Shown here piece by piece: positions 1-64,000 of a stretch of DNA of 64,000 bases. Origin of the DNA: Desulfocicer vacuolatum DSM 3385 (GTDB lineage: Bacteria > Desulfobacterota > Desulfobacteria > Desulfobacterales > Desulfobacteraceae); contig NZ_FWXY01000002.1 of NCBI RefSeq assembly GCF_900176365.1, positions 124,001 through 188,000 on the forward strand, written 5' to 3'. Positions within the stretch are counted from its first letter, which is position 1, and the number at the start of each line of letters is the position of its first letter. Below the pieces are notes generated by a model, which searched no databases, had not been told where the DNA came from, and saw only the letters and a program-made list of their open reading frames with translations. The translations under genes and the position numbers were made by a program.

Positions 1-1171
1 GGAACATCTGGCAGTGATACAGTCAGCAGGCATCTTTGACACATCCCACATGGCATCGGTGCTGGTCAACGGTCCCGGCGCACTGCCACTGCTGCAATAT
101 TGCCACACCCGGGACCTTTCCCCCCTGGCCAACGGCCGATGTGTGTATGGGGCCATTCTCGATGAAAAGGGTCATGTCATTGACGATGCCATTGTTTATC
201 GTTTCCAGGCTGATCAGTACATGGTGTGTGTCAATGCGGGCATGGGTACTGCCGTTGCCCAACACCTGAAGTCCCAGCTGGCCGTTATCCAAAAAACAGA
301 TGACACCCACGGCACAGTGGATATCCGGGATCTTTCCGAAAAACTCGGAAAAGTGGATATCCAGGGCAAAAATGCGGCAAAGATACTGCAACCGCTCCTG
401 GACAACCCCAAAGCAATTTTTGAAAAAATGCCCTACTTCTCCTTTAAGGGGCATTTTGATGATAACAATCCCCTGGCTGACGGGGTACGGTTAAAGGATG
501 GCACCCCCATTCTGCTCTCCCGGTCGGGCTACACCGGTGAGTTCGGATTTGAGATTTTCATCAAAACCGATGCTGTGGTGGCCCTGTGGGAGTCCATCCT
601 CACGGCCGGGGAACCCTTTGATGTTGTTGCCTGCGGACTGGGTGCCCGGGATTCACTCCGGGCCGGGGCTGTGCTTCCCCTTTCCCACCAGGATGTGGGG
701 CCATGGAAATTCATCAACCATCCCTGGATGTTTGCCCTGCCCCTGGCACCGGACAATGGCAGCTTTACCAAACCCTTTCTGGGGGACAAGGCCCTTCTGG
801 ACCCCAAAGACACTTTTTACACCCTGCCCTTTGCCGGGGAAAATCTCAGAAAAGTGGGCAGTGGCCCGGATTCCCAGGTACTGGATAAGAATGGTGAGGT
901 GCTGGGCATAGTACTCACCTGTGCCACGGACATGGCCATTGGTCGTCATGACGGCACAATCTTAAGCATTGCATCCCCCGATCTCCCCCGGGGCTTCAAG
1001 GCCCGGGGCATCAGCTGCGGATTTATCCGGGTGGATCGTCCCCTGGAAGTGGGCACCCCACTGGTGCTCCGGGAAAAAAAGCGAAAAATCAATGTCACCG
1101 TGGTTTCCGATGTCCGGCCCCACCGCACGGCCCGGCGGAAAATTACGGATTTTCTGGATACAAAAATTTAG
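1..1171 (+). CDS. gcvT: Aminomethyltransferase (glycine cleavage T protein), 5' end outside the window
   Basis: T protein of the glycine cleavage system: takes the aminomethyl group from lipoyl-H protein, releasing ammonia and forming methylene-tetrahydrofolate. The reading frame is already open at base 2 and reads EHLAVIQSAGIFDTSHM, the conserved folate-domain opening, so only a few tens of N-terminal residues are missing. Further GcvT landmarks are GYTGEFGFEIF and GLGARDSLRAGAVLPL in the middle and a C-terminal barrel ending around VTVVSDVRPHRTARRK. The ATA codon at 14 is not a start. About 115 bases separate it from gcvH, and gene order T-H-PA-PB supports one operon. Any glycine riboswitch upstream would lie outside the window. 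Confidence 0.95.
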   Translation, partial: EHLAVIQSAGIFDTSHMASVLVNGPGALPLLQYCHTRDLSPLANGRCVYGAILDEKGHVIDDAIVYRFQADQYMVCVNAGMGTAVAQHLKSQLAVIQKTDDTHGTVDIRDLSEKLGKVDIQGKNAAKILQPLLDNPKAIFEKMPYFSFKGHFDDNNPLADGVRLKDGTPILLSRSGYTGEFGFEIFIKTDAVVALWESILTAGEPFDVVACGLGARDSLRAGAVLPLSHQDVGPWKFINHPWMFALPLAPDNGSFTKPFLGDKALLDPKDTFYTLPFAGENLRKVGSGPDSQVLDKNGEVLGIVLTCATDMAIGRHDGTILSIASPDLPRGFKARGISCGFIRVDRPLEVGTPLVLREKKRKINVTVVSDVRPHRTARRKITDFLDTKI

Positions 1172-1287
1172 ATTTCACATGCCGGGTGCCGGAACGTGAA
1201 CCCCAAGTGACCGTACCGACACCCTGAATAGAGCCAATTTAATTTTTTTAACGGGGATCACCCCGCCACACATGGAGGGTAACAAAG

Positions 1288-1686
1288 ATGAAAGAGATAA
1301 ATGAACTGAATCTGCCGGAAAATTTAAAGTATTCCAAGGACCATGAATGGGTCGGTGTGGAAGGCGATGTGGCCACCATCGGCATCAACGATTATGCCCA
1401 GGATCAACTGGGTGAAGTGGTGTTTGTGGAAGTGCCCGAAGTGGGTGACACCTTTGACGCAGAGGATGAATTTGGCACGGTGGAGTCAGTAAAGGCGGTT
1501 TCTGAACTCTATTGCCCCATTGCCGGTGAGGTGGTGGCCATTAACGAAGATCTGGAAGATGCACCGGAACTTGTCAATGAATCCCCCTATGAAAAGGGGT
1601 GGATCATGAAAATTAAAGTTGCAGATGCCTCTGAACTGGACAACCTTATGGACAAAGCAGCATATTTTGAGATGCTGAAAGGATAA
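1288..1686 (+). CDS. gcvH: Glycine cleavage system H protein
   Basis: Lipoyl carrier that shuttles the aminomethyl intermediate between P, T and L proteins in the cytoplasm. The 132-residue length is typical. The lipoylation lysine is K69 in ESVKAVSE, preceded by the family signature YSKDHEWV near residue 15-22. A clear Shine-Dalgarno (ATGGAGGGTAAC) precedes the ATG. It lies five bases before gcvPA. LipB and LipA, which install its cofactor, are encoded three and four genes downstream, so carrier and modifier are probably co-expressed. Confidence 0.97.
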   Translation: MKEINELNLPENLKYSKDHEWVGVEGDVATIGINDYAQDQLGEVVFVEVPEVGDTFDAEDEFGTVESVKAVSELYCPIAGEVVAINEDLEDAPELVNESPYEKGWIMKIKVADASELDNLMDKAAYFEMLKG

Positions 1687-1691
1687 TTGCC

Positions 1692-3029
1692 ATGCGTTAT
1701 CTTCCCCACACCCCACAGGATATTGCCGAGATGCTGGAAAGGACCGGCCATGCCAGCATGGACGATCTTTTTGAAACCATCCCGGAAAAATTCCGCATCA
1801 ATGGAGAGATGGATCTTCCCCAGCCATTGACCGAATGGGAACTCAATGCCCACATGGAAGCGCTGTCCCAGGAGATGTGCGCCTTTCCCAAAAATAAAAT
1901 TTTTCTGGGTGCTGGCAGCTACCCCCATTACATTCCCTCTTTGATCCCCTATCTTGCCGGTCGGTCGGAATTTGCCACGGCCTACACCCCCTATCAGCCG
2001 GAAATCAGCCAGGGCACCCTCCAGGGCATATATGAATTCCAGACCATGATCACCGAGCTTCTGGGCACAGAGGTTTCCACAGCCTCCCATTATGACTGTG
2101 GCACAGCCCTCACCGAGGCCCTTCTCATTGCCCTTAGAAAAAAGAAAAAACTCAACAAGGTGGCCGTGTCAAGCCTTGTGCACCCCCACCACCGCCAGAT
2201 CATCAACACCTATTTTGCCCCGGCAGGATTTGAAATGGTGGAAATCCCCATGGCCGCCGATGGCACCACAGACCTTGATGCCGTGGCTGCCATGGATGAC
2301 ATTGCCGCCGTGGCCGTGCAATCCCCCAACTTTCTGGGCTGCATTGAAAATCTTGGCCGGGTCAAAGAAATAGCAGACAGTAAAAAAGCCCTTTTCATCA
2401 CCTCCTTCACTGAAGGCCTTGCCTGGGGACTTTTAAAGAACCCGGGAAGCTTTGGGGCCGACATTGTGGCAGGGGAAGGCCAGAGCTTTGGCATTTCCCA
2501 GTCCTTCGGGGGTCCGGGGCTTGGTATTTTAACGGCCCGGAAAAAATTTGTACGGGATCTTCCCGGACGACTGGTGGGACGCACCAAAGACACCAAGGGC
2601 GAAGAAGGCTTTGTGCTCACCCTGTCCACAAGGGAACAGCACATCAGAAGGGAAAAGGCAAGCTCCAACATCTGCTCCAACAACGGGCTCAATGCCCTCA
2701 CCGCTGCCATGTACCTTGCCACGGTGGGTAAAAAAGGCATGAGAGAACTTGCACAGATCAACCATGACAAGGCCGTATTTCTAAGGGATCAACTGCTGGA
2801 TGCGGGTTTTGAACCGGCCTTTGACCGCCCCTTTTTCAATGAATTTGCCCTTAAAGCCCCCAAAGGATATGGGGTGAAACGCCAGGAACTTAAAAAGAAG
2901 GGAATCCTGGCCGGATTAAGTCTGGAGTGCTACTACCCGGATCTCAAAAACCACTACCTGTTCTGCGCCACGGAAGTATTTTCCAGGCAAGATATGGAAA
3001 ACCTGGCCAAGGAGGTGAAAAATGGCTGA
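1692..3029 (+). CDS. gcvPA: Glycine dehydrogenase (decarboxylating) subunit 1
   Basis: N-terminal half of the P protein in organisms with a two-subunit glycine decarboxylase. With subunit 2 it decarboxylates glycine and loads the H-protein lipoyl arm. Recognised by RYLPHTPQDIAEMLE at the start, GAGSYPHYIPSLIPYLAGRSEFATAYTP around residue 72-100 (read as two stretches), and SFGGPGLGIL near residue 272. The 445-residue length is normal for GcvPA. The end overlaps the start of gcvPB by eight bases, implying translational coupling. This subunit lacks the PLP lysine, which is in subunit 2. Confidence 0.96.
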   Translation: MRYLPHTPQDIAEMLERTGHASMDDLFETIPEKFRINGEMDLPQPLTEWELNAHMEALSQEMCAFPKNKIFLGAGSYPHYIPSLIPYLAGRSEFATAYTPYQPEISQGTLQGIYEFQTMITELLGTEVSTASHYDCGTALTEALLIALRKKKKLNKVAVSSLVHPHHRQIINTYFAPAGFEMVEIPMAADGTTDLDAVAAMDDIAAVAVQSPNFLGCIENLGRVKEIADSKKALFITSFTEGLAWGLLKNPGSFGADIVAGEGQSFGISQSFGGPGLGILTARKKFVRDLPGRLVGRTKDTKGEEGFVLTLSTREQHIRREKASSNICSNNGLNALTAAMYLATVGKKGMRELAQINHDKAVFLRDQLLDAGFEPAFDRPFFNEFALKAPKGYGVKRQELKKKGILAGLSLECYYPDLKNHYLFCATEVFSRQDMENLAKEVKNG

Positions 3030-4479
3030 TATTACCGGAACCGGCGGTCTGATATTTAAAGAAGCATTGTTGTGGGAAAAGAGCCGGGAGGGACGATGTG
3101 CCTTTTCCATCCCCACAAACGATGTCCCCACAGCCCAACTTGACCCTGAATTTGTGGGGGATGCACCGGAACTGCCCCAACTGGGTGAATTTGATGTGGT
3201 GCGTCATTACACACGCCTTTCCCAGTGGAATTTCGGCCTGGATTCAGGCATGTATCCATTGGGCTCCTGCACCATGAAGTACAATCCCAAAACCAATGAG
3301 GTCCAGGCGGCACGACCCGGGTTCACCGGGGCCCATCCCATGATTGACGATGAGCTCTCCCAGGGGGCCCTTGCGCTGTTGTACAACCTGGAGCAGTACC
3401 TGGCAGAAATCACAGGCATGGCTGCCACCACATTACAGCCGGCAGCCGGAGCCCACGGAGAACTGGCCGGTATGCTGGTGATTCATGCATATCATGAGAA
3501 ACAGGGACATCAGCGCTCCAAGATCATCATTCCGGACACGGCCCACGGCACCAACCCTGCCAGTGCCACCCTGTGCGGATATGAGTCGGTGAACATTCAA
3601 TCCGGACCCGACGGCATTTTAACACCCGAGGCTGTGGCTGCGGTGATGGATGAAGAGACCGCAGGCATCATGATCACCAATCCCAACACCCTGGGGTTGT
3701 TTGAAGAAAACCTGAGGGAAATTGCCGACATTGTCCATGACAAGGGCGGCCTGGTGTACGGGGACGGAGCCAACATGAACGCTGTCATGGGCATTGTCAA
3801 ACCCGGCGATCTGGGCATTGATGTGATCCATTTTAACCTGCACAAAACCTTTTCCACCCCCCATGGCGGCGGCGGTCCCGGGGCCGGTCCCATATCTGTG
3901 GTGAAAAAACTGGAACCGTTTCTGCCGGTCCCCCGGGTGGAAAAAACCGATGACGGTTATCGCCTGGTCCATACAACTCCGGACAGTTTTGGACGGATGC
4001 TCACATTTCATGGTCATTTTGGTGTCCTTATCCGGGCCTATGCCTATATTCGATCCATGGGTGCTGCAGGGCTCACCGATGTGAGCAAGTTTGCCGTGCT
4101 CAATGCCAATTACATCAAGGCAAGTCTCAAAGATGATCTTGATCTGCCCTATGACCGGCCCTGCATGCATGAGTGCGTGTTCACAGACAAAAAACAGGTG
4201 AACACCGGCATCACCACCCTGGACATGGCCAAACGGATCATGGACTATGGATTTCATCCCCCCACCATCTATTTTCCCCTGGTGGTGCATGGGGCCATCA
4301 TGATTGAACCCACAGAGACCGAAAGCAAAGAGACCATTGACCAGTTCATTGATGCTTTTAAGGCGGTGGTCAAAGAGGCAAAGGAGACCCCGGAGCTCCT
4401 GAAAAAAGCGCCCCATCGGCCCAAGGTGTCCCGTCTGGATGAGGTCACTGCGGCCCGGAAACCGGTTCTGAGGGGATAA
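3022..4479 (+). CDS. gcvPB: Glycine dehydrogenase (decarboxylating) subunit 2, PLP-binding
   Basis: PLP-carrying subunit of glycine decarboxylase. The Schiff-base lysine is K275 in NLHKTFSTPHGGGGPG; upstream motifs are MYPLGSCTMKYNPK (about 78-90) and TAHGTNPASA (about 173-182). Length 485 residues is typical. The ATG overlaps gcvPA by eight bases with an AAGGAGG ribosome site inside gcvPA. Three bases separate it from lipB, so glycine cleavage and lipoate attachment are probably one transcript. Confidence 0.97.
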   Translation: MADITGTGGLIFKEALLWEKSREGRCAFSIPTNDVPTAQLDPEFVGDAPELPQLGEFDVVRHYTRLSQWNFGLDSGMYPLGSCTMKYNPKTNEVQAARPGFTGAHPMIDDELSQGALALLYNLEQYLAEITGMAATTLQPAAGAHGELAGMLVIHAYHEKQGHQRSKIIIPDTAHGTNPASATLCGYESVNIQSGPDGILTPEAVAAVMDEETAGIMITNPNTLGLFEENLREIADIVHDKGGLVYGDGANMNAVMGIVKPGDLGIDVIHFNLHKTFSTPHGGGGPGAGPISVVKKLEPFLPVPRVEKTDDGYRLVHTTPDSFGRMLTFHGHFGVLIRAYAYIRSMGAAGLTDVSKFAVLNANYIKASLKDDLDLPYDRPCMHECVFTDKKQVNTGITTLDMAKRIMDYGFHPPTIYFPLVVHGAIMIEPTETESKETIDQFIDAFKAVVKEAKETPELLKKAPHRPKVSRLDEVTAARKPVLRG

Positions 4480-4482
4480 GTT

Positions 4483-5136
4483 ATGCCCTTTGAACTTATG
4501 GATCTGGGGCTTGTGGATTATGAGAAAGCCCTGGATCTGCAACAGCAATATGTGACGCAAAAAAAAAACAAGGCCCTGGAAACAGACATGATTCTCATGC
4601 TGGAGCATCCGGCGGTGTTCACCCTTGGAAAACGGGGGGGACGGGAAAACCTCATGGTATCAGAGGACTTTCTCAAGGAGCAAAAAGTGCCTGTGGTGCA
4701 GACCGGGCGGGGGGGAAATATCACCTTTCATGGCCCAGGCCAGCTGGTGGTGTACCCCATCATGGATCTTGATCGGGCCGGTATGGGGGTGGCGGATTTT
4801 GTTCATCTTCTGGAAGAAATCATGATTCAAATGGCCGGGGATGTGGGGGTGACGGCCCGGCGAAGTTCAGCCAACCACGGTATCTGGGTGGAAAACAGAA
4901 AGCTTGGTTCCATCGGCCTTTCCATCACCCGGGGCATCTCTTTCCACGGCCTGGCCTTGAATGCCAATGTGGATCTCACCCCCTTTTCCTGGGTGAACCC
5001 CTGTGGACTTTCCGGGGTTTCCATGACTTCCCTGGAAAATGAACTGCAGCAAAAATCCCCCAAAGGTTCCATATCCATGCCCGTTGTCAAAGAAAGTTTT
5101 GTCCGCCATTTCACCAGGGCCATTAAATCAACTTAG
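4483..5136 (+). CDS. lipB: Octanoyl-[ACP]:protein N-octanoyltransferase
   Basis: Transfers octanoate from acyl carrier protein to lipoyl domains such as GcvH, the first step of de novo lipoylation. LipB landmarks are visible: RGGNITFHGPGQLVVYPI (about 77-93), RKLGSIG with K140, and the catalytic cysteine C174 in NPCGLSGVS. The 217-residue length is usual. It starts three bases after gcvPB; a hairpin repeat fills the gap to lipA, so lipA may depend partly on read-through or its own promoter. Confidence 0.95.
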   Translation: MPFELMDLGLVDYEKALDLQQQYVTQKKNKALETDMILMLEHPAVFTLGKRGGRENLMVSEDFLKEQKVPVVQTGRGGNITFHGPGQLVVYPIMDLDRAGMGVADFVHLLEEIMIQMAGDVGVTARRSSANHGIWVENRKLGSIGLSITRGISFHGLALNANVDLTPFSWVNPCGLSGVSMTSLENELQQKSPKGSISMPVVKESFVRHFTRAIKST

Positions 5137-5160
5137 CCTCAATCAAGCATATTGAAAATG

Positions 5161-5351
5161 GTGTCATGCCGCCCTCCTGGCGGACACAACAAACACAAGG
5201 TCGTAGACGCGGAGCCAAATGGTATTATACCGCCGCCCCCCGATGGGCAATGGGCCCGGACCGGAACTGTAGACAGCTCAATTGTCCGGTTCCTATTACC
5301 CATCGGGGGGCGGCTCTGCTGAGGTTGCCTTGGAGGTTGTCTTTTCATATA
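5161..5351 (+). repeat. Composite long-hairpin repeat, family 3, copy 1
   Basis: Contains a flanking block (GGACACAACAAA ... GTCGTAGACGCGGAGCC), the near-palindrome GGTATTATACC, then an 83-bp inverted repeat at 5232-5314 with GC-rich 20-bp arms around a loop holding CTGTAGACAGCTCAATTG, then a tail ending CTTTTCATATAA. Related copies are at 6838-7075 (inverted), 16492-16747, 36756-37016, 58488-58750 (rearranged) and 61807-62068. In this copy the arms read GATGGG and CCCATC where most copies read GACGGG and CCCGTC, a paired change. It separates lipB from lipA. Confidence 0.9.
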
Positions 5352-5429
5352 AAAAAGAAAACCAAAGTCTAATATACCCAGCACCTATCACCCATCACTC
5401 ACTTTTTCATAAAAAAAGGGACTAAGCAT

Positions 5430-6428
5430 ATGCAAGCAGCACCATTATCCAAGACCAGAAAACCCGGATGGCTCAGGCGGCCCCTGCCCAACGGTCCGGA
5501 ATATGAAAAGGTAAGACGTCTGCTGGCAGGCTCCCAGCTCTCCACCGTGTGTCAGGAGGCCAAATGCCCCAACATGTGGGAATGCTTCTCCAAAAAAACC
5601 GCCACCTTCATGATTCTGGGATCGGAATGCACCCGGAACTGTCGGTTCTGCAACGTGACACCGGGTACCCCACCGCCGCCGGACCCCGGTGAACCTGGGC
5701 GGGTGGCCCGGGCAGCCCTGGATCTGGGACTTTCCTATGTGGTGGTGACCTCGGTGACAAGGGATGATCTCCCGGACGGCGGTGCAGCCCATTTTGCCGC
5801 CACCATCAACGAAATCAAGGCATTATTGCCCCGGCACACCCGGGTGGAAGTTCTTATTCCTGATTTTAAAGGGAACAAAGAGGCCCTTTACACTGTGCTG
5901 GATGCCCGGCCCCATGTGCTCAATCACAACATTGAAACCGTTCCGGCACTGTATGAAACCGCCCGGCCCCAGGCTGATTATGAACAATCCCTGACCCTGC
6001 TCCGGCGGGCAGCCCTGTACCGCCCCGGAGCAAGCCAGGCAAAAAATGGAGACAAAAATGCTGTTTTCCCCCGGGAAAATGCCATGCACACAGAAAAAAC
6101 AGCCACAGAGACCACCTGCTCCCATGGAAGAAAACGCCGTATTCCGGTGAAATCCGGCCTCATGGTGGGCCTGGGGGAAACACGAAAGGATTTGGAACAG
6201 ACCATATGTGATCTAAAGGATCATGGGTGCGATATCCTCACCATTGGCCAATACCTCCAACCTTCCAGAGATCACCTGCCCGTGGTGGAATACTACACTC
6301 CTGAAACCTTTAAAGAGCTGGAAATATTTGCCAGGGAAAAGGGATTTAAAACCGTTGCCAGCGGCCCCTTTGTGAGAAGTTCCTACCAGGCAGACCAGCT
6401 GTGCCCCCATTGCCGGGAAAAAGAATAA
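5430..6428 (+). CDS. lipA: Lipoyl synthase with an internal insertion
   Basis: Radical SAM enzyme that inserts two sulfurs into octanoyl domains to make lipoate. The auxiliary cluster cysteines are C41, C46 and C52 (CQEAKCPNMWEC) and the radical SAM cysteines are C67, C71 and C74 (CTRNCRFC). The C-terminal GPFVRSSYQAD supplies the conserved serine. Ribosome site AAAGGGAC precedes the ATG. Odd feature: between TLLRRA (about 194) and the conserved KSGLMVGLGE (from 241) there are roughly 35 extra basic, low-complexity residues where most LipA proteins have a short loop. The frame stays open and all catalytic motifs are intact, so the gene is probably functional. Confidence 0.95.
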   Translation: MQAAPLSKTRKPGWLRRPLPNGPEYEKVRRLLAGSQLSTVCQEAKCPNMWECFSKKTATFMILGSECTRNCRFCNVTPGTPPPPDPGEPGRVARAALDLGLSYVVVTSVTRDDLPDGGAAHFAATINEIKALLPRHTRVEVLIPDFKGNKEALYTVLDARPHVLNHNIETVPALYETARPQADYEQSLTLLRRAALYRPGASQAKNGDKNAVFPRENAMHTEKTATETTCSHGRKRRIPVKSGLMVGLGETRKDLEQTICDLKDHGCDILTIGQYLQPSRDHLPVVEYYTPETFKELEIFAREKGFKTVASGPFVRSSYQADQLCPHCREKE

Positions 6429-6538
6429 CACTTGCAACTTTCAGGTATCACAGGTATTATGTGCTGTTTACCGTCCCTCCAGATGGCGGGATCTCCAAGT
6501 GACTTTCTTAAGACCATTGAGTGAAAGGATGATGCAGT

Positions 6539-6790
6539 ATGTTTTATGAAGCCATATACCAGCCCCGGAATGAAGACAAATTGAGCGACAAGGCCAAAAA
6601 ATTCATCGGCAGACTCATTGCTATACAGGATGGAGGGCAGGAAGAAACCGCCCCGGGAAAAAGTCAGGTGGTGTACATCGCCTCCCCCAACATTGGCATA
6701 ATTCCCAACACAGATCTTGAAAATATCACCAGTATTCCCAATACCAAGTGGACGGCCCTGAGCAAGCTCAATGCCCAGGATCAGGAATAG
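6539..6790 (+). CDS. Small uncharacterised protein (83 residues)
   Basis: Short soluble-looking protein of no family I can name. A good ribosome site (AAAGGATGATGCAGT) precedes the ATG. No signal peptide, membrane segment or cysteine is visible; the middle reads KSQVVYIASPNIGIIP. It lies about 110 bases after lipA in the same direction and is followed by a perfect A/T palindrome and an inverted copy of the family 3 repeat. The start signal and codon pattern support a real gene, but function cannot be inferred from context. Confidence 0.6.
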   Translation: MFYEAIYQPRNEDKLSDKAKKFIGRLIAIQDGGQEETAPGKSQVVYIASPNIGIIPNTDLENITSIPNTKWTALSKLNAQDQE

Positions 6791-6806
6791 GCTAAAATCA
6801 TCCCCC

Positions 6807-6828
6807 CTGTATTTTTTAAAAAATACAG
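6807..6828. terminator. Perfect 22-bp palindrome after the small gene, possible terminator
   Basis: CTGTATTTTTT is followed directly by its exact reverse complement, 17 bases after the stop codon of the 83-residue gene. It has A/T-rich centre and no separate T-run, so it is only a weak terminator candidate; it could also be a protein-binding palindrome. Confidence 0.35.
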
Positions 6829-6837
6829 CCTCCAATC

Positions 6838-7075
6838 AACCTCAGCAGAGCCGCCCCCCGACGGGCAATAGGAACCGGACAATTGAGCTGTCTACAGTTC
6901 CGGGGCCGCCCATTGCCCGTCGGGGGGCGGCGCTATAATACCATTTGGCTCCGCGTCTACGACCTATATTTGTTGTGTCCCACAGGAAATACCCGTTTTA
7001 TAAAATACTCCGCAGATCAGGGGCGTATGTAAGCTGGGCAGGTCAAATCCCAATATGATCTGCCCGTGGCAGTTA
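6838..7075 (-). repeat. Composite long-hairpin repeat, family 3, copy 2 (inverted)
   Basis: Full-length copy in reverse orientation: tail, hairpin at 6850-6931, GCTATAATACC, GTCTACGACC block, TTGTTGTGTCC block, ACTCCGCAGATCAGGGG block and finally the head module at 7032-7075 (GGGCAG...CTGCCC). The last bases form the stop codon of holA on the minus strand, so the element abuts or trims that gene. Confidence 0.88.
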
Positions 7076-8341
7076 TGTCAATGCCATTCCGGTACAAATC
7101 CGGACAATGAGATTTTCCAGGAGAATATGGGGATGGGCATTGCTGGATTTCAATTGATAATCCAGCTCCCCCAGGGCCATGAGAATATGAATAAGCTCCT
7201 TTTGGGTAAAGTTATCGGACTTTAAAAAAGTTTGATAAATGGGATAGGGATTTTTAGGATTGGGGGCCATGGCAAGATCCGAAGCTGTTTTTTTCTTTTT
7301 GGCAACCGCTTTTTTCTTCTTACCGGACGGTTTGGATTCCCCTTGTGGAGGCAATTGATCTTCCCACTCTTCAAGTTTTTTCACCATCAGTTCATCGGCC
7401 TTGACCACGGCCGGCAGGGTGATGCGGGAGAACTGCTGATAACTCTGACCCGGATGCCATACCATCTGCCCCGGTGCCCGGCAGGAATCAACAAAGTCCT
7501 TGACCCGGGTAATTTTTCGTATTTGATTGCCCAAAGCCTTTAAGAACTGCAGGGGGTGGGCGCCTTCCCGGGTGAGGGCATGAAAATAAAACAGGGCGGA
7601 AGAGACGTTGCGGTCTGCCACGGCATTGGTGAATTCAAATATAGCATCCTTTCGGGTGCGCTCCACCACCGATTGTACATCCGTGGCAGTGATACCCGGG
7701 CGGTCACCAATAAAGGCCACCAGCTTTTCCAGATTATCCACCAGGGTGGCAGGATCAAACCCCACCAGATCGGTGAGCAGGGTAAATGCCCTACCGTCAA
7801 TGCCCTTTTGCACCGGTGCCAGCACCTGTTCCATGAGGGTGCGCATCAAAGCAGTCTGTTCGGTTTTATCAGCCTTGCGGCTGCCCTTGGCAACAGTGCA
7901 GTCCACCACCAGTCCGTATTCACGAAAGGCCTTGAACAAGGTTCGACGTCTGTCTGCCTGGGGGGTGGTGATCAACAGATAGTGTCCGGCGGGAATCCCT
8001 TTTTCCATGAGGTGCTGCAACGCATCAAAGTCTTCCGGGGTCATGCCGGACTGACGATCTGTGGAAAATAGAGGTACTTCTTTGGCTGCCACCACCAGGC
8101 GGTCCTGCATCATTGAATAGGTGGACAGGCGCTGCACAATCACAGGCAGTCGGGCCTCATCCCCGTCCAGAAAATCATAGCCAAGGCTGCGCTGTTCTTT
8201 GGGAAGCAAGACATCTAAAACAGCATCAAATATCTTGCGGCATAAAAAAGCGTCACCATGGACAAGATACACCTGGGGTAATTCATCAAAGGGCGTTGTG
8301 TTAAGCCATTGGGCAAGGTCTGTGTGTTTGATCTCCGCCAC
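7073..8341 (-). CDS. holA: DNA polymerase III delta subunit
   Basis: Clamp-loader subunit that opens the beta sliding clamp. Recognised by the HolA-like opening (PQVYLVHGDAFLCRKIFDAV), the central KLVAFIGDR region near residue 205 and the C-terminal lysine/leucine helical collar. At 422 residues it is longer than the usual 330-350, partly because of a lysine-rich low-complexity insert (about 340-365, GKKKKAVAKKKK). It starts four bases after lgt, so the two genes are probably co-transcribed. Its TAA stop lies in the terminal bases of a family 3 repeat. Confidence 0.85.
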   Translation of the reverse strand: MAEIKHTDLAQWLNTTPFDELPQVYLVHGDAFLCRKIFDAVLDVLLPKEQRSLGYDFLDGDEARLPVIVQRLSTYSMMQDRLVVAAKEVPLFSTDRQSGMTPEDFDALQHLMEKGIPAGHYLLITTPQADRRRTLFKAFREYGLVVDCTVAKGSRKADKTEQTALMRTLMEQVLAPVQKGIDGRAFTLLTDLVGFDPATLVDNLEKLVAFIGDRPGITATDVQSVVERTRKDAIFEFTNAVADRNVSSALFYFHALTREGAHPLQFLKALGNQIRKITRVKDFVDSCRAPGQMVWHPGQSYQQFSRITLPAVVKADELMVKKLEEWEDQLPPQGESKPSGKKKKAVAKKKKTASDLAMAPNPKNPYPIYQTFLKSDNFTQKELIHILMALGELDYQLKSSNAHPHILLENLIVRICTGMALT

Positions 8342-8344
8342 TGA

Positions 8345-9139
8345 TCACCGTCCGGACTTTGGGGCCTTTGAAGATTTTGTCCCATGGGAGAGCCACCAGA
8401 GCATGGCCACGGCCACCAGGGCCATGACAATACCAATGGTCTGGGAAGGGGAAATCACCTGCAACAAAAAATCCCCCCGCTCATCCCCCCGGAAAATTTC
8501 CAGAAAAGACCTGAAAATCCCGTACAAAAAGATATAAATCCAGAAAAGACGCCCACTAAAGGCGTTTTTTCTATCCATGGCCACAAGCAGGATAAAAAGA
8601 ATGAGATTGGAGAGCACCGCATAGAGCTGGGTGGGGTGCAGGGGAACCCCCAGGGGGGCCAGGGAGTGGGGATCAGAAAAAGTAATGGCCCAGGGCAGAT
8701 CACAGGTTTTACCATAACAGCAGCCGGCAAAAAGGCATCCCACACGCCCTACGGCATGGCCAAGCGCAATGGCAGGGGCCAGAAGATCTGCCGTGTCCCA
8801 GAGATTAAAATTTTTCTTTTTAATGTAAACCATGGCCGCCAAAAGGGCCACGATGAATCCCCCGTAAAAAACCAGCCCACCGTTCCAGATCTTAAATATA
8901 TCCAGGGGCCGGGCCGAAAAAAGGGAAAAATTCTGTATCACATAAAAAAGGCGGGCCCCCACCAGGGAGGATAAGAGGATCACAAAAAACAGATCCGTGA
9001 TCTCCTGGTGCCCGATGGCGCTGCCCCGAACCCTGGCCCGCCAAGAGGCAAACCAGATGGCACTCATGAATCCCAGGGCCACAAAAAGGCCGTAAGTGTA
9101 CAGGGTGATGTTGCCGATTTTCAAAAGAATGGGATGCAA
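8345..9139 (-). CDS. lgt: Prolipoprotein diacylglyceryl transferase
   Basis: Integral inner-membrane enzyme that attaches diacylglycerol to the lipobox cysteine of prolipoproteins, the first step of lipoprotein maturation. Seven hydrophobic segments are visible over 264 residues. Key motifs are YGLFVALGF near residue 16, NGGLVFYGGF (86-95), GHAVGRVGCLFAGCCYG (127-143) and HPTQLY near 173. Its usual partner lspA is encoded just upstream on the same strand, so both processing enzymes may share control. Confidence 0.95.
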   Translation of the reverse strand: MHPILLKIGNITLYTYGLFVALGFMSAIWFASWRARVRGSAIGHQEITDLFFVILLSSLVGARLFYVIQNFSLFSARPLDIFKIWNGGLVFYGGFIVALLAAMVYIKKKNFNLWDTADLLAPAIALGHAVGRVGCLFAGCCYGKTCDLPWAITFSDPHSLAPLGVPLHPTQLYAVLSNLILFILLVAMDRKNAFSGRLFWIYIFLYGIFRSFLEIFRGDERGDFLLQVISPSQTIGIVMALVAVAMLWWLSHGTKSSKAPKSGR

Positions 9140-9306
9140 TGCATAACTCCTAAAAAAAACTGACCCTCATTCAATACCTTTGCCAAACTCAGAATTGAGT
9201 TAAAATCCGGCAATCATAAGATTATATATTGAATTGATACCCGCATTTGAATCACAATATATATCTTAAGATGCCAGCCAACATAAAACCGACCAAGGTA
9301 TTATCA

Positions 9307-9801
9307 TTATAGTTCCGGAATTTTGTTCAGGATGACGTGGTAGAAGAGGATGGCCATGCCAATGCAGATGGCGCTGTCCGCCACATTAAATGCAGGCCAG
9401 TGCCAGGTACCAATGTAAAAATCAAGGAAATCCACCACCTGGCCAAACCGGAACCGGTCAATGAGATTACCCACGGCCCCGCCAAATATGGCGGCAAGGC
9501 CCATGGAAAGAAATCGATGTTCCCGGGCCACCTGGCCATAGAACCAGAGCAGCCCCAGGGAGACCAGGGAAGATACAAATAAAAAGAAAAACCGACGCAC
9601 CACCGGGGACTGCGTTGCAAACATGCCAAAGGCCCCCCCGGGGTTGAGCACATGGGTGATGTTGAAGAAAGAAGTCACCTCCATGCGCTCATACAGGGGC
9701 AGTTGCGCCATGATCAAAGCCTTGGTGAGCTGATCTGCAAGGATGACACCCCCTGCAATGGTCACAAGTCTCACCAGGCTCTGTTTTCCGGTCACTGTCA
9801 T
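9307..9801 (-). CDS. lspA: Lipoprotein signal peptidase
   Basis: Aspartyl membrane protease (signal peptidase II) that cleaves diacylated prolipoproteins. Four membrane segments in 164 residues. The catalytic aspartates are D124 in VVDFLDF and D142 in NVADSAI; NLIDRFRFG (112-120) precedes the first. It starts six bases after ileS ends, the common ileS-lspA arrangement. A 167-base gap without obvious features separates it from lgt. Confidence 0.95.
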   Translation of the reverse strand: MTVTGKQSLVRLVTIAGGVILADQLTKALIMAQLPLYERMEVTSFFNITHVLNPGGAFGMFATQSPVVRRFFFLFVSSLVSLGLLWFYGQVAREHRFLSMGLAAIFGGAVGNLIDRFRFGQVVDFLDFYIGTWHWPAFNVADSAICIGMAILFYHVILNKIPEL

Positions 9802-9807
9802 GGGCTG

Positions 9808-12618
9808 TTATGCCTCAACCCCAATGACATCAAGGGCGCCGGAACAGCGGGCACAGGTACCGGGCAGATCGTTTCTGTCTCCTGTGGTGACATCATATCG
9901 CCAGCACCGCTCACATTTTTCCCCTTCTGCCCGGGCAACGGACACAAAAAGCCCGTCAATCTCTTTGCTGGTAAATCCGGTTTCCCCCGGGGCATCCAGC
10001 AAAGTGGCCTGGGATACAATGAAGATATCCCTTAAATCCGGACCAAATCCCGCCAGGATTTCCCGGACATCGGTATCTGCCACATAAATGGCAATGGCGG
10101 CATCCAGGGGATGGCCAATGAGCTTAGCGGTTCTGGCCTCTTCCAGGGCCCGGGTCACCTCGGCCCGGACATCCAGAATCTTCTGCCACCGGACACCCAG
10201 GGCCTCATCCTTCCATGCCGGATCCACCTGGGGCCGGGATGTGAGATGAACACTTTCTTTTTTGCCGTCAAAGGCGGGCATATGTTTCCACACCTCTTCG
10301 GCGGTGAAAGGCAAAATGGGTGCCATGACCCGGATGATGCCGTCCAGAAGATAATACATCACGGTCTGGGCATTGCGCCGCACCGTGGCGGCAGGCGGAG
10401 AGGTGTAAAGCCTGTCTTTGTTAATGTCCAGATAAAATGCGGAAAGTTCCACCACGCAAAAATTGTGCATGGCATGGTAAATGGTATGAAACTCATAGGC
10501 ATCATAGGCGTTTAAAGATTTTTCAATGAGAGTGGCAAGCCTGTGCAACACAAACCGGTCCATGTCTGTCATGGCCGACACCGGCTGAAGATCGGTATCT
10601 GGATTAAAATCAGACAGATTGCCCAGCATGAACCTGCAGGTGTTTCTGATGCGGCGGTAGGCATCTGACAGCTGACGAATAATGTTGTCTGAAATCCTCA
10701 CATCATCCCGATAATCGGCCGATGCCACCCAGAGCCTTAAAATATCTGCCCCGTGCTGCTTGATGATCTTTTCCGGAGCCACCACATTGCCCACGGATTT
10801 GGACATTTTCTTGCCCTGGGAATCCACCACAAACCCATGGGTGAGCACGGATTTATAAGGGGCATGATCGGTGCGGCCCACAGCGGTGAGCAAAGAGGAG
10901 TGAAACCACCCCCTGTGCTGGTCACTGCCCTCAAGGTAGAGGTCTGCCGGACGTGTCAACCCTTCTCTTTCTTCCAGCACAGCCGCATGGCTCACACCGG
11001 AGTCAAACCACACATCCAGAATGTTATGGTCCTTTTCAAAGGTGGTGCCGCCGCACTTTGCACATGCAGCACCCTCTGGCATAAGCTCTTTGGCTTCCTT
11101 GGCAAACCAGATATCAGAGGAGTGTTCCAGAAACAGGCTATGGATTTTATCCACAGACTCCCTTGTGACATACACCTCCCCACACTCCTCACAATGGAAC
11201 ACAGGGATGGGAACCCCCCAGGAACGCTGGCGGGAAAGGCACCAGTCCGGACGGTGTTCAATCATGGAGTAGATGCGAGCCTTGCCCCAGGCGGGAATCC
11301 AGTTTACATTGTCGATCTCTTCCAGGCTTTTTTTGCGCAACCCCTTTTTATCCATGGAGATGAACCACTGGGGGGTGGCCCGGAAAATAACCGGTTTTTT
11401 ACACCGCCAGCAATGGGGATAGGAGTGGGTCATGGGGGTGTGCTGCACAAGGGCACCCAGGCCATCCAGTTTTTCAATGATTCCCTGGTTGGCCTTGAGG
11501 ATAAACTGTCCCTCAAAATCAGCCACCTCATCGGTGAAGCACCCCTTGGCATTCACAGGGGAGTAGGGTTTAAGACCATAACGAAGGCCCACAATATTAT
11601 CATCGGCACCATGTCCCGGCGCTGTGTGAACACAACCGGTACCGGCCTCCAAAGTGACGTGCTCGCCCAGGATAATAAGGGAATCCCTTTCATACATGGG
11701 ATGGGTGCAGCGCTTGTTTTCAAGGTCTTTTGCTTCTATATCACTTAGAACAGTAAAATCTTCAATGCCAAATTCTGCCATCACCTTTTCCACAAGCTCC
11801 CGGGCCATGATCATGACGCCCTGTTCCGGGGTTTTCACAGCCGCATAGACAAACTCGGGGTGAAGACAGATGGCAAGGTTGGCCGGAATGGTCCAGGGGG
11901 TGGTGGTCCAGATCACCATGGAAATTTTTTCCCCATCTTGTAAGCCTGGAACAAGGCTGGAGATATCATCCTTTAAAGGAAATTTCACATAAATGGATGG
12001 GGAGCCATGGTCATGGTACTCAATTTCTGCTTCGGCAAGCGCTGTGTGACAGGAGCAGCACCAGTAGATGGGTTTTTTGCCCAGAAACATATCACCACTT
12101 AAGGCAAACTCACCGCACTCCTTGGCAATGCGGGCCTCGTAGGCATTGTTCATGGTCAAATAGGGCTCATCCCACTCCCCGGCCACGCCAAAGCGCTTGA
12201 ACTCATCCCTTTGGATGTCCACAAACCCTGCTGCATACTTCCGGCAGGCCTGGCGCACCTCCACCGGGGTCATGTTTTTCTTTTTTGACCCTAATTTTTT
12301 ATCCACATTGTGCTCAATGGGAAGCCCGTGGCAGTCCCATCCCGGCACATAGGGGGCATCAAACCCGTCCATCTGTTTGGACCGGACAATGATATCCTTT
12401 AATATTTTGTTAATGGCGTGACCAATGTGGAGGTGACCGTTGGCATAGGGAGGGCCATCATGAAGAATAAAGGAAGGACGTCCCTTGGCAGCTTCCCGCA
12501 GTTTGCTGTACAGGCCGTTTTTTTCCCACTCTTTCAGCTGGCCGGGTTCTTTATTGGCAAGATTTGCCTTCATGGCAAACTTGGTCACCGGCAGGTTCAA
12601 CGTTTTTTTGTAGTCCAT
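9808..12618 (-). CDS. ileS: Isoleucyl-tRNA synthetase
   Basis: Charges tRNA-Ile. Class I signatures are HIGH at 64-67 and KMSKS near residue 603; the editing domain lies between ([13 protein letters not shown]). The C-terminal zinc knuckle CERCWRYD ... CARC is present, as in bacterial-type enzymes. Length 936 residues is normal. The ATG is preceded by GGAAAG. Its upstream region (12619 onwards) is the divergent gap with thiN; no T-box-like leader was recognised. Confidence 0.97.
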
Positions 12619-13019
12619 CTTTCCTCCACACTGGGTGTATCAATTATATATATGCGTTCTGTTAAATTTAGTTTTTCAATCCAACCCTTTAAACAATGGG
12701 CGGCTTTTACCCACCTGCCCAGAGATGATGATCGAACACAAATCCATAAAAACTGTAAACAGTCAATCTAAGGCAAACCAGATAAAATTGTCAAGCACTA
12801 ATCAACTTGTTCCCACAACGATGAAGTTGGAAACCATGAAGTTTTACCGGATCAACCCGGCAAAAAATGCTAAGAGGGGTACAGAAATTTGACCAACCGG
12901 GTTTAAATAACTATAGTATTTTTTTTTAAGTAACTGCCACGGGCAGACCTTATTCTGACCCGGTTCTGCCCACAACAAAAAATAAAAGTCCAATGATTTC
13001 AGAACTGGAGAATCACGGC
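12619..13019. other. Divergent intergenic region between ileS and thiN
   Basis: About 400 A/T-rich bases that must hold promoters for ileS (leftward) and thiN (rightward). No convincing -35/-10 pair stands out. At 12931-12979 there is a solo copy of the family 3 head module (TAACTGCCACGGGCAG ... TCTGCCCACAACAAA) without the long hairpin part. No coding frame with a credible start signal was seen. Confidence 0.6.
12931..12979 (+). repeat. Solo head module of the family 3 repeat
   Basis: A 49-base unit whose GGGCAGA and TCTGCCC arms form a 7-bp stem. The same unit heads the composite repeats at 16492, 36756 and 61807, and occurs alone at 27321-27361. It lies about 40 bases upstream of the thiN ribosome site. 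Confidence 0.75.
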
Positions 13020-13655
13020 ATGAAAATAATTGTTATGGCCGGGGGAAGCGTGTTAAATCCCCATGCATTTAAATCCATGATATCCCGGGCAGACCGGGTG
13101 GTATGCGCCGATGGCGGTGCCGCACATCTGGCAGCCCTGGACATTGTCCCCCATGTGGTCATGGGGGATTTGGACTCCATTGACCTGTCCCATCAAAGAA
13201 ATCTTGAGGATGCAGGGGTTGAATTTATCCGCCACCCCGTGGATAAGGACTACACAGACACCGAACTTGCAGCCCGATGGGCCGTTGAAAACGGAGCCTC
13301 ACACATCACCTTCATGGGCACCACCGGCACCCGCATGGACCACACCCTGGCCAACGTATTTCTCATGGAAAAAATTGCTGCCATGGGTGTGGCCTGCTCC
13401 ATGGTGGATGCCCACAATGAGATCCACCTGATCAGGGACGAAATCAGCCTGGAAAAACGTCCCGACACCTACCTGTCCATCATTCCCATCTCCGAAAAAG
13501 TCACCGGTATCACCCTCACCGGGCTTGCCTTTCCCCTGACCAATGCCACCCTTCACCGGGGGGACTCCACAGGTATCAGTAACCGTTTTAAGGCATCAAG
13601 GGCCACCATCCGAATTAAAACCGGTATTTTAATGGTGACCCTTTCCAACGATTAG
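13020..13655 (+). CDS. thiN: Thiamine pyrophosphokinase
   Basis: Transfers pyrophosphate from ATP to thiamine, giving thiamine diphosphate. Recognised by VCADGGAAHL near 27-36, PHVVMGDLDSID near 44-55, DKDYTDTELA near 76-85 and TGTRMDHTLAN near 101-111, all conserved ThiN substrate and metal motifs. The start at 13020 was chosen because TGGAGAATCACGGC is a proper ribosome site, whereas the in-frame ATG at 12993 has none. The product is 211 residues, the usual size. A MITE-like element begins seven bases after the stop. Confidence 0.9.
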   Translation: MKIIVMAGGSVLNPHAFKSMISRADRVVCADGGAAHLAALDIVPHVVMGDLDSIDLSHQRNLEDAGVEFIRHPVDKDYTDTELAARWAVENGASHITFMGTTGTRMDHTLANVFLMEKIAAMGVACSMVDAHNEIHLIRDEISLEKRPDTYLSIIPISEKVTGITLTGLAFPLTNATLHRGDSTGISNRFKASRATIRIKTGILMVTLSND

Positions 13656-13662
13656 CTGTAAA

Positions 13663-13846
13663 CTCAACTTTCGGGCTTCATTTCAAAGCCGGCATTTTTA
13701 AATGTACCAATGGGGTCAGTGTGCCGACGGGGTCAGGCTTTTGTTATTGATGTTATCGACCAAGGCCTTTGCCAACGAAAAAAGCCTCGATAATGTCAAT
13801 AACGAAAGCCTGACCCCACCACGAAATGCGAACACCGAAAGTTGAG
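13663..13846 (+). mobile_element. 184-bp MITE-like element, family 1, copy 1
   Basis: Begins CTCAACTTTCGG and ends with its exact inverse CCGAAAGTTGAG, giving 12-bp terminal inverted repeats. A near-palindrome at 13729-13817 (31-bp arms starting GGGGTCAGGC) fills the right half. A 7-bp direct duplication CTGTAAA flanks it at 13656-13662 and 13847-13853. No open frame of note; too small for a transposase. Other copies are at 18121, 38973, 52693 and 54927. Confidence 0.92.
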
Positions 13847-13905
13847 CTGTAAATATGTGAAACTCAAAAAACGCGAATTTTTCTCACCTTTTTTAGAAAC
13901 AAAGC

Positions 13906-14577
13906 TTAATGAGCGCCTTGCATTTTTTCAAAGGCCTCAATGTCGGTGCTGTATTTTTCGTACTGGGCTTCAAAGAGCACAGGCAGGCGCCGGTAAAAAG
14001 CGGCAAGCAAAGGCAGCATGACCTGACGGATCTGGGGATGGGACGCCTTGGAACAGCGAAGATTAAAGATGTGTCGCCACTCTCTGATATTGGCTGTGGT
14101 GACAATGTCGGTTTTAAGACTGTTGGGCAGCACACTGCGGGCCTCCTGGGGCCGGGCCCCCATATCCAGCAATGAAAGATAGGCTTTTTCCGCTGCCAGC
14201 ATGGCGGCCTTCCATGTCTCAAACGCTTCACTGCCCTCCTCCCAGAAAAAGGGACGGATCACTGTGATTTCCCTGCCAAATTTTTCCTTGCCATAGTTGG
14301 CGTACCGGGTGCTTTCCTGGGAAAAGGAGCACAACCGATGGCGTACCAGCTCGTGGGTGATGCCCCGGTCACATACAATGCGCACACAAATGGATATGTG
14401 TTCAATGACACTTTCATGGCCGGTTTTCATCAATCGGCGCAACAGATCCCGGGCCGTTCCCCGGGCAATTTTATCCTCGGATTTGTAACAGGTGCGGGCT
14501 GCCAGCTCCAGCAAGCCATACACCTCTTCCTCCCGGGCCATGTGCAATATTTCAAAATAGGGTTCTATTATTTTCAT
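13906..14577 (-). CDS. thyX: Flavin-dependent thymidylate synthase
   Basis: Makes dTMP from dUMP using methylene-tetrahydrofolate and FAD. The ThyX signature RHRxxSxxxxSxR is present as RHRLCSFSQESTR at residues 79-91, and H60 and R65 lie in a preceding conserved helix. The ATG at 14577 was chosen because it has AGGAAAATAATT upstream and gives the expected 223 residues; the longer in-frame extension runs into leuD. It starts 11 bases after leuD and may be transcribed with leuCD. Confidence 0.94.
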   Translation of the reverse strand: MKIIEPYFEILHMAREEEVYGLLELAARTCYKSEDKIARGTARDLLRRLMKTGHESVIEHISICVRIVCDRGITHELVRHRLCSFSQESTRYANYGKEKFGREITVIRPFFWEEGSEAFETWKAAMLAAEKAYLSLLDMGARPQEARSVLPNSLKTDIVTTANIREWRHIFNLRCSKASHPQIRQVMLPLLAAFYRRLPVLFEAQYEKYSTDIEAFEKMQGAH

Positions 14578-14587
14578 AATTATTTTC

Positions 14588-15112
14588 CTAATAATTCTGA
14601 TCCGCAAATTCCACCCAGCCCCCGGCCTTGACCAGGGACAGATCATATTCACTGATGGAAAATGAGATCTGACGGGAAATTTCACCTGCCGAAATGGTGA
14701 AAATCCCCTTATCAATATCTGTTTCTATGGCGGTCTCTTCACCGGCGAACTCAGCAAACAGCTCGTCCACCGCTGTGGCATCCAGTTCCACAGCCATCAT
14801 GCCGCAATTGAACATATTCTGTCGGAAAATCCGGGCAAATCCCGTGGCAATGACCATGTTAATGCCGTTGACCTCAAAGGCCCAGGGGGCATGCTCCCTT
14901 GAAGAGCCGCACCCGAAATTATCCCGGGTGATCACCACAGATTTTCCTTCAATGTCTTTTTGTGGATCAAATCCTTCCAGGACCAGGTCCTCCAAAAGGT
15001 TGGGCTTCAGTGCAATTTTGGTACTTTCCGTTAAATATTTGGCCGGTATGATCTCGTCGGTGTTGATGTCTGACCTGTCCAGAAAAAGGACCCTGCCGTT
15101 GAAATTTTTCAT
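14588..15112 (-). CDS. leuD: 3-isopropylmalate dehydratase small subunit
   Basis: Swivelling-domain subunit that pairs with LeuC to isomerise 2- and 3-isopropylmalate in leucine synthesis. Landmarks are DRSDINTDEIIPAKYL (13-28) and NFGCGSSREHAPWA (65-78), the substrate loop. Length 174 residues fits the short bacterial/archaeal type. It overlaps leuC by four bases (ATGA), so translation is coupled. A related homoaconitase-like role cannot be excluded from sequence alone. Confidence 0.9.
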   Translation of the reverse strand: MKNFNGRVLFLDRSDINTDEIIPAKYLTESTKIALKPNLLEDLVLEGFDPQKDIEGKSVVITRDNFGCGSSREHAPWAFEVNGINMVIATGFARIFRQNMFNCGMMAVELDATAVDELFAEFAGEETAIETDIDKGIFTISAGEISRQISFSISEYDLSLVKAGGWVEFADQNY

Positions 15113-16410
15113 TGGTTGTCACCTCCTGGCTGGAAAAGGGGAGAGTTGGAAATGGTTCCGGTGAGGGCCGATGCCGCTGCTGTTGCAGGACTCATGAGAT
15201 GTACCATGCCCCCCTTGCCCATGCGGCCGTTGAAATTTCTGTTGGTGGTGGCAGCACACGCTTCCCCCTCTGCCAGTACGCCGTTGCTCATGCCGAGACA
15301 GGCCCCGCAGGTGGGATTGGTGACACAGAACCCGGCATCCATGAAAATTTTAATGATCCCCGCTGAAAGCGCCCGGCTGTAAATATCCGGAGTGGCAGGG
15401 CTGACAATGGCCCGGACACCGGGATCAATCTGTTTTCCTTTAATAATGTCTGCGGCAATTTCAAGATCTTCAAACCGACCATTGGTGCAGGAGCCGATGT
15501 ACACCTGGTGAATGGGCTCGCCTTCCATGTCTGACACCGGTTTAACCTGATCCGGCTTAAATCCAAATGTCACCTGGGGGACCAGGGGGGTGACATCAAA
15601 TTCAATCACGTCGGTGTAAGCAGCATCTGCATCCGGGGTAAAAACGTTGAATGCGTCAAGGGCTGCTTCTTTTGTGGGATACTCATCTTCAATAAAGGGC
15701 CACAGATAATCCACGGTGACCTTGTCAGGGGCGCAGATACCACTGGTGGCACCGGCTTCCACAGCCATGTTGCAAAGGGTCATGCGCTGATCCATGGTCA
15801 TGGCATCCACCACATTGCCGGAAAATTCCATCACCCGGTTGGTGGCACCGTTGACACCGATCTTTGAAATAAGGGCCAGAATCACATCCTTGGCATAAAC
15901 GCCCCGGGCAAGGGTGCCGGAGATATTTACCTTCATGGAAAGGGGTTTTTTAAAGGCACACACCCCTTTTAAGATACCCACTTCCAGGTCGGTGGTGCCA
16001 ACACCGGCGGCAAAGGCCCCAAAGGCCCCATGGGTACAGGTGTGGGAATCTCCCATGATGATGGTGTAGCCGGGACGCACAAATCCCTTTTCCGGAAAAA
16101 TGGCGTGGCACACCCCGTTGCGGCCAATGTCAAAAAAATCAACGATGTTGTGTCGCCGGGCCCAGTCCCGGAGAATTTTTCCCTGCAACGCTGTTTTTGA
16201 ATCCTTGGCCGGTGTCACATGATCAATGACCGCCTTGATTTTTGTGGCATCAAACACCCGATCCTTGCCCCGGGCCACAAGATCTGTGATGGCAATGGGG
16301 GTGGTAATTTCGTGGCAGAAAACTGCATCCAGACGAACCACCTGAATATCCCCGGATGGGTTATCCACCAGATGCGCGTCAAAAATCTTTTCAGCTATTG
16401 TTTTACCCAT
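15109..16410 (-). CDS. leuC: 3-isopropylmalate dehydratase large subunit
   Basis: [4Fe-4S] aconitase-family subunit. Cluster ligands are visible in GSCTNGR (about residue 302-308) and in NPTCGACLGM (about 360-369). MGDSHTCTHGAFGAF and VGTTDLE mark the active-site region. At 433 residues it matches the shorter LeuC group that pairs with a separate LeuD. RBS GGAAAAAG precedes the ATG. The repeat-filled region upstream (16411-16888) must contain its promoter. Confidence 0.92.
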   Translation of the reverse strand: MGKTIAEKIFDAHLVDNPSGDIQVVRLDAVFCHEITTPIAITDLVARGKDRVFDATKIKAVIDHVTPAKDSKTALQGKILRDWARRHNIVDFFDIGRNGVCHAIFPEKGFVRPGYTIIMGDSHTCTHGAFGAFAAGVGTTDLEVGILKGVCAFKKPLSMKVNISGTLARGVYAKDVILALISKIGVNGATNRVMEFSGNVVDAMTMDQRMTLCNMAVEAGATSGICAPDKVTVDYLWPFIEDEYPTKEAALDAFNVFTPDADAAYTDVIEFDVTPLVPQVTFGFKPDQVKPVSDMEGEPIHQVYIGSCTNGRFEDLEIAADIIKGKQIDPGVRAIVSPATPDIYSRALSAGIIKIFMDAGFCVTNPTCGACLGMSNGVLAEGEACAATTNRNFNGRMGKGGMVHLMSPATAAASALTGTISNSPLFQPGGDNQ

Positions 16411-16491
16411 GGCTTTTTCCTTTCAATTTATTTTACATAAAAACTTTTTGAATACCATTTTTCCCCCGGGGGAGCAAGCTCTGTTTTCATA

Positions 16492-16747
16492 TAACTGCCA
16501 TGGGCAGGCCGTATTCTGATCCGGCTCTGCCCACAACAAAACTTGAAATACACCCCTGGTTTGCGGAGTATTTCATATAAACGGGTATCTCCTGCCTGAC
16601 ACGGCAAATATAGGGTCGTAGCCGCGGAGCCAAATGGTATTATACCGTATACCGCCGCCCCCCGACGGGCAATGGGCCCGGACCGGAACTGTAGACAGCT
16701 CAATTGTCCGGTTCCTATTGCCCGTCGGGGGGCGGCTCTGCTGAGGT
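16492..16747 (+). repeat. Composite long-hairpin repeat, family 3, copy 3
   Basis: Complete unit with head module (16492-16540), middle block (GAAATACACCCCTGG ... GCGGAGTATTTCATAT), GGTATTATACC with a short local duplication, hairpin at 16654-16736 and truncated tail ending CTGCTGAGG. Arms carry the consensus GACGGG and CCCGTC. It occupies most of the gap between leuC and the HesB-like gene. Confidence 0.9.
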
Positions 16748-16792
16748 AAACTTGAAGAATACCCAGTACCCAGTACCTACTGTTTCATATAA

Positions 16793-16831
16793 AAAAGGGC
16801 AATCCCTTTATCTAAAAGAAATTGCCCTTTT
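16793..16831 (-). terminator. Terminator of the HesB-like selenoprotein gene
   Basis: Arms AAAAGGGCAAT (16793-16803) and ATTGCCCTTTT (16821-16831) form an 11-bp stem. Read leftward, the hairpin is followed by a T-run, as expected for a rho-independent terminator about 60 bases after the minus-strand stop codon. Confidence 0.7.
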
Positions 16832-16888
16832 AAAAACAAAATAAACAACCCGGCCCGGAGTAACCGCCACCCCATGCCGTTTAAATCA

Positions 16889-17206
16889 TCAGGAACAGCA
16901 GGAACCTTTTGTTCCGCAGCTGCCACAGTCTGAACCGCCCAGATCAAGTTTGGATTCCAGGCTGAATCCCATGCCTGTGAAATCAATTTTGATCATTTTG
17001 GCCTGCTGCATGAAAGTTTTGTCCACAACAAGCTTATAACCTTTCACATCGTAGGTGTCATCGCTGTCCTTAGGCTCATCCAGAGCCATTGCAAGAGATG
17101 GTCCACCTCAGCCGCCGGAGTTTAAAAAAATTCGTATGGGAGAAGGCTCCCTGCCACTGAAATATTCTTCCAACTGCGCTTTGGCAGCATCTGTCATTTC
17201 AATCAT
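16889..17206 (-). CDS. HesB/IscA-like selenoprotein with in-frame UGA
   Basis: Fe-S carrier-like protein of the HesB/IscA family, 105 residues including selenocysteine. The ATG at 17206 has a strong ribosome site (AAGGAGCATTTATA). Codon 33 is TGA at 17108-17110, in the motif LNSGGUGG, exactly where the family has its first conserved cysteine (GGGCSG). The frame continues with normal coding character to a natural stop, ending DCGSCGTKGSCCS, which is cysteine-rich like the family C-terminus. A SECIS-like hairpin lies 20 bases after the UGA. Selenocysteine-containing HesB-like proteins are a known bacterial selenoprotein group. A conventional gene caller would report only 16889-17089. Client proteins are unknown. 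Confidence 0.9.
17073..17087 (-). promoter_or_regulatory. Bacterial SECIS element of the HesB-like gene
   Basis: In the transcript, GGCTC and GAGCC form a 5-bp stem around the loop TGGAT. The stem begins 20 bases after the UGA, and a G is in the second loop position, both matching the known requirements for SelB-dependent bacterial SECIS elements. It lies in coding sequence. Confidence 0.75.
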
Positions 17207-17688
17207 TATAAATGCTCCTTGTTTGTTTGGTGTCGATCAGCTCCTATTTGCCGAATTGTTTTTAACTTAACCATATGGGGATGACTTGTCAAGAAATCAG
17301 ACCCTCTAATTTCAGGCATACTTCATTTTCCGGTTTACACTTTTCAGAAAGATATACCCATTTCCCGGGGAAATTTAATTAAAAAGTGTAAATTACTTTT
17401 GAATTGTATGAAAGATGCCTAATTTTAAAGAAAATTTTCCCCGGGCTTTCCTCTACCTCCCCATTTTAAAGTCATGGCGAAAATAAGGCCATGGAACCGG
17501 GTATTGACTTAAGTCACATGTTTTGCTAAACCCTCAATCATTTCCACACTGAAATTTCCCGGTCTTTCCCTTCCCATACAGGGCAAGCGTCGCGGGCGGT
17601 ATAATAGCATTTTGAATATTCGTCGTGTTTGCCATAACATGACCGCTATATAAAACCCCTAACACTTAACTCAAAAAGGACAAAGCAA
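17207..17688. promoter_or_regulatory. Divergent regulatory region between the HesB-like gene and ndk
   Basis: About 480 A/T-rich bases without a gene. A long imperfect inverted repeat is visible: AGGCATACTTCAT ... TTTACACTTTT near 17312-17346 faces AAAAAGTGTAAA ... ATGAAAGATGCCT near 17381-17421. A TTGACT hexamer is at 17504-17509 and a perfect TATAAT at 17600-17605, both pointing towards ndk. The stretch 17592-17655 resembles an inverted, decayed piece of the family 3 repeat (GGCGGTATAATAGCATTTT ... AATATTCGTCGTG), so the ndk promoter may be repeat-derived. Confidence 0.45.
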
Positions 17689-18105
17689 ATGGAAAGAACC
17701 TTGTCATTAATTAAGCCGGACGGTGTGGCCAAAAATCTCATTGGAGAAGTAATCAAACGGTTTGAAACAGCCGGCATTAAAATTGTTGCCATGAAAAAAA
17801 TGCAACTCACAAAGAGCCAGGCTGAAGGTTTTTATGCCGTGCACAAAGAACGCCCGTTTTTTGGCAGCCTCATTGACTTCATGACCTCCGGCCCCATTGT
17901 GGCCATGGTTCTGGAAGGGGATGATGTCATTGCAAAAAACCGCAAACTCATGGGTGCCACCAATTTTAAAGAAGCTGAAGAGGGAACCATCCGAAGGGAA
18001 TTTGCCACGGACATTGAAAAAAATGTGGTCCATGGTTCCGATGCCCCAGAAACAGCAGCCTTTGAGATCAACCACTTTTTCAACAACATGGAAATTGTGG
18101 GATAA
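17689..18105 (+). CDS. ndk: Nucleoside diphosphate kinase
   Basis: Balances NTP and dNTP pools by phosphotransfer through a phosphohistidine. Opening [15 protein letters not shown] and catalytic histidine in NVVHGSD (about 112-118) are intact. Length 138 residues is standard. AAAAAGGACAAAGCAA gives a good ribosome site. It is followed by a family 1 MITE-like element and then a strong bidirectional terminator shared with atpE. Confidence 0.97.
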
Positions 18106-18120
18106 TTTTAAAATAAATAA

Positions 18121-18304
18121 CTCAACTTTCGGTGTTCGCATTTCGTGTTGGGGTCAGGCTTTCGTTATTGACATTATCGAGGCTTTTTTCGTTGGCAAAG
18201 GCCTTGGTCGATAACATCAATAACAAAAGCCTGACCCCGTCGGCACACTGACCCCATCGGTGCATTTAAAAATGCCGGCTTTGAAATGAAGCCCGAAAGT
18301 TGAG
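18121..18304 (-). mobile_element. 184-bp MITE-like element, family 1, copy 2 (inverted)
   Basis: Same element as at 13663, in reverse orientation, with terminal CTCAACTTTCGG and CCGAAAGTTGAG. The flanking 8-bp direct repeat ATAAATAA is at 18113-18120 and 18305-18312. It separates ndk from its downstream terminator. Confidence 0.92.
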
Positions 18305-18314
18305 ATAAATAAAA

Positions 18315-18354
18315 AAAGGGCGTTAACTCCGGCAAGCCGGGATTAACGCCCTTT
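18315..18354. terminator. Bidirectional terminator between ndk and atpE
   Basis: AAAGGGCGTTAA and TTAACGCCCTTT form an outer stem, with an inner CCGGC/GCCGG stem around AA. A-run on the left and T-run on the right let it act for both converging genes. The family 1 element has been inserted between ndk and this site. Confidence 0.85.
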
Positions 18355-18386
18355 GTCATGCAAAAACTATCTTAATCGTGTATGGC

Positions 18387-18668
<282 letters not shown>

Positions 18669-18769
18669 TTACCTGATTAAAATAAATTAATGTTTGCGGC
18701 TTCTTCCAGGTCCCCGCATTTATTACACAAAGTCATACCGGAACAGACCGATACAACAAAAGTCCTTTA

Positions 18770-19459
18770 TCAATGAGCGTGCTCCATGGCACCGGTGAAG
18801 TACATGACGGCCAGAAGAAAAAACACAAAGGCCTGTACCAGGGCGACAAAAATACCCAGCGCCATAATCGGCAGCGGAGCAAAAAAAGCACCGGCCAGGG
18901 CAAACAAAATACCCAGCACCAGCTCATGACCCATCATATTTCCAAAAAGACGGAAAGAGAGAGATAAAATTCTGGCCACATGACCGATGATCTCAATGGG
19001 CAGAATAATGGGGATCATCCACCACACAGGTCCGATGAAGTGTTTGTAATAATTAAAACCATGGTATTTAACACCGATAACATGGGTCCAGATAACCGTA
19101 ACAAGGGCCAGGGCCGCCGTGGTGTTCAGGCTGGCAGTGGGAGGGAAAAACCCGGGCACAAGACCGATGAGGTTGCCAAGGAAGACAAAAATAAAAATGG
19201 TGGCTGCCAGGGGGAAAAGCCATCTGCCCTCTTCTCCGCAAATACCCACCATGAACTCTTCCAATCCTGATATCAACACTTCAAACACATTTTGAACAGG
19301 TTCCGGCACCAGCTGGGTGTTTTTACCCGCAAGCCATCCAAAACCGATAAGAATACCCATCACAACCCACATGTAGATAACATGCACGCTGGTGTGAGCA
19401 AAATGGCCCAGACCAATCAACTCAAACAGCTTTACAAAGAATAGATATGGATGTTCCAC
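18770..19459 (-). CDS. atpB: ATP synthase F0 subunit a
   Basis: Stator channel subunit that passes ions to the c-ring. The essential arginine is R170 in LSFRLFGNMMGHEL, and five or more membrane helices span 229 residues. The N-terminus EHPYLFFVKLFELIGL is typical of the delta-proteobacterial type. It starts one base after the atpI stop and is followed by a 113-base gap before atpE. Confidence 0.95.
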   Translation of the reverse strand: MEHPYLFFVKLFELIGLGHFAHTSVHVIYMWVVMGILIGFGWLAGKNTQLVPEPVQNVFEVLISGLEEFMVGICGEEGRWLFPLAATIFIFVFLGNLIGLVPGFFPPTASLNTTAALALVTVIWTHVIGVKYHGFNYYKHFIGPVWWMIPIILPIEIIGHVARILSLSFRLFGNMMGHELVLGILFALAGAFFAPLPIMALGIFVALVQAFVFFLLAVMYFTGAMEHAH

Positions 19460-19460
19460 C

Positions 19461-19859
19461 TTAGACCGCCTCCTTAAAAATAAGTCTTGTTAATTCCAGC
19501 GTGGTTGCTGCCATAATGCTGACAACCACAACCGAAAGGCCCATGATCAGACCCAACGGATCAACAATATTTCCTTTTATAAGCGCGAATATAACAATTC
19601 CGCTTATGGCAAATCGAATATAATATTTTATAAGCACCACACCGAGGATTGAACGGGCAGGCTTTCCGGAAGCGGTGGCCATGGCCTTGTAAAGGGTGTG
19701 CCTTAGAAGATGAAAATTGAGGGTCACCAGCAACGAACCTGTTAAAATACCCATGGCAAAGGGCATTGGGGTATTTATAAACCCCAGAAGCGTTCCCACC
19801 ACAAACAAAAACCAGTTGGAAGTGGTTACAAATTTGATTATTCGCTGATGAATATCCAT
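19461..19859 (-). CDS. atpI: ATP synthase subunit I (AtpI-like)
   Basis: Small membrane protein thought to help assemble the c-ring. Four hydrophobic segments in about 132 residues; no enzymatic motif. The ATG at 19859, four bases after the atpZ stop, was chosen; the longer frame overlaps atpZ and has no better signal. Assignment rests on position directly upstream of atpB and hydropathy. Confidence 0.75.
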   Translation of the reverse strand: MDIHQRIIKFVTTSNWFLFVVGTLLGFINTPMPFAMGILTGSLLVTLNFHLLRHTLYKAMATASGKPARSILGVVLIKYYIRFAISGIVIFALIKGNIVDPLGLIMGLSVVVVSIMAATTLELTRLIFKEAV

Positions 19860-19863
19860 AGAA

Positions 19864-20082
19864 TTAAAGTTTTCGACTCCTTTTTGCCGCCATGGCCAGG
19901 TTTCTAAATCCGGCGGCAATTCCCAGCCCCAGCCCCACCAGGGTCAGGATCGGTTTTGTATCAAACTTACCATCCAGCCAGATCCCGGCAAACAGCCCGA
20001 GGAAGATGGAGATGGCCACGGACAGACCAAGGCTGCTGTAATAAGCAAGTTCCCGAATGGTCTTTGATGTCTCTTTTTTCAT
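19864..20082 (-). CDS. atpZ: AtpZ-like F0 accessory protein
   Basis: Two-helix membrane protein of 72 residues with the AtpZ pattern: a first helix LGLSVAISIFLGLFAGIWLD and a second helix LTLVGLGLGIAAGFRNL. Related proteins are believed to aid c-ring assembly or magnesium uptake with AtpI. AGAAGGATCC precedes the ATG at 20082; the longer frame upstream lacks a ribosome site. It is the first gene of the F0 cluster here. Confidence 0.75.
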   Translation of the reverse strand: MKKETSKTIRELAYYSSLGLSVAISIFLGLFAGIWLDGKFDTKPILTLVGLGLGIAAGFRNLAMAAKRSRKL

Positions 20083-20198
20083 GGATCCTTCTCTTGGATC
20101 TGTCCCTGAATTAGAACGGACACGATCATTATTGTTAAATGGAACTAACACATGATTCATACCAAGTCAATGTCAAAAAAAATTATGGCCCGCACGCT

Positions 20199-21248
20199 CT
20201 ATATTAAAGTCACCTTACCGCAGGTGTGATCTTTGGTCACCTCCCCCACCAGGGCAGCAGCAATCCCCCGGTCCTGCATGGCCATGAGGCAATTTTGGGC
20301 ATCCTTTTTTTTCACACTCACAAGAAGCCCCCCGGATGTCTGGGGATCAAACATAAGATCCAGAACAATTTTATCCATTTGGTCGGGGATCACCATGCCC
20401 GGCTGGCAGTATCTCCGGTTTCGGAAGGCCCCCCCGGGCACCATGCCCATGGCGGCCCACTGTGCAGCGTTGTCAATCACCGGCACCGCCTGGGTGAAAA
20501 GAGAAATTTCCTTTCCCCCGCCCCGGGCCATTTCCAGCAGATGTCCTGCCAGGCCAAAACCGGTGACGTCGGTGCATCCCCCCACATCAAACCCGGCCAT
20601 GACTTCGGCCGCATCCCGGTTCAGGGTGGACATGATATTTACCATTTTCCGGGTGGTGGCAGCATCGGCAAGCTTTCCTTTCAGTGCTGTGGCCACAATA
20701 CCGGTTCCCACGGGCTTGGTGAGAATGATCTGATCTTTGATGCGAATACCGTGGTTGGTGAGCACCCGGTCCGGGTGCACCACACCGGTGACGGAAAGTC
20801 CATATTTAAATTCAGGATCATCCACGCTGTGCCCCCCCACCAGGGTGGCGCCGGATTCGTGGATCTTGTCAAGCCCTCCCTGCAGGGTCTTTTGTAAAAC
20901 ATCTTCTCCAAAATCAGCACTGGGAAAACAGACAATGTTCATGGCAGTCAAGGGGGTGCCGCCCATGGCATAGACATCACTTAAGGAGTTGGCCGCTGCA
21001 ATCCGACCGAACTCATAGGGATCATCTGTGACCGGAGTTAAAAAATCCAGGGTCTGGATCAAGGCAGTGTCCTTGTTGATGCGAAAAACACCGGCATCAT
21101 CACTGGTTCCCAGCCCCACAATAAGATCGGGATGGCTTTTTGCTTCAAGCCCGCCCACAATGCGATCCAGTGCCCCTGGATCTATCTTGGCCGCTCAACC
21201 GGCCGCCTTTACCTTTTCGGTGAGCCTTATGATCTCTCTGGAAGTCAT
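20199..21248 (-). CDS. selD: Selenide, water dikinase, itself a selenoprotein
   Basis: Makes selenophosphate, the selenium donor for selenocysteine and selenouridine. The full gene starts at ATG 21248 (AAAGGGAAATAATTC upstream) and gives 349 residues including selenocysteine. The N-terminus reads LTEKVKAAGUAAKIDPG: codon 18 is TGA at 21195-21197 in the place of the catalytic cysteine, three residues before the essential lysine K21. Downstream motifs include GLGTSDDAGV, DFLTPVTDDPYEFG and GGCTDVTGFGLAGHLLEMA. A SECIS-like hairpin follows the UGA. Selenoprotein SelD is known in several lineages and acts as its own Sec requirement. A standard caller would begin at the internal GTG 21158 and lose the active site. 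It follows pgeF by 28 bases. Confidence 0.95.
21164..21182 (-). promoter_or_regulatory. Bacterial SECIS element of selD
   Basis: In the transcript GATCCAG and CTGGATC form a perfect 7-bp stem with loop GGGCA. It begins 12 bases after the UGA at 21195-21197 and has G in the first loop positions. The geometry agrees with SelB-binding hairpins; the stem starts slightly nearer the UGA than usual, with the loop at 19-23 bases. Confidence 0.8.
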
Positions 21249-21276
21249 GAATTATTTCCCTTTATATTGTTGTTCA

Positions 21277-22146
21277 TCAACATAGTCCCACAGCCACAGC
21301 AAATCTACCCGTGGTGTGTTCATGGCGATATGAAAAAAAACGGTCTGGATGACACTGGGTACAAAGACCTGACACCTCAATGTGATCCGATTTAATGCCC
21401 TTTTCCATGAGCTGCCCCCGGCTGATGGCCCAGAAATCAAAATGATGATCCCCCCGGCGGTATTGTAAAAACCCCTGGGGCAGTTCGTCCTTGTAATGGA
21501 CAAATTCAGCGCAGCAGGGACCAAGGGAAGGCGCAACGGCTGCCCTGATGTCACCGGGATCACAACAAAAATCGGTCACCATGACATCCACACCCCGGCC
21601 AATGATGTTGGCCACACTCCCCCGCCAGCCGGAATGTAAATTGGCCACCACTTTTTTTACGGGATCAAACAATAGCACGGCCTGGCAGTCAGCCACCTGG
21701 ATCACCAGAAGCACTCCCGGGATGTTGGTGACCACCCCGTCGGCCACAGGGATGGCCCCCTGGGAAAATGGCATTCCATTTTTCAAACAGGGGGTATCCG
21801 GGCATGGGAGAGGGTCATGGGAAACGCTGCATTGCTTCCGGGTGTCCATACCATGGGATGTCAATGTCTTAATTTGCTGTTCCCGATCCAGCACCAAAAC
21901 CCCGTTGCCATGGACCTGGTGCAGGTAAAGGGCATGTTCAAATCCCAGATCACGGGCAATGCGGCATCGATTTTCCCGGACATGGGTTTCATTATCCCCG
22001 GTGGAGATCCCCACATTCAAAGAGTTAAAGGGGGAAAGACTTACCCCGCCCTTGCGGGTAAATACGCCGTGGGCAACCTCCGCATGGGAAGTGAATATGT
22101 TAAATTGAATCATGTCCATGGCAGTGACACCAGATATCTCCATCAT
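21277..22146 (-). CDS. pgeF: PgeF/YfiH family laccase-domain protein
   Basis: Copper/zinc-site protein of the YfiH family, described as a purine nucleoside phosphorylase or a peptidoglycan-editing enzyme. The metal ligands lie in HQVHGN, HSGWRG and the CC of LGPCCAEF, all present. GVFTRKGGVS marks the N-terminus. About 45 extra residues rich in Cys and Pro lie between VLDREQQ and VADGVVT, a variable loop in the family. Its ATG overlaps the end of the preceding adenylyltransferase gene (ATGA). Confidence 0.88.
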   Translation of the reverse strand: MMEISGVTAMDMIQFNIFTSHAEVAHGVFTRKGGVSLSPFNSLNVGISTGDNETHVRENRCRIARDLGFEHALYLHQVHGNGVLVLDREQQIKTLTSHGMDTRKQCSVSHDPLPCPDTPCLKNGMPFSQGAIPVADGVVTNIPGVLLVIQVADCQAVLLFDPVKKVVANLHSGWRGSVANIIGRGVDVMVTDFCCDPGDIRAAVAPSLGPCCAEFVHYKDELPQGFLQYRRGDHHFDFWAISRGQLMEKGIKSDHIEVSGLCTQCHPDRFFSYRHEHTTGRFAVAVGLC

Positions 22147-22637
22147 GAAAAGCGCGCCACAATGCGTTCAATGATGATGGTGGTGGATATGTCCGGTTCC
22201 AGAACCATGCGCGCCACCCTGCCCCCGTTTTGCGTCACCGTATCCGCACCAATGATATCCGCTTCGGCCCAGTCTGCGCCCTTGACCAGGACATGGGGGT
22301 TAAGCTCCCGGATCAACTCCCCGGGATCGGGTTCATCAAAAATCACCACATGGTCCACACAGGCAAGGGCTGCCATCACCCGGCTTCTGTGCTCCTGGGA
22401 TATCACCGGCCGGGAAGGTCCTTTGATGCGGCTAACAGAGGCATCGGAATTCAGGCCCAGCACCAGCACATCTCCCTGGTGTGCCGCAGCCTGCAGGTAG
22501 GAGACATGGCCCGCATGGAGGATATCAAAGCAGCCGTTGGTGAACACAATGGTGCGGCCCCGGTCCCGGAGGGTTTTCCCCAGATCAGCCACGGCCTGTC
22601 TTTCAATTATTTTCAATTGATCAATACTTAAACCCAT
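22143..22637 (-). CDS. D-glycero-beta-D-manno-heptose 1-phosphate adenylyltransferase (HldE C-terminal type)
   Basis: Nucleotidyltransferase that forms ADP-heptose for the LPS core. The cytidylyltransferase-fold signature FTNGCFDILHAGHVSYL contains the HxGH motif, followed by SVSRIKGPSRPV and the VKGADW loop. It is a stand-alone equivalent of the C-terminal domain of HldE (RfaE domain 2). Start at 22637 gives 164 residues and matches the family; the longer frame upstream is not conserved-looking. The partner kinase is a separate gene at 37998-38972. Confidence 0.92.
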   Translation of the reverse strand: MGLSIDQLKIIERQAVADLGKTLRDRGRTIVFTNGCFDILHAGHVSYLQAAAHQGDVLVLGLNSDASVSRIKGPSRPVISQEHRSRVMAALACVDHVVIFDEPDPGELIRELNPHVLVKGADWAEADIIGADTVTQNGGRVARMVLEPDISTTIIIERIVARFS

Positions 22638-22715
22638 ATTTCTTTTTCCACACCTGATATAAATTTTTCTTGTGGGCAGGTCAAATTCCAGGATGGTCCA
22701 CCCCAAAAAACATTT

Positions 22716-23642
22716 TCACGCCCTGGCAAGCACCAGAACATCCACCGATGCCGCACCGGAACAGCGCAACACCCGGGCCGCTTCCTGGCAGGTGGACCCG
22801 GTGGTGTACACATCATCCACAAGTAAAACGGCCTTTCCCCTTACCTTGCGGGGGGATATCACCTTAAAGGCGTTTTTTAAATTTTCCCGGCGGGCCTCCC
22901 GGTTAAATCCGGTTTGGGAGGCGGTTTTCCGACACCGTTTTAGCAACCGGTGATCCACATGCCAAGGCGGGGGATTTCCATTGCATTGTTTCCACATTTT
23001 TTCAAAATTCTGCACCAGCAGAAACGCCTGGTTAAAGCCCCGCCGGACCAGCCGGGAACGATGCAGGGGAATGGGGATGATCGTATCCACAGCAGATGTG
23101 GCAAAATGGGCACAAAAAACCATGAACAACAGTTGCCCCAGGGGACGTGACAACGCCATCTTGCCATTATATTTCAATAAATGAATGGCCGTGAGCAATC
23201 CCCGGCCATAGCTCCCCACGGCCCGGACCCGGCCAATGTTCCCAGGAGATGTGGCACAATGCCTGCATACACCACCCGAAGCGTTCAGGCCCATCAGTGA
23301 ACCGGCACATCGTGGGCATCGGGGAGGCTCAAGGGGTGCCGGCCCCGGGCTGCTACACTCCGGACAAAAAAACGGTGATAACAGTTCATGGAACCGGGCC
23401 TGGAGAACATCCGGGTCCATGCCAATGCCATGGTGAACCCCCATGGAGTCCCCGGATAACATATCGCAGGATGGCCGTGGCCAGGCTTTGTTTACGGGTG
23501 TTTTCTCCGGGGCCGGAGGAATAAAACACCCACACACCATGCACCGCCGGGGAAACAGATGATCCATGCCCGCCGCCCAAAGATAAACAAGCGTTTCCCG
23601 GCAATGGGTTTTAATCTTCCTTAAAAGGGCATTCATATCCAT
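22716..23642 (-). CDS. comF: ComF family amidophosphoribosyltransferase-like protein
   Basis: ComF proteins have a phosphoribosyltransferase fold and, in competent bacteria, support DNA uptake. An N-terminal cysteine cluster (CMVCGCF, CPECSS, CPRCAG, CRHC) resembles zinc knuckles, and the PRPP loop VLLVDDVYTTGST is near residue 274-286. The usual LKYNGK motif is at about 159. At 308 residues it is longer than the common 230, because of an insert between the first two cysteine pairs. Actual competence in this organism is not shown. Confidence 0.88.
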   Translation of the reverse strand: MDMNALLRKIKTHCRETLVYLWAAGMDHLFPRRCMVCGCFIPPAPEKTPVNKAWPRPSCDMLSGDSMGVHHGIGMDPDVLQARFHELLSPFFCPECSSPGPAPLEPPRCPRCAGSLMGLNASGGVCRHCATSPGNIGRVRAVGSYGRGLLTAIHLLKYNGKMALSRPLGQLLFMVFCAHFATSAVDTIIPIPLHRSRLVRRGFNQAFLLVQNFEKMWKQCNGNPPPWHVDHRLLKRCRKTASQTGFNREARRENLKNAFKVISPRKVRGKAVLLVDDVYTTGSTCQEAARVLRCSGAASVDVLVLARA

Positions 23643-23789
23643 AAAAAGTTCATCAGCATGGTCAGTGTGCCTGTTGCAACTTTGGATTGGAAGGCGAGCG
23701 CAGCCACGCCGTCCAACACTTTTTTATCACTGCCGCAACAAGGCTTTCCAAACGCTGCCAAGGGCACTTTTAAAGCGTGGCACAACAAG
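23643..23789. other. Gap between rlmB and comF with a GC-rich inverted repeat
   Basis: About 147 bases. Read leftward, GTTGGACGGCG and CGCCTTCCAATCC flank GTGGCTGCGCT, giving a GC-rich hairpin but no T-run, so terminator status is doubtful. No coding frame was seen. Confidence 0.3.
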
Positions 23790-24683
23790 TTATCCCCGCT
23801 GCCTTAAAACCTCATACATGGCAATGCCCCCGGCCACCGACGCATTTAAAGAGGTGACCCCCCGGGCCATGGGTAAAGAAATGAGAAAATCGCACTCTTT
23901 TTTCACCAGGGGACGAATCCCTTTGTGCTCCCCGCCCACCACCAGGGCAATGTTTCCGGTGAAATCCGCCTGAAAAAGGGACTGCTCCCCTGCGGCATCC
24001 AGTCCTGCCACCCAGAATCCCTTCTTTTTCAGGGAGCGAAGCAGGGTGGCGGTGTTGGTGACACAATACAAGGGGGCGTGTTCCAGGGCCCCGGCCGATG
24101 CCCGGGACACCGCCGGGGTGGGGGAAACGGCCCGGTCCCGGGGAAGAAGAATATAATTGACCCCGGCGCACAGGGCTGTGCGGATCAAAGCCCCGAGATT
24201 ATGGGGGTCTTCCATGGATTCCAACACAAGGACAAAGCAGTTATTTTCTTGCTGATCCATTTCCTGCAACACTGTTTCCGCCTTTGCCAGGGGCAGTGGT
24301 CCCACAATGGCCACAATACCCTGGTGCCGCACCCCGGGACAAAGGTCATCCAGGGCCTCCGGGGTGAGGGGGATCACGGGTATGTTCAATTGACCGGCCC
24401 GGTCCACAACGGTCTTAAGCCGATCCCGAAGGTGATTATCTGCAATGTGTATGCAATGAAATTGTCTTCGGCCTGCTTTCAGGGCTTCCCGGACACAATG
24501 GACACCTGCCAGGGCCTCCCGGCCCGGCCCGGGACCATGGGAATCCATGGTTTGTTTCTTTTTCAAAAATCGCTTTTTCCCGGTACCGGCAGATTTATCA
24601 CCGGCATGATGTTCCCGGGGGCCATGGGGCTTATTAAAGGGCTGATTTTTTCCCGGGCTCTGTCTGTTTCTGGGCGATGTCAC
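23790..24683 (-). CDS. rlmB: 23S rRNA 2'-O-methyltransferase (SpoU/TrmH family, RlmB-like)
   Basis: Knotted SPOUT methyltransferase that methylates a 23S rRNA guanosine ribose. All three motifs are seen: ESMEDPHNLGALIRTA (about 155-170), ALVVGGEHKGI (about 255-265) and ISLPMARGVTSLNASVAGG (about 275-290). An N-terminal substrate-binding domain begins near AGVHCVREALKAGRR, preceded by about 55 low-complexity basic residues. The ATG overlaps the gmk stop (ATGA). RlmB is the likeliest target assignment, but related tRNA enzymes share the fold. Confidence 0.85.
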   Translation of the reverse strand: MTSPRNRQSPGKNQPFNKPHGPREHHAGDKSAGTGKKRFLKKKQTMDSHGPGPGREALAGVHCVREALKAGRRQFHCIHIADNHLRDRLKTVVDRAGQLNIPVIPLTPEALDDLCPGVRHQGIVAIVGPLPLAKAETVLQEMDQQENNCFVLVLESMEDPHNLGALIRTALCAGVNYILLPRDRAVSPTPAVSRASAGALEHAPLYCVTNTATLLRSLKKKGFWVAGLDAAGEQSLFQADFTGNIALVVGGEHKGIRPLVKKECDFLISLPMARGVTSLNASVAGGIAMYEVLRQRG

Positions 24684-25309
24684 ACCGCTCCTCCCTTGAA
24701 CTTTTCAATGATGGCTGCCATCTTCCCTGCTGCTGTGTCCAGGTCATCATTGACAATGACATGATCATAAAGGGGAAGGTCTGCCATCTCCCGGGCGGCA
24801 TTTTCAAGACGCCGGGCAATGACAACATCACTGTCTGTGCCCCGCTTTCGCAACCGTGCTTCCAGCACTGCCATGGAAGGGGCATTGATAAAGACCGTTA
24901 CAGCCCGGGGATAAGTTTTGCGAATCTGCCGGGCCCCCTGGACATCAATGTCCAGCAGCAGGGGGTTGCCCTTTTCCAGACGTTCAGTGATAAAGGCCCG
25001 GGAAGTACCATAATAATTGTCATGCACCTTTGCCCACTCGGCCCAGGCATTTTTTTGAATGCGCTCCCGGAACACCTCCGGGGTGATAAAAAAATAGTCC
25101 ACCCCATCCTTTTCATTGCCCCGGGGGGGCCGGGTGGTGTGGGAAATGGAATAAGACAGCCCGGGAAACAGCTTAAGCATCCGGGTACAAAGGGTGGTTT
25201 TTCCGGCTCCGGAAGGGGCAGACACCACAAATAGCCCTGCCCGGGGGGGCAATCCCCCCGGAGAATTTTGACCTTCCTGCCCCGCCAGGTCATTCTTATG
25301 GATCATCAC
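24680..25309 (-). CDS. gmk: Guanylate kinase
   Basis: Phosphorylates GMP to GDP. The P-loop is [12 protein letters not shown] (29-40), followed by the GMP-binding [21 protein letters not shown] region and [13 protein letters not shown]. The 209-residue length is usual. It overlaps remA at its start and rlmB at its end by four bases each, so the three genes are translationally coupled. Confidence 0.96.
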
Positions 25310-25572
25310 TCTTTCTCCTTTGGATCTTTACCCACCAGTAAAAATCGCTGGGACAGTGTTTCTGCCTGGATGGCCGACAGGATCACATGGTTACTGTCCG
25401 TCACCACCATGGCCCGGGTCTTTCTGCCGTGGGTGGCATCAATGAGACGTCGCTCTTCCCTGGCCTCATCCTTGAGTCGTTTCATGGGAGATGAGTTTGG
25501 TGCCAGTATGGTGACCACACGCTGGGCCACCACTGTGCTGCCAAACCCCAGATTTAACAGTTCTTTTTCCAT
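25306..25572 (-). CDS. remA: RemA/DUF370 family small protein
   Basis: An 88-residue DUF370 protein; in Bacillus the homologue RemA is a DNA-binding activator of biofilm matrix genes. Conserved stretches are [27 protein letters not shown] and [17 protein letters not shown], ending [12 protein letters not shown]. The remA-gmk linkage next to yicC is widespread. What it regulates here is unknown. Confidence 0.88.
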
Positions 25573-25584
25573 GATTTCTCCTGC

Positions 25585-26463
25585 CTATTCAATGTTTTGG
25601 ATCTGTTCCCGTATTTTTTCCAGTTCGGACTTTAACTCCACAATGGTATGGGATAACGCCGCCTTTCCCGATTTAGATCCCATGGTATTGAATTCCCGGT
25701 TAAACTCCTGGATGAGAAAGTTAAGCTTCCGGCCCCCGGGTTCATCTGCGGCCACAATATCCCGGAACTGCCGGATGTGACTGCGCACCCTGACGATCTC
25801 CTCGGAAATATCACTTTTATCAGCCAAAACAGCCGCCTCCTGGGCCAGACGGACCGGATCCACCTCCACACCGGCGGTGAGGACTTCAATGCGCTCCATG
25901 AGTCGCTTTTGATACAGTGCAGGAAGGGCCTGGGCATCGGTTTCCACAATGTCCATGCGCTTTTCAATGTCATCCACCCGGGCCAGAAGATCCAGGGAAA
26001 GATTGTCTCCCTCTGCGGTGCGCATGCGGTCAAGCCCCCCCAGTGCCATGTCAACGGCCTGGGAAAGCACGGCTGCCACCTGGTCGGCATCGGTCTTGTT
26101 TTCTGCGACCTGGATCATCTCCCGGCCCTCCAGAATATGGCCAAGCGTCACGGGATCTTTCAGATCAAACTCATCCCGCAGGGCGCAAAGGGCCTTAAAA
26201 TAACCCTGGGCCCTGGGCAGATCCACCTGGAACACGGTGGTGTCTTCTGCCTGTTCTTCAAGGCTGACCCGAATCTCCACCCGTCCCCTGGCCACGTACC
26301 GGCCCACCTGTTTTTTAATGCCCTCCTCCAGTCGGCTGAAGGTCCGGGGCAGATAAAGGGCCACATCCAGATGCCGGGAGTTGTAGGTTCGGATCTCCAC
26401 ATCGCAGGTAATATTCTCCACGGTGTGGGAGGCCTCGGCAAAGGCGGTCATACTCTTAATCAT
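25585..26463 (-). CDS. yicC: YicC family protein (putative endoribonuclease)
   Basis: Member of the YicC/YloC family, linked to RNA turnover and stress survival. Diagnostic regions are MIKSMTAFAEA at the start, YNSRHLDVALYLP near 28, and the C-terminal GGRKLNFLIQEFNREFNT plus SHTIVELKSELEKIREQ. Length 292 residues is standard. It lies 12 bases upstream of remA in transcription order. Confidence 0.93.
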   Translation of the reverse strand: MIKSMTAFAEASHTVENITCDVEIRTYNSRHLDVALYLPRTFSRLEEGIKKQVGRYVARGRVEIRVSLEEQAEDTTVFQVDLPRAQGYFKALCALRDEFDLKDPVTLGHILEGREMIQVAENKTDADQVAAVLSQAVDMALGGLDRMRTAEGDNLSLDLLARVDDIEKRMDIVETDAQALPALYQKRLMERIEVLTAGVEVDPVRLAQEAAVLADKSDISEEIVRVRSHIRQFRDIVAADEPGGRKLNFLIQEFNREFNTMGSKSGKAALSHTIVELKSELEKIREQIQNIE

Positions 26464-26603
26464 CTTAAATACTCCGTTTAAAATGGGATCAGGCCTGACC
26501 CCAACTGTTTTTTTATACGAAAAAGCAGGTACTGGGTATTAGGTGCCGGGTGTTCACAGCAACTACTTTTTCATTGTTTGTTGTGTCCGTGAAGACATGC
26601 CGG

Positions 26604-27125
26604 TTATTTTAAATCTGTCACATATTGCCGACGCACATCCATGAGAAAATCGGTCATTTCCGTGGAAGCATAGTCAGGATAGGTCCATGCAAGGGAATGA
26701 AATTTTCCTTTTTTAAACATCAGGGTCACCTCGGCATAGATACCCCGGCCAATGTAAATCCGGTGGGAAAAATCCTTGCCCGTGGCCAGCACAAACCGGG
26801 AAAGCAACAAATACCCGGGATCAAGATTAAGGTTCCGCCGACCATTGACAGCCCATGTTTTTTCCATGGCATTGGTGGTCTCTTTAATGCGGGCCAGATC
26901 GTCCTGGGCAATCAAAGAACCAAAAGAGAGCATACGCCGAAACAATGGGGTTCCCATCTCTCCCTCATAGTAATCGGTGTAATCAAAATCAAACCAGCCA
27001 CTGATATTTTCTGTGGGACCAAAGGCCTTTTCCAGCACCGGTAACAACTCATCAAACAGCTCTTTATCATTCATGAACACGCTGATGACAAGCTTTGCCG
27101 CATCGGGTTTCTTTGGGATGCTCAC
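26604..27125 (-). CDS. DUF4416 family protein
   Basis: A 173-residue protein of a conserved delta-proteobacterial/thermophile family of unknown function. Visible family motifs are FDYTDYYEGEMG (45-56), NLDPGYLLLSRFVLATGKD (about 98-116), HRIYIGRGIYAEVTL and LAWTYPDYAS. No catalytic signature I can assign. It overlaps the Trm112-like gene by four bases, suggesting a linked role or at least coupled translation. The 140 bases downstream (26464-26603) hold only remnants of family 3 repeat sequence. Confidence 0.8.
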   Translation of the reverse strand: MSIPKKPDAAKLVISVFMNDKELFDELLPVLEKAFGPTENISGWFDFDYTDYYEGEMGTPLFRRMLSFGSLIAQDDLARIKETTNAMEKTWAVNGRRNLNLDPGYLLLSRFVLATGKDFSHRIYIGRGIYAEVTLMFKKGKFHSLAWTYPDYASTEMTDFLMDVRRQYVTDLK

Positions 27126-27295
27126 TTATCCAGTGCCCTCGCCTCTTCCACCAGCATGATGGGAATATCATCCCGAATCTCATATTCCAGACGGCACTTA
27201 TCACAGATGAGACCGTTTTTTTCCGCATTAAGGTATATCTCCCCCTTGCACTGGGGGCACGCCAATATATTGAGCAACTCTTCTGAAACCGCCAT
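27122..27295 (-). CDS. Trm112-like small zinc-binding protein
   Basis: A 57-residue protein with CPQC and CDKC pairs that form one zinc site, and the Trm112 tail YEIRDDIPIMLVEEA. Relatives are partners or activators of methyltransferases, but small bacterial members next to lipid A genes have no settled function. The ATG at 27295 has AAGGAGAATAAC upstream; the longer frame does not. It is coupled to the DUF4416 gene. Confidence 0.88.
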   Translation of the reverse strand: MAVSEELLNILACPQCKGEIYLNAEKNGLICDKCRLEYEIRDDIPIMLVEEARALDK

Positions 27296-27320
27296 GTTAT
27301 TCTCCTTGTCTCTTTTCATA

Positions 27321-27361
27321 TAACTGCCACGGGCAGATCTTATTCTGGCCTCGGCCTGCCC
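27321..27361 (+). repeat. Solo head module of the family 3 repeat
   Basis: TAACTGCCACGGGCAG ... GCCTGCCC without the hairpin part, in the short gap between msbA stop and the Trm112-like gene. GGGCAG and CTGCCC can pair. It places a potential stem between two genes of the same presumed transcript. Confidence 0.7.
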
Positions 27362-27367
27362 AAACCA

Positions 27368-29131
27368 TTACCCCAAAACCTCTCCAGGCTGCTGCATGGA
27401 GCGAAGGGTGTGGTATTTTCCCTCCAAAGCCATGAGTTCGTCATGGGTGCCCTGCTCTACAATGCGCCCTTTTTCCAGCACCACAATGCGGTGGGCATGG
27501 TCAACGGTGGACAACCTGTGGGCAATGACAAAGGTGGTGCGCCCTTTAATAAGATTGGCAAGGGCCTGCTGAACCACCTGCTCTGCCTGGGAATCCAGGG
27601 CTGAGGTGGCCTCATCCAGGATAAGAACGGGGGCATCTTTGATTAAGGCCCGGGCAATGCACAATCGCTGTTTTTCCCCCCCGGACAGCCGATTTCCCAA
27701 TTCTCCAATAACCGTGTCATATCCCTTGGGAAATCCCATGATGAAATCATGGGCAAAGGCTTTTCTGGCGGCGGTTTCCACCTCCCGGTCAGAGGCACCA
27801 AGATTGCCATACCGAATATTGCCGGCCACCGTATCATTGAACAGCACCGGTTCCTGGGTCACGATGGAAATATTTTCCCTTAAAGATGCAAAGCTTAAAT
27901 TCTTGACATCCACTCCATTGAGGCGCAGGGAGCCCGAGGAAACATCATAAAACCTGGGAATGAGATTCACAAGGGAGGTTTTGCCGCCACCACTCATTCC
28001 CACCAGGGCCAAAACCTCCCCGGGGTTCACCTGAAGATTGATATCACTGAGCACCGGTGGTTCATGGACATCATAGGCAAATGCCACCCCTTCAAAAGCC
28101 ACCCCCACCGATCTGCCTTCCAGAACCAGGGGGGATTTCTTTTCCTCTATTTCTGACTCCCGGTCAATGATTTCAAAAATCCGGGTCACCGCAGCCATGC
28201 CCTCCTGGACCGTATTGTTAAGGGCTGCAAGCTTTTTCACCGGTGCATAGAGCATCATCACCGCCGTTAAAAAAGAAAAAAAAGTCCCGGTGGTGGAGGC
28301 CCCGGATATCACCCGGGAACCGCCAAACCAAATAATAAAGGCAATGCCGATGCCCCCCAGAAATTCCATGACAGGAGAAGAAAGGGATTTGGCCACCACC
28401 GACTTCATCTCCAGGCGAAACAGGGTTTGGGATTTTTTATGGAACCGCTTTTTTTCATATTCTTCCCGGTTAAAGGTCTTAACGATCTTACTGCCGGCAA
28501 AGGTTTCATGGAGAAACACGTTGAGATCTGCCATGGCCTGTTGACGTCCGGTGCTAAACCGTCGCACCCGTCTGCCAAATATCACCACCGGATAAAATGC
28601 CGCCGGAAGCACAATAAAGGCTCCCATGGCAAGTTTCCAGTCCATGTAAAAAATCACGCACACAAGCCCCACCACAGTGAAAAGATCCCGCAGCAATCCT
28701 GCCACGGCCGTGGACACCATGCCTTTGACAATGTTTACATCATTGGTGATTCTGGACATGAGGGTACCGGTTTTTTCCCGGTGGAAAAAAGCCAGGGGCA
28801 GATCCATGATACGATCATAGAGCATGTTTCTCAGGGTTTTGATGATCTGTTGTCCCACATGGTTCATCCAGTACTGCTGACCATAGGTGGCACTGCCCTT
28901 TAAAAGAAAAATCAAAATGGCGGCACCGGGAAGCAACAAAAGACGGGATTGATCCCGGTTCACAAAAATATCATCCAGCATGGGCTTGACAAGATAGGCA
29001 GACGCAGAGGTGGCACCGGCCACCACCACCATGCACACCATGGCAAGGGCAAGTTTCTGCCAATGGGCCGCAACAAGGCCCAGCAGCACCCGTTCCCGGG
29101 GAGTATGTCTATTTTTATTTGAAGATTTCAT
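27368..29131 (-). CDS. msbA: Lipid A export ABC transporter (permease/ATP-binding)
   Basis: Half-transporter of 587 residues that flips lipid A-core across the inner membrane. Six N-terminal helices are followed by the nucleotide-binding domain with Walker A GMSGGGKTSLV, signature LSGGEKQRL and Walker B VLILDEATSALDS, then the H-loop IAHRLST. The ATG at 29131 begins MKSSNKNRHTPRERVLL; the longer upstream frame runs antisense through waaA and is not credible. It is divergent from waaA with starts about 30 bases apart. Confidence 0.93.
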   Translation of the reverse strand: MKSSNKNRHTPRERVLLGLVAAHWQKLALAMVCMVVVAGATSASAYLVKPMLDDIFVNRDQSRLLLLPGAAILIFLLKGSATYGQQYWMNHVGQQIIKTLRNMLYDRIMDLPLAFFHREKTGTLMSRITNDVNIVKGMVSTAVAGLLRDLFTVVGLVCVIFYMDWKLAMGAFIVLPAAFYPVVIFGRRVRRFSTGRQQAMADLNVFLHETFAGSKIVKTFNREEYEKKRFHKKSQTLFRLEMKSVVAKSLSSPVMEFLGGIGIAFIIWFGGSRVISGASTTGTFFSFLTAVMMLYAPVKKLAALNNTVQEGMAAVTRIFEIIDRESEIEEKKSPLVLEGRSVGVAFEGVAFAYDVHEPPVLSDINLQVNPGEVLALVGMSGGGKTSLVNLIPRFYDVSSGSLRLNGVDVKNLSFASLRENISIVTQEPVLFNDTVAGNIRYGNLGASDREVETAARKAFAHDFIMGFPKGYDTVIGELGNRLSGGEKQRLCIARALIKDAPVLILDEATSALDSQAEQVVQQALANLIKGRTTFVIAHRLSTVDHAHRIVVLEKGRIVEQGTHDELMALEGKYHTLRSMQQPGEVLG

Positions 29132-29163
29132 AAGCCTTGTATTATGGAATGGAATAAGAACTG

Positions 29164-30495
29164 TTGTCAATATTAAAAAAATATGCGACAAGGGGTCCCA
29201 TGGGACATCAGGGGATATTACATGGGGGGCTTGGACTATATGGTCTGGCCTGGAAGCTGGCATTGCCATGGCTGAAAAAAAACAAACGCCTTTGCCGGGG
29301 ATTTCACCGGCGCATTGCCGCTGATCACCTGGCACCGGCAGAGATCTGGATACAGGCGGCATCGGCAGGGGAAGCTTATCTGGCCTGCGCCCTGGTACAG
29401 GCCATGGTGCCCCGGCAACCATTAACCGTGCTTGTAACCACCACCACCACCCAGGGCATGGACATCCTTAAAAAAGGCATGGCCGCCCCGGACATTGATC
29501 CCCATGTCCGGGTGAATCTCTCCCTTTTTCCCTTTGACACGCCTTCCCTCATGGATGCAGCAGTGTCAAGGGTGAATCCCGGCACCATGGTCCTTTTGGA
29601 GACAGAATTGTGGCCGGGCCTCCTTCATGCCCTGAAAAAACGACATATCCCCATTCTCATGATCAATGCCAGGCTTTCAAATAAAAGCGTTTCCCGGTAT
29701 GAAAAAACGTCATGGCTGTGGAAACAACTGGCACCGGATACCATCCTGGCCATCTCCCCGGAAGATGCCCAAAGATTCCAACGGATATTTCCCCACACCG
29801 CCATTTCCACCATGCCAAACATAAAATTTGACATGGTGATACCCCAAAAAAGAGCAACCTCCCCCACACCTGTCCCCCTGGCCGGAAATCCTTTTCCCCC
29901 GAACACACCGGTGACACTATTGGCCTCCGTCCGCATGGAAGAGGAAAACCAGGTGGCAAAAATACTTGATGCCATCCTTTGCCAATATCCCAACCAGGTG
30001 GTGGGATTAATTCCCCGGCACATGCACCGCATCCCTTTTTGGCAGGATATGCTCACCCATCTTGAACGTCCCTGGCAGCTTCGCTCCACCATCAACGACC
30101 CGGTGCTGCCCGGCACCACCATTTTGTGGGACACCTTTGGTGAACTCAAAGCCGCTTATGGCCATGCCACCGTGGCCTTTGTGGGGGGCAGTCTGCACCC
30201 ATTAGGGGGACAAAACTTCATGGAACCTGTCATGTGCGGTGCCCCCGCTGTGACCGGTCCGCACCTTGACAATTTTAACTGGGTGGGACAGGGGCTTTTC
30301 ACCGCCGGTGTGGTGAATCGGGCCCAAAACAGCGCCCAGGTAGTACACCACCTGGTCCGGATACTTAACCATCCCCCCCAGAGACAACAGACCGCAACCA
30401 CCGGCCTTGGCTATTTACGCCGCTACCAGGGTGGCACCGCCATGGCCGTTGATACCATTATCAAAACCCTCAATGCAGTGAAAAATCATGAATAA
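29164..30495 (+). CDS. waaA: 3-deoxy-D-manno-octulosonic acid (Kdo) transferase
   Basis: Adds Kdo to the lipid A precursor at the inner membrane. GT30-family features: the N-terminal anchor LGLYGLAWKLALPWL, WIQAASAGEAYLA, ETELWPGLL near 140, NARLSNKSVSRY, and the donor-site FVGGSLHPLGGQNFMEPV near 340. The longest frame begins with TTG at 29164; an ATG at 29200 with AAGGGG before it is an equally reasonable start. It overlaps rlmL by eight bases. Confidence 0.93.
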   Translation: MSILKKYATRGPMGHQGILHGGLGLYGLAWKLALPWLKKNKRLCRGFHRRIAADHLAPAEIWIQAASAGEAYLACALVQAMVPRQPLTVLVTTTTTQGMDILKKGMAAPDIDPHVRVNLSLFPFDTPSLMDAAVSRVNPGTMVLLETELWPGLLHALKKRHIPILMINARLSNKSVSRYEKTSWLWKQLAPDTILAISPEDAQRFQRIFPHTAISTMPNIKFDMVIPQKRATSPTPVPLAGNPFPPNTPVTLLASVRMEEENQVAKILDAILCQYPNQVVGLIPRHMHRIPFWQDMLTHLERPWQLRSTINDPVLPGTTILWDTFGELKAAYGHATVAFVGGSLHPLGGQNFMEPVMCGAPAVTGPHLDNFNWVGQGLFTAGVVNRAQNSAQVVHHLVRILNHPPQRQQTATTGLGYLRRYQGGTAMAVDTIIKTLNAVKNHE

Positions 30496-31702
30496 AACAG
30501 ACTCAGCACCCCGGAAAAAAATCATCCGAAAACGGGCCGGCGAACATAAACGCTACGCCTCGGGATTTCTCTATCAGCAAAATGCCAGGTACTTTGCCCA
30601 GATTTCAGAAGGACTCATTGACCTTGGCGCAAAGGAACTCACCGCCCTTGGCGCAAAGGACATTGAAGCCGACCAGCGGGGCATCCATTTCACAGCGGAA
30701 AAATCGGCTTTTTACCGCATCAACTACTGTTCCCGCCTGGCATCCAGGATACTGGCACCCCTTGTCACCTTTTCCTGTGAAGACGATGAGACATTGTACC
30801 GTCAGGTCAAACGCCTCCGGTGGGAACAGCTCATGTCCCGGAAACAGACCTTTGCCGTGTCTGCCAATGTGTCAGACAGCGCCATGGATCACTCCCAGTT
30901 TGCAGCCCTGCGACTGAAAGACGGGGTGGCAGATTATTTCCGGGAACGAAGCGGTAAACGCCCCAATGTGGACCCCCGGGAACCGGATCTGCTCATCAAT
31001 CTGCATATCCGCCACAACCGGGCAACGGTGAGCATTGATGCATCAGGGGGATCGCTGCATAAACGGGGTTACAGAGAAGAAAGCGTCACCGCCCCCATGC
31101 AGGAAACCGTGGCCGCCGCCATTATTAAAATGTCCCAGTGGGACGGGACCCGGCCCATTTACGATCCCATGTGCGGCTCCGGCACCCTTTTGTGTGAAGC
31201 CCTCATGGCCCAATGCAACATTCCTGCCGGTATTTTCAGGGAACGGTTCGGTTTTCAGCAGCTGCCTGATTTCAATCCGGAACTGTGGCGCCAGGTGAAA
31301 AAAGCAGCAGATGATACCATCGTGGATATCCCTCCGGGACTCATCCGGGGCAGTGATATTTCCGAAGTTTCTGTGGATGCGGCCCGCACCAATCTCATGG
31401 GTATGCACCACGGCAACCGGGTCACTGTGGAACAAATGGATTTCAATGATCTTGCCCCCATTGAAAACAGCATTATTGTGGCCAACCCGCCCTATGGTAT
31501 TCGTCTGGGTAAGGATCAGGACCTGGAACTTTTCCACCGCCAACTGGGGGATTTTCTAAAACAAAAATGCACCGGTTCCACAGCCTATATCTATTTTGGA
31601 GATCCCGATTATATACAGTTCATGGGACTCAAGGCATCCTTTCGCAAACCCATCCGGGCAGGCGGGCTTGATGGACGCCTGGCCAGATATGAACTCTATT
31701 AA
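30488..31702 (+). CDS. rlmL: THUMP-domain 23S rRNA guanine-N2 methyltransferase (RlmL N-terminal type)
   Basis: SAM-dependent enzyme expected to modify a 23S rRNA guanine. An N-terminal THUMP region (about 60-175) precedes the methyltransferase domain with YDPMCGSGTLLCEALM as the SAM loop and VANPPYGIRLG as the catalytic NPPY motif. At 404 residues it matches the single-domain RlmL/YcbY N-terminal half rather than the fused E. coli enzyme. Overlap with waaA indicates coupling. Confidence 0.88.
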   Translation: MNKTDSAPRKKIIRKRAGEHKRYASGFLYQQNARYFAQISEGLIDLGAKELTALGAKDIEADQRGIHFTAEKSAFYRINYCSRLASRILAPLVTFSCEDDETLYRQVKRLRWEQLMSRKQTFAVSANVSDSAMDHSQFAALRLKDGVADYFRERSGKRPNVDPREPDLLINLHIRHNRATVSIDASGGSLHKRGYREESVTAPMQETVAAAIIKMSQWDGTRPIYDPMCGSGTLLCEALMAQCNIPAGIFRERFGFQQLPDFNPELWRQVKKAADDTIVDIPPGLIRGSDISEVSVDAARTNLMGMHHGNRVTVEQMDFNDLAPIENSIIVANPPYGIRLGKDQDLELFHRQLGDFLKQKCTGSTAYIYFGDPDYIQFMGLKASFRKPIRAGGLDGRLARYELY

Positions 31703-31767
31703 TCCGGCATAGCCAAGCACCCCCGACGGACCATGGGGCCGACCCGGAACATTGGGAACTAAAAAAG

Positions 31768-31788
31768 GGGGAGAGATAAAATCTCCCC
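31768..31788 (-). terminator. Terminator downstream of the adenylate cyclase gene
   Basis: GGGGAGA and TCTCCCC pair around GATAAAA. Read leftward it is followed by six T residues, matching a rho-independent terminator directly after the cyclase stop codon. It may also slow rlmL transcription from the other side. Confidence 0.8.
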
Positions 31789-31790
31789 TG

Positions 31791-34049
31791 CTATTTATCG
31801 TTTCTGTCACCACACTTTTTTACAGCAAGTCGCTCATGCCCTTTGATGTAAGCGTGGCAGGCAGCATCGTCCAGCCCTGTGGCCAGCACGCCATGAAAAC
31901 AGCCCAGGGCCGGAGCCCGGTCATTGCCGGAATAAAGGGCCACGCCCTTTTCAAAAAGTGTCCGGGTGCGTTGCTTTAATTTCCGGATGGGCTCAGGATC
32001 AGCATCAAATCGTTCATAAAGAGACACCGGCGCTCTTTTCCCCTTGAGCTTGACATGGCCAAGATGTCTGATATTTGATTTTTCATCTTTGCCCACATGG
32101 GCTGCCACAGCCTCACTGACAATAAGGGACACCCCAAACAACCGGGTCATCTGTTCAATGCGCTGGGACAAATTCACCGCATCGGAGATCACTGTGCTCT
32201 CCATGCGCTGTTCTTCACCAATGGTGCCCAGCATGAGCATGCCCGTGTGAACCCCCACCCCCACCTGAACCGGAAAACCGCCACTCATGCCCCCCCTCCG
32301 GTTATAGTGATCCAGCACCCGCAATACACCAATGGCAGCATCCACACCATCCCGGGGTCCCCCGGGAAAAAGAGCCATGATGCCATCCCCCATATATTTA
32401 TCAATGAACCCGTGGTGTTCCCGGACCACCGGGCTGATGCACTTTAAAAGCGTATTTAAAAATTGAAAATTCTCCCGGGGCGTCATCTGTTCAGACAGGG
32501 CTGTAAAGCCTTTGACATCACAAAAAACAATGGTCATTTCCCGTTGTACGCAATCTCCAAGCTTCACATCAATGATATTGTCATGCCCCATGATCTCCAG
32601 TCCTTTCCGGGGAACAAAACGGGTAAGCGCCTTGTTGGTACGCTCAATGTGATCAAGTAGCATGGCATTGGAAAAGGCCACATTAATACCGGTCATCATT
32701 TTTTCCAGAAAGGTGATTTCAGCCCGGTTGTAAAATCCCCGGCACCGGGGGCCCAGATTGATCACTCCGATGATCTTCTCTTCATAAATAATGGGGATGG
32801 TGATGATGCAGTGAAATTTTTTAAAATAATGCATCCCGGTTTTCCGGTGGGGTTCATATTCCTTTTTCTGGGCCACCTGTTCCTTTTCAATGACCATGTC
32901 AAATCCCGGAATTTTTCCCAGTTGATCTTTTTTTACATCAATAATTTCAGGTCCCCCATATTTATGACCCAGCGCCAGGGAAAAACGGATATTACCGGAT
33001 TGACGCAAAAAAATAGAAATATTCTCCGGCTGCAGGACATCATCAAGGGTCCTTCGGATCAGTTGGGCCAGCTGCCCCAGGGTTTTAAGCTGGAGAATGT
33101 TCCCATGGAATTGATCCACAATGGCGGCATATCTGTAAGATTTACGCTGGAGCCGCCTGCTGATGCGGGGTTGAATCAATAGCATGTAAATCAATCCCCC
33201 CATAAAGCACACCAGAAGCAGCAAGGTGGCTCCTGCAAGGTTGTATCGATGGGGATGGGTCAAAATATCTGTCATGGCAACGCCGATGAGTGCGGTGACA
33301 ACCACAAGGGATGTGGCCCACAGGGCAAACTTGGCCATGAGCTGATCAATGTCCATGGCCCGGAGGGAAACAATGTTAATGGCCATGGTGGTGACATAAA
33401 GGGGGGCCATGAAAAGGGGCCCCACCTGGTAATACCGGGTGATCCCCATGAGGGGCAGCACAATACAAGACACTGTGGCCACCACCCCGCCCCCGGCCAT
33501 GGCAAGGGCTGTATAAAGCACCTGTTTCCTGGCAATCCCCCCTGTGGCAACGCGATATTGCCGTACAAACACGGCACAGGCAAAAAGTATATAAGAAACC
33601 ACCAGGGGGGCATATAAAGGCGTATAAAGAATGCCGATGTCCCGGACCATCACCCGGTGATCCCCCAGGGTCCGGATCACCATGTTTTTCACAAACAGAT
33701 CGGTGAACACCACAGGCAGGGCCAGCAGCAGCACCGGGCCGCAGATCACCACCAGGGCAACAAGAAGCCGCCTGATCAAAACCATTGGAAAAATCATTGA
33801 AAAATAGAGATGAATGGCCACCTGGAACAAGGTGAACATCACAGCCAGACGGTTCAATAATGTGGTGACTTCCGGCGTATCTTCAAAAAAATAACCCACA
33901 AAAATGGATAAGATGAACAGGGCCGCACACACACCGATGATGAGAAAAACGCGATTTTGCAACCTGCCGGGATTGTGAATATAAACAAAAACAGCCAGCA
34001 TGGCCATGATAAAGGGGAAAATCACGTTAACGATGTAAGGATTATTCAC
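31791..34049 (-). CDS. Membrane class III adenylate cyclase (7TM-like, GAF, cyclase)
   Basis: Predicted cAMP-forming sensor enzyme of 752 residues. N-terminal third: eight or so hydrophobic segments (1-315). Middle: a GAF-like domain (about 335-480; IITIPIIYEEKIIGVINLG). C-terminal: class III catalytic domain (about 510-690) with metal aspartates in FCDVKGFT and KYMGDGIM, the adenine-selecting lysine in DKYMGDG and aspartate in ISDAVNLSQR, which also contains the transition-state Asn and Arg. A short TPR-like tail follows. Adenylate rather than guanylate specificity is inferred from these K and D residues. It acts at the inner membrane; its input signal is unknown. Confidence 0.87.
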   Translation of the reverse strand: MNNPYIVNVIFPFIMAMLAVFVYIHNPGRLQNRVFLIIGVCAALFILSIFVGYFFEDTPEVTTLLNRLAVMFTLFQVAIHLYFSMIFPMVLIRRLLVALVVICGPVLLLALPVVFTDLFVKNMVIRTLGDHRVMVRDIGILYTPLYAPLVVSYILFACAVFVRQYRVATGGIARKQVLYTALAMAGGGVVATVSCIVLPLMGITRYYQVGPLFMAPLYVTTMAINIVSLRAMDIDQLMAKFALWATSLVVVTALIGVAMTDILTHPHRYNLAGATLLLLVCFMGGLIYMLLIQPRISRRLQRKSYRYAAIVDQFHGNILQLKTLGQLAQLIRRTLDDVLQPENISIFLRQSGNIRFSLALGHKYGGPEIIDVKKDQLGKIPGFDMVIEKEQVAQKKEYEPHRKTGMHYFKKFHCIITIPIIYEEKIIGVINLGPRCRGFYNRAEITFLEKMMTGINVAFSNAMLLDHIERTNKALTRFVPRKGLEIMGHDNIIDVKLGDCVQREMTIVFCDVKGFTALSEQMTPRENFQFLNTLLKCISPVVREHHGFIDKYMGDGIMALFPGGPRDGVDAAIGVLRVLDHYNRRGGMSGGFPVQVGVGVHTGMLMLGTIGEEQRMESTVISDAVNLSQRIEQMTRLFGVSLIVSEAVAAHVGKDEKSNIRHLGHVKLKGKRAPVSLYERFDADPEPIRKLKQRTRTLFEKGVALYSGNDRAPALGCFHGVLATGLDDAACHAYIKGHERLAVKKCGDRNDK

Positions 34050-34099
34050 ACCATGGCCTCCTTGGAGATAGATTTTGGGATATGGGATCAGGGTGAAAT

Positions 34100-35614
34100 T
34101 TACTGATCCACCCAGTTCAAGGTGCGCTCCACCGCCTTTTTCCAGGCAGCGCAGGCACGATCTCTATCTTTTCGGGCCATGTCCGGGCTCCAGGCACCAT
34201 GGATCTCCCAGTTGGCCTTGAGGTCACTCATATCTGACCAGTATCCCACGGCAAGCCCTGCGGCATAGGCGGCCCCCAATGCCGTGGTTTCAGCCACCCG
34301 GGGCCGAATCACCGGCACATTTAAAATATCAGATTGAAACTGCATCAACAGATCATTTTCAATCATCCCCCCATCCACCTTGAGCCGGGTGAGGGCCACT
34401 CCTGAATCAAGGTTCATGGCCGCCACAATATCCCCGGTCTGGTATGCCGTGGCCTCCAGCACGGCCCTTGCCACATGGTGCTTATTGGCATATGCCGTGA
34501 GTCCGGCAACCACCCCCCGGGCATCGGAGCGCCAATAGGGGGCGAACAGCCCGGAAAATGCCGGAACAAAATAGACCCCGCCATTGTCCGGCACGGCTGC
34601 GGCCAGGGCTTCAATGTCCCCGGCCTCTTTGATTAGCCCCAGGTTGTCCCGGACCCACTGGACCAGGGACCCGGCATTGGCAATGGAGCCTTCCAGGGCA
34701 TACACCGGTTTTTCATCCCCCACCTGATACGCCAGGGTGGTTAAAAGCCCATGGGTGGACATGGTGGGGGTGGTGCCGGTGTTTAAAAGCAGAAAACAAC
34801 CGGTGCCATAGGTGTTTTTGGCCTCTCCGGGTTCAAAGCAGGCCTGGCCGAACAAAGCTGCCTGCTGATCCCCCAGATCACCACACACCGGCACCTTTGC
34901 CCCCAGTGGGCCATCTATTAAGGTGTGGCCCCAGGCGTTACTGTCCGATGAGGGCACAATGCGGGGAAGACCGGATGGTGGAATTTGAAGAATTCCAAGG
35001 ATTTCATCATCCCAGGCAAGGGTGTTGATGTCCATGAGCAGGGTGCGGCTGGCATTGGTGACGTCGGTGACATGGGCACCCCCCCGGGGGCCGCCGGTGA
35101 GATTCCAGATCACCCAGGTATCCATGGTGCCAAAGAGGGCATCCCCTTTTAAGGCAGCAGCCTTTGCCTGGGGGACATTCTCCAGAATCCATTGGATCTT
35201 AGGACCTGAAAAATAGGTGGCAACGGGCAGGCCGGTTTTTGCTCTAAAACGATCCTGCCCCCCCTGGGCAATGAGTTTCCGGCACATGGCATCGGTGCGG
35301 GTGCATTGCCACACCACAGCATTGTAAAATGGACGGCCGGTGTGACGATCCCATACCACCACAGTTTCCCGCTGGTTGGTCACCCCGATGGCAGCAAGAT
35401 CTGCACCGAAAATACCTGAACCGGCAAGGGCCCCGGCAATGACTTCCCGGGTGTTGTGCCACACCTCCATGGGGTCATGGGCCACCCATCCCGGTCGCTC
35501 ATAAATCTGCTTATGTTCCTTTTGAGCCACACCTGCAATATTGCCTTTGCGATCAAATATAATAAAACGGGTACTGGTGGTACCCTGGTCCACGGCACCT
35601 ACGTATTTTGACAT
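34100..35614 (-). CDS. glpK: Glycerol kinase
   Basis: FGGY-family kinase making sn-glycerol 3-phosphate. N-terminal [17 protein letters not shown] is the phosphate-1 motif; [26 protein letters not shown] and the FGGY signature region [20 protein letters not shown] are all present. Length 504 residues is standard. No facilitator or dehydrogenase gene is adjacent. It is divergent from kdsB across a 319-base gap. Confidence 0.96.
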
Positions 35615-35933
35615 CTGCCCTCCCTTGTTTACAGATTACACCCATTTGCGGTAGCATCAACCCGGTTTTTTTTCAAGGGAAAAAAGAACTCACCCTGTTT
35701 TCCTTTCCTTTTTTCATTATTTTTTTCATTATATACCCCTATTGTTTAAGGGAATTCCCCCATAAAGCCCTCAAAAATTTTACACCCATTCTGCGCCCAC
35801 GCACATAGCAACATATATTCCATTTTCAACCAAACTCAAAAAAAGCAATCAGATAAATATTGCGCTGCAAAGGCCCCTATGATAAAACCCTTTAACTCTT
35901 AAAATTAATCCATAAAATATAAGGCATATACTC
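35615..35933. other. Divergent gap between glpK and kdsB
   Basis: A/T-rich, with runs of T near 35665-35730 and a short palindrome GGGAATTCCC at 35750-35759. It should hold promoters for both genes, but no hexamer pair is convincing. No gene or repeat-family copy was seen. Confidence 0.4.
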
Positions 35934-36680
35934 ATGACCCTTGCGGTGATACCTTCACGATACGGTTCCAAGCGTTTCAATGGAAAACCACTGGTTTTGG
36001 TGGCGGGAAAACCCATGATCCAGCGGGTGTATGAACAGGCTGCAAAGGCCGGTTCCATTGACCGGGTGGTGGTGGCAACGGATGACCAAAGAATTTATGA
36101 CACAGTTCTTGCCTTTGGCGGGGAAGCTGTGATGACTCCATCTGATCTCAAGTCCGGTACAGACCGGGTGTGGGAGGCCTGCCAGCAATTTCCCATTGAT
36201 GACAATGAGGTGGTGATCAACATCCAGGGGGATCAGCCGGTGTTTTCCCCGGAATGCCTGGATCAACTCACCACCCCCTTTGACACCGATCCGGGCCTTA
36301 ACATGTCCACCCTGGCCCTTGAAATCACCGATCCCCGGGATCTTACTGACCCTTCGGCCGTCAAGGTCACCCTGGACAGAAACGGCTTTGCCCTGTACTT
36401 TTCCCGTTCACAGATTCCTTTTCCAAGGGACGGACAATGCCGGATTCCCACCTATCGGCACCTGGGGTTTTATGCCTACCGAAAATCATTTTTACAAAAA
36501 TTTACCGCACTTGGGGAGAGTCTTCTTGAAAACACAGAAAAACTCGAACAGCTCCGGGTCCTGGAGTATGGCCATGCCATCAAGGTGGTGATCACGGCCC
36601 ACGATTCTCCCAGTGTGGATCTGCCCGGGGATATTGAGCGGGTTGAAGCTTTTTTACCCTCCCCGGCAGATACGTTCTGA
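35934..36680 (+). CDS. kdsB: 3-deoxy-manno-octulosonate cytidylyltransferase
   Basis: Activates Kdo as CMP-Kdo, the donor for WaaA encoded about 5 kb upstream. Nucleotide-binding opening VIPSRYGSKRFNGKPL, then ATDDQRIYD, SGTDRVWEA, INIQGDQP, YFSRSQIPFPRD and HLGFYAYRKSFL. Length 248 residues is typical. Weak ribosome site before ATG 35934. It begins the rightward core-LPS gene series. Confidence 0.96.
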   Translation: MTLAVIPSRYGSKRFNGKPLVLVAGKPMIQRVYEQAAKAGSIDRVVVATDDQRIYDTVLAFGGEAVMTPSDLKSGTDRVWEACQQFPIDDNEVVINIQGDQPVFSPECLDQLTTPFDTDPGLNMSTLALEITDPRDLTDPSAVKVTLDRNGFALYFSRSQIPFPRDGQCRIPTYRHLGFYAYRKSFLQKFTALGESLLENTEKLEQLRVLEYGHAIKVVITAHDSPSVDLPGDIERVEAFLPSPADTF

Positions 36681-36755
36681 GGACCACATGATGGAAGCCA
36701 ATACCCAACACCCCCTGTGCTAATAAATACCCAGGAGTTTTTTTGCCGGTTCTGT

Positions 36756-37016
36756 ATAACCGCCACGGGCGGACGGTATTCTGATCCGGCTCTGCCCACA
36801 ACAAAGCTTGAAATACACCCCTGGTTTGCGGAGTATCTCATATAAACGGGCATGTCCTGTGGAACACAACAAATATATAAAATGGTATTATACCGCCGTC
36901 CCCCAACGGGCAATGGGCCCGGACCGGAACTGTAGACAGCTCAATTGTCCGGTTCCTATTGCCCGTTGGGGGGCGGCTCTGCTGAGGTTGCCTTGGAGGC
37001 TGCCTTTTCATATAAA
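36756..37016 (+). repeat. Composite long-hairpin repeat, family 3, copy 4
   Basis: Head module, GCGGAGTATCTCATATAAACGG block, ACACAACAAATATA block, GGTATTATACC, hairpin at 36895-36977 and the full tail ending TTTTCATATAA. In this copy both arms carry the paired change CAACGGG/CCCGTTG relative to the consensus CGACGGG/CCCGTCG. The tail also supplies the A-rich start of the ribosome site of the next gene. Confidence 0.9.
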
Positions 37017-37028
37017 AGGATTATTTTC

Positions 37029-37991
37029 ATGACACGCCCTTATCCACAAATTGACCTCAATAAAATTACGACCTATTCAGCCACCCAAAGGCAATCCAAA
37101 GTCACCCATAACATTGAAGGCGCCTCTCCCCATGCAGGCATGCACATGAGAGACTTTTTAGAGGGACTTCCCAATGTATTAAAAGCTTTTGAAATAAAAC
37201 AGCTTGCAAAGGCAATGGTCAAGGCAAAAGAGAAAAAAAAACCTGTACTTGTCATGCTGGGCGGCCATGTCATAAAAACCGGTTGCAGCAAACTTCTCGG
37301 GGATCTGGCGTCCCGGGGCTATATCACCCATTTTGCTTCCAACGGTGCCGCCTGTATCCATGATACGGAATTGGCCAGGTTTGGCCACACATCCGAAGAT
37401 GTTGCCTCCCAGCTGGACGATGGATCATTTGGTATGGCCCATGATACCGCAACATTTGTCAATGATGCCGCTCGACGATCATCTGCCGGCAACGAAGGAT
37501 TTGGAGAGGCCGCCGGGGCCATGCTCATGCATGAAAATGCACCTTTTCTTGACCGGGCACTGCTGGCCACTGCATATCACCTGGCAATTCCTTACACGCT
37601 GCATGTTGCCCTTGGAACAGATATTGTTCACCAGCATCCCGGAGCCAGCGGCGCAGCCATTGGAGAGGCCTCCCTGCGGGATTTCAAAATTTTTGCGGCC
37701 ACGGTTTCCAAACTTGGACAGGGAGGTGTGGTGCTCAATCTTGGCAGTGCGGTCATCATGCCGGAAATATTCTTAAAAGCCTTATCCGTGGCAAGAAACC
37801 TGGGGCACAATGTTTCTGATTTTACAACGGCAAATTTTGACATGATTCAGCACTACCGGCCCATCACCAACGTGGTCAATCGGCCGGTGCTCAAAGGGGG
37901 CACCGGATATGCCTTTACCGGACATCACGAACTGATGATCCCCTTACTGGCTGCAGCCGTTTATGAAGAGGCACATGCCCCCTTGAAATAA
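37029..37991 (+). CDS. Conserved protein of unknown function beside heptose kinase
   Basis: A 320-residue soluble protein I cannot assign to a characterised enzyme. It has striking conserved-looking blocks: VLVMLGGHVIKTGCSKLL (about 77-94), ASNGAACIHDTELARFGHTS (about 105-124), GTDIVHQHPGASG, LNLGSAVIMPEIFLKAL, TTANFDMIQHYRP and FTGHHELMIPLL. The histidine/asparagine-rich blocks suggest an active site. AAAAGGATTATTTTC supports the ATG at 37029; an in-frame extension to 36945 lies inside the repeat and is rejected. Six bases separate it from the heptose kinase gene, hinting at a role in sugar-phosphate or LPS metabolism. A distant deoxyhypusine-synthase-like relation is possible but unproven. 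Confidence 0.8.
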   Translation: MTRPYPQIDLNKITTYSATQRQSKVTHNIEGASPHAGMHMRDFLEGLPNVLKAFEIKQLAKAMVKAKEKKKPVLVMLGGHVIKTGCSKLLGDLASRGYITHFASNGAACIHDTELARFGHTSEDVASQLDDGSFGMAHDTATFVNDAARRSSAGNEGFGEAAGAMLMHENAPFLDRALLATAYHLAIPYTLHVALGTDIVHQHPGASGAAIGEASLRDFKIFAATVSKLGQGGVVLNLGSAVIMPEIFLKALSVARNLGHNVSDFTTANFDMIQHYRPITNVVNRPVLKGGTGYAFTGHHELMIPLLAAAVYEEAHAPLK

Positions 37992-37997
37992 AAAGAG

Positions 37998-38972
37998 ATG
38001 AATCATATGAAATTTCATGTAGACCGACTTTCACAGATAAAAGCGCTTGTGGTGGGAGATGTCATGCTTGACCGTTATATATGGGGAGATGTAGACAGAA
38101 TTTCCCCTGAAGCGCCGGTTCCTGTGGTAACGGTGGGAAAAGAAAACCATGTCCTGGGCGGCGCAGGTAATGTGGCAGCCAACATGGCAGGCCTGGGAAT
38201 CCAGGTATGCCTGGTTGGAATATGCGGGCATGATGAATCTGGAAAAATCTTTCAGAACCTCTGTCAAAACAACGGCATTATGCCCCGGCTCATCATTGAC
38301 CAAGACTATCCCACCACGGTTAAAACACGTATAATGGCAAGAAAACAGCAATTATTCAGACTGGACCGGGAAAAAATCCAACCCCCTTCCCATACCCTTG
38401 CACAAAAAATCATAGCTCAGGTTCAAAAAGCAATGGCATCCGTTGATGTGGTAATCCTGTCAGATTATGCAAAGGGCATGTTTCTGTGTGAACAATTGTG
38501 CAGGGATATCATCCTGACGGCAAGAGAATGCAAGGTGCCATGTTTTGTGGATCCCAAGGGGAAAAACTGGGAAAGGTATACAGGAGCCTCCTTTATAACC
38601 CCCAACACAATGGAACTTGCCGCTGTATCCCAGCTTCCCATGGAAAAAGATAACGACACTTTAATTGCGTCAATAACAGATGTCAGGGATCAATATGATA
38701 TTCAGTGCTTATTGTTAACCCGGGGGGAAAAGGGTATGTGCATTGCAGATAAAGCATCTGCCCCATTATTTATTTCCACAGCGGCACAAGAAGTGTATGA
38801 TGTTTCCGGTGCCGGGGACACCGTGATTTCAACATTTGCAGCCAGCATTGCCATGGGTATGTCCCCGGATGATGCTGCCGGTGTTGCAAATATTGCAGCC
38901 GGTGTGGTTGTGGGAAAGGTGGGCACCCAGCCCATCTGTATTTCCGAACTGATTTCCGCTTTAGAACAATAA
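37998..38972 (+). CDS. D-glycero-beta-D-manno-heptose 7-phosphate kinase (HldE N-terminal type)
   Basis: PfkB-family kinase that makes heptose 1,7-bisphosphate for ADP-heptose. N-terminal VVGDVMLDRYIWGDVDRISPEAPVPVV contains the RfaE domain 1 signature (residues about 18-44), GGAGNVAANMAGLG binds substrate, and DVSGAGDTVISTFAASIAMG holds the catalytic aspartate. The adenylyltransferase half is a separate gene at 22143-22637, so HldE is split. An alternative ATG at 38007 is possible. A family 1 element has inserted exactly at its stop codon. Confidence 0.93.
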   Translation: MNHMKFHVDRLSQIKALVVGDVMLDRYIWGDVDRISPEAPVPVVTVGKENHVLGGAGNVAANMAGLGIQVCLVGICGHDESGKIFQNLCQNNGIMPRLIIDQDYPTTVKTRIMARKQQLFRLDREKIQPPSHTLAQKIIAQVQKAMASVDVVILSDYAKGMFLCEQLCRDIILTARECKVPCFVDPKGKNWERYTGASFITPNTMELAAVSQLPMEKDNDTLIASITDVRDQYDIQCLLLTRGEKGMCIADKASAPLFISTAAQEVYDVSGAGDTVISTFAASIAMGMSPDDAAGVANIAAGVVVGKVGTQPICISELISALEQ

Positions 38973-39156
38973 CTCAACTTTCGGGCTTCATTTCAAAGCC
39001 GGCATTTTTAAATGTACCGATGGGCTCAGTGTGCCGACGGGGTCAGGCTTTTGTTATTGATGTTATCGACCAAGGCCTTTGCCAACGAAAAAAGCCTCGA
39101 TAATGTCAATAACAAAAGCCTGACCCCACCACGAAATGCGAACACCGAAAGTTGAG
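38973..39156 (+). mobile_element. 184-bp MITE-like element, family 1, copy 3
   Basis: Terminal CTCAACTTTCGG/CCGAAAGTTGAG. The 8-bp duplication AACAATAA lies at 38965-38972 and 39157-39164; the left copy contains the last codons and stop of the heptose kinase gene, so the insertion left the gene intact by regenerating its stop. Confidence 0.92.
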
Positions 39157-39181
39157 AACAATAATTATGGATCATTGAAAC

Positions 39182-41170
39182 ATGAGCGCTTACGCTTCCA
39201 AACTTTCACAACTATTAAAATCAAGCCCATGGTATCCGGTCTGGCAGTTTGCCATTCATGCCTATATTTTGCTGACAGCTTGCCGGTCTGGTTTGATGGT
39301 GTGGCAATGGGACCGTGTAGGGGGAATTAAACAGGCAATTTATATTATTATTTGCGGCCTCAGAATGGACACCATAATGATATGTTACCTGATATCGATT
39401 CCGGTGCTTTTGGCCCCTCTGTTAAACGGTTTTAAAAAAACCCATACCCTGTGGCGAACCTTTGCCGGCCTCTGGTTTTCATGTTCACTTTTATTTCTTT
39501 TTTTTATGGAAGTGGTCACCCCTTTTTTCATTGTAGAATATGATACCCGACCCAACAGACTTTTTGTGGAATACCTTGCTTATCCCAAAGAGGTCATGAC
39601 CATGCTGGTGACGGGATATAAAGCAGAATTGATTTTCAGTGCAGTTGCCGTTACCGGGGCATTGTTTTTTGCACGTCGTGTCTACCCTGAAATGACAAAG
39701 CGCCAATCTTTTTGGGATATAATCCCCCGTTTCATGGCACTTCCCATTGTGTTTGTGATAATATTTGCAGGCGCACGCTCCTCCTTAGGGCATCGCCCTG
39801 CCAACCCCAGCACAGTTGCTTTCAGTTCAGACCATCTGTTAAACAGCCTTCCCCTTTCTTCTGGATACAATCTTATCTACGCAATATATCGCATGGGGGA
39901 CGAAGCAGACGCGTCAAAAATCTATGGAGAAATGGACGTCAATCGAATGCTTGAGCTGGTTCGAAAAAATGCAACCGGAAACATTAAAAATTTTACAAAC
40001 AAAGAAATTCCCACCTTGCACAGTCTCTCCCCTGGAATCAAACGCCCTTCTCCCCTAAACCTGCTGATTCTTCTTGAAGAAAGCTTAGGCGCTGAATTTG
40101 TGGGACGCATGGGAGGTCTACCCTTAACCCCCAACCTGGATGAACTGTCCCGGGAAGGCCTTTTTTTCAACCGGCTTTACGCCACGGGAACACGCTCTGT
40201 GCGTGGCATTGAAGCTGTTGTTTCAGGTTTTTTCCCAACCCCTGGACGAAGTGTGGTAAAGCTTGGCAAGGCCCAGAATAATTTCTTTTCCCTTGCCTCC
40301 TTTTTAAAAACAAAAGGATATAAAACCCGATTTGTCTATGGTGGAGAAGCCAATTTTGACAACATGAAAGGGTTTTTCCTGGGCAATGGATTTGATGAAG
40401 TGATCGAAGAAAAAGATTTTCATGACTATACATTTAAAGGCTCCTGGGGTGTGTGCGATGAAGATCTTTTAACCAAAGCCCATGAGTTGCTTGAAGATGA
40501 GAAATCGTCTCCTTCCTTTACCCTTGTTTTCTCCTCCAGTAACCATTCTCCCTTTGAATTTCCTGACAATGCCATTGAACTGTACGAATCACCCAAAGCC
40601 ACTGTTAACAATGCCGTAAAATATGCAGATCATGCCATTGGACGTTTTTTTGACATGGCAAAAAAAAGCAATTACTGGAATCAGACGCTTTTTCTTGTTG
40701 TAGCAGATCACAACTCCCGGGTGTACGGAGATGCCCTGGTACCCATTGAAAGATTTCATATCCCCGCTCTCATCATCGGACCGGGCGTGGCACCCGGAAT
40801 TTCCAATACCCTTGCAAGCCAGGTGGACCTGCCCCCAACGCTTCTATCTCTGATGGGACTGGAAGGCCAGACCCCCATGCTCGGTCGCAATTTATTAAAT
40901 ATGCCCAAAGGCGTTGTGGGAAGAGCCGTCATGCAGTTCTACAAGAACCAGGCTTATATGGAAGGAGAGCATGTCCTGGTATTGCAACCGGGTAAAAACC
41001 ATTCCCAGTTCCACTACGATGGAAAAAGACTCACCAAAGAAAAAATTACTCCCTTTTTATTGGAAAAAGCGCTGGCCCATGCCCAATGGGCATCCTGGAG
41101 TTACAGTAACAGGCTTTATAAACTGCCATCAATGGAGATATCTGCTTCCTCAATATTAATGAAACGGTGA
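39182..41170 (+). CDS. LtaS/OpgB-like membrane sulfatase-fold transferase
   Basis: Inner-membrane protein of 662 residues with about five N-terminal helices (to about 190) and a periplasmic alkaline-phosphatase-fold domain. LLILLEESLGAEF supplies the first metal site, ATGTRSVRGIEAV (about 334-346) the nucleophilic threonine region, and VVADHNSRVYG the second metal site. Such enzymes transfer phosphoglycerol or phosphoethanolamine-like groups to surface glycans. Position inside a lipid A/core locus suggests LPS decoration, which is an inference. The ribosome site is weak. Confidence 0.82.
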   Translation: MSAYASKLSQLLKSSPWYPVWQFAIHAYILLTACRSGLMVWQWDRVGGIKQAIYIIICGLRMDTIMICYLISIPVLLAPLLNGFKKTHTLWRTFAGLWFSCSLLFLFFMEVVTPFFIVEYDTRPNRLFVEYLAYPKEVMTMLVTGYKAELIFSAVAVTGALFFARRVYPEMTKRQSFWDIIPRFMALPIVFVIIFAGARSSLGHRPANPSTVAFSSDHLLNSLPLSSGYNLIYAIYRMGDEADASKIYGEMDVNRMLELVRKNATGNIKNFTNKEIPTLHSLSPGIKRPSPLNLLILLEESLGAEFVGRMGGLPLTPNLDELSREGLFFNRLYATGTRSVRGIEAVVSGFFPTPGRSVVKLGKAQNNFFSLASFLKTKGYKTRFVYGGEANFDNMKGFFLGNGFDEVIEEKDFHDYTFKGSWGVCDEDLLTKAHELLEDEKSSPSFTLVFSSSNHSPFEFPDNAIELYESPKATVNNAVKYADHAIGRFFDMAKKSNYWNQTLFLVVADHNSRVYGDALVPIERFHIPALIIGPGVAPGISNTLASQVDLPPTLLSLMGLEGQTPMLGRNLLNMPKGVVGRAVMQFYKNQAYMEGEHVLVLQPGKNHSQFHYDGKRLTKEKITPFLLEKALAHAQWASWSYSNRLYKLPSMEISASSILMKR

Positions 41171-41296
41171 AAAGTTGCCTCATGAAATTTTACCCCTTCA
41201 TTTATGGGTTTAAGCCTTGGCTGCCCACAATCGGTCGTGGTTAAAAACTGGACTTCGGGCTTTTTACGAAGCCATCAACATTGGGAAGCATAAAAA

Positions 41297-42436
41297 ATGA
41301 TTAAAAGACCCGCAGCAAAAATTGAAACAATCATGTCCACCCCCGTTTCAAAGGAAAAGTACCCGTCCTTTAAAGCCCTTCTTTTTCTCCTGTCAAAAGT
41401 TTATGGCAAAATTGTAAAAACCAGACTGCGTAATCATCGAACGGGAAGACTTAAATCAAAACGTCTCCCCTGCTTTGTCATCTCTGTGGGAAATATCACA
41501 GTGGGCGGTACCGGAAAAACCCCCATGACCGTTTACGTGGCTGAGCTTGTAAGGCAAATGGGTTACAAAGTAGCCGTACTCAGCAGGGGCTACAAAGGAA
41601 CATTTGAAGCGTCCGGCGGGGTTGTCTGCAACGGTCATAGTGTCTGCTGCACCCCGAAAGAATCAGGGGACGAACCGTATATGATGGCCCAGACCCTGGG
41701 AGTTCCCCTTCTGGCAGGAAAAAAAAGGTACGCACTTGGGATAAAAGCGATTGAACAATTTAATGCCCAGGTTATTATTCTTGATGACGCATTTCAACAC
41801 ATTCAATTAAAAAGAGATCTTGATATTGTTCTTTTGGATGCCCAAAACCCCTTTGGCAACGGCGCACTTCTTCCCCGGGGACCGCTCAGGGAACCTGTCT
41901 CCAGCCTGGAACGATGTGACACCGTCATTTTTACCAGGAGTGATGTCAAAGGCTGTGAACCATCCAGATATCATAAATGGCTGGGTGAGAAGCCTGTTTT
42001 AAAAACCCGACATTGTCCCGGCATTTTTAAGATACTGAGCGCTTCTGGCCATGAACTTGATAAAAAAACCACTGACAATTTTTTAATGGAAAACCGAAAA
42101 AAACGAGCCCTTCTTTTTTCGGGGATTGCCAATAATTCAGACTTCAAAAAGACCTGTGAAACAATGGGCATGACCATTGCGGGCCACCTTGAATTTCCAG
42201 ATCATTATTGGTATAAGGCTGAAGATATGGCATTAGTTCTGAATCAATACAAAAAACTCAAAGCCGATTTTATTGTCACCACCCAAAAGGATTATGTGAA
42301 AATTGACAATGAATTTGTAATCCCCAAAGATCTTGTTGTGGTGGGTGTGTCAATAAAATTTATGAAAAACCATGATAAAAATTTTAAGTCACTGATAAAA
42401 GAACGTATAAAATCAAAAGACATAGGAGTCCCATGA
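41297..42436 (+). CDS. lpxK: Tetraacyldisaccharide 4'-kinase
   Basis: Adds the 4'-phosphate to make lipid IVA. The P-loop-like SVGNITVGGTGKTPM (about 61-75) is diagnostic, followed by VAVLSRGYKG and ILDDAFQHIQLKRDLDIVLLD. Length 379 residues is slightly long owing to the N-terminal lead. It overlaps lpxL by four bases (ATGA). Confidence 0.95.
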   Translation: MIKRPAAKIETIMSTPVSKEKYPSFKALLFLLSKVYGKIVKTRLRNHRTGRLKSKRLPCFVISVGNITVGGTGKTPMTVYVAELVRQMGYKVAVLSRGYKGTFEASGGVVCNGHSVCCTPKESGDEPYMMAQTLGVPLLAGKKRYALGIKAIEQFNAQVIILDDAFQHIQLKRDLDIVLLDAQNPFGNGALLPRGPLREPVSSLERCDTVIFTRSDVKGCEPSRYHKWLGEKPVLKTRHCPGIFKILSASGHELDKKTTDNFLMENRKKRALLFSGIANNSDFKKTCETMGMTIAGHLEFPDHYWYKAEDMALVLNQYKKLKADFIVTTQKDYVKIDNEFVIPKDLVVVGVSIKFMKNHDKNFKSLIKERIKSKDIGVP

Positions 42437-43329
42437 CCGTTACCGAGAAATTGGTATTTCAGCTGCTTTCAGGTACCATGTCCGTCCTTGGATTACTTTC
42501 TCCTCCCACAGGCCGTTTTCTGGGAAAAGTTCTGGGCAGAATCTGGTTTTGTTTTGATAAAAAACATAAAAGAATAACCCTCAACAGTCTGGGCCACACT
42601 TATTCAAAAAAAATGAGCTTTCAAACCCGGTGGAAACTGGCAAGAAAGGTCTTTGAAAATACCGCCACAATGCTGTTTGAGCATGCCAGATTCCATCGAA
42701 TGCCTCCCCATGACTATGGGGACTTCTTTGAGGTCATAGGGATTCACCACTTTAAGGCAGCCCAGGCAAAAGGCCGGGGAATACTCTGTTTTTCCGGTCA
42801 CCTGGGCAACTGGGAACAGGCTGTGGCAGTGGCCCATTTAACCGGTGTGCCCTTTTCCGTTGTCTATAAAAAGATAGAATCCCCTGTAATGGAAGCATAT
42901 CTCAAGGCCAAAAGAGCATCCACAGGATGCAACATGCTTCCCCTTCACAACGCCCTTGACGGTATTTTTGCAACCCTTGCCAGGGGAGAAGCGGCAGGAC
43001 TCATCGTGGATCAAAACTCAAGAAAGAGACATCACAGTGTTTTCATTGATTTTTTAGGACGAAAAGCATCTGCCAACACAGGGCTTGCAAGAATTGCCCT
43101 TGATTCCGGGGCCCCGGTGATACCGATATTGACCTACAGAAAAAATAATCAAACCTATCTTGAATTCTTTCCTGAAATCCCATTGATAAAAACCAATGAT
43201 AAAAACGCCGACATTCTTGCAAATACCCAGGCGTTTCATGCGGTTATTGAAAGTAATATCAAAAAATACCCGGATCAGTGGTTCTGGATTCACAATCGCT
43301 GGAAAACAAGACCCCTGGAGGAAATATAA
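42433..43329 (+). CDS. lpxL: Lipid A biosynthesis acyltransferase (LpxL/HtrB family)
   Basis: Late acyltransferase adding a secondary acyl chain to lipid A. Single N-terminal hydrophobic anchor, then the HX4D/E catalytic motif as HLGNWE (about 119-124). QNSRKRHHSVFIDFLGRKA is the usual second conserved block. Length 298 residues is typical. Coupled to lpxK; which acyl position it modifies cannot be read from sequence. Confidence 0.92.
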   Translation: MTVTEKLVFQLLSGTMSVLGLLSPPTGRFLGKVLGRIWFCFDKKHKRITLNSLGHTYSKKMSFQTRWKLARKVFENTATMLFEHARFHRMPPHDYGDFFEVIGIHHFKAAQAKGRGILCFSGHLGNWEQAVAVAHLTGVPFSVVYKKIESPVMEAYLKAKRASTGCNMLPLHNALDGIFATLARGEAAGLIVDQNSRKRHHSVFIDFLGRKASANTGLARIALDSGAPVIPILTYRKNNQTYLEFFPEIPLIKTNDKNADILANTQAFHAVIESNIKKYPDQWFWIHNRWKTRPLEEI

Positions 43330-43352
43330 ATGAATTTAATGGCTGGGTATTC

Positions 43353-44357
43353 ATGAAAATACTTCTTGTTCAATTGAGCTATCTTGGGGATATGATCCTT
43401 TCCACCCCGGTTATTTCAGGTTTGAAAAAAATTTATCCCAAAGCAACCCTTACTGTGATGACCACCCCACTGGCTGCGCCACTTGTGGAAAACGACCCCT
43501 TGGTCCACGACATTATTGTTTTTGATAAAAGGGGCAGTGAAAAAAATCTTTCAGGTATTCTTAAAAAGGCAAACCAATTAAGGCAAGCTGGATTTGACAG
43601 GGTTTATTCCCTTCATCGATCCCCCAGAACCGCTATTTTGCTTTTTGTTGCAGGCATTCCTGTTCGAACAGGATTTAAAGATGCAAAATTGCATTTTTTA
43701 TACACAGATCAACGGCAAAAAAAAATAGAAGGCCATTCTGCAATCAGAAATCTTTCCCTTCTGTTTAATGAGTTGCCCGAGGCAGAACTGAATCAAGAAC
43801 TCAGACTATTTGCACCCAGGCAGGAACATCTTTTAAAAAAAGCAAAAATCAATTTTCCTTCAGCAGATGATTTTATTATCATGGCTCCGGGCAGTGCCTG
43901 GAAAACCAAACAATGGCATTGGCAGGGATATTCCAGTGTTGGCCATTATTTTGCCCAACAGGGTAAAACAATTGTACTGGTGGGCGGGCCTGCAGACACA
44001 TCTGTGTGTGCAAAAATAAACGACCAGGGTGATTTTCTGGATCTTTCAGGCAAAATTTCCTTGTCAAACACGCTTTATCTCATGGAAAAAACCAAACTGC
44101 TTATTTGTAATGACAGCATGGCCCTGCACATGGCCTCGGCATTTAAAATTCCCACAGTGGCTGTATTTTGTGCCACCTCCCCTGAATTTGGTTTTGGCCC
44201 TTGGCAAAATCCTGACGCCATGGTTGTGGAGGATGCCACCCTTGAATGTAAACCTTGCCGAAGGCATGGCAGCAACCAATGCCCCAACGGTACTGAAGCA
44301 TGCATGAAAATTTCTGCCAGGCAGGTCATTGATGCATGTAAAAAGGTATTAACATAA
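43353..44357 (+). CDS. waaF: Lipopolysaccharide heptosyltransferase II-like protein
   Basis: GT9 family enzyme that adds heptose from ADP-heptose to the inner core. N-terminal KILLVQLSYLGDMILSTPV, central MAPGSAWKTKQWHWQGY and the donor loop CNDSMALHMASAFKIPTVAVF are typical. The ATG at 43353 gives 334 residues and starts at the family N-terminus; the longer frame overlaps lpxL. The C-terminal CKPCRRHGSNQCPNG cysteine group is common in this family. Stop and next start overlap by one base. Confidence 0.9.
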   Translation: MKILLVQLSYLGDMILSTPVISGLKKIYPKATLTVMTTPLAAPLVENDPLVHDIIVFDKRGSEKNLSGILKKANQLRQAGFDRVYSLHRSPRTAILLFVAGIPVRTGFKDAKLHFLYTDQRQKKIEGHSAIRNLSLLFNELPEAELNQELRLFAPRQEHLLKKAKINFPSADDFIIMAPGSAWKTKQWHWQGYSSVGHYFAQQGKTIVLVGGPADTSVCAKINDQGDFLDLSGKISLSNTLYLMEKTKLLICNDSMALHMASAFKIPTVAVFCATSPEFGFGPWQNPDAMVVEDATLECKPCRRHGSNQCPNGTEACMKISARQVIDACKKVLT

Positions 44358-45484
44358 TGGACAAACCGCTGAAACTTGCATTTTGTCTATTTAAGTATTT
44401 TCCCTTTGGCGGATTGCAGGTCAACTTTATCAACATTGCAAAGGAATGTATGGCCCGGGGTCACAAGGTCATTGCCTATACCATCTCCTGGGAAGGAGAC
44501 AGGCCCCCGGGGCTTGACATAAATATTATTAAAGTCAAGGGGTTGACCAACCATTCCCGGTATAAATCATTTGCCCGACGGGTGAATGAGAATATTAAAG
44601 CCAAAAACTTTGATGCACTGGTGGGCTTTAACAAAATGCCCGGCCTTGATCTTTACTATGGTGCGGATGTTTCCTATGCAGCCAAGATGAAAAAAAGAAG
44701 CCGCTGGCACAGATATACCCCACGTTACCAGACTTTGATGGCCATGGAAAAAGCGGTGTTTGAAAAAAAGTCCAAAACAGATATTCTTCTTTTGACCGAA
44801 AAGGAGAAACAGTTCTACATGGACTATTATGGAACTGCTGAACATCGATTTCATATTATGCCACCGGGTATTTCCCGGGACTGCCTTGCCCCTGCAAATG
44901 CCGATGAAATCCGCAGTGCAACACGCAATGATCTAAGCATTGATAAGGATACACTGGTCTTATTGATGGTTTGTACCAATTTCAAAATAAAGGGGGTTGC
45001 CAGGGCCATTTGTGCACTGTCTTCTTTGCCATGTGAACTTTTAAAAAAGAGCCTGTTGCTTATTGTGGGAAAGGACACCCCACGCCCCTACCGAAAACTT
45101 GCAAAAAAAATGAAGGTTCAGGATAACATTCGATTTATCGGTGCCAGAAAAGATGTTCCCAGGCTTCTGTTATCTGCTGATTTTTTGCTCCATCCTGCTT
45201 CCATTGAAAATACAGGCACCGTCATTGTGGAGGCCCTTGCTGCCAATGTTCCGGTTCTTACCACAGATATATGCGGCTACAGCTCCCATGTCAAAAAAGC
45301 TGACGGCGGCAAAGTTGTGGGCTCTCCTTTTAACCAGAAAGAACTGAACAGCGCACTTGTCTCCATGCTTACCTCAAATATGAGGAAACAATGGCAGCAC
45401 AATTGCAGAACATATGTTAAACAAACAGATATTTTCAGCCGTGCCCCAAGGGCCTGTGATATTATTGAAAAGGTTGCTTTATGA
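44357..45484 (+). CDS. waaG: Core LPS glucosyltransferase I-like protein
   Basis: GT4 family transferase of 375 residues resembling WaaG, which adds the first hexose to heptose II. Opening FCLFKYFPFGGLQVNF is nearly the WaaG signature, and the C-terminal domain has HPASIENTGTVIVEALAANVPVLTT with the E-x7-E donor motif. Acts on the cytoplasmic face. It overlaps waaP by four bases; waaG-waaP linkage is common. Confidence 0.88.
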   Translation: MDKPLKLAFCLFKYFPFGGLQVNFINIAKECMARGHKVIAYTISWEGDRPPGLDINIIKVKGLTNHSRYKSFARRVNENIKAKNFDALVGFNKMPGLDLYYGADVSYAAKMKKRSRWHRYTPRYQTLMAMEKAVFEKKSKTDILLLTEKEKQFYMDYYGTAEHRFHIMPPGISRDCLAPANADEIRSATRNDLSIDKDTLVLLMVCTNFKIKGVARAICALSSLPCELLKKSLLLIVGKDTPRPYRKLAKKMKVQDNIRFIGARKDVPRLLLSADFLLHPASIENTGTVIVEALAANVPVLTTDICGYSSHVKKADGGKVVGSPFNQKELNSALVSMLTSNMRKQWQHNCRTYVKQTDIFSRAPRACDIIEKVAL

Positions 45485-46305
45485 TTGTTTTACCCCGGGA
45501 GTGGAAAGAATACTGGAATATTGAAAAAAAAGGATTTGAACAACTTTTTAATGTTAAAGGCCCTGTTTACAGTGAGAATATCGGCAGGAAAACCCTTCGG
45601 TTTAAATTTGGTGAAAAATATTATTTTGGCAAATTTCACACAGGTGTGGGCTGGAAGAAAATTATTAAAAACATTCTCCAGTTCAGAAGTCCACCGGTGC
45701 TGAGTGCCCAGAATGAATGGCGGGCCATAAAAAAACTTGAAAGCATTGGTGTCGATACCATGCGCCTTGTGGGGTATGGCAAGCGTGGATGCAACCCTGC
45801 AAAAATTCATTCTTTTGTGGTGACCCATGAATTAAAAAATACCGTCAGCCTTGAAAAATATTGCAGGAACTGGGCATCATCGCCCCCATCCGAGGCCTTT
45901 AAGGCGGCGCTGATCACCGAGGTTGCAAAAATTGCCAGAACCATCCATGAAAACGGCTTAAACCATCGGGATCTTTATATTTGCCATTATCTTTTGGATA
46001 TTTCCAATGGAATAAAAAGCATTGATCCTAAAAAAATCCACCTGTATCTAATTGACCTGCACAGGGTTCAAATTCGTCCAAGAACGCCCTTGAGATGGCG
46101 GGCCAAAGATATTTCTGCCCTTCTTTTTTCAAGCATGGATATAGGACTTACAAAAAAGGACCTGTTGCTTTTTGCGGGTATCTACCACAACACCACTCCA
46201 ACAAAATCAATTAATGAAAACAAATTTTTCTGGTGGCTTGTAAAACGGCGGGCCATCAATTTATACAAAAAAGAGTTTAAAAAAGAGCCGCCGCCCATAC
46301 TTTAA
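45481..46305 (+). CDS. waaP: Lipopolysaccharide core heptose kinase, WaaP family
   Basis: Protein-kinase-like enzyme phosphorylating a core heptose. The catalytic loop is NHRDLYICHYLLD with D164 and the metal aspartate is D192 in LIDLHRVQIR. N-terminal FKFGEKYYFGKFH contains the ATP-site lysine region. Length 274 residues is usual. Coupled to waaG. Confidence 0.92.
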   Translation: MIVLPREWKEYWNIEKKGFEQLFNVKGPVYSENIGRKTLRFKFGEKYYFGKFHTGVGWKKIIKNILQFRSPPVLSAQNEWRAIKKLESIGVDTMRLVGYGKRGCNPAKIHSFVVTHELKNTVSLEKYCRNWASSPPSEAFKAALITEVAKIARTIHENGLNHRDLYICHYLLDISNGIKSIDPKKIHLYLIDLHRVQIRPRTPLRWRAKDISALLFSSMDIGLTKKDLLLFAGIYHNTTPTKSINENKFFWWLVKRRAINLYKKEFKKEPPPIL

Positions 46306-46433
46306 TTTTGGCACAATTCATGGCACTGTCACAGTGCAGAGCTCTTTTTATTGCACCTCTGACTATTTTTTTTACTTTGCTGTGGCAAAACAAAATATAG
46401 CCATGACAATTTTTAAAGGATGCTGTAATCTCC
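46306..46433 (+). other. Gap with a possible terminator hairpin after waaP
   Basis: GCACTG (46323-46328) and CAGTGC (46332-46337) pair around a three-base loop, followed by AGAGCTCTTTTTATT. It may end the lpxK-waaP transcript weakly. The rest shows no feature. Confidence 0.35.
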
Positions 46434-47867
46434 ATGACCCATGCCGAAAAAAAAGTAATTATCATTGACAAAAAACATTTAACACCGCCCTTTAATATTG
46501 CTCTAAAGGAAAATGGTGAAGCTTTTAAATGTACGGAAATTTTGCGCATTGTTCCCGGTAAACGGGCGGTCTTGTTAGGAGAATGGCAAAAAAAATCGGT
46601 AATTGTGAAACTTTTTTACAGACGATTCAAAGCCACAGGGCATTTTCACAGGGAAGTTGAAGGAAATCACCATTTTAAAAAGGCAAATATTCCAACTGCA
46701 AAAATTCTCCATAAAGGAAGCGCCGGGGATTACCGGGCAAAAATGCTGATTTTCGACTATATTTACCCTTCGAAAAATCTGGATACCCTCCTTAGATCAT
46801 GCAAAGACAGGGAAATACGCTGGAAACACCTTCAAAAGTTAATAATACTGGTTGCAAAAATGCATGGGGCCGGCCTTCAACACCATGATCTTCACCTGGA
46901 AAATTTTCTTGTCAAAGACAATGTGCTGTATGCCATAGACGGATCAGCACTGGAGGTAAAAGATAAAAACCATGCCCTTGACACACAAACAAGCTTAAAA
47001 AATCTGGCCACACTTTTTGCCCAGCGGGGCCTGGAAAAAAATTCCTTTTTCAAAGAACTTTTTTTTCTCTATTGCACCACCCGGGAATTTAAAGACAAAA
47101 CTAAACATCTTGCTTTACTTCAACGGATGGTCAAAAATGAACGTAAATTTAGAATAAAACGCTATTTAAAAAAAATTTACAGGCAGTCCACTGAAACTGT
47201 CTGCATAAAAGGCTTTACCTCCTTTCTTCTTTGCAAGAGATCAAATTACACCCCGGCCATGGCCAAATTCTTAGAAGATCCAGATAGCGCCTTTAACAAT
47301 CCTGAAACAGTAATGCTGAAAAACGGAAATTCTTCAACGGTGGTTCGATTCAAAATAAATGGTCAGGACCTTGTGATCAAACGCTACAATATTAAAAATC
47401 CTGTTCATGCTCTGAAACGCGCTTTTCAAAAAACCCGTGCCCATGGTTCCTGGTATGCTGCCCACCTGCTTTTGGAATATGGCATCAACACCCCTGCCCC
47501 CATTGCCATGAAAGAGGTACGCCTGGGTCCCTTTAAAAGCAGGGCCTATCTGATTTGTGATTACATTGAAGGACTAAGTGCCAGGGACTATTTTAAAGAC
47601 TTTCTGCCCAAAAGTGATACTCACCTGCCCCAAAAAATTCTTGGTATATTTAAAAAACTTGAATCGCTACAGATAAGCCACGGGGACATGAAAGCCACCA
47701 ATATCATTGTCCATTACGGAACACCTTTTTTGATTGACCTTGACAGTATGGTTCAACACAGAAGCAAAATCTGCTTTGCCAGGGCCCGCAATAAGGATGT
47801 AAAAAGATTTATGAAAAACTGGGCTGAAAAACCTGAAATTGCAACCATCTTTCACCCATTAAAATAA
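46434..47867 (+). CDS. Tandem two-domain LPS-kinase-like protein
   Basis: A 477-residue protein made of two successive WaaP/Kdo-kinase-like domains. Domain 1 (about 35-240): K59 in VIVKLF, catalytic loop QHHDLHLENFLV with D152 and N157, metal site AIDGS with D169. Domain 2 (about 290-470): K316 in LVIKRY, loop SHGDMKATNIIV with D418 and N423, metal site LIDLDSM with D435. Both keep a full set of catalytic residues. No signal peptide or helix. It probably phosphorylates core sugars at two sites or is a kinase with a regulatory partner domain; that is inference from context in the waa cluster. Confidence 0.8.
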   Translation: MTHAEKKVIIIDKKHLTPPFNIALKENGEAFKCTEILRIVPGKRAVLLGEWQKKSVIVKLFYRRFKATGHFHREVEGNHHFKKANIPTAKILHKGSAGDYRAKMLIFDYIYPSKNLDTLLRSCKDREIRWKHLQKLIILVAKMHGAGLQHHDLHLENFLVKDNVLYAIDGSALEVKDKNHALDTQTSLKNLATLFAQRGLEKNSFFKELFFLYCTTREFKDKTKHLALLQRMVKNERKFRIKRYLKKIYRQSTETVCIKGFTSFLLCKRSNYTPAMAKFLEDPDSAFNNPETVMLKNGNSSTVVRFKINGQDLVIKRYNIKNPVHALKRAFQKTRAHGSWYAAHLLLEYGINTPAPIAMKEVRLGPFKSRAYLICDYIEGLSARDYFKDFLPKSDTHLPQKILGIFKKLESLQISHGDMKATNIIVHYGTPFLIDLDSMVQHRSKICFARARNKDVKRFMKNWAEKPEIATIFHPLK

Positions 47868-47883
47868 AAATCAGGAATTATAC

Positions 47884-48495
47884 ATGGAACCTGTCTTTAA
47901 AATTGATCTGGAAAAAATGCTAAGCAATTCACCTAAAATCATTTTGGAACTGGGAAGTGGAAAAAAAAAGAAGCCGGGAAGAATTTTAATAGATAAGGTG
48001 GATATGCCACATATTGATATTATCACCGACTTGGAAGAAGGCCTTTCCTTTTTACCTGATAACTCTATTGATGAAATCCATTCCAAAAGCCTTTTAGAGC
48101 ATATTGATAATTTTGACTTACTGATGAGAGAGATATGGCGGGTGTTAAAACCCTCAGGGAAAAAATATCTGTATGTTCCTCATTTCTCAAATCCTTACTA
48201 TTTTTCAGACTATACCCATAAACGCTTTTTTGGTCTTTACTCTTTTGAATATTTTTCAAAGCAACAACACTTCAAACGCAAAGTTCCTTCCTTTTACAAC
48301 AATCAAAATGAATTTAAGACACAAGAAATCACATTGATATTCACCTCTCCATGGAAACCGCGTAAATTACTCAAACGAGTATTTCAAAAAATAGTTAATC
48401 TGCATCCATGGTTTATGGAATTCTATGAAGAAAATTTATGCTATATTATCCCTTGCTATGCTTTAAAAGCCACTTTAAAACCGATAAAATCCTAA
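47884..48495 (+). CDS. SAM-dependent methyltransferase (type 11-like)
   Basis: Class I methyltransferase fold, 203 residues. ILELGSGKKKKPGRILIDKV (about 20-39) is the SAM loop, with acidic DIITDLEEG next and EIHSKSLLEHI, then MREIWRVLKPSGKKYLYVPH as the late strand motif. Substrate unknown; location suggests a sugar of the outer core or O-chain. The sequence is visibly more A/T-rich than the genes before waaF. Confidence 0.8.
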   Translation: MEPVFKIDLEKMLSNSPKIILELGSGKKKKPGRILIDKVDMPHIDIITDLEEGLSFLPDNSIDEIHSKSLLEHIDNFDLLMREIWRVLKPSGKKYLYVPHFSNPYYFSDYTHKRFFGLYSFEYFSKQQHFKRKVPSFYNNQNEFKTQEITLIFTSPWKPRKLLKRVFQKIVNLHPWFMEFYEENLCYIIPCYALKATLKPIKS

Positions 48496-48549
48496 GGTCA
48501 ATTTTAAAAAATTCCATAATTACGACACCAAATCGAAAATTTCGGGCAA

Positions 48550-49164
48550 ATGATAATGAATATTAAAAAAAGAATGAAACATTTTTTTAAAAAAAGGAAA
48601 AAAAACACCTGGAAAAATAAATATGATGTAGGACGAGGTACTTATGGAGAACCAACAATCAGGCGTTGGGGAGATGCCACCACACTCAAAGTGGGTTGTT
48701 TTTGCTCCATCGCAAACAATGTAACGATCTTTCTTGGTGGAAATCATAGAACAGATTGGATCACAACCTATCCATTTCCTGTTTTCAGAGAAAACGCAAA
48801 ACAGATAAAAGGACACCCCGCATCCCACGGTAATGTTATCATTGGACATGATGTCTGGATCGGCTCCGGGGCCGTTATTCTAAGTGGTGTACACATAGCC
48901 AATGGAGCCGTTATCGGAGCATCAGCCGTTGTCACAAAAGACGTCGAACCCTATACAATTGTCGCTGGCAATCCGGCACAATTTGTTAAAACCCGTTTTA
49001 AAAAAAATGATATTAATATATTACAAGAACTAAACTGGTGGAATTGGAATGATACAAAAATAGATGCCGCAATGCCTTTTCTATTGAGTGGAGATGTCCC
49101 GGCTCTCCATGCGTTTTCCTCAAGGTTTGACTTATCCCACAAACAAGAAAAAACCCTCCGTTAA
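48550..49164 (+). CDS. CatB-like hexapeptide O-acetyltransferase
   Basis: Left-handed beta-helix acetyltransferase of 204 residues. [14 protein letters not shown] holds the catalytic histidine typical of xenobiotic acetyltransferase-type enzymes, followed by hexapeptide repeats [19 protein letters not shown] and [19 protein letters not shown] and the cap [12 protein letters not shown]. Likely acetylates a surface sugar rather than a drug, by context. It ends overlapping the converging glycosyltransferase by four bases. Confidence 0.83.
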
Positions 49165-50150
49165 CTATCTATATTTTGAAGCAGTTTTATCATTGATCTG
49201 GAAGTCGCCTCATAATTGTAGCGTTTTTTAACAATCTGCTGTCCATATTTCCCCATGGAAAGCCTGAGTTGCTCATCATTTATAAGACTGCTAAGGGCAG
49301 ATAGCCACTCAGATTCATCATTAACAAGAAACCCTGATTTTCCCTGCACCACGATTTCCCTGTGAACACCCACATTAGATACAACCACAGGAAGAGAGCT
49401 TGACATATATTGCAACACCTTTAAACCGCATTTTCCTCGAGACCATGCATCATCGGACATCATGGATATTCCAATATGGCTTGAGCTCAACGCATCCACT
49501 TCTGTATCATTACTCCAATCAATTGGAAGGGTTGTTAAATTTTTTGTTTCAAGATCAAAATCTGCGATGATTTTCAACCTTATATGCGGCGATCTTTTGA
49601 CCAATATTTCCAAAATAGGAACCAGTTCCTGTAAATATTTTTTTGTGGATGAGCTTCCTATCCACACAATATCAATATTTTTTTTCGATTTCTCTCCCAC
49701 TTTTTTATAGCGATTAAGATCCACAGCTGTGGGTAATATATCAACGGATGCATTCCATTTTTTTGCATTTTCAGCAAGATATTCATTTCCGGCCCAAACA
49801 TGATCAACCGCCTTCAACATGGACTTAAACCTGCCTTTTCTAAGTCTGGAGTTCTTGCCATTACTCTTTACAAAGACTGCATCGTCAAAATCAAAAATCA
49901 ATTTTATTGATAAGAGCTGAAGAACAATTCGAAAGGGAAGGGAAAATGTCTTGCGTATCACAACCACTGCATCGGATTTCTTGACCTCCCGAAGAATGGT
50001 AAGCTTATGAAAACAACTGCCCTTAGTATCCATGTGTACAGGATAAAAGCCCGCTTGTTTTAGAAAAGGAAAATAATTTAAAGCTCTGTAACGTGTTGAT
50101 GCGCTTGATTGTCTTTTGGCAAGAAATATAATATAGGGTCGCTTTTTCAT
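49161..50150 (-). CDS. Glycosyltransferase, GT4-like
   Basis: Predicted cytosolic retaining glycosyltransferase of 329 residues. C-terminal domain has [43 protein letters not shown] and [15 protein letters not shown], matching the GT-B donor site with an acidic/glycine-rich loop. Sugar and acceptor are unknown. Strongly A/T-rich. It follows a leftward membrane glycosyltransferase by 25 bases. Confidence 0.78.
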
Positions 50151-50175
50151 ATTTATGATTAAATATTAGTCTCGA

Positions 50176-51771
50176 TTAAGGGTGTAAAGCATATATAATT
50201 GTTACTTCTTTTCCACTACTAAATCTTTTCAATTCTTTAAAACAATTAAAATCCAATTTTTCTTTACTCTTATCAAGTCTTATTTTCAAAATCAGAACAG
50301 CTGCCTTGTTTTTTACGGCAATTTTTTTTATTTCTTCAAAATTTTTATTTTTATATACTTCAATCGTCCAATCTGAACTCCAACTCTTTTCCAGGGTTGC
50401 ATAAAAAGGCAACCTATCGGCATTTGTTATAATTTTTATTTTTTTTGACGAACTATTCATGGCAAACCATGCAACAGAACGTGGGATCGTATTATCGTTT
50501 TCTTCGATCAGGCAAAAGGTTTTTACAGCGGGTATAGATACAACAAAAAAAATAACTATTGGTATCAGAATCCTGTGAGATGAATTACGCCTTTGCATCC
50601 ACAGCGCATTGATTCCAGCTCCAATCCATGGAAGAAGAAGAAATGCGGGTATCATTAAAAAACGGGTTGCAACAAAGTCTCGAGTCAAAAGAGAATAGTA
50701 GACCAGTCCAATAAAAATAAAAAATATCCAAAAAATGTATTTTCCTTGTGCAGTAAAAGGCTTTCTAAGTCCTCGATAAAGTGGAATGCATGATAGTGGG
50801 GAAATTATTTTTCCCACTATCTCAACCATTCCCATCAAATAAATGATGAGAATATAATGTCTTGACAATGATGCAAAATTATAATGCCAACCAGAGAATG
50901 GTGGGTAATTCTCAGCTTCAGAAAAAAAATTGTAAATCTGAAAATAATTGTGGAACCTGTGCCCACGTAAAAAGTAAAACAACTCATTAAAGACTTGATC
51001 AAACCGGTTTGCAGCAATAAAATTAACACCCATTATCTTGGTTAGCATAAAAGCTATCCCAAAGGGAAATCCCAACCAAAGCAGAAGCTTCAAAAAATAT
51101 TTTTTTTTTTGATTTTCCACAGTCAGGCCACGATAAAACAAAAGGCCGGCATAAAAAAAAACAAAAATCAATCCTTCGATCCTGATAAGTATGGATGTCC
51201 AGACCAAAACAAAAATAATTCCAAACAAAAAAAAGTCTGATTTTCGGCTCCATAGCAATACAGCGTGGAGCAAACAGGCTGAAATCAGTAAAAACAAAGC
51301 ATCCCGACTGACATAAAGTGCCCATTCATTCATCTTTGGTAAAAGAGCAAACATAAGCGAGGCCCAAAAAGCCGATTTGGGCCCAAACATGGCTTTTGTC
51401 AAATAATACAAAGGAATTATGGATAAAATCATGCTCCCTATGGATATAAAATATCCTGCGCTAATCCAATTCGGGATAATGGTATGGATTAATGCCATCA
51501 GCATGGGGTACGCCGGCATGGGGTAGATGGAGAAACCGGCACTCATATTACCTGCAGCATACTGTTTGGCTGCATTTATATAAAGAATACCATCCATATT
51601 TATAGCAGATTGGTGCAAAAAAAATAAAAGAATCGCTTTTACCCCCACAGAAACAAGCAATGGGATACCAAGATAAAATCGGTCAAAAGCTTTTTCACTT
51701 AAATTATCTGACAGGAAATATTTTTGAAAAAAACCTTTATTAATGGCACACCACCTTTTTAAAATCAGCAA
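50176..51771 (-). CDS. Membrane glycosyltransferase, GT39/ArnT-like
   Basis: 531 residues with about eleven to twelve hydrophobic segments and a soluble C-terminal portion. The first periplasmic loop has NMDGILYINAAKQYAAGN, where the DG/DE acidic residue is typical of polyprenyl-phosphate-sugar transferases. EWALYVSRDALFLLISA and LIRIEGLIFVFFY are consistent with the family. Likely modifies lipid A/core or O-chain on the periplasmic side; substrate unknown. Overlaps the GT2 gene by seven bases. Confidence 0.7.
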   Translation of the reverse strand: MLILKRWCAINKGFFQKYFLSDNLSEKAFDRFYLGIPLLVSVGVKAILLFFLHQSAINMDGILYINAAKQYAAGNMSAGFSIYPMPAYPMLMALIHTIIPNWISAGYFISIGSMILSIIPLYYLTKAMFGPKSAFWASLMFALLPKMNEWALYVSRDALFLLISACLLHAVLLWSRKSDFFLFGIIFVLVWTSILIRIEGLIFVFFYAGLLFYRGLTVENQKKKYFLKLLLWLGFPFGIAFMLTKIMGVNFIAANRFDQVFNELFYFLRGHRFHNYFQIYNFFSEAENYPPFSGWHYNFASLSRHYILIIYLMGMVEIVGKIISPLSCIPLYRGLRKPFTAQGKYIFWIFFIFIGLVYYSLLTRDFVATRFLMIPAFLLLPWIGAGINALWMQRRNSSHRILIPIVIFFVVSIPAVKTFCLIEENDNTIPRSVAWFAMNSSSKKIKIITNADRLPFYATLEKSWSSDWTIEVYKNKNFEEIKKIAVKNKAAVLILKIRLDKSKEKLDFNCFKELKRFSSGKEVTIIYALHP

Positions 51772-52643
51772 TCAAGAGAAATATCATTTAATATTTTATC
51801 TGCATCAAGTTGTCTAAGTTCTTTTTGACAACGTTTCAACCCTTTTTTTATGGTTTTACTGCTGGAACCTAATTCTGGATTAAAAATCATGGTGGCATGG
51901 TTAAGGTGAACAAGATATGTAGTTAAAAATTTAGCAGATAAAAAAATCATCCGATGGCCCTTTTCAATAAGAAGGGTGTGCATAAGGCTACCGGCGGTTT
52001 CATCTCCTCCGGTAAAGGTGAGATTATATTTTTTAATAAGATCCATACGGTAAAGAGCACAATGACTTCGGAGATAGAAATAGTCATTTCCATCACAATT
52101 TAAATTATCAGTATTTTTTTGGAAGAGGTTATAATAACCGCTTTTTTTTTGAACTTCAATCGTTTTAAGCTTTATTTCATTTTTAGCCAATCCGTAATAG
52201 AGCCCCCTTATGCCAAATTCAATTAATTTCCAAATTCGTTTTCCAACAGAAGGAGGTTCTTCCAATTTCCATGACCCCACACCGGCAATATCCGTAGAAT
52301 TTTCTATTTCAGAAAGCAAAACCGTAAGCCAACGTGGATCTTTTATTAGAGTATCTGTATGAATTGACAAAACATAAGGGGTTTTTACTCGCTTGAGAGC
52401 AAGATCAAGTGCCCTTGAATGGGAAAGAGATGGACTCTCCCCGGGAATCGTAGTCCTTTCAATCAACTCAACCCAGGTAAGGGACTTTAAGTACAGCAAA
52501 GAGTCATCCTGAGAATCGTTATCAATAACAATCACATGTACCTTTTCAGGATCTGTATATTTGCGTATAAGGCGCAAACAAAGTTTAGTAAGGTCAGGTG
52601 TTTTATACTGTGGAATAAGCAAAGTTACTTTAGGAACAGACAT
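51765..52643 (-). CDS. Family 2 glycosyltransferase
   Basis: GT-A fold enzyme of 292 residues. N-terminal KVTLLIPQYKTPDLTKLCL, then VIVIDNDSQDDSL (nucleotide site) and LSIHTDTLIKDP (the DxD-like metal motif). The ATG at 52643 has TCAGGAAAGAAG upstream and starts at the domain edge, so it is preferred over the ATG at 52670. Part of the A/T-rich surface-sugar island; acceptor unknown. Confidence 0.83.
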   Translation of the reverse strand: MSVPKVTLLIPQYKTPDLTKLCLRLIRKYTDPEKVHVIVIDNDSQDDSLLYLKSLTWVELIERTTIPGESPSLSHSRALDLALKRVKTPYVLSIHTDTLIKDPRWLTVLLSEIENSTDIAGVGSWKLEEPPSVGKRIWKLIEFGIRGLYYGLAKNEIKLKTIEVQKKSGYYNLFQKNTDNLNCDGNDYFYLRSHCALYRMDLIKKYNLTFTGGDETAGSLMHTLLIEKGHRMIFLSAKFLTTYLVHLNHATMIFNPELGSSSKTIKKGLKRCQKELRQLDADKILNDISLDC

Positions 52644-52692
52644 CTTCTTTCCTGATATGTTATAAATCATAATAGTACGTAGTCGATATTAA

Positions 52693-52876
52693 CTCAACTT
52701 TCGGGCTTCATTTCAAAGTCGGCATTTTTAAATGTACCCATGGGCTCAGTGTGCCCACGGGGTCAAGCTTTTGTTATTGATGTTATCGACCAAGGCCTTT
52801 GCCAACGAAAAAAGCCTCGATAATGTCAATAACGAAAGCCTGACCCCACCACGAAATGCGAACACCGAAAGTTGAG
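52693..52876 (+). mobile_element. 184-bp MITE-like element, family 1, copy 4
   Basis: Same termini; flanked by the 7-bp duplication ATATTAA at 52686-52692 and 52877-52883. It has a few private substitutions (for example GTGCCCACGG where others read GTGCCGACGG). It sits upstream of the leftward GT2 gene and downstream of the heptosyltransferase. Confidence 0.92.
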
Positions 52877-52922
52877 ATATTAAAATGTCGTCACTCATCA
52901 GTTCTCCAACAGGGATAAAAAT

Positions 52923-53885
52923 CTAAAGGAGCAATGACCCAAGCGAACAAAAGACCTCTTGTGGTGTGATATCATCCATGCACCTGGGGTTTTTACATTT
53001 TTTTCTATTACAAGGAGTGCATGGCAACTTTTTTTGTATCACAACGCCTCTAAACGGCCCTGTACGTCGTGGATCAGTGGGCCCAAAAAGTGCTATTAAA
53101 TCAATTCCAAGAGCAGCTGCCAGGTGCATGGCACCCGTATCACAGGAAATTACGCATCGGGCATTTGCAATTACCTCAACTAACTGGGGAATGGATGTCT
53201 TACCGGTAAGATCAATGATATCTGCATTTGTTTTATCATGAATTTTCTTTCCCCCCTCAACATCTTCAGGACCGCCCGTAAGAACCGCCTGCAGATGAAA
53301 TTTTTCATTAAGCTTATCTGCAAGGTCTGCAAAATTATTTAAACGCCACTGCTTTACAGGTCGAGAAGCACCGATATTGAGTACAATATATCTATCTGGA
53401 AGATTGAACGTCTTTTTGAATGTTCGGGGAATCATCCAAGACACTTCACTTAAAGGGATATTAATATGTTCTGCAAATTCAAGGTACTGGTTAAGCATAT
53501 GGGCCTTGGGATTTGAGGGGGGAATCCTGTCAAAGGGAAACAGCCATGTCACTTCTTTGCATCTTTCCCGGTTAAATCCCACACGCCAAGAGGTTCTGGC
53601 CGCCATGGTAAACAAGGCTGATTTTAAAATTCTTTGGAGATCAAGGGTAATATCATATTGCTTTTCCCTTATTTTTCCCAGGGCTGACGGCAGGGAATCT
53701 ATTATTTTTTTTTTATCAAATAAAATAGCGTTATCCACACAAGGGTGGTTTGCAACAAGGGGATAACTCAACGGCGCAACAAGCCAGTCAATTTCAGCGT
53801 TAAAATATTTTTTTATATTTACAACAAGGGGAAAAGTATTGATAACATCACCCAATGCCCCAAGTTTTATGATTAAAATTTTCAT
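52923..53885 (-). CDS. Lipopolysaccharide heptosyltransferase (GT9, WaaC/WaaQ-like)
   Basis: ADP-heptose transferase of 320 residues. KILIIKLGALGDVINTFPLV at the N-terminus, VLNIGASRPVKQWRLNNFADL in the middle and SCDTGAMHLAAALGIDLIALFGPTDPRRTGP as the donor site (the last two are typical of WaaC/WaaQ). AAGGACGCATA precedes the ATG. With waaF at 43353 it gives two heptosyltransferases; this is the likelier heptosyltransferase I, although type III is possible. A cysteine group CTPCNRKKCKNPRCM lies near the end. Confidence 0.88.
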   Translation of the reverse strand: MKILIIKLGALGDVINTFPLVVNIKKYFNAEIDWLVAPLSYPLVANHPCVDNAILFDKKKIIDSLPSALGKIREKQYDITLDLQRILKSALFTMAARTSWRVGFNRERCKEVTWLFPFDRIPPSNPKAHMLNQYLEFAEHINIPLSEVSWMIPRTFKKTFNLPDRYIVLNIGASRPVKQWRLNNFADLADKLNEKFHLQAVLTGGPEDVEGGKKIHDKTNADIIDLTGKTSIPQLVEVIANARCVISCDTGAMHLAAALGIDLIALFGPTDPRRTGPFRGVVIQKKLPCTPCNRKKCKNPRCMDDITPQEVFCSLGSLLL

Positions 53886-53971
53886 TATGCGTCCTTAAAA
53901 ACCAATCCAAGCTCAATGTAGACATGTAAAATCCTGAGCCAAAGGGCCAGGGGATTCGCATTAGACTAAAA

Positions 53972-54102
53972 GTAAATATTCGGGTTGGTTCTGTAAATGT
54001 TTGGCCGGTGCCCATATTTGCTTAGTTGGGACTGCGTAGCATACCATTGCTATGTGAGCAGACCCAAATGAGTGAATATGGGGGTACTGCCCGAATATTT
54101 AC
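53972..54102 (+). mobile_element. 131-bp MITE-like element, family 2, copy 1
   Basis: Begins GTAAATATTCGG and ends CCGAATATTTAC (12-bp terminal inverted repeats). Interior has GGGACTGCGTAGCATACC facing a partly complementary TGCTATGTGAGCAGACCC. Flanks GACTAAAA (left) and AACTAAAA (right) differ by one base and look like an aged 8-bp target duplication. The second copy is at 60128. Confidence 0.8.
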
Positions 54103-54120
54103 AACTAAAACCATGTTTAT

Positions 54121-54798
54121 TCAAAGATCCAGGGCACTTATCTCCTCCGGTAATTTATATTTTTGAACAGCCCGTCCCCACCTTTGATGATAACTTTTTT
54201 TAAGCCGGGATTTACTCTTTGACCAGTAACGGGCCTTGTCAAAATCAATAATATAAATTTTATTATCACCATTCAGTAGAATATTGCCAGGATGAAGATC
54301 AACATGTTGAATATTATGTTTTATTAAACGGTTTATGGCATTTGAAATTTCAGGTAAAAAGCCCAATGCTCTTTTTCTATCTTCAAGACAGACCCGAACA
54401 AAAGAGCGATGCTCTTTTACCTCTTTTAGAATCAACCATGTTTTATAAAAAGGAAAACCGACACTTGCATATGCCACGGGCAAAGGGACAGTTATACCTG
54501 CTTTTTCTGCCGCAATCAAAAAATCGAACTCTCTCTTGGATCGAATTTGCCCGGTATTTAAATAACGGTCTTTATTAATCCGGGCCATCCATCCCCCCCG
54601 TTGATAGCTTTTTATAACAATAGAGCCCGTTTCCGGGAGGATGAGAAATTGCGGAGGAATCCTTCCTTCAAGCATATGGGTTCCATGTCCTGGATTTGAT
54701 CTAAAAATATCGATCAATTTATCAAGACTTGTATTGCTAAGCAAGCGGTCCGAGGCAAAGGAGTAATTTTTATGAACAATATGATGAATGTCCGGCAT
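54121..54798 (-). CDS. kdkA: Kdo kinase-like lipopolysaccharide kinase
   Basis: KdkA-family enzyme of 225 residues expected to phosphorylate Kdo in organisms with a single Kdo. MLEGRIPPQFLIL and GSIVIKSYQRGG (ATP-site lysine) are typical, with catalytic loop HVDLHPGNILLN and metal site IIDFDKAR. The ATG at 54798 follows AGGTTGATAATC; the TTG nine bases upstream is less likely. It is isolated between two MITE-like elements. Confidence 0.85.
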   Translation of the reverse strand: MPDIHHIVHKNYSFASDRLLSNTSLDKLIDIFRSNPGHGTHMLEGRIPPQFLILPETGSIVIKSYQRGGWMARINKDRYLNTGQIRSKREFDFLIAAEKAGITVPLPVAYASVGFPFYKTWLILKEVKEHRSFVRVCLEDRKRALGFLPEISNAINRLIKHNIQHVDLHPGNILLNGDNKIYIIDFDKARYWSKSKSRLKKSYHQRWGRAVQKYKLPEEISALDL

Positions 54799-54926
54799 GA
54801 TTATCAACCTAAATACTTGACTCTTTTATTCCAGGGGTATACGCATTTTCCCTGCCCATCACACACCCCATTGATTTCATTCAATTTGTGTCCCATCGGT
54901 TCAATTCAAACTATTTTAATAAATAA

Positions 54927-55110
54927 CTCAACTTTCGGGCTTCATTTCAAAGCCGGCATTTTTAAATGTACCGATGGGGTCAGTGTGCCGACGGGGTCAG
55001 GCTTTTGTTATTGATGTTATCGACCAAGGCCTTTGCCAACGAAAAAAGCCTCGATAATGTCAATAACGAAAGCCTGACCCCACCACGAAATGCGAACACC
55101 GAAAGTTGAG
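54927..55110 (+). mobile_element. 184-bp MITE-like element, family 1, copy 5
   Basis: Termini CTCAACTTTCGG/CCGAAAGTTGAG, with 7-bp duplication TAAATAA at 54920-54926 and 55111-55117. It fills most of the gap between kdkA and lptG; the remaining bases (54799-54926) show no gene. Confidence 0.92.
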
Positions 55111-55157
55111 TAAATAAAAGAGTTGAATCTCCAATCGAAAAAATGGAAATGCGTTCG

Positions 55158-56234
55158 TTATTCCGTGCGAGTCAGATAAAACAAGGCAACACACAAAAAC
55201 AAAAAATTGGCACTCCAGGCACTGATAAAGGGAGGCAGCATGCGGCCATACCCAAGGGATGTGGTAAAGCTGTATAAAATCCAGTACAAAAATGCCATGC
55301 CAAGCCCCATGACAATACCCAAAGGCAGATTTTCCTTTATTTTTGGGCGCATACCCACCGCAGCTCCCATGATGGCCATGATAAGGCAGATAAAAGGAAA
55401 AGCGGTTTTCCCCAGAAGATCCACCCGGTAGGTGGTGGCGTCATAGCCCTCCTGCTCGACCTTTTTAATGTGGGCCGCAAGTTCAACAAACCGCATTTCA
55501 TCGGTTTTTTTCACCATCTGCCCCAAATCTTCGGGAAGCAGCGCCATATCCACGACCTTTTCATCATGCAAGGTCACCTTTCCCGTATCATCACCCGGAG
55601 AAAAATCTTGAACCATCATATTAAAAAAATGCCACTGCCCCTCCTTATACACACCTGAACGGGCATCCATGCGCTGGACAACCCGGAAGTGATCATCCAT
55701 GCGGGTGAGGGAAACCCCGGAAAGGGTTTGATCCACAGGGTTAAAAAATTTAAAATGGGCAATGGTGTCATCGCTTTTAATCCAGATGTTTTCCCGGGTG
55801 GCATGGACCTGGTGCTTTTTTTTAATCACCGAATATTTAATGTAATTGGCCTTTGCCATGGTCACCGGCACCACGGTTTCCCCCAGAAAAAACATGGAAA
55901 CAGAGAGCAGTATACCGGCCACCACTGCAGGTGTTACAAGGGTATAAGCACTGATGCCTCCGGCCTTTAACGCCAGAAGTTCATTGTTACGATTCATGAG
56001 CCCAAATACCACAATGACAGCCAGAACCACCCCGGCCGGGGTGAACTGAACAAACATAAAAGGCGTTTTTAAAAGCACATACCCCAGCGCATCCACAAGG
56101 GAAATGCCTGCTTTAAAAAATTTATTCAAATTGGTCAGGTAATCCACGGCCACAAAAATGGCAAGTACAATGAATTGGACAATACCAAAAAACCGCAGGA
56201 ACTGTACCATCCAGTATCGGTTTATGATGGACAT
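55158..56234 (-). CDS. lptG: LPS export ABC transporter permease LptG
   Basis: YjgP/YjgQ-family permease that with LptF and LptB extracts LPS from the inner membrane. Six helices and a periplasmic beta-jellyroll middle (about 130-260). NRYWMVQFLRFFGIVQFIVLAIF is the first helix region and ELLALKAGGISAYTL the coupling-helix region. The ATG at 56234 gives 358 residues; the longer frame overlaps lptF. It lies five bases after lptF. Confidence 0.92.
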   Translation of the reverse strand: MSIINRYWMVQFLRFFGIVQFIVLAIFVAVDYLTNLNKFFKAGISLVDALGYVLLKTPFMFVQFTPAGVVLAVIVVFGLMNRNNELLALKAGGISAYTLVTPAVVAGILLSVSMFFLGETVVPVTMAKANYIKYSVIKKKHQVHATRENIWIKSDDTIAHFKFFNPVDQTLSGVSLTRMDDHFRVVQRMDARSGVYKEGQWHFFNMMVQDFSPGDDTGKVTLHDEKVVDMALLPEDLGQMVKKTDEMRFVELAAHIKKVEQEGYDATTYRVDLLGKTAFPFICLIMAIMGAAVGMRPKIKENLPLGIVMGLGMAFLYWILYSFTTSLGYGRMLPPFISAWSANFLFLCVALFYLTRTE

Positions 56235-56239
56235 ACAGG

Positions 56240-57391
56240 TTACCTTTCCCGTTTCCGCAGGATAAACAGATGGGGCATGTGAAAAAAACGTTCCCCTGCC
56301 ACTTGTTTGATGAGATAAATTGCCGTGCCTCCCATGACGCAGTTGGGCAGCCACATGGCCACACCGGGGGGGTATCCGCCACTGCCACCGGCGGACCACC
56401 CCAGGGCCAGGAGCATGTAATACCCCATGAAAAAAAACAGGGCCAGGCCAAACCCCGGTGCGTGGCGGGCGGAAAGGGATTGAAGCCCCAATGGCAGGGC
56501 CAGAAGCCCCAGAGCCAGGCATGCAAAGGGAATGGCCAGTTTCTCATGGAGTTCCATGCGGGCCTCATGGCGTTTTTCAGCCCCTTGCTTTCCATCCCGG
56601 GCAACGGTAAGAAGCTCCCTTATGCCCATTTCATCAAGATCTTTTTTATCGATACGCTGTTTATGGTCAGGCAGTCCCACATCAAAATTAATATCATACC
56701 TGTCAAACTGAATCTGATGGGCCGCACTGCGATCCAGGGACACCTGATTAATTATGCCGTTTTCAAGGGTCAATGTATAGATCCCTTCATTGGGCCGGGA
56801 TACCAGTGCCCCCTGTGCAGCCACGGTGATATTAACGCTGTCAGGATCCCGGCCATCCTCAATGAAAACATCCTTTAACCGGGCGGTTTTAATATCAATG
56901 GCACTGACGTAAATCATTACATTGTCAAAGGGTGTATTAAATTGACGTTCCTTTAAGGCCACGTTAATATTTGCCCGGGCCATCTCTTGGCCCAGAACAG
57001 TGAACGCATGCTTACCCCAGGGCACGGCCCACACCGTCACCCACAGGGTGATAAGGGTCATCAAGGTACAAAAAAAAGCCACCGGCGGCAGCAGACGGTA
57101 AATGGACATGCCACCGCCCTTAAGGGCAATGATCTCATTGGCTCCAGACATGCGCATGAAGGTAAGCAAAACAGCAATCATCACGGACATGGGCAGGGTA
57201 AACTCCATAAACCGCGGCAGGGAATAGAGCACCAGAGAAAAAACCGCGGAAATTCCCATATTATAGTTCACCACCATGTTGGTGATATCCGGAATCCGTG
57301 TCATCACAAACACAAAGGTGAGAAACAAAAGACTCACCCCAAAGGGCGAGACAAGTTCCCGGAAAATATAGCGATAAAGCACAGGAATCAA
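56240..57391 (-). CDS. lptF: LPS export ABC transporter permease LptF
   Basis: Partner permease of LptG. First helix region LYRYIFRELVSPFGVSLLFL, coupling region ANEIIALKGGGMSIYRLLPP, periplasmic domain about 130-265, and C-terminal helices. The start is uncertain: TTG at 57391 overlaps the upstream stop as TTGA with AAAGGGAACTGGC before it and gives the family N-terminus, so I prefer it to the ATG at 57433. About 383 residues. Confidence 0.9.
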   Translation of the reverse strand: MIPVLYRYIFRELVSPFGVSLLFLTFVFVMTRIPDITNMVVNYNMGISAVFSLVLYSLPRFMEFTLPMSVMIAVLLTFMRMSGANEIIALKGGGMSIYRLLPPVAFFCTLMTLITLWVTVWAVPWGKHAFTVLGQEMARANINVALKERQFNTPFDNVMIYVSAIDIKTARLKDVFIEDGRDPDSVNITVAAQGALVSRPNEGIYTLTLENGIINQVSLDRSAAHQIQFDRYDINFDVGLPDHKQRIDKKDLDEMGIRELLTVARDGKQGAEKRHEARMELHEKLAIPFACLALGLLALPLGLQSLSARHAPGFGLALFFFMGYYMLLALGWSAGGSGGYPPGVAMWLPNCVMGGTAIYLIKQVAGERFFHMPHLFILRKRER

Positions 57392-58404
57392 GCCAGTTCC
57401 CTTTCTTTCATAAAAGCGTGAATGCGTTGCCATCCAGCATCGGGGATGTGTGCCCCCACCACCTGGCACACCTCATATCCCAGAAGGGATGCCAAAGTCC
57501 CGCTGTTTTCCAGGGAAAATCCATGGGCAAGGCCAAACAAAAAGCCTGCAGCCCAGAGATCCCCGGCTCCGGTGGTGTCCATTGCCGGATTACCGGTTTT
57601 TGGAGAAACTTCAATGATGTTACCATCATGGGCCAGGCAACTTCCCCGGGCACCTTTTTTCAGCACCGCCAGGGGGGCCTGGGCTGCCAGGGCATCCAAA
57701 GCCATTTCTTCATTGGCATGCCCAGTGTAAGCCCGGGCCTCATCCTCATTGGCAATGAGAATATCCACATATCTCCCCACAATTTTTTCCAAAAGGGGCC
57801 GGGTGTTTTCCACCACCTCAAAACTGGCCAGATCCAGGGCAATGAGGGCTCCGGCCCTGGTGGCACTTTCCAGGCAGGCCATCATGAGATCAGGATTAAA
57901 TAAAAGATATCCTTCAATGACAGCAATGGCCGTATCCCCAAACAGCACCGGGGTGACCTCCTTGGGATTGAGCTCGGTGGAGGCTCCAAGGCAGGTGAAC
58001 ATGGAGCGCTGGGCATCCGGGGTGATCACTGACAACACCCGGCCCGTGGGGGTGGAAGATGTATAAAAAACAGGTTCCACACGGCATTTTTCCAAAGCCT
58101 TCTGGTAAATCTGCCCAGGTTCATCCTCCCCCCGCTGACCAATGAATCTGGCACCTCCCCCCAGCTGCCCCACCCCCACAATGGTGTTACAGGCAGCCCC
58201 CCCCGGCACCACCATGGGCCTTTGCCGGGTTTTTTCAAGAATCAGATCAATGTCCCGGCTTTCCACCAGGGTCATCCCCCCCTTTTCCTTGCCAAGGTCT
58301 GTTAAAAAAGCATCGCTCTCATGGATCAAGAGATCCACCAGGGCGGAACCAATGCCGGTGATACGATTTCCCTTAAGGGGTTTGTGTGGATTTATTTCGA
58401 TCAT
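57388..58404 (-). CDS. PfkB family kinase, adenosine kinase-like
   Basis: Ribokinase-fold kinase of 338 residues. GIGSALVDLLIHESDAFL at the N-terminus, GGAACNTIVGVGQLGG as the substrate/glycine motif, and MDTTGAGDLWAAGFLFGLA with the catalytic aspartate. The long N-terminal pattern resembles bacterial adenosine kinase-like PfkB proteins. Proximity to metK and ahcY fits recycling of adenosine released from S-adenosylhomocysteine, but a sugar kinase is possible. Overlaps lptF by four bases. Confidence 0.82.
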   Translation of the reverse strand: MIEINPHKPLKGNRITGIGSALVDLLIHESDAFLTDLGKEKGGMTLVESRDIDLILEKTRQRPMVVPGGAACNTIVGVGQLGGGARFIGQRGEDEPGQIYQKALEKCRVEPVFYTSSTPTGRVLSVITPDAQRSMFTCLGASTELNPKEVTPVLFGDTAIAVIEGYLLFNPDLMMACLESATRAGALIALDLASFEVVENTRPLLEKIVGRYVDILIANEDEARAYTGHANEEMALDALAAQAPLAVLKKGARGSCLAHDGNIIEVSPKTGNPAMDTTGAGDLWAAGFLFGLAHGFSLENSGTLASLLGYEVCQVVGAHIPDAGWQRIHAFMKERELA

Positions 58405-58487
58405 TTTAGATATACCTTTATCTTTAAGTTTTTTTTATATGAAACTCCGTCCAAGCAGCGTAATAATTAGAGTTTCAAATTTCGTTG

Positions 58488-58750
58488 TGGGCAGGTCAAA
58501 TCTCAATATGATCTGCCCATGGCAGTTATAAGAAAGTAATTTTAAATATTATAATTTCAGACACATACAGAACAATAGAACCATTCGGATATTTTTATAA
58601 TAGACTTTCATTATTTGTTGTGATGCAGCGCATCATGGCCGTTATATGAAATACTCCGTGAATCAGGGGTGTATTTCTGTCTACAGTTCCGGTCCGGGCC
58701 CATTGCCCGTCGGGGGGCGGCGGTACAATACCATTTTTAATATTTGTTGT
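58488..58750 (-). repeat. Rearranged and truncated family 3 repeat, copy 5
   Basis: Pieces of the composite repeat in reverse orientation but out of the usual order. A head module is at 58488-58530, a block GTTATATGAAATACTCCG ... GGGGTGTATTTC at about 58640-58679, and then only one hairpin arm with GGCGGTACAATACC at 58680-58735. With one arm missing, the long hairpin cannot form here. It lies upstream of metK. Confidence 0.75.
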
Positions 58751-58828
58751 ATCCGATCCAATGTACATTATCATGATGAGTCAGCCCGGACAACCCAAAT
58801 CAGAATGGCTGGATATGACGCCAAATTG

Positions 58829-58857
58829 TTGACAAATGATGTACCATGGCATACCTT
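58829..58857 (+). promoter_or_regulatory. Candidate metK promoter
   Basis: A perfect TTGACA at 58829-58834 is followed after 17 bases by TACCTT at 58852-58857, about 95 bases before the metK start. A TATAAT-like hexamer also occurs near 58900. No SAM riboswitch fold was recognised in the leader. Confidence 0.45.
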
Positions 58858-58952
58858 GTGCAGTTGATATATATTTACACTCATACGTTACTTTGCATTG
58901 AATGTATAATCAATTCTGATAATTATACTGACAATGCCATAAAGGAGATACC

Positions 58953-60125
58953 ATGACGGAAAAAAAATCCTCTCTGTTCACATCAGAATCTGTCACTGAA
59001 GGACACCCCGATAAGGTGGCAGATGCCATTTCCGACAGTATTCTTGATGCCATCATGGCAGAGGACACAAACTGCCGGGTGGCCTGTGAGACCCTTGTCA
59101 CCACAGGTCTTGCCATGATTGCCGGAGAGATCAGCACCGACTGTTACGTGGACATGCCCGAAATTGTCAGACAGACCATCAGAGATATCGGGTACCACTC
59201 GTCGGACATGGGGTTTGACTGGCGCACCTGCTCGGTGATCACCAGTATTGACCATCAATCTCCGGACATTGCCCAGGGCGTGGATGAAGGTGAAGGACTT
59301 TTCAAGGAACAGGGCGCAGGGGACCAGGGACTCATGTTCGGTTTTGCCACCAATGAAACCCCGGAGCTGATGCCCATGCCCATCAGTTACGCCCATAAAC
59401 TGACCCAGCGTCTGGCCCAGGTGAGAAAAAACGGGGCCCTGGATTTTTTACGGCCCGATGGTAAATCCCAGGTCACCATTGAGTATGTGGACGGTAAACC
59501 CACACGGGTGGACACCATTGTGGTCTCTTCCCAGCACAAACCCGACGTCACCCATGAAGATCTGAAGGATGCCATTATTAAAGAGGTGATCCGCAAGGTG
59601 ATCCCGGCGGAAATGATAGACGGTGACACCCGTTTTTTCATCAACCCCACAGGAAAATTTGTCATTGGCGGCCCCATGGGAGACTGCGGTCTCACCGGCA
59701 GAAAAATCATCGTGGACACCTATGGGGGACAAGGAAGCCATGGCGGCGGCTGCTTTTCCGGAAAAGATCCCTCCAAGGTGGATAGAAGTGCCTCTTACAT
59801 GGGTCGATACATTGCCAAAAACATAGTGGCTTCAGGGGTGGCAGACAAATGCGAAGTCCAGGTGGCCTACGCCATTGGTGTGGCAGAGCCTGTCTCTTTG
59901 CTGGTGGACTTCAAGGGTACCGGTAAGATTTCCGAAGAAAAGGCGGTGGAAATTGTAAAAGAGGTGTTTGATCTCAGACCCGCTGGTATCATCCAGACCC
60001 TGGATCTGCTGCGACCCATTTACCGCAAAACCTCAGCCTATGGTCATTTTGGACGTCATGATCCCGATTTCACCTGGGAACACACGGATAAAGCTGCTGA
60101 AATCAAGGTAAAAGCCGGATTCTGA
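58953..60125 (+). CDS. metK: S-adenosylmethionine synthetase
   Basis: Makes SAM from methionine and [23 protein letters not shown] (about 9-28) includes the ATP-site histidine and aspartate; [12 protein letters not shown] and [20 protein letters not shown] are the other signatures. Length 390 residues is normal. AAAGGAGATACC is a strong ribosome site. A family 2 element was inserted at its stop codon. Next gene in the same direction is ahcY, closing the methyl cycle. Confidence 0.97.
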
Positions 60126-60127
60126 TA

Positions 60128-60259
60128 GTAAATATTCGGCTTGCTTGTGTAAATGTTTGGACTGTTCCCCATATTCGCCTGCTCGGGGCTGCGTAGTATA
60201 CTGATTGTTAGGTGAACAGAGCAAAACAGGTGAAGATGGGGTGCTGACCGAATATTTAC
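60128..60259 (+). mobile_element. 132-bp MITE-like element, family 2, copy 2
   Basis: Same GTAAATATTCGG/CCGAATATTTAC termini as the copy at 53972. Left flank TTCTGATA (60120-60127, containing the metK stop TGA) and right flank TCCTGATA (60260-60267) match at seven of eight bases, as expected of an older target duplication. Confidence 0.8.
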
Positions 60260-60299
60260 TCCTGATATCCTGGGGATCAAAACAAATAAGAACAAAAAC

Positions 60300-60327
60300 G
60301 GCCATGACAGGGAAACCTGCCATGGCC
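60300..60327 (+). terminator. Probable terminator between metK and ahcY
   Basis: GGCCATG and CATGGCC form the outer stem and CAGG/CCTG the inner stem around GAAA, followed by TTTAATTATAA. The hairpin is 22 bases before the ahcY start, so it may limit read-through or act as an attenuator. Confidence 0.6.
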
Positions 60328-60349
60328 TTTAATTATAAGGAATAAAATC

Positions 60350-61792
60350 ATGTTACAGACAGCAGAAAAAATCATCACGGCCCTGGATCCGGGCCTGGCA
60401 TATAAAGTCAAGGATATTTCCCTTGCGGCCCATGGGCACAAAGACATGCAGTTGTCAGAAAAAGAGATGCCCGGCCTCATGGCCCTGCGGAAAAAATACG
60501 GTTCAGAAAAACCCCTGAAGGGATTTAAAATCATGGGCAGCCTGCACATGACCATCCAGACGGCCATGCTCATTGACACCCTTTATGAGCTGGGGGCCGA
60601 TCTTCGCTGGGCCACCTGCAATATTTTTTCCACCCAGGACCATGCCGCCGCCGCCATTGCCGACAAAGGCTCTGCCGCTGTGTTTGCCTGGAAGGGGGAA
60701 ACCCTGGAAGAGTTCTGGTGGTGCACAGAACAGGCCCTGACCTGGCCCGACGGTTCCGGACCTGACCTCATTGTGGATGACGGCGGGGATGCCACATTGT
60801 TTGTTCACCAGGGTGTGCTGGTGGAAAACAATCCTGCTTTGCTGGAAAATATCTCAGGCAGTGCCGATGAAATCTGCCTCATGGAGCGTTTAAAACTAAG
60901 TGTTGCCAACACTCCGGGTAAATGGACAAAAATTGCAAAAAACATCCGGGGGGTCTCCGAAGAGACCACCACCGGTGTGCATCGCCTGTACCATCTTGCG
61001 GCCAACAATGAGCTGCTGTTTCCAGCCATCAATGTCAACGACTCCGTGACCAAATCCAAGTTCGACAACCTTTATGGCTGTAGAGAATCCCTGGCCGACG
61101 GCATTAAGCGGGCCACGGACATCATGCTGGCCGGAAAAGTGGTTGTGGTGGCAGGATACGGGGATGTGGGAAAAGGCTGTGCCGATTCCATGAAAGGCTA
61201 TGGTGCCCGGGTGATCATCACGGAAATTGATCCCATTTGCGCCCTCCAGGCAGCCATGGAAGGGTTCCAGGTGATGACCATGGAAGAGGCCGCTCCCCAG
61301 GGAGACCTTTTTGTCACAGCCACAGGAAACTACCATGTGATCCGGGGGGAACACATTGATCAAATGAAGGACGAGGCCATCATCTGCAACATCGGCCACT
61401 TTGACAACGAAATTGAAATGGCCCACCTGGAGGGCAATAAAGCCAATATCAAGGTTACCATCAAACCCCAGGTGGATAAATGGACCCTGGCATCGGGAAA
61501 ATCAGTGATCGTACTGGCCGAAGGCCGTCTGGTGAACCTGGGCTGTGCCACAGGTCACCCAAGTTTTGTCATGAGCAACAGTTTCACCAACCAGACCCTG
61601 GCCCAGATCAAGCTTGCCAAGGAAGACCTTGAGAAAAAAGTGTATACCCTTCCCAAGGAGCTGGATGAAGAGGTGGCACGGCTGCACCTTGAAACACTGG
61701 GGGTAAAACTGACCCGGCTGAGCCGGCAGCAGGCCGATTACATAGGGGTTCCTGTGGAAGGGCCTTACAAACCCGATCATTACAGGTATTAA
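60350..61792 (+). CDS. ahcY: S-adenosylhomocysteine hydrolase
   Basis: NAD-dependent enzyme splitting SAH into adenosine and homocysteine. [16 protein letters not shown] at about 64, [11 protein letters not shown] near 144, [14 protein letters not shown] (binding-site lysine) and [17 protein letters not shown] (NAD loop) are intact; the C-terminal KPDHYRY is the NAD-clamping tail. Length 480 residues includes the insert common in bacteria. ATAAGGAATAAAATC is a moderate ribosome site. Confidence 0.97.
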
Positions 61793-61806
61793 AAATATCC
61801 TTTTAA

Positions 61807-62068
61807 ATAACTGCCACGGGCAGACCGTATTCTGATCCGGTTCTGCCCACAATAAAGTTTGCCCCCTGATCTGCGACGTATTCCATGTGATGGGCATCTC
61901 CTGGCGGACACAACAAATATAGGGTCGTAGACGCGGAGCCAAATGGTATTATACCGCCGCCCCCCGACGGGCAATGGGCCCGGACCGGAACTGTAGACAG
62001 CTCAATTGTCCGGTTCCTATTGCCCGTCGGGGGGCGGCTCTGCCTTAGCTTGCCTTGGAGGCTGCATT
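61807..62068 (+). repeat. Composite long-hairpin repeat, family 3, copy 6
   Basis: Starts 14 bases after the ahcY stop. Head module 61807-61853, middle blocks, GGTATTATACC and consensus hairpin at 61956-62038, with a degenerate tail (GGAGGCTGCATTGTATAAT). It could act as a bidirectional barrier between ahcY and cbiO. Confidence 0.9.
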
Positions 62069-62115
62069 GTATAATGGGGCAGACCTTATTTGACACCCGG
62101 TCTCTTAATAGAATT

Positions 62116-62847
62116 TCACACATGTTTATGGGGGAATTTACCCAATTTATGCATGTGTTCATGCTGATGGATATGCACCTCATCATCCGTCAGGATTCGA
62201 CCCTTTTCCATGGAAAAGATCCGATTAGTCACGGCGGAGATGAAATCAAACTCATGGGAAATAACAATGTAGGGAATTGATAAGGAAACCAGGGTGTCGG
62301 CAAGGGTGTTTTTCACACCGGCATCAAGGCCGGCGGTGGGTTCATCCAGAAGCAGCAGCTCCGGCTCCATGGCCATCACCGCTGCCAGGGCCACCAGACG
62401 TTTTTGCCCCCCGGACAATTTATGGGTGATACAGTCTTCCAGATTTGCAATGCCAAGCCTGTCCAGAATGGCCCTTGACTGCTCCAGGGCCTCTGCCGGA
62501 GAAAAGCCCAGATTTAAGGGACCAAAACAGACATCATCAATCACCGTGGGGCTGAAAAGCTGATCGTCGGCATCCTGGAAAAGAAGTCCCACCCGGGATC
62601 GAATCTGTTCAAAATCCTTTTCCGTTTTCATGGGTTGCCCCAGCACTTCAATGGTACCGGCATCGGGGATACAAAGCCCCATGATGGTGTGAAACAAAGT
62701 GGTTTTACCACTGCCGTTGGGGGCCATGATACCAATGCGATCTTTGGTTTCAATGGTCAGATTTACGCCATCAAGGGTGGGCGCCCCGGCACCGGGCCAG
62801 GTAAAGGATATATCTTTCAGTTGAATTACGGGAACGTCATGGGCCAC
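62116..62847 (-). CDS. cbiO: Cobalt/nickel ECF importer ATPase with His-rich tail
   Basis: ATPase of an energy-coupling-factor metal importer, 243 residues from a GTG start. Walker A MAPNGSGKTTL, Q-loop LLFQDADDQLFSPTV, signature LSGGQKRLVALA, Walker B LLLLDEPTAGLD and the switch histidine in VISHEFD. The C-terminus carries a histidine cluster, DEVHIHQHEHMHK and HKHV, plausible for nickel or cobalt binding. Works with cbiQ, encoded 157 bases upstream. Confidence 0.9.
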   Translation of the reverse strand: MAHDVPVIQLKDISFTWPGAGAPTLDGVNLTIETKDRIGIMAPNGSGKTTLFHTIMGLCIPDAGTIEVLGQPMKTEKDFEQIRSRVGLLFQDADDQLFSPTVIDDVCFGPLNLGFSPAEALEQSRAILDRLGIANLEDCITHKLSGGQKRLVALAAVMAMEPELLLLDEPTAGLDAGVKNTLADTLVSLSIPYIVISHEFDFISAVTNRIFSMEKGRILTDDEVHIHQHEHMHKLGKFPHKHV

Positions 62848-63004
62848 AGTCTATTCGCTTTCATTCAATGATCATATTTTGCATACCGACAGAAACGATC
62901 AAAGGCCAGGTTTCAGGCATGTACCTGGATTGAACGCACCAGAACATTACCTGCCTCTGCCCCCTGTTTTTTCCCACCAGCCCCCAAAATAAGCCCACCG
63001 AATT

Positions 63005-63757
63005 TTACATCAACAGGGTTTCGGTTACAACCAGCCCCAGGGCGGTCATGGATACCAGGGTAAGGAACAGATGATTTACCACGCCCGGAGAGAAGGTGTC
63101 AAGGGTGTGAAACTTCCCGTTAAATCCCCGGCATCGCATGGCATCATACACCCTGGCGGCCCGGCGGGAGGCCCTGACAAAGAGCATGCCTGCAAGGTAG
63201 GCATAGGTGCGGTAGGAATGGATATTGGTGCCGGGCACAAATCCCCGGAACTTTGCGGCCCGGAGCAACCGATGGTACTCGGACTGGATCACACTGATAT
63301 AGCGATAGGTCATGAGCAAAAGAAATATCATTTTATCGGGCACATGGAGACAATGCAGGGCCTGTCCCAGGGTGGCCACGGTCATGGTGGCCACAAGGGC
63401 CATGAAGTATAAAAGGATGGTCACAGACTTCAGGGAGATATTCACGCAAAGCATCACACCCGGCCGGGTGAGGGCCACCGGCCCCATTAAAACCAAGGGT
63501 TCTCCCTCATGGGTAAAGGGCATCACCACCCAGATCATCACCAAAAACCAGAACAACGGCTTTAACCGTTTAAAAACAGCCACCGGGGGAAGCTTTGCCA
63601 TGCCCACAAGCACCAGGGACATCAATACATGCCCCACCAGAATGTTCACATCATGGCACAGGGCAGCACAGAAAGAGACAATCACCGCAGTTATAACCCT
63701 TACACAGGGGTCCATGCGGTGCATCCATGATTCTTGACGGGCAAGGGATTCATCCAT
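63005..63757 (-). CDS. cbiQ: Cobalt/nickel ECF importer transmembrane protein
   Basis: T component of the importer, 250 residues with about five helices. MTYRYISVIQSEYHRLLRAAKFRG has the first coupling Ala-Arg-Gly motif and RVYDAMRCRGFNG the second. Overlaps the upstream partial gene by eight bases, and lies before cbiO. The substrate, cobalt or nickel, cannot be fixed from this component. Confidence 0.9.
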   Translation of the reverse strand: MDESLARQESWMHRMDPCVRVITAVIVSFCAALCHDVNILVGHVLMSLVLVGMAKLPPVAVFKRLKPLFWFLVMIWVVMPFTHEGEPLVLMGPVALTRPGVMLCVNISLKSVTILLYFMALVATMTVATLGQALHCLHVPDKMIFLLLMTYRYISVIQSEYHRLLRAAKFRGFVPGTNIHSYRTYAYLAGMLFVRASRRAARVYDAMRCRGFNGKFHTLDTFSPGVVNHLFLTLVSMTALGLVVTETLLM

Positions 63758-64000
63758 TGTGTTTTTTCCTTTTTTTATGAATCAAAGATGCCAGGCCGCA
63801 GATGAGAAAAATAACAGCAATGCCCGTGGCCACGGCTGCCATGGAAGGTTTGGCTTCCAGGGTTTCTTTTTTTGTCATGGCCTCATCCAGCTGCTGTCTG
63901 GCCTCGTCTCCCTCTGCCATGAGCTCTGACAGGGTAACGGTCCACCGGGCCTGGTGTCCCATGGTGGCATCAAGCTTGATCAAAAGATCCGAATTCACTG
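63750..64000 (-). CDS. C-terminal end of a membrane-anchored component of the metal importer (partial)
   Basis: The frame is open to the window edge, so only the last 83 or so residues are present. A coiled, acidic stretch (ELMAEGDEARQQLDEAMTKKETL) is followed by one membrane helix (MAAVATGIAVIFLICGLASL) and a basic end HKKRKKHNG. A C-terminal helix of this sort is found in NikN/CbiL-type accessory proteins of nickel or cobalt importers; the assignment rests on position before cbiQ. Confidence 0.5.
   Translation of the reverse strand, partial: VNSDLLIKLDATMGHQARWTVTLSELMAEGDEARQQLDEAMTKKETLEAKPSMAAVATGIAVIFLICGLASLIHKKRKKHNG

Follow-up and report, generated by a model that had tools for sequence, protein, structure and literature searches.

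The hesB-like gene described here lies on the minus strand of a 64,000-nucleotide stretch of the Desulfocicer vacuolatum DSM 3385 genome (hereafter the window, at its full length), and its codon 33 is an in-frame UGA that, from comparison with homologous sequences, can be read with near certainty as selenocysteine (Sec). On the basis of the same comparison and of a structural model, it is almost certain that a SECIS hairpin recodes UGA 33, that the resulting Sec replaces the first conserved cysteine of the A-type proteins, and that the protein is predicted to fold like IscA. The product is, by its profile matches, a further member of the published HesB-like selenoproteins (NF038090, motif UxGP) and not a new kind of protein; what is newly added is the pattern of a lone carrier and the counts of Sec/Cys switches. 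Taken as a whole, the proposal that this is a Sec form of an A-type (IscA/HesB-fold) Fe or Fe-S carrier, involving both Sec recoding and the binding and transfer of a cluster, appears to us probable, with considerable room for doubt.

HesB-like selenoproteins have appeared in surveys since 2005-2006 (PMC1242214, PMC1794560, PMC1914089), and an archaeal member, from Methanococcus maripaludis, was detected through mutagenesis and 75Se labelling (cited in PMC11097638). A 2026 review places these proteins, with the motif UxGP, under TIGR01911 (PMC13188914). Their function is described as "not clear" (PMC11097638) and "largely uncharacterised" (PMC13188914), and within the limited collection of literature searched no paper was found that assigns one, although the family was first published approximately 20 years ago.

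The hesB-like gene and its surroundings

The preliminary description of this DNA had reported a well-initiated frame at 16889-17206, with TGA as codon 33 in the context LNSGGUGG, and had named no strand. The frame is confirmed and its strand is minus, running from 17206 to 16889 and encoding 105 residues of the IscA/HesB type, with an ATG at 17206-17204 and a Shine-Dalgarno-like sequence, AGGAGC, both now located. The features of the gene are the following:

16889-17206, minus strand: hesB-like selenoprotein gene, 105 amino acids followed by a TGA stop
17214-17219, minus strand: Shine-Dalgarno-like AGGAGC, with a spacer of 7 nt to the ATG
17108-17110, minus strand: in-frame UGA, codon 33, near-certain selenocysteine of the UxGP motif
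17073-17087, minus strand: SECIS stem-loop GGCUC-UGGAU-GAGCC
16895-16927, minus strand: Cys-rich tail (Cys 94, 97, 103 and 104), at the low-confidence end of the model
16793-16831, minus strand: possible intrinsic terminator (weak), an imperfect inverted repeat 3' of the gene

Codon 33 (TGA at 17110-17108) stands in the context LNSGGUGGPS and is followed by 72 codons without a stop, up to residue 105; the product, of about 11 kDa at full length, ends in CGSCGTKGSCCS, after which two TGA stops stand in tandem (16891-16889 and 16888-16886). Since three relatives (L040, L041 and L090) terminate at the same residue but with TAA as their stop, the simplest reading is that the terminal UGA is a true stop. 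The closest named relatives of the window protein come from Desulfobacterium MAGs (L090, 79% identity; L040, 78%). The candidate terminator, with a terminator-like site at 16809-16794, is graded as weak because 2 sites were detected versus 1.1 in shuffled sequences.

A further long intergenic inverted repeat, with 23-nt arms (96%) and a 37-nt spacer, lies downstream of the gene at 16654-16736. In addition, the window carries a palindromic element of approximately 186 bp, whose ends are CTCAACTTTCGG... and ...CCGAAAGTTGAG, in five copies of 95-100% identity:

13663-13846: palindromic element
18120-18307: palindromic element
38970-39156: palindromic element
52689-52881: palindromic element
54924-55111: palindromic element

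Genome-wide, it is present in at least 40 places, at 97-100% over the whole or nearly the whole of a 130-bp core (40 of 184 candidates scored). With direct repeats of 7-8 bp, seen by eye beside three of the copies, the element has the look of a MITE with recent activity. At E 1e-4 the loci fetched from other genomes, including those of close relatives, gave no match.

The SECIS hairpin and the evidence for recoding

With the window counted in, the homologue set comprises 181 copies at 171 loci; since L074 and L174 are identical, 180 copies are distinct, 160 of them with TGA. The loci are not a random sample, being made up of the best 30 genomes of an NF038090 search, 80 close relatives, 60 stretches hand-picked from that search for spread across the family, and the window itself. 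One copy, L089, carries a suspected frameshift and was left out of the tail counts and of the tree. One Sec form (L065, 62% identical to the window protein) lies on a contig titled Spirochaetes bacterium, as a result of either horizontal transfer or misbinning.

At position 33, 161 of the 181 copies have TGA and 20 have a Cys codon (TGC in 15, TGT in 5), with no other codon observed, which is the Cys/Sec alternation that the preliminary description had proposed to look for among homologues. Bacterial SECIS elements are hairpins located shortly downstream of the UGA, with a G early in the loop. The hairpin of the window agrees with this consensus in both respects, as it begins 20 nt past UGA 33 and consists of a 5-bp stem closed by the loop UGGAU, with G at loop positions 2-3; the coordinates, distance and loop G originally given for it were all correct. 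Folded in isolation, positions 17070-17090 give a z of -3.96, with 0 of 200 shuffles equally stable, yet in a 49-nt fold the identical stem is obtained with a z of only -0.70 and 44 of 200 shuffles are equally stable. Folding energy is thus weak evidence when taken alone, and the case rests on comparative evidence. An Rfam scan of the window found no family at its gathering score.

All five pairs of the stem are kept in 158 of the 161 TGA copies versus 1 of the 20 Cys copies and, when only distinct 69-nt stretches are counted, in 155 of 158 versus 1 of 20; the exceptions among the TGA copies are L095 and L141, which lose one pair each, and L169, which loses two. One of the pairs joins the second base of an Ala/Val codon to the third base of a Glu codon and is C-G in 146 copies and U-A in 15. 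In the 15 U-A copies, which are the Val forms, GAA stands opposite in 14 and GGA in 1, and this swap, as read from the alignment, is a compensatory change that also alters the protein. Codon choice follows the same line: among Sec copies 98% have T as the last base of the Ala/Val codon, but 70% of the Cys copies have C there, and the adjacent Leu codon has a final G in all (100%) of the Sec copies versus 55% of the Cys copies. By these counts, the codon biases in the stem are the mark of selection on RNA, relaxed once Sec is lost. Codon usage at position 33 and retention of the stem together bear out the initial proposal that the gene encodes a selenoprotein.

Family, predicted fold and C-terminal tail

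The protein scores 116.5 bits against NF038090 (cut-off 85) and 33.1 bits against PF01521 (cut-off 26.3), with both matches spanning the UGA, so that its early assignment to the HesB/IscA type stands. Its match to TIGR01911 (HesB_rel_seleno) covers residues 2-76 at 31.7 bits and does not reach the cut-off of 66.35, and that to TIGR00049, at 40.7 bits, stays under the cut-off of 58.8. Because the cut-off of NF038090 is passed and that of TIGR01911 is not, the window protein is assigned to a second subfamily, to which TIGR01911 is homologous but distinct. The UxGP motif is present as UGGP at codons 33-36, with its in-frame UGA. Features shared with the HesB-like selenoproteins of the 2006 survey (PMC1794560) and of NF038090 (IscA_HesB_Se) include the in-frame UGA, UxGP, deltaproteobacterial hosts, Cys homologues and the occurrence of a fossil SECIS in a Cys form; the window gene is of the same kind, and is one member more.

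With the canonical carriers IscA, SufA and ErpA (TIGR00049, TIGR02011, TIGR01997, NF010147) the protein has in common PF01521, the predicted fold and the placement of Sec at the first conserved Cys: its U aligns with the Cys of GGC[SA]G in 13 of the 13 canonical carriers of the phylum that were compared, as the preliminary description had supposed. It differs from them in having Sec for Cys, a P after UxG and a tail without CGCG, and it falls under the cut-offs of all four profiles. An AlphaFold2 model built from 49 sequences has a mean pLDDT of 80.8, with weak spots at residues 31-40 (the Sec loop, mean 70) and 90-105 (under 50). The six top Foldseek matches of this model are IscA, cluster-bound IscA (1x0g) and SufA, with a probability of 1.00 and query TM values of 0.52-0.65. 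A profile search of solved structures retrieved the A-type chains 1nwb (3.2e-10), 1s98, 1r94, 2apn and 2d2a, so that model and profile both point to an A-type fold; the nearest of these chains, Aquifex aeolicus AQ_1857 (1nwb), has Cys, not Sec, at the residue in question.

The Cys-rich end that had been noted from the outset consists of Cys 94, 97, 103 and 104. At least three tail cysteines, with variable spacing, are found in all 20 Cys forms and in 157 of the 160 Sec forms (L089 left out), and CxxC is frequent in these tails. The canonical carriers compared have CGCG in 13 of 13 cases where the window protein has its own ending; 10 of the 13 have two tail cysteines, and a third is present in L190-L192. 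Sec and three Cys would therefore make four possible ligands, whereas 10 of the 13 canonical carriers have three, all of them Cys, and L190-L192 have a fourth. Three Sec forms that share one family code (L153, L154 and L163) have a single tail Cys, in an end of the form WSE.DLF.GTC.I, which argues that the tail is dispensable in some copies.

Exchange of Sec and Cys

A tree built on 193 rows, namely 180 copies plus 13 canonical carriers, and 103 columns leaves 85 of its 189 inner branches open, and the following counts are to be taken as estimates from a poorly resolved tree. Sec and Cys are exchanged 14 times, irrespective of direction; one traced parsimony reconstruction with a Cys root requires 15 changes (12 Sec-to-Cys and 3 Cys-to-Sec), and a Sec root costs 16 switches. 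For HesB-like proteins, the 2006 survey lists two Sec-to-Cys events in its Table 1 (PMC1794560). TGA and Cys copies occur together in 10 of the 171 loci (L012, L013, L014, L021, L034, L038, L039, L148, L152 and L179).

L142, which alone among the Cys copies keeps the stem intact, belongs to genome G206, in which the searches yielded no match to selA, none above the cut-off to selB, and a tRNA-Sec of at most 47.6 bits. That value is barely above the gathering score of 47 and close to the runner-up match in the D. vacuolatum genome (44.2 bits), whereas seven further genomes searched alongside G206 reach 72.6-76.9 bits. This looks like a recent Sec-to-Cys change accompanied by the loss of the Sec trait, which we consider likely from the gene content. 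In Desulfitobacterium hafniense, a HesB-like form with Cys has been described that retains a fossil SECIS (PMC1794560).

Selenocysteine machinery

The host has the genes required to decode Sec, with a tRNA-Sec of 75.8 bits (the second-best match in the genome being 44.2 bits), selB (380 bits), selA (609 bits) and selD (369 bits). The absence of selA, selB and selC, which the preliminary description had named as evidence that would count against a selenoprotein, is not observed: selA, selB and tRNA-Sec are all found. Nor did its other such condition arise, homologues lacking both Cys and Sec at the site, since all 181 copies have one or the other. The selD gene lies in the window:

20199-21248, minus strand: selD, selenide water dikinase (TIGR00476, 368.8 bits, cut-off 125)

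It has an in-frame UGA of its own at codon 18 (21197-21195), in GUAAK, and is thus itself a selenoprotein gene, located 3 kb from the hesB-like gene.

In the phylum, selA is above the cut-off in 355 of 395 genomes, and in 359 at E 0.001. At least five genomes, among the matches listed, have a TGA copy over the cut-off and no match to selA (G042, G069, G170, G272 and G388). All five have a tRNA-Sec of 72.6-76.9 bits; selB is above the cut-off in G069, G272 and G388, and in G170 and G042 it is not, the partial matches there being perhaps pieces of selB. We read these cases, on the strength of the other genes, as a missed or gapped selA. Outside the matches listed, seven more genomes (G095, G146, G200, G262, G300, G302 and G340) have an NF038090 match without one to selA, and one of them, G200, has a TGA copy.

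Carrier complement and gene neighborhood

In the host genome NF038090 has a single match, which is the hesB-like gene, and TIGR00049 has one (E 2.6e-7), which is taken to be the same gene. PF01521 gave zero matches, the hesB-like gene itself being missed; this search is therefore insensitive to a gene split by UGA, and TIGR00049 was used in its place. The hesB-like gene is thus taken, from these profile searches, to be the only A-type homologue detected in the genome, in which scaffolds are represented by four matches to NifU_N and one to SUFBD. Across the phylum, NF038090 is above its cut-off in 168 of 395 genomes, a profile that in control genomes also matches canonical carriers, for example in E. 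coli; 175 of the 395 have no match to it at all, which indicates that the protein is not required everywhere. TIGR00049 is above its cut-off in 20 of the 395; one of these (G293) is a Sec form, and three of the remaining 19 (G088, G357 and G376) are also above the NF038090 cut-off, so that 165 of the 168 family genomes are without a canonical carrier above the cut-off. Such absence holds at the sensitivity of TIGR00049, which in controls matched 8 of 14 genomes and found none in Synechococcus elongatus, which we take to possess A-type carriers. According to a 2009 survey, many Delta-Proteobacteria are without A-type carriers (PMC2682760), and truncation at UGA may explain part of that absence.

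The neighborhood analysis covered 1059 ORFs, up to four on each side of the best copy in the 171 loci, clustered by BLAST. The ORF caller is crude, as it selects the longest ORFs (in the window, an antisense ORF was chosen over ndk), and clusters were named by eye from leading residues only. The biggest cluster is present in 34 of the 171 loci, and the neighbors recognized (epimerase, thiamine pyrophosphokinase, nucleoside diphosphate kinase, FmdB-like zinc ribbon and macro domain proteins) look like order-level synteny. Among recurrent neighbors, no partner for Fe-S assembly or selenium was recognized by this crude inspection, which is weak evidence that there is none. One gene neighboring the hesB-like gene has a product of the aconitase/LeuC family. 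The proximity of selA to the hesB-like gene was set aside as a lead, being confined to L120-L123, which share one family code.

Proposed function and alternative explanations

We propose that Sec33 and tail cysteines 94, 97 and 103/104 would bind Fe or an Fe-S cluster, which could then be passed from scaffolds of the NifU/IscU or SufB type to apo-proteins, the protein thus doing here the job that IscA and ErpA perform elsewhere. The selenolate may allow ligands to exchange faster or make the site remain reversible, and the repeated Sec/Cys switches suggest that Cys is able to replace it. Binding of a metal or cluster is deduced here from sequence comparisons, and a purely redox role is possible. 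Several observations speak against the carrier reading: the missing CGCG tail, the varied spacing of its cysteines, the Sec copies with one tail Cys and the lack of recognized Fe-S neighbors. A disruption mutant of the M. maripaludis HesB-like selenoprotein that still fixed nitrogen (an unpublished observation cited in PMC11097638) also counts against it, as do the TIGR00049 score under the cut-off, the 175 genomes with no NF038090 match, and the lower certainty of the model at the Sec loop and the tail.

The main rival, which we judge unlikely but by no means negligible, is that of a redox protein built on the IscA fold, in which Sec33 and a tail Cys would form a selenylsulfide and the protein would act on thiols, peroxides or sulfur species, by reduction or repair, with no cluster involved. 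The frequency of CxxC in the tail would fit such a protein, as would the crude neighborhood result over the 171 loci, and a 2026 review presumes redox roles for most uncharacterized selenoproteins (PMC13188914). The retention of Sec beside one tail Cys in L153, L154 and L163 lends slight further weight, being easier to reconcile with a Sec-Cys pair than with a three-ligand site. However, the motif is UxGP, and neither UxxC nor CxxU; the fold and the position of U match a metal site, and at least three tail cysteines are retained in almost all Sec forms. A role in sequestering soft metals or metalloids such as mercury, arsenic or copper through Sec and the Cys tail is improbable: soft ligands abound in the tail, and for other selenoproteins Sec has been named as a residue that may bind metal (PMC13188914), but metal-resistance genes were not recognized by eye among the recurrent neighbors.

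Still less probable is the handling of selenium, in the form of delivery or storage for SelD or SelA, to which the vicinity of selD in the window and the position of selA two genes upstream in L120-L123 might be thought to point; the latter loci were chosen for a nearby selA and are thus biased, neither selD nor selA was seen by eye in the 33 neighbor clusters of at least five loci, and the Cys form L142 is maintained in G206, where no Sec machinery is evident. That UGA 33 could be a real stop, leaving a 32-residue fragment, a pseudogene or a sequencing error, accords with the fact that standard translation halts there, but is hardly credible in view of the conservation of TGA in 161 copies (160 distinct), of the stem in 158 of them and of the protein beyond.

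Implications

The carrier reading leads to a broader suggestion, offered tentatively and with more doubt than conviction, that in a large part of the phylum a selenium version may have taken the place of the A-type carrier and would bind an Fe-S cluster within one subunit, by Sec and three tail cysteines. To our knowledge, there is no demonstrated example of a natural carrier cluster with selenolate ligation. If the suggestion is true, surveys of annotated proteins that score such bacteria as carrier-less would have missed it, since the UGA truncates the annotation, and surveys of carriers in anaerobes can overlook genes with UGA in this manner. The lone A-type homologue, seen in most of the sampled genomes with the family, the repeated switching and the paired Sec and Cys copies would provide natural material for testing the ligation of Fe-S clusters by selenium.
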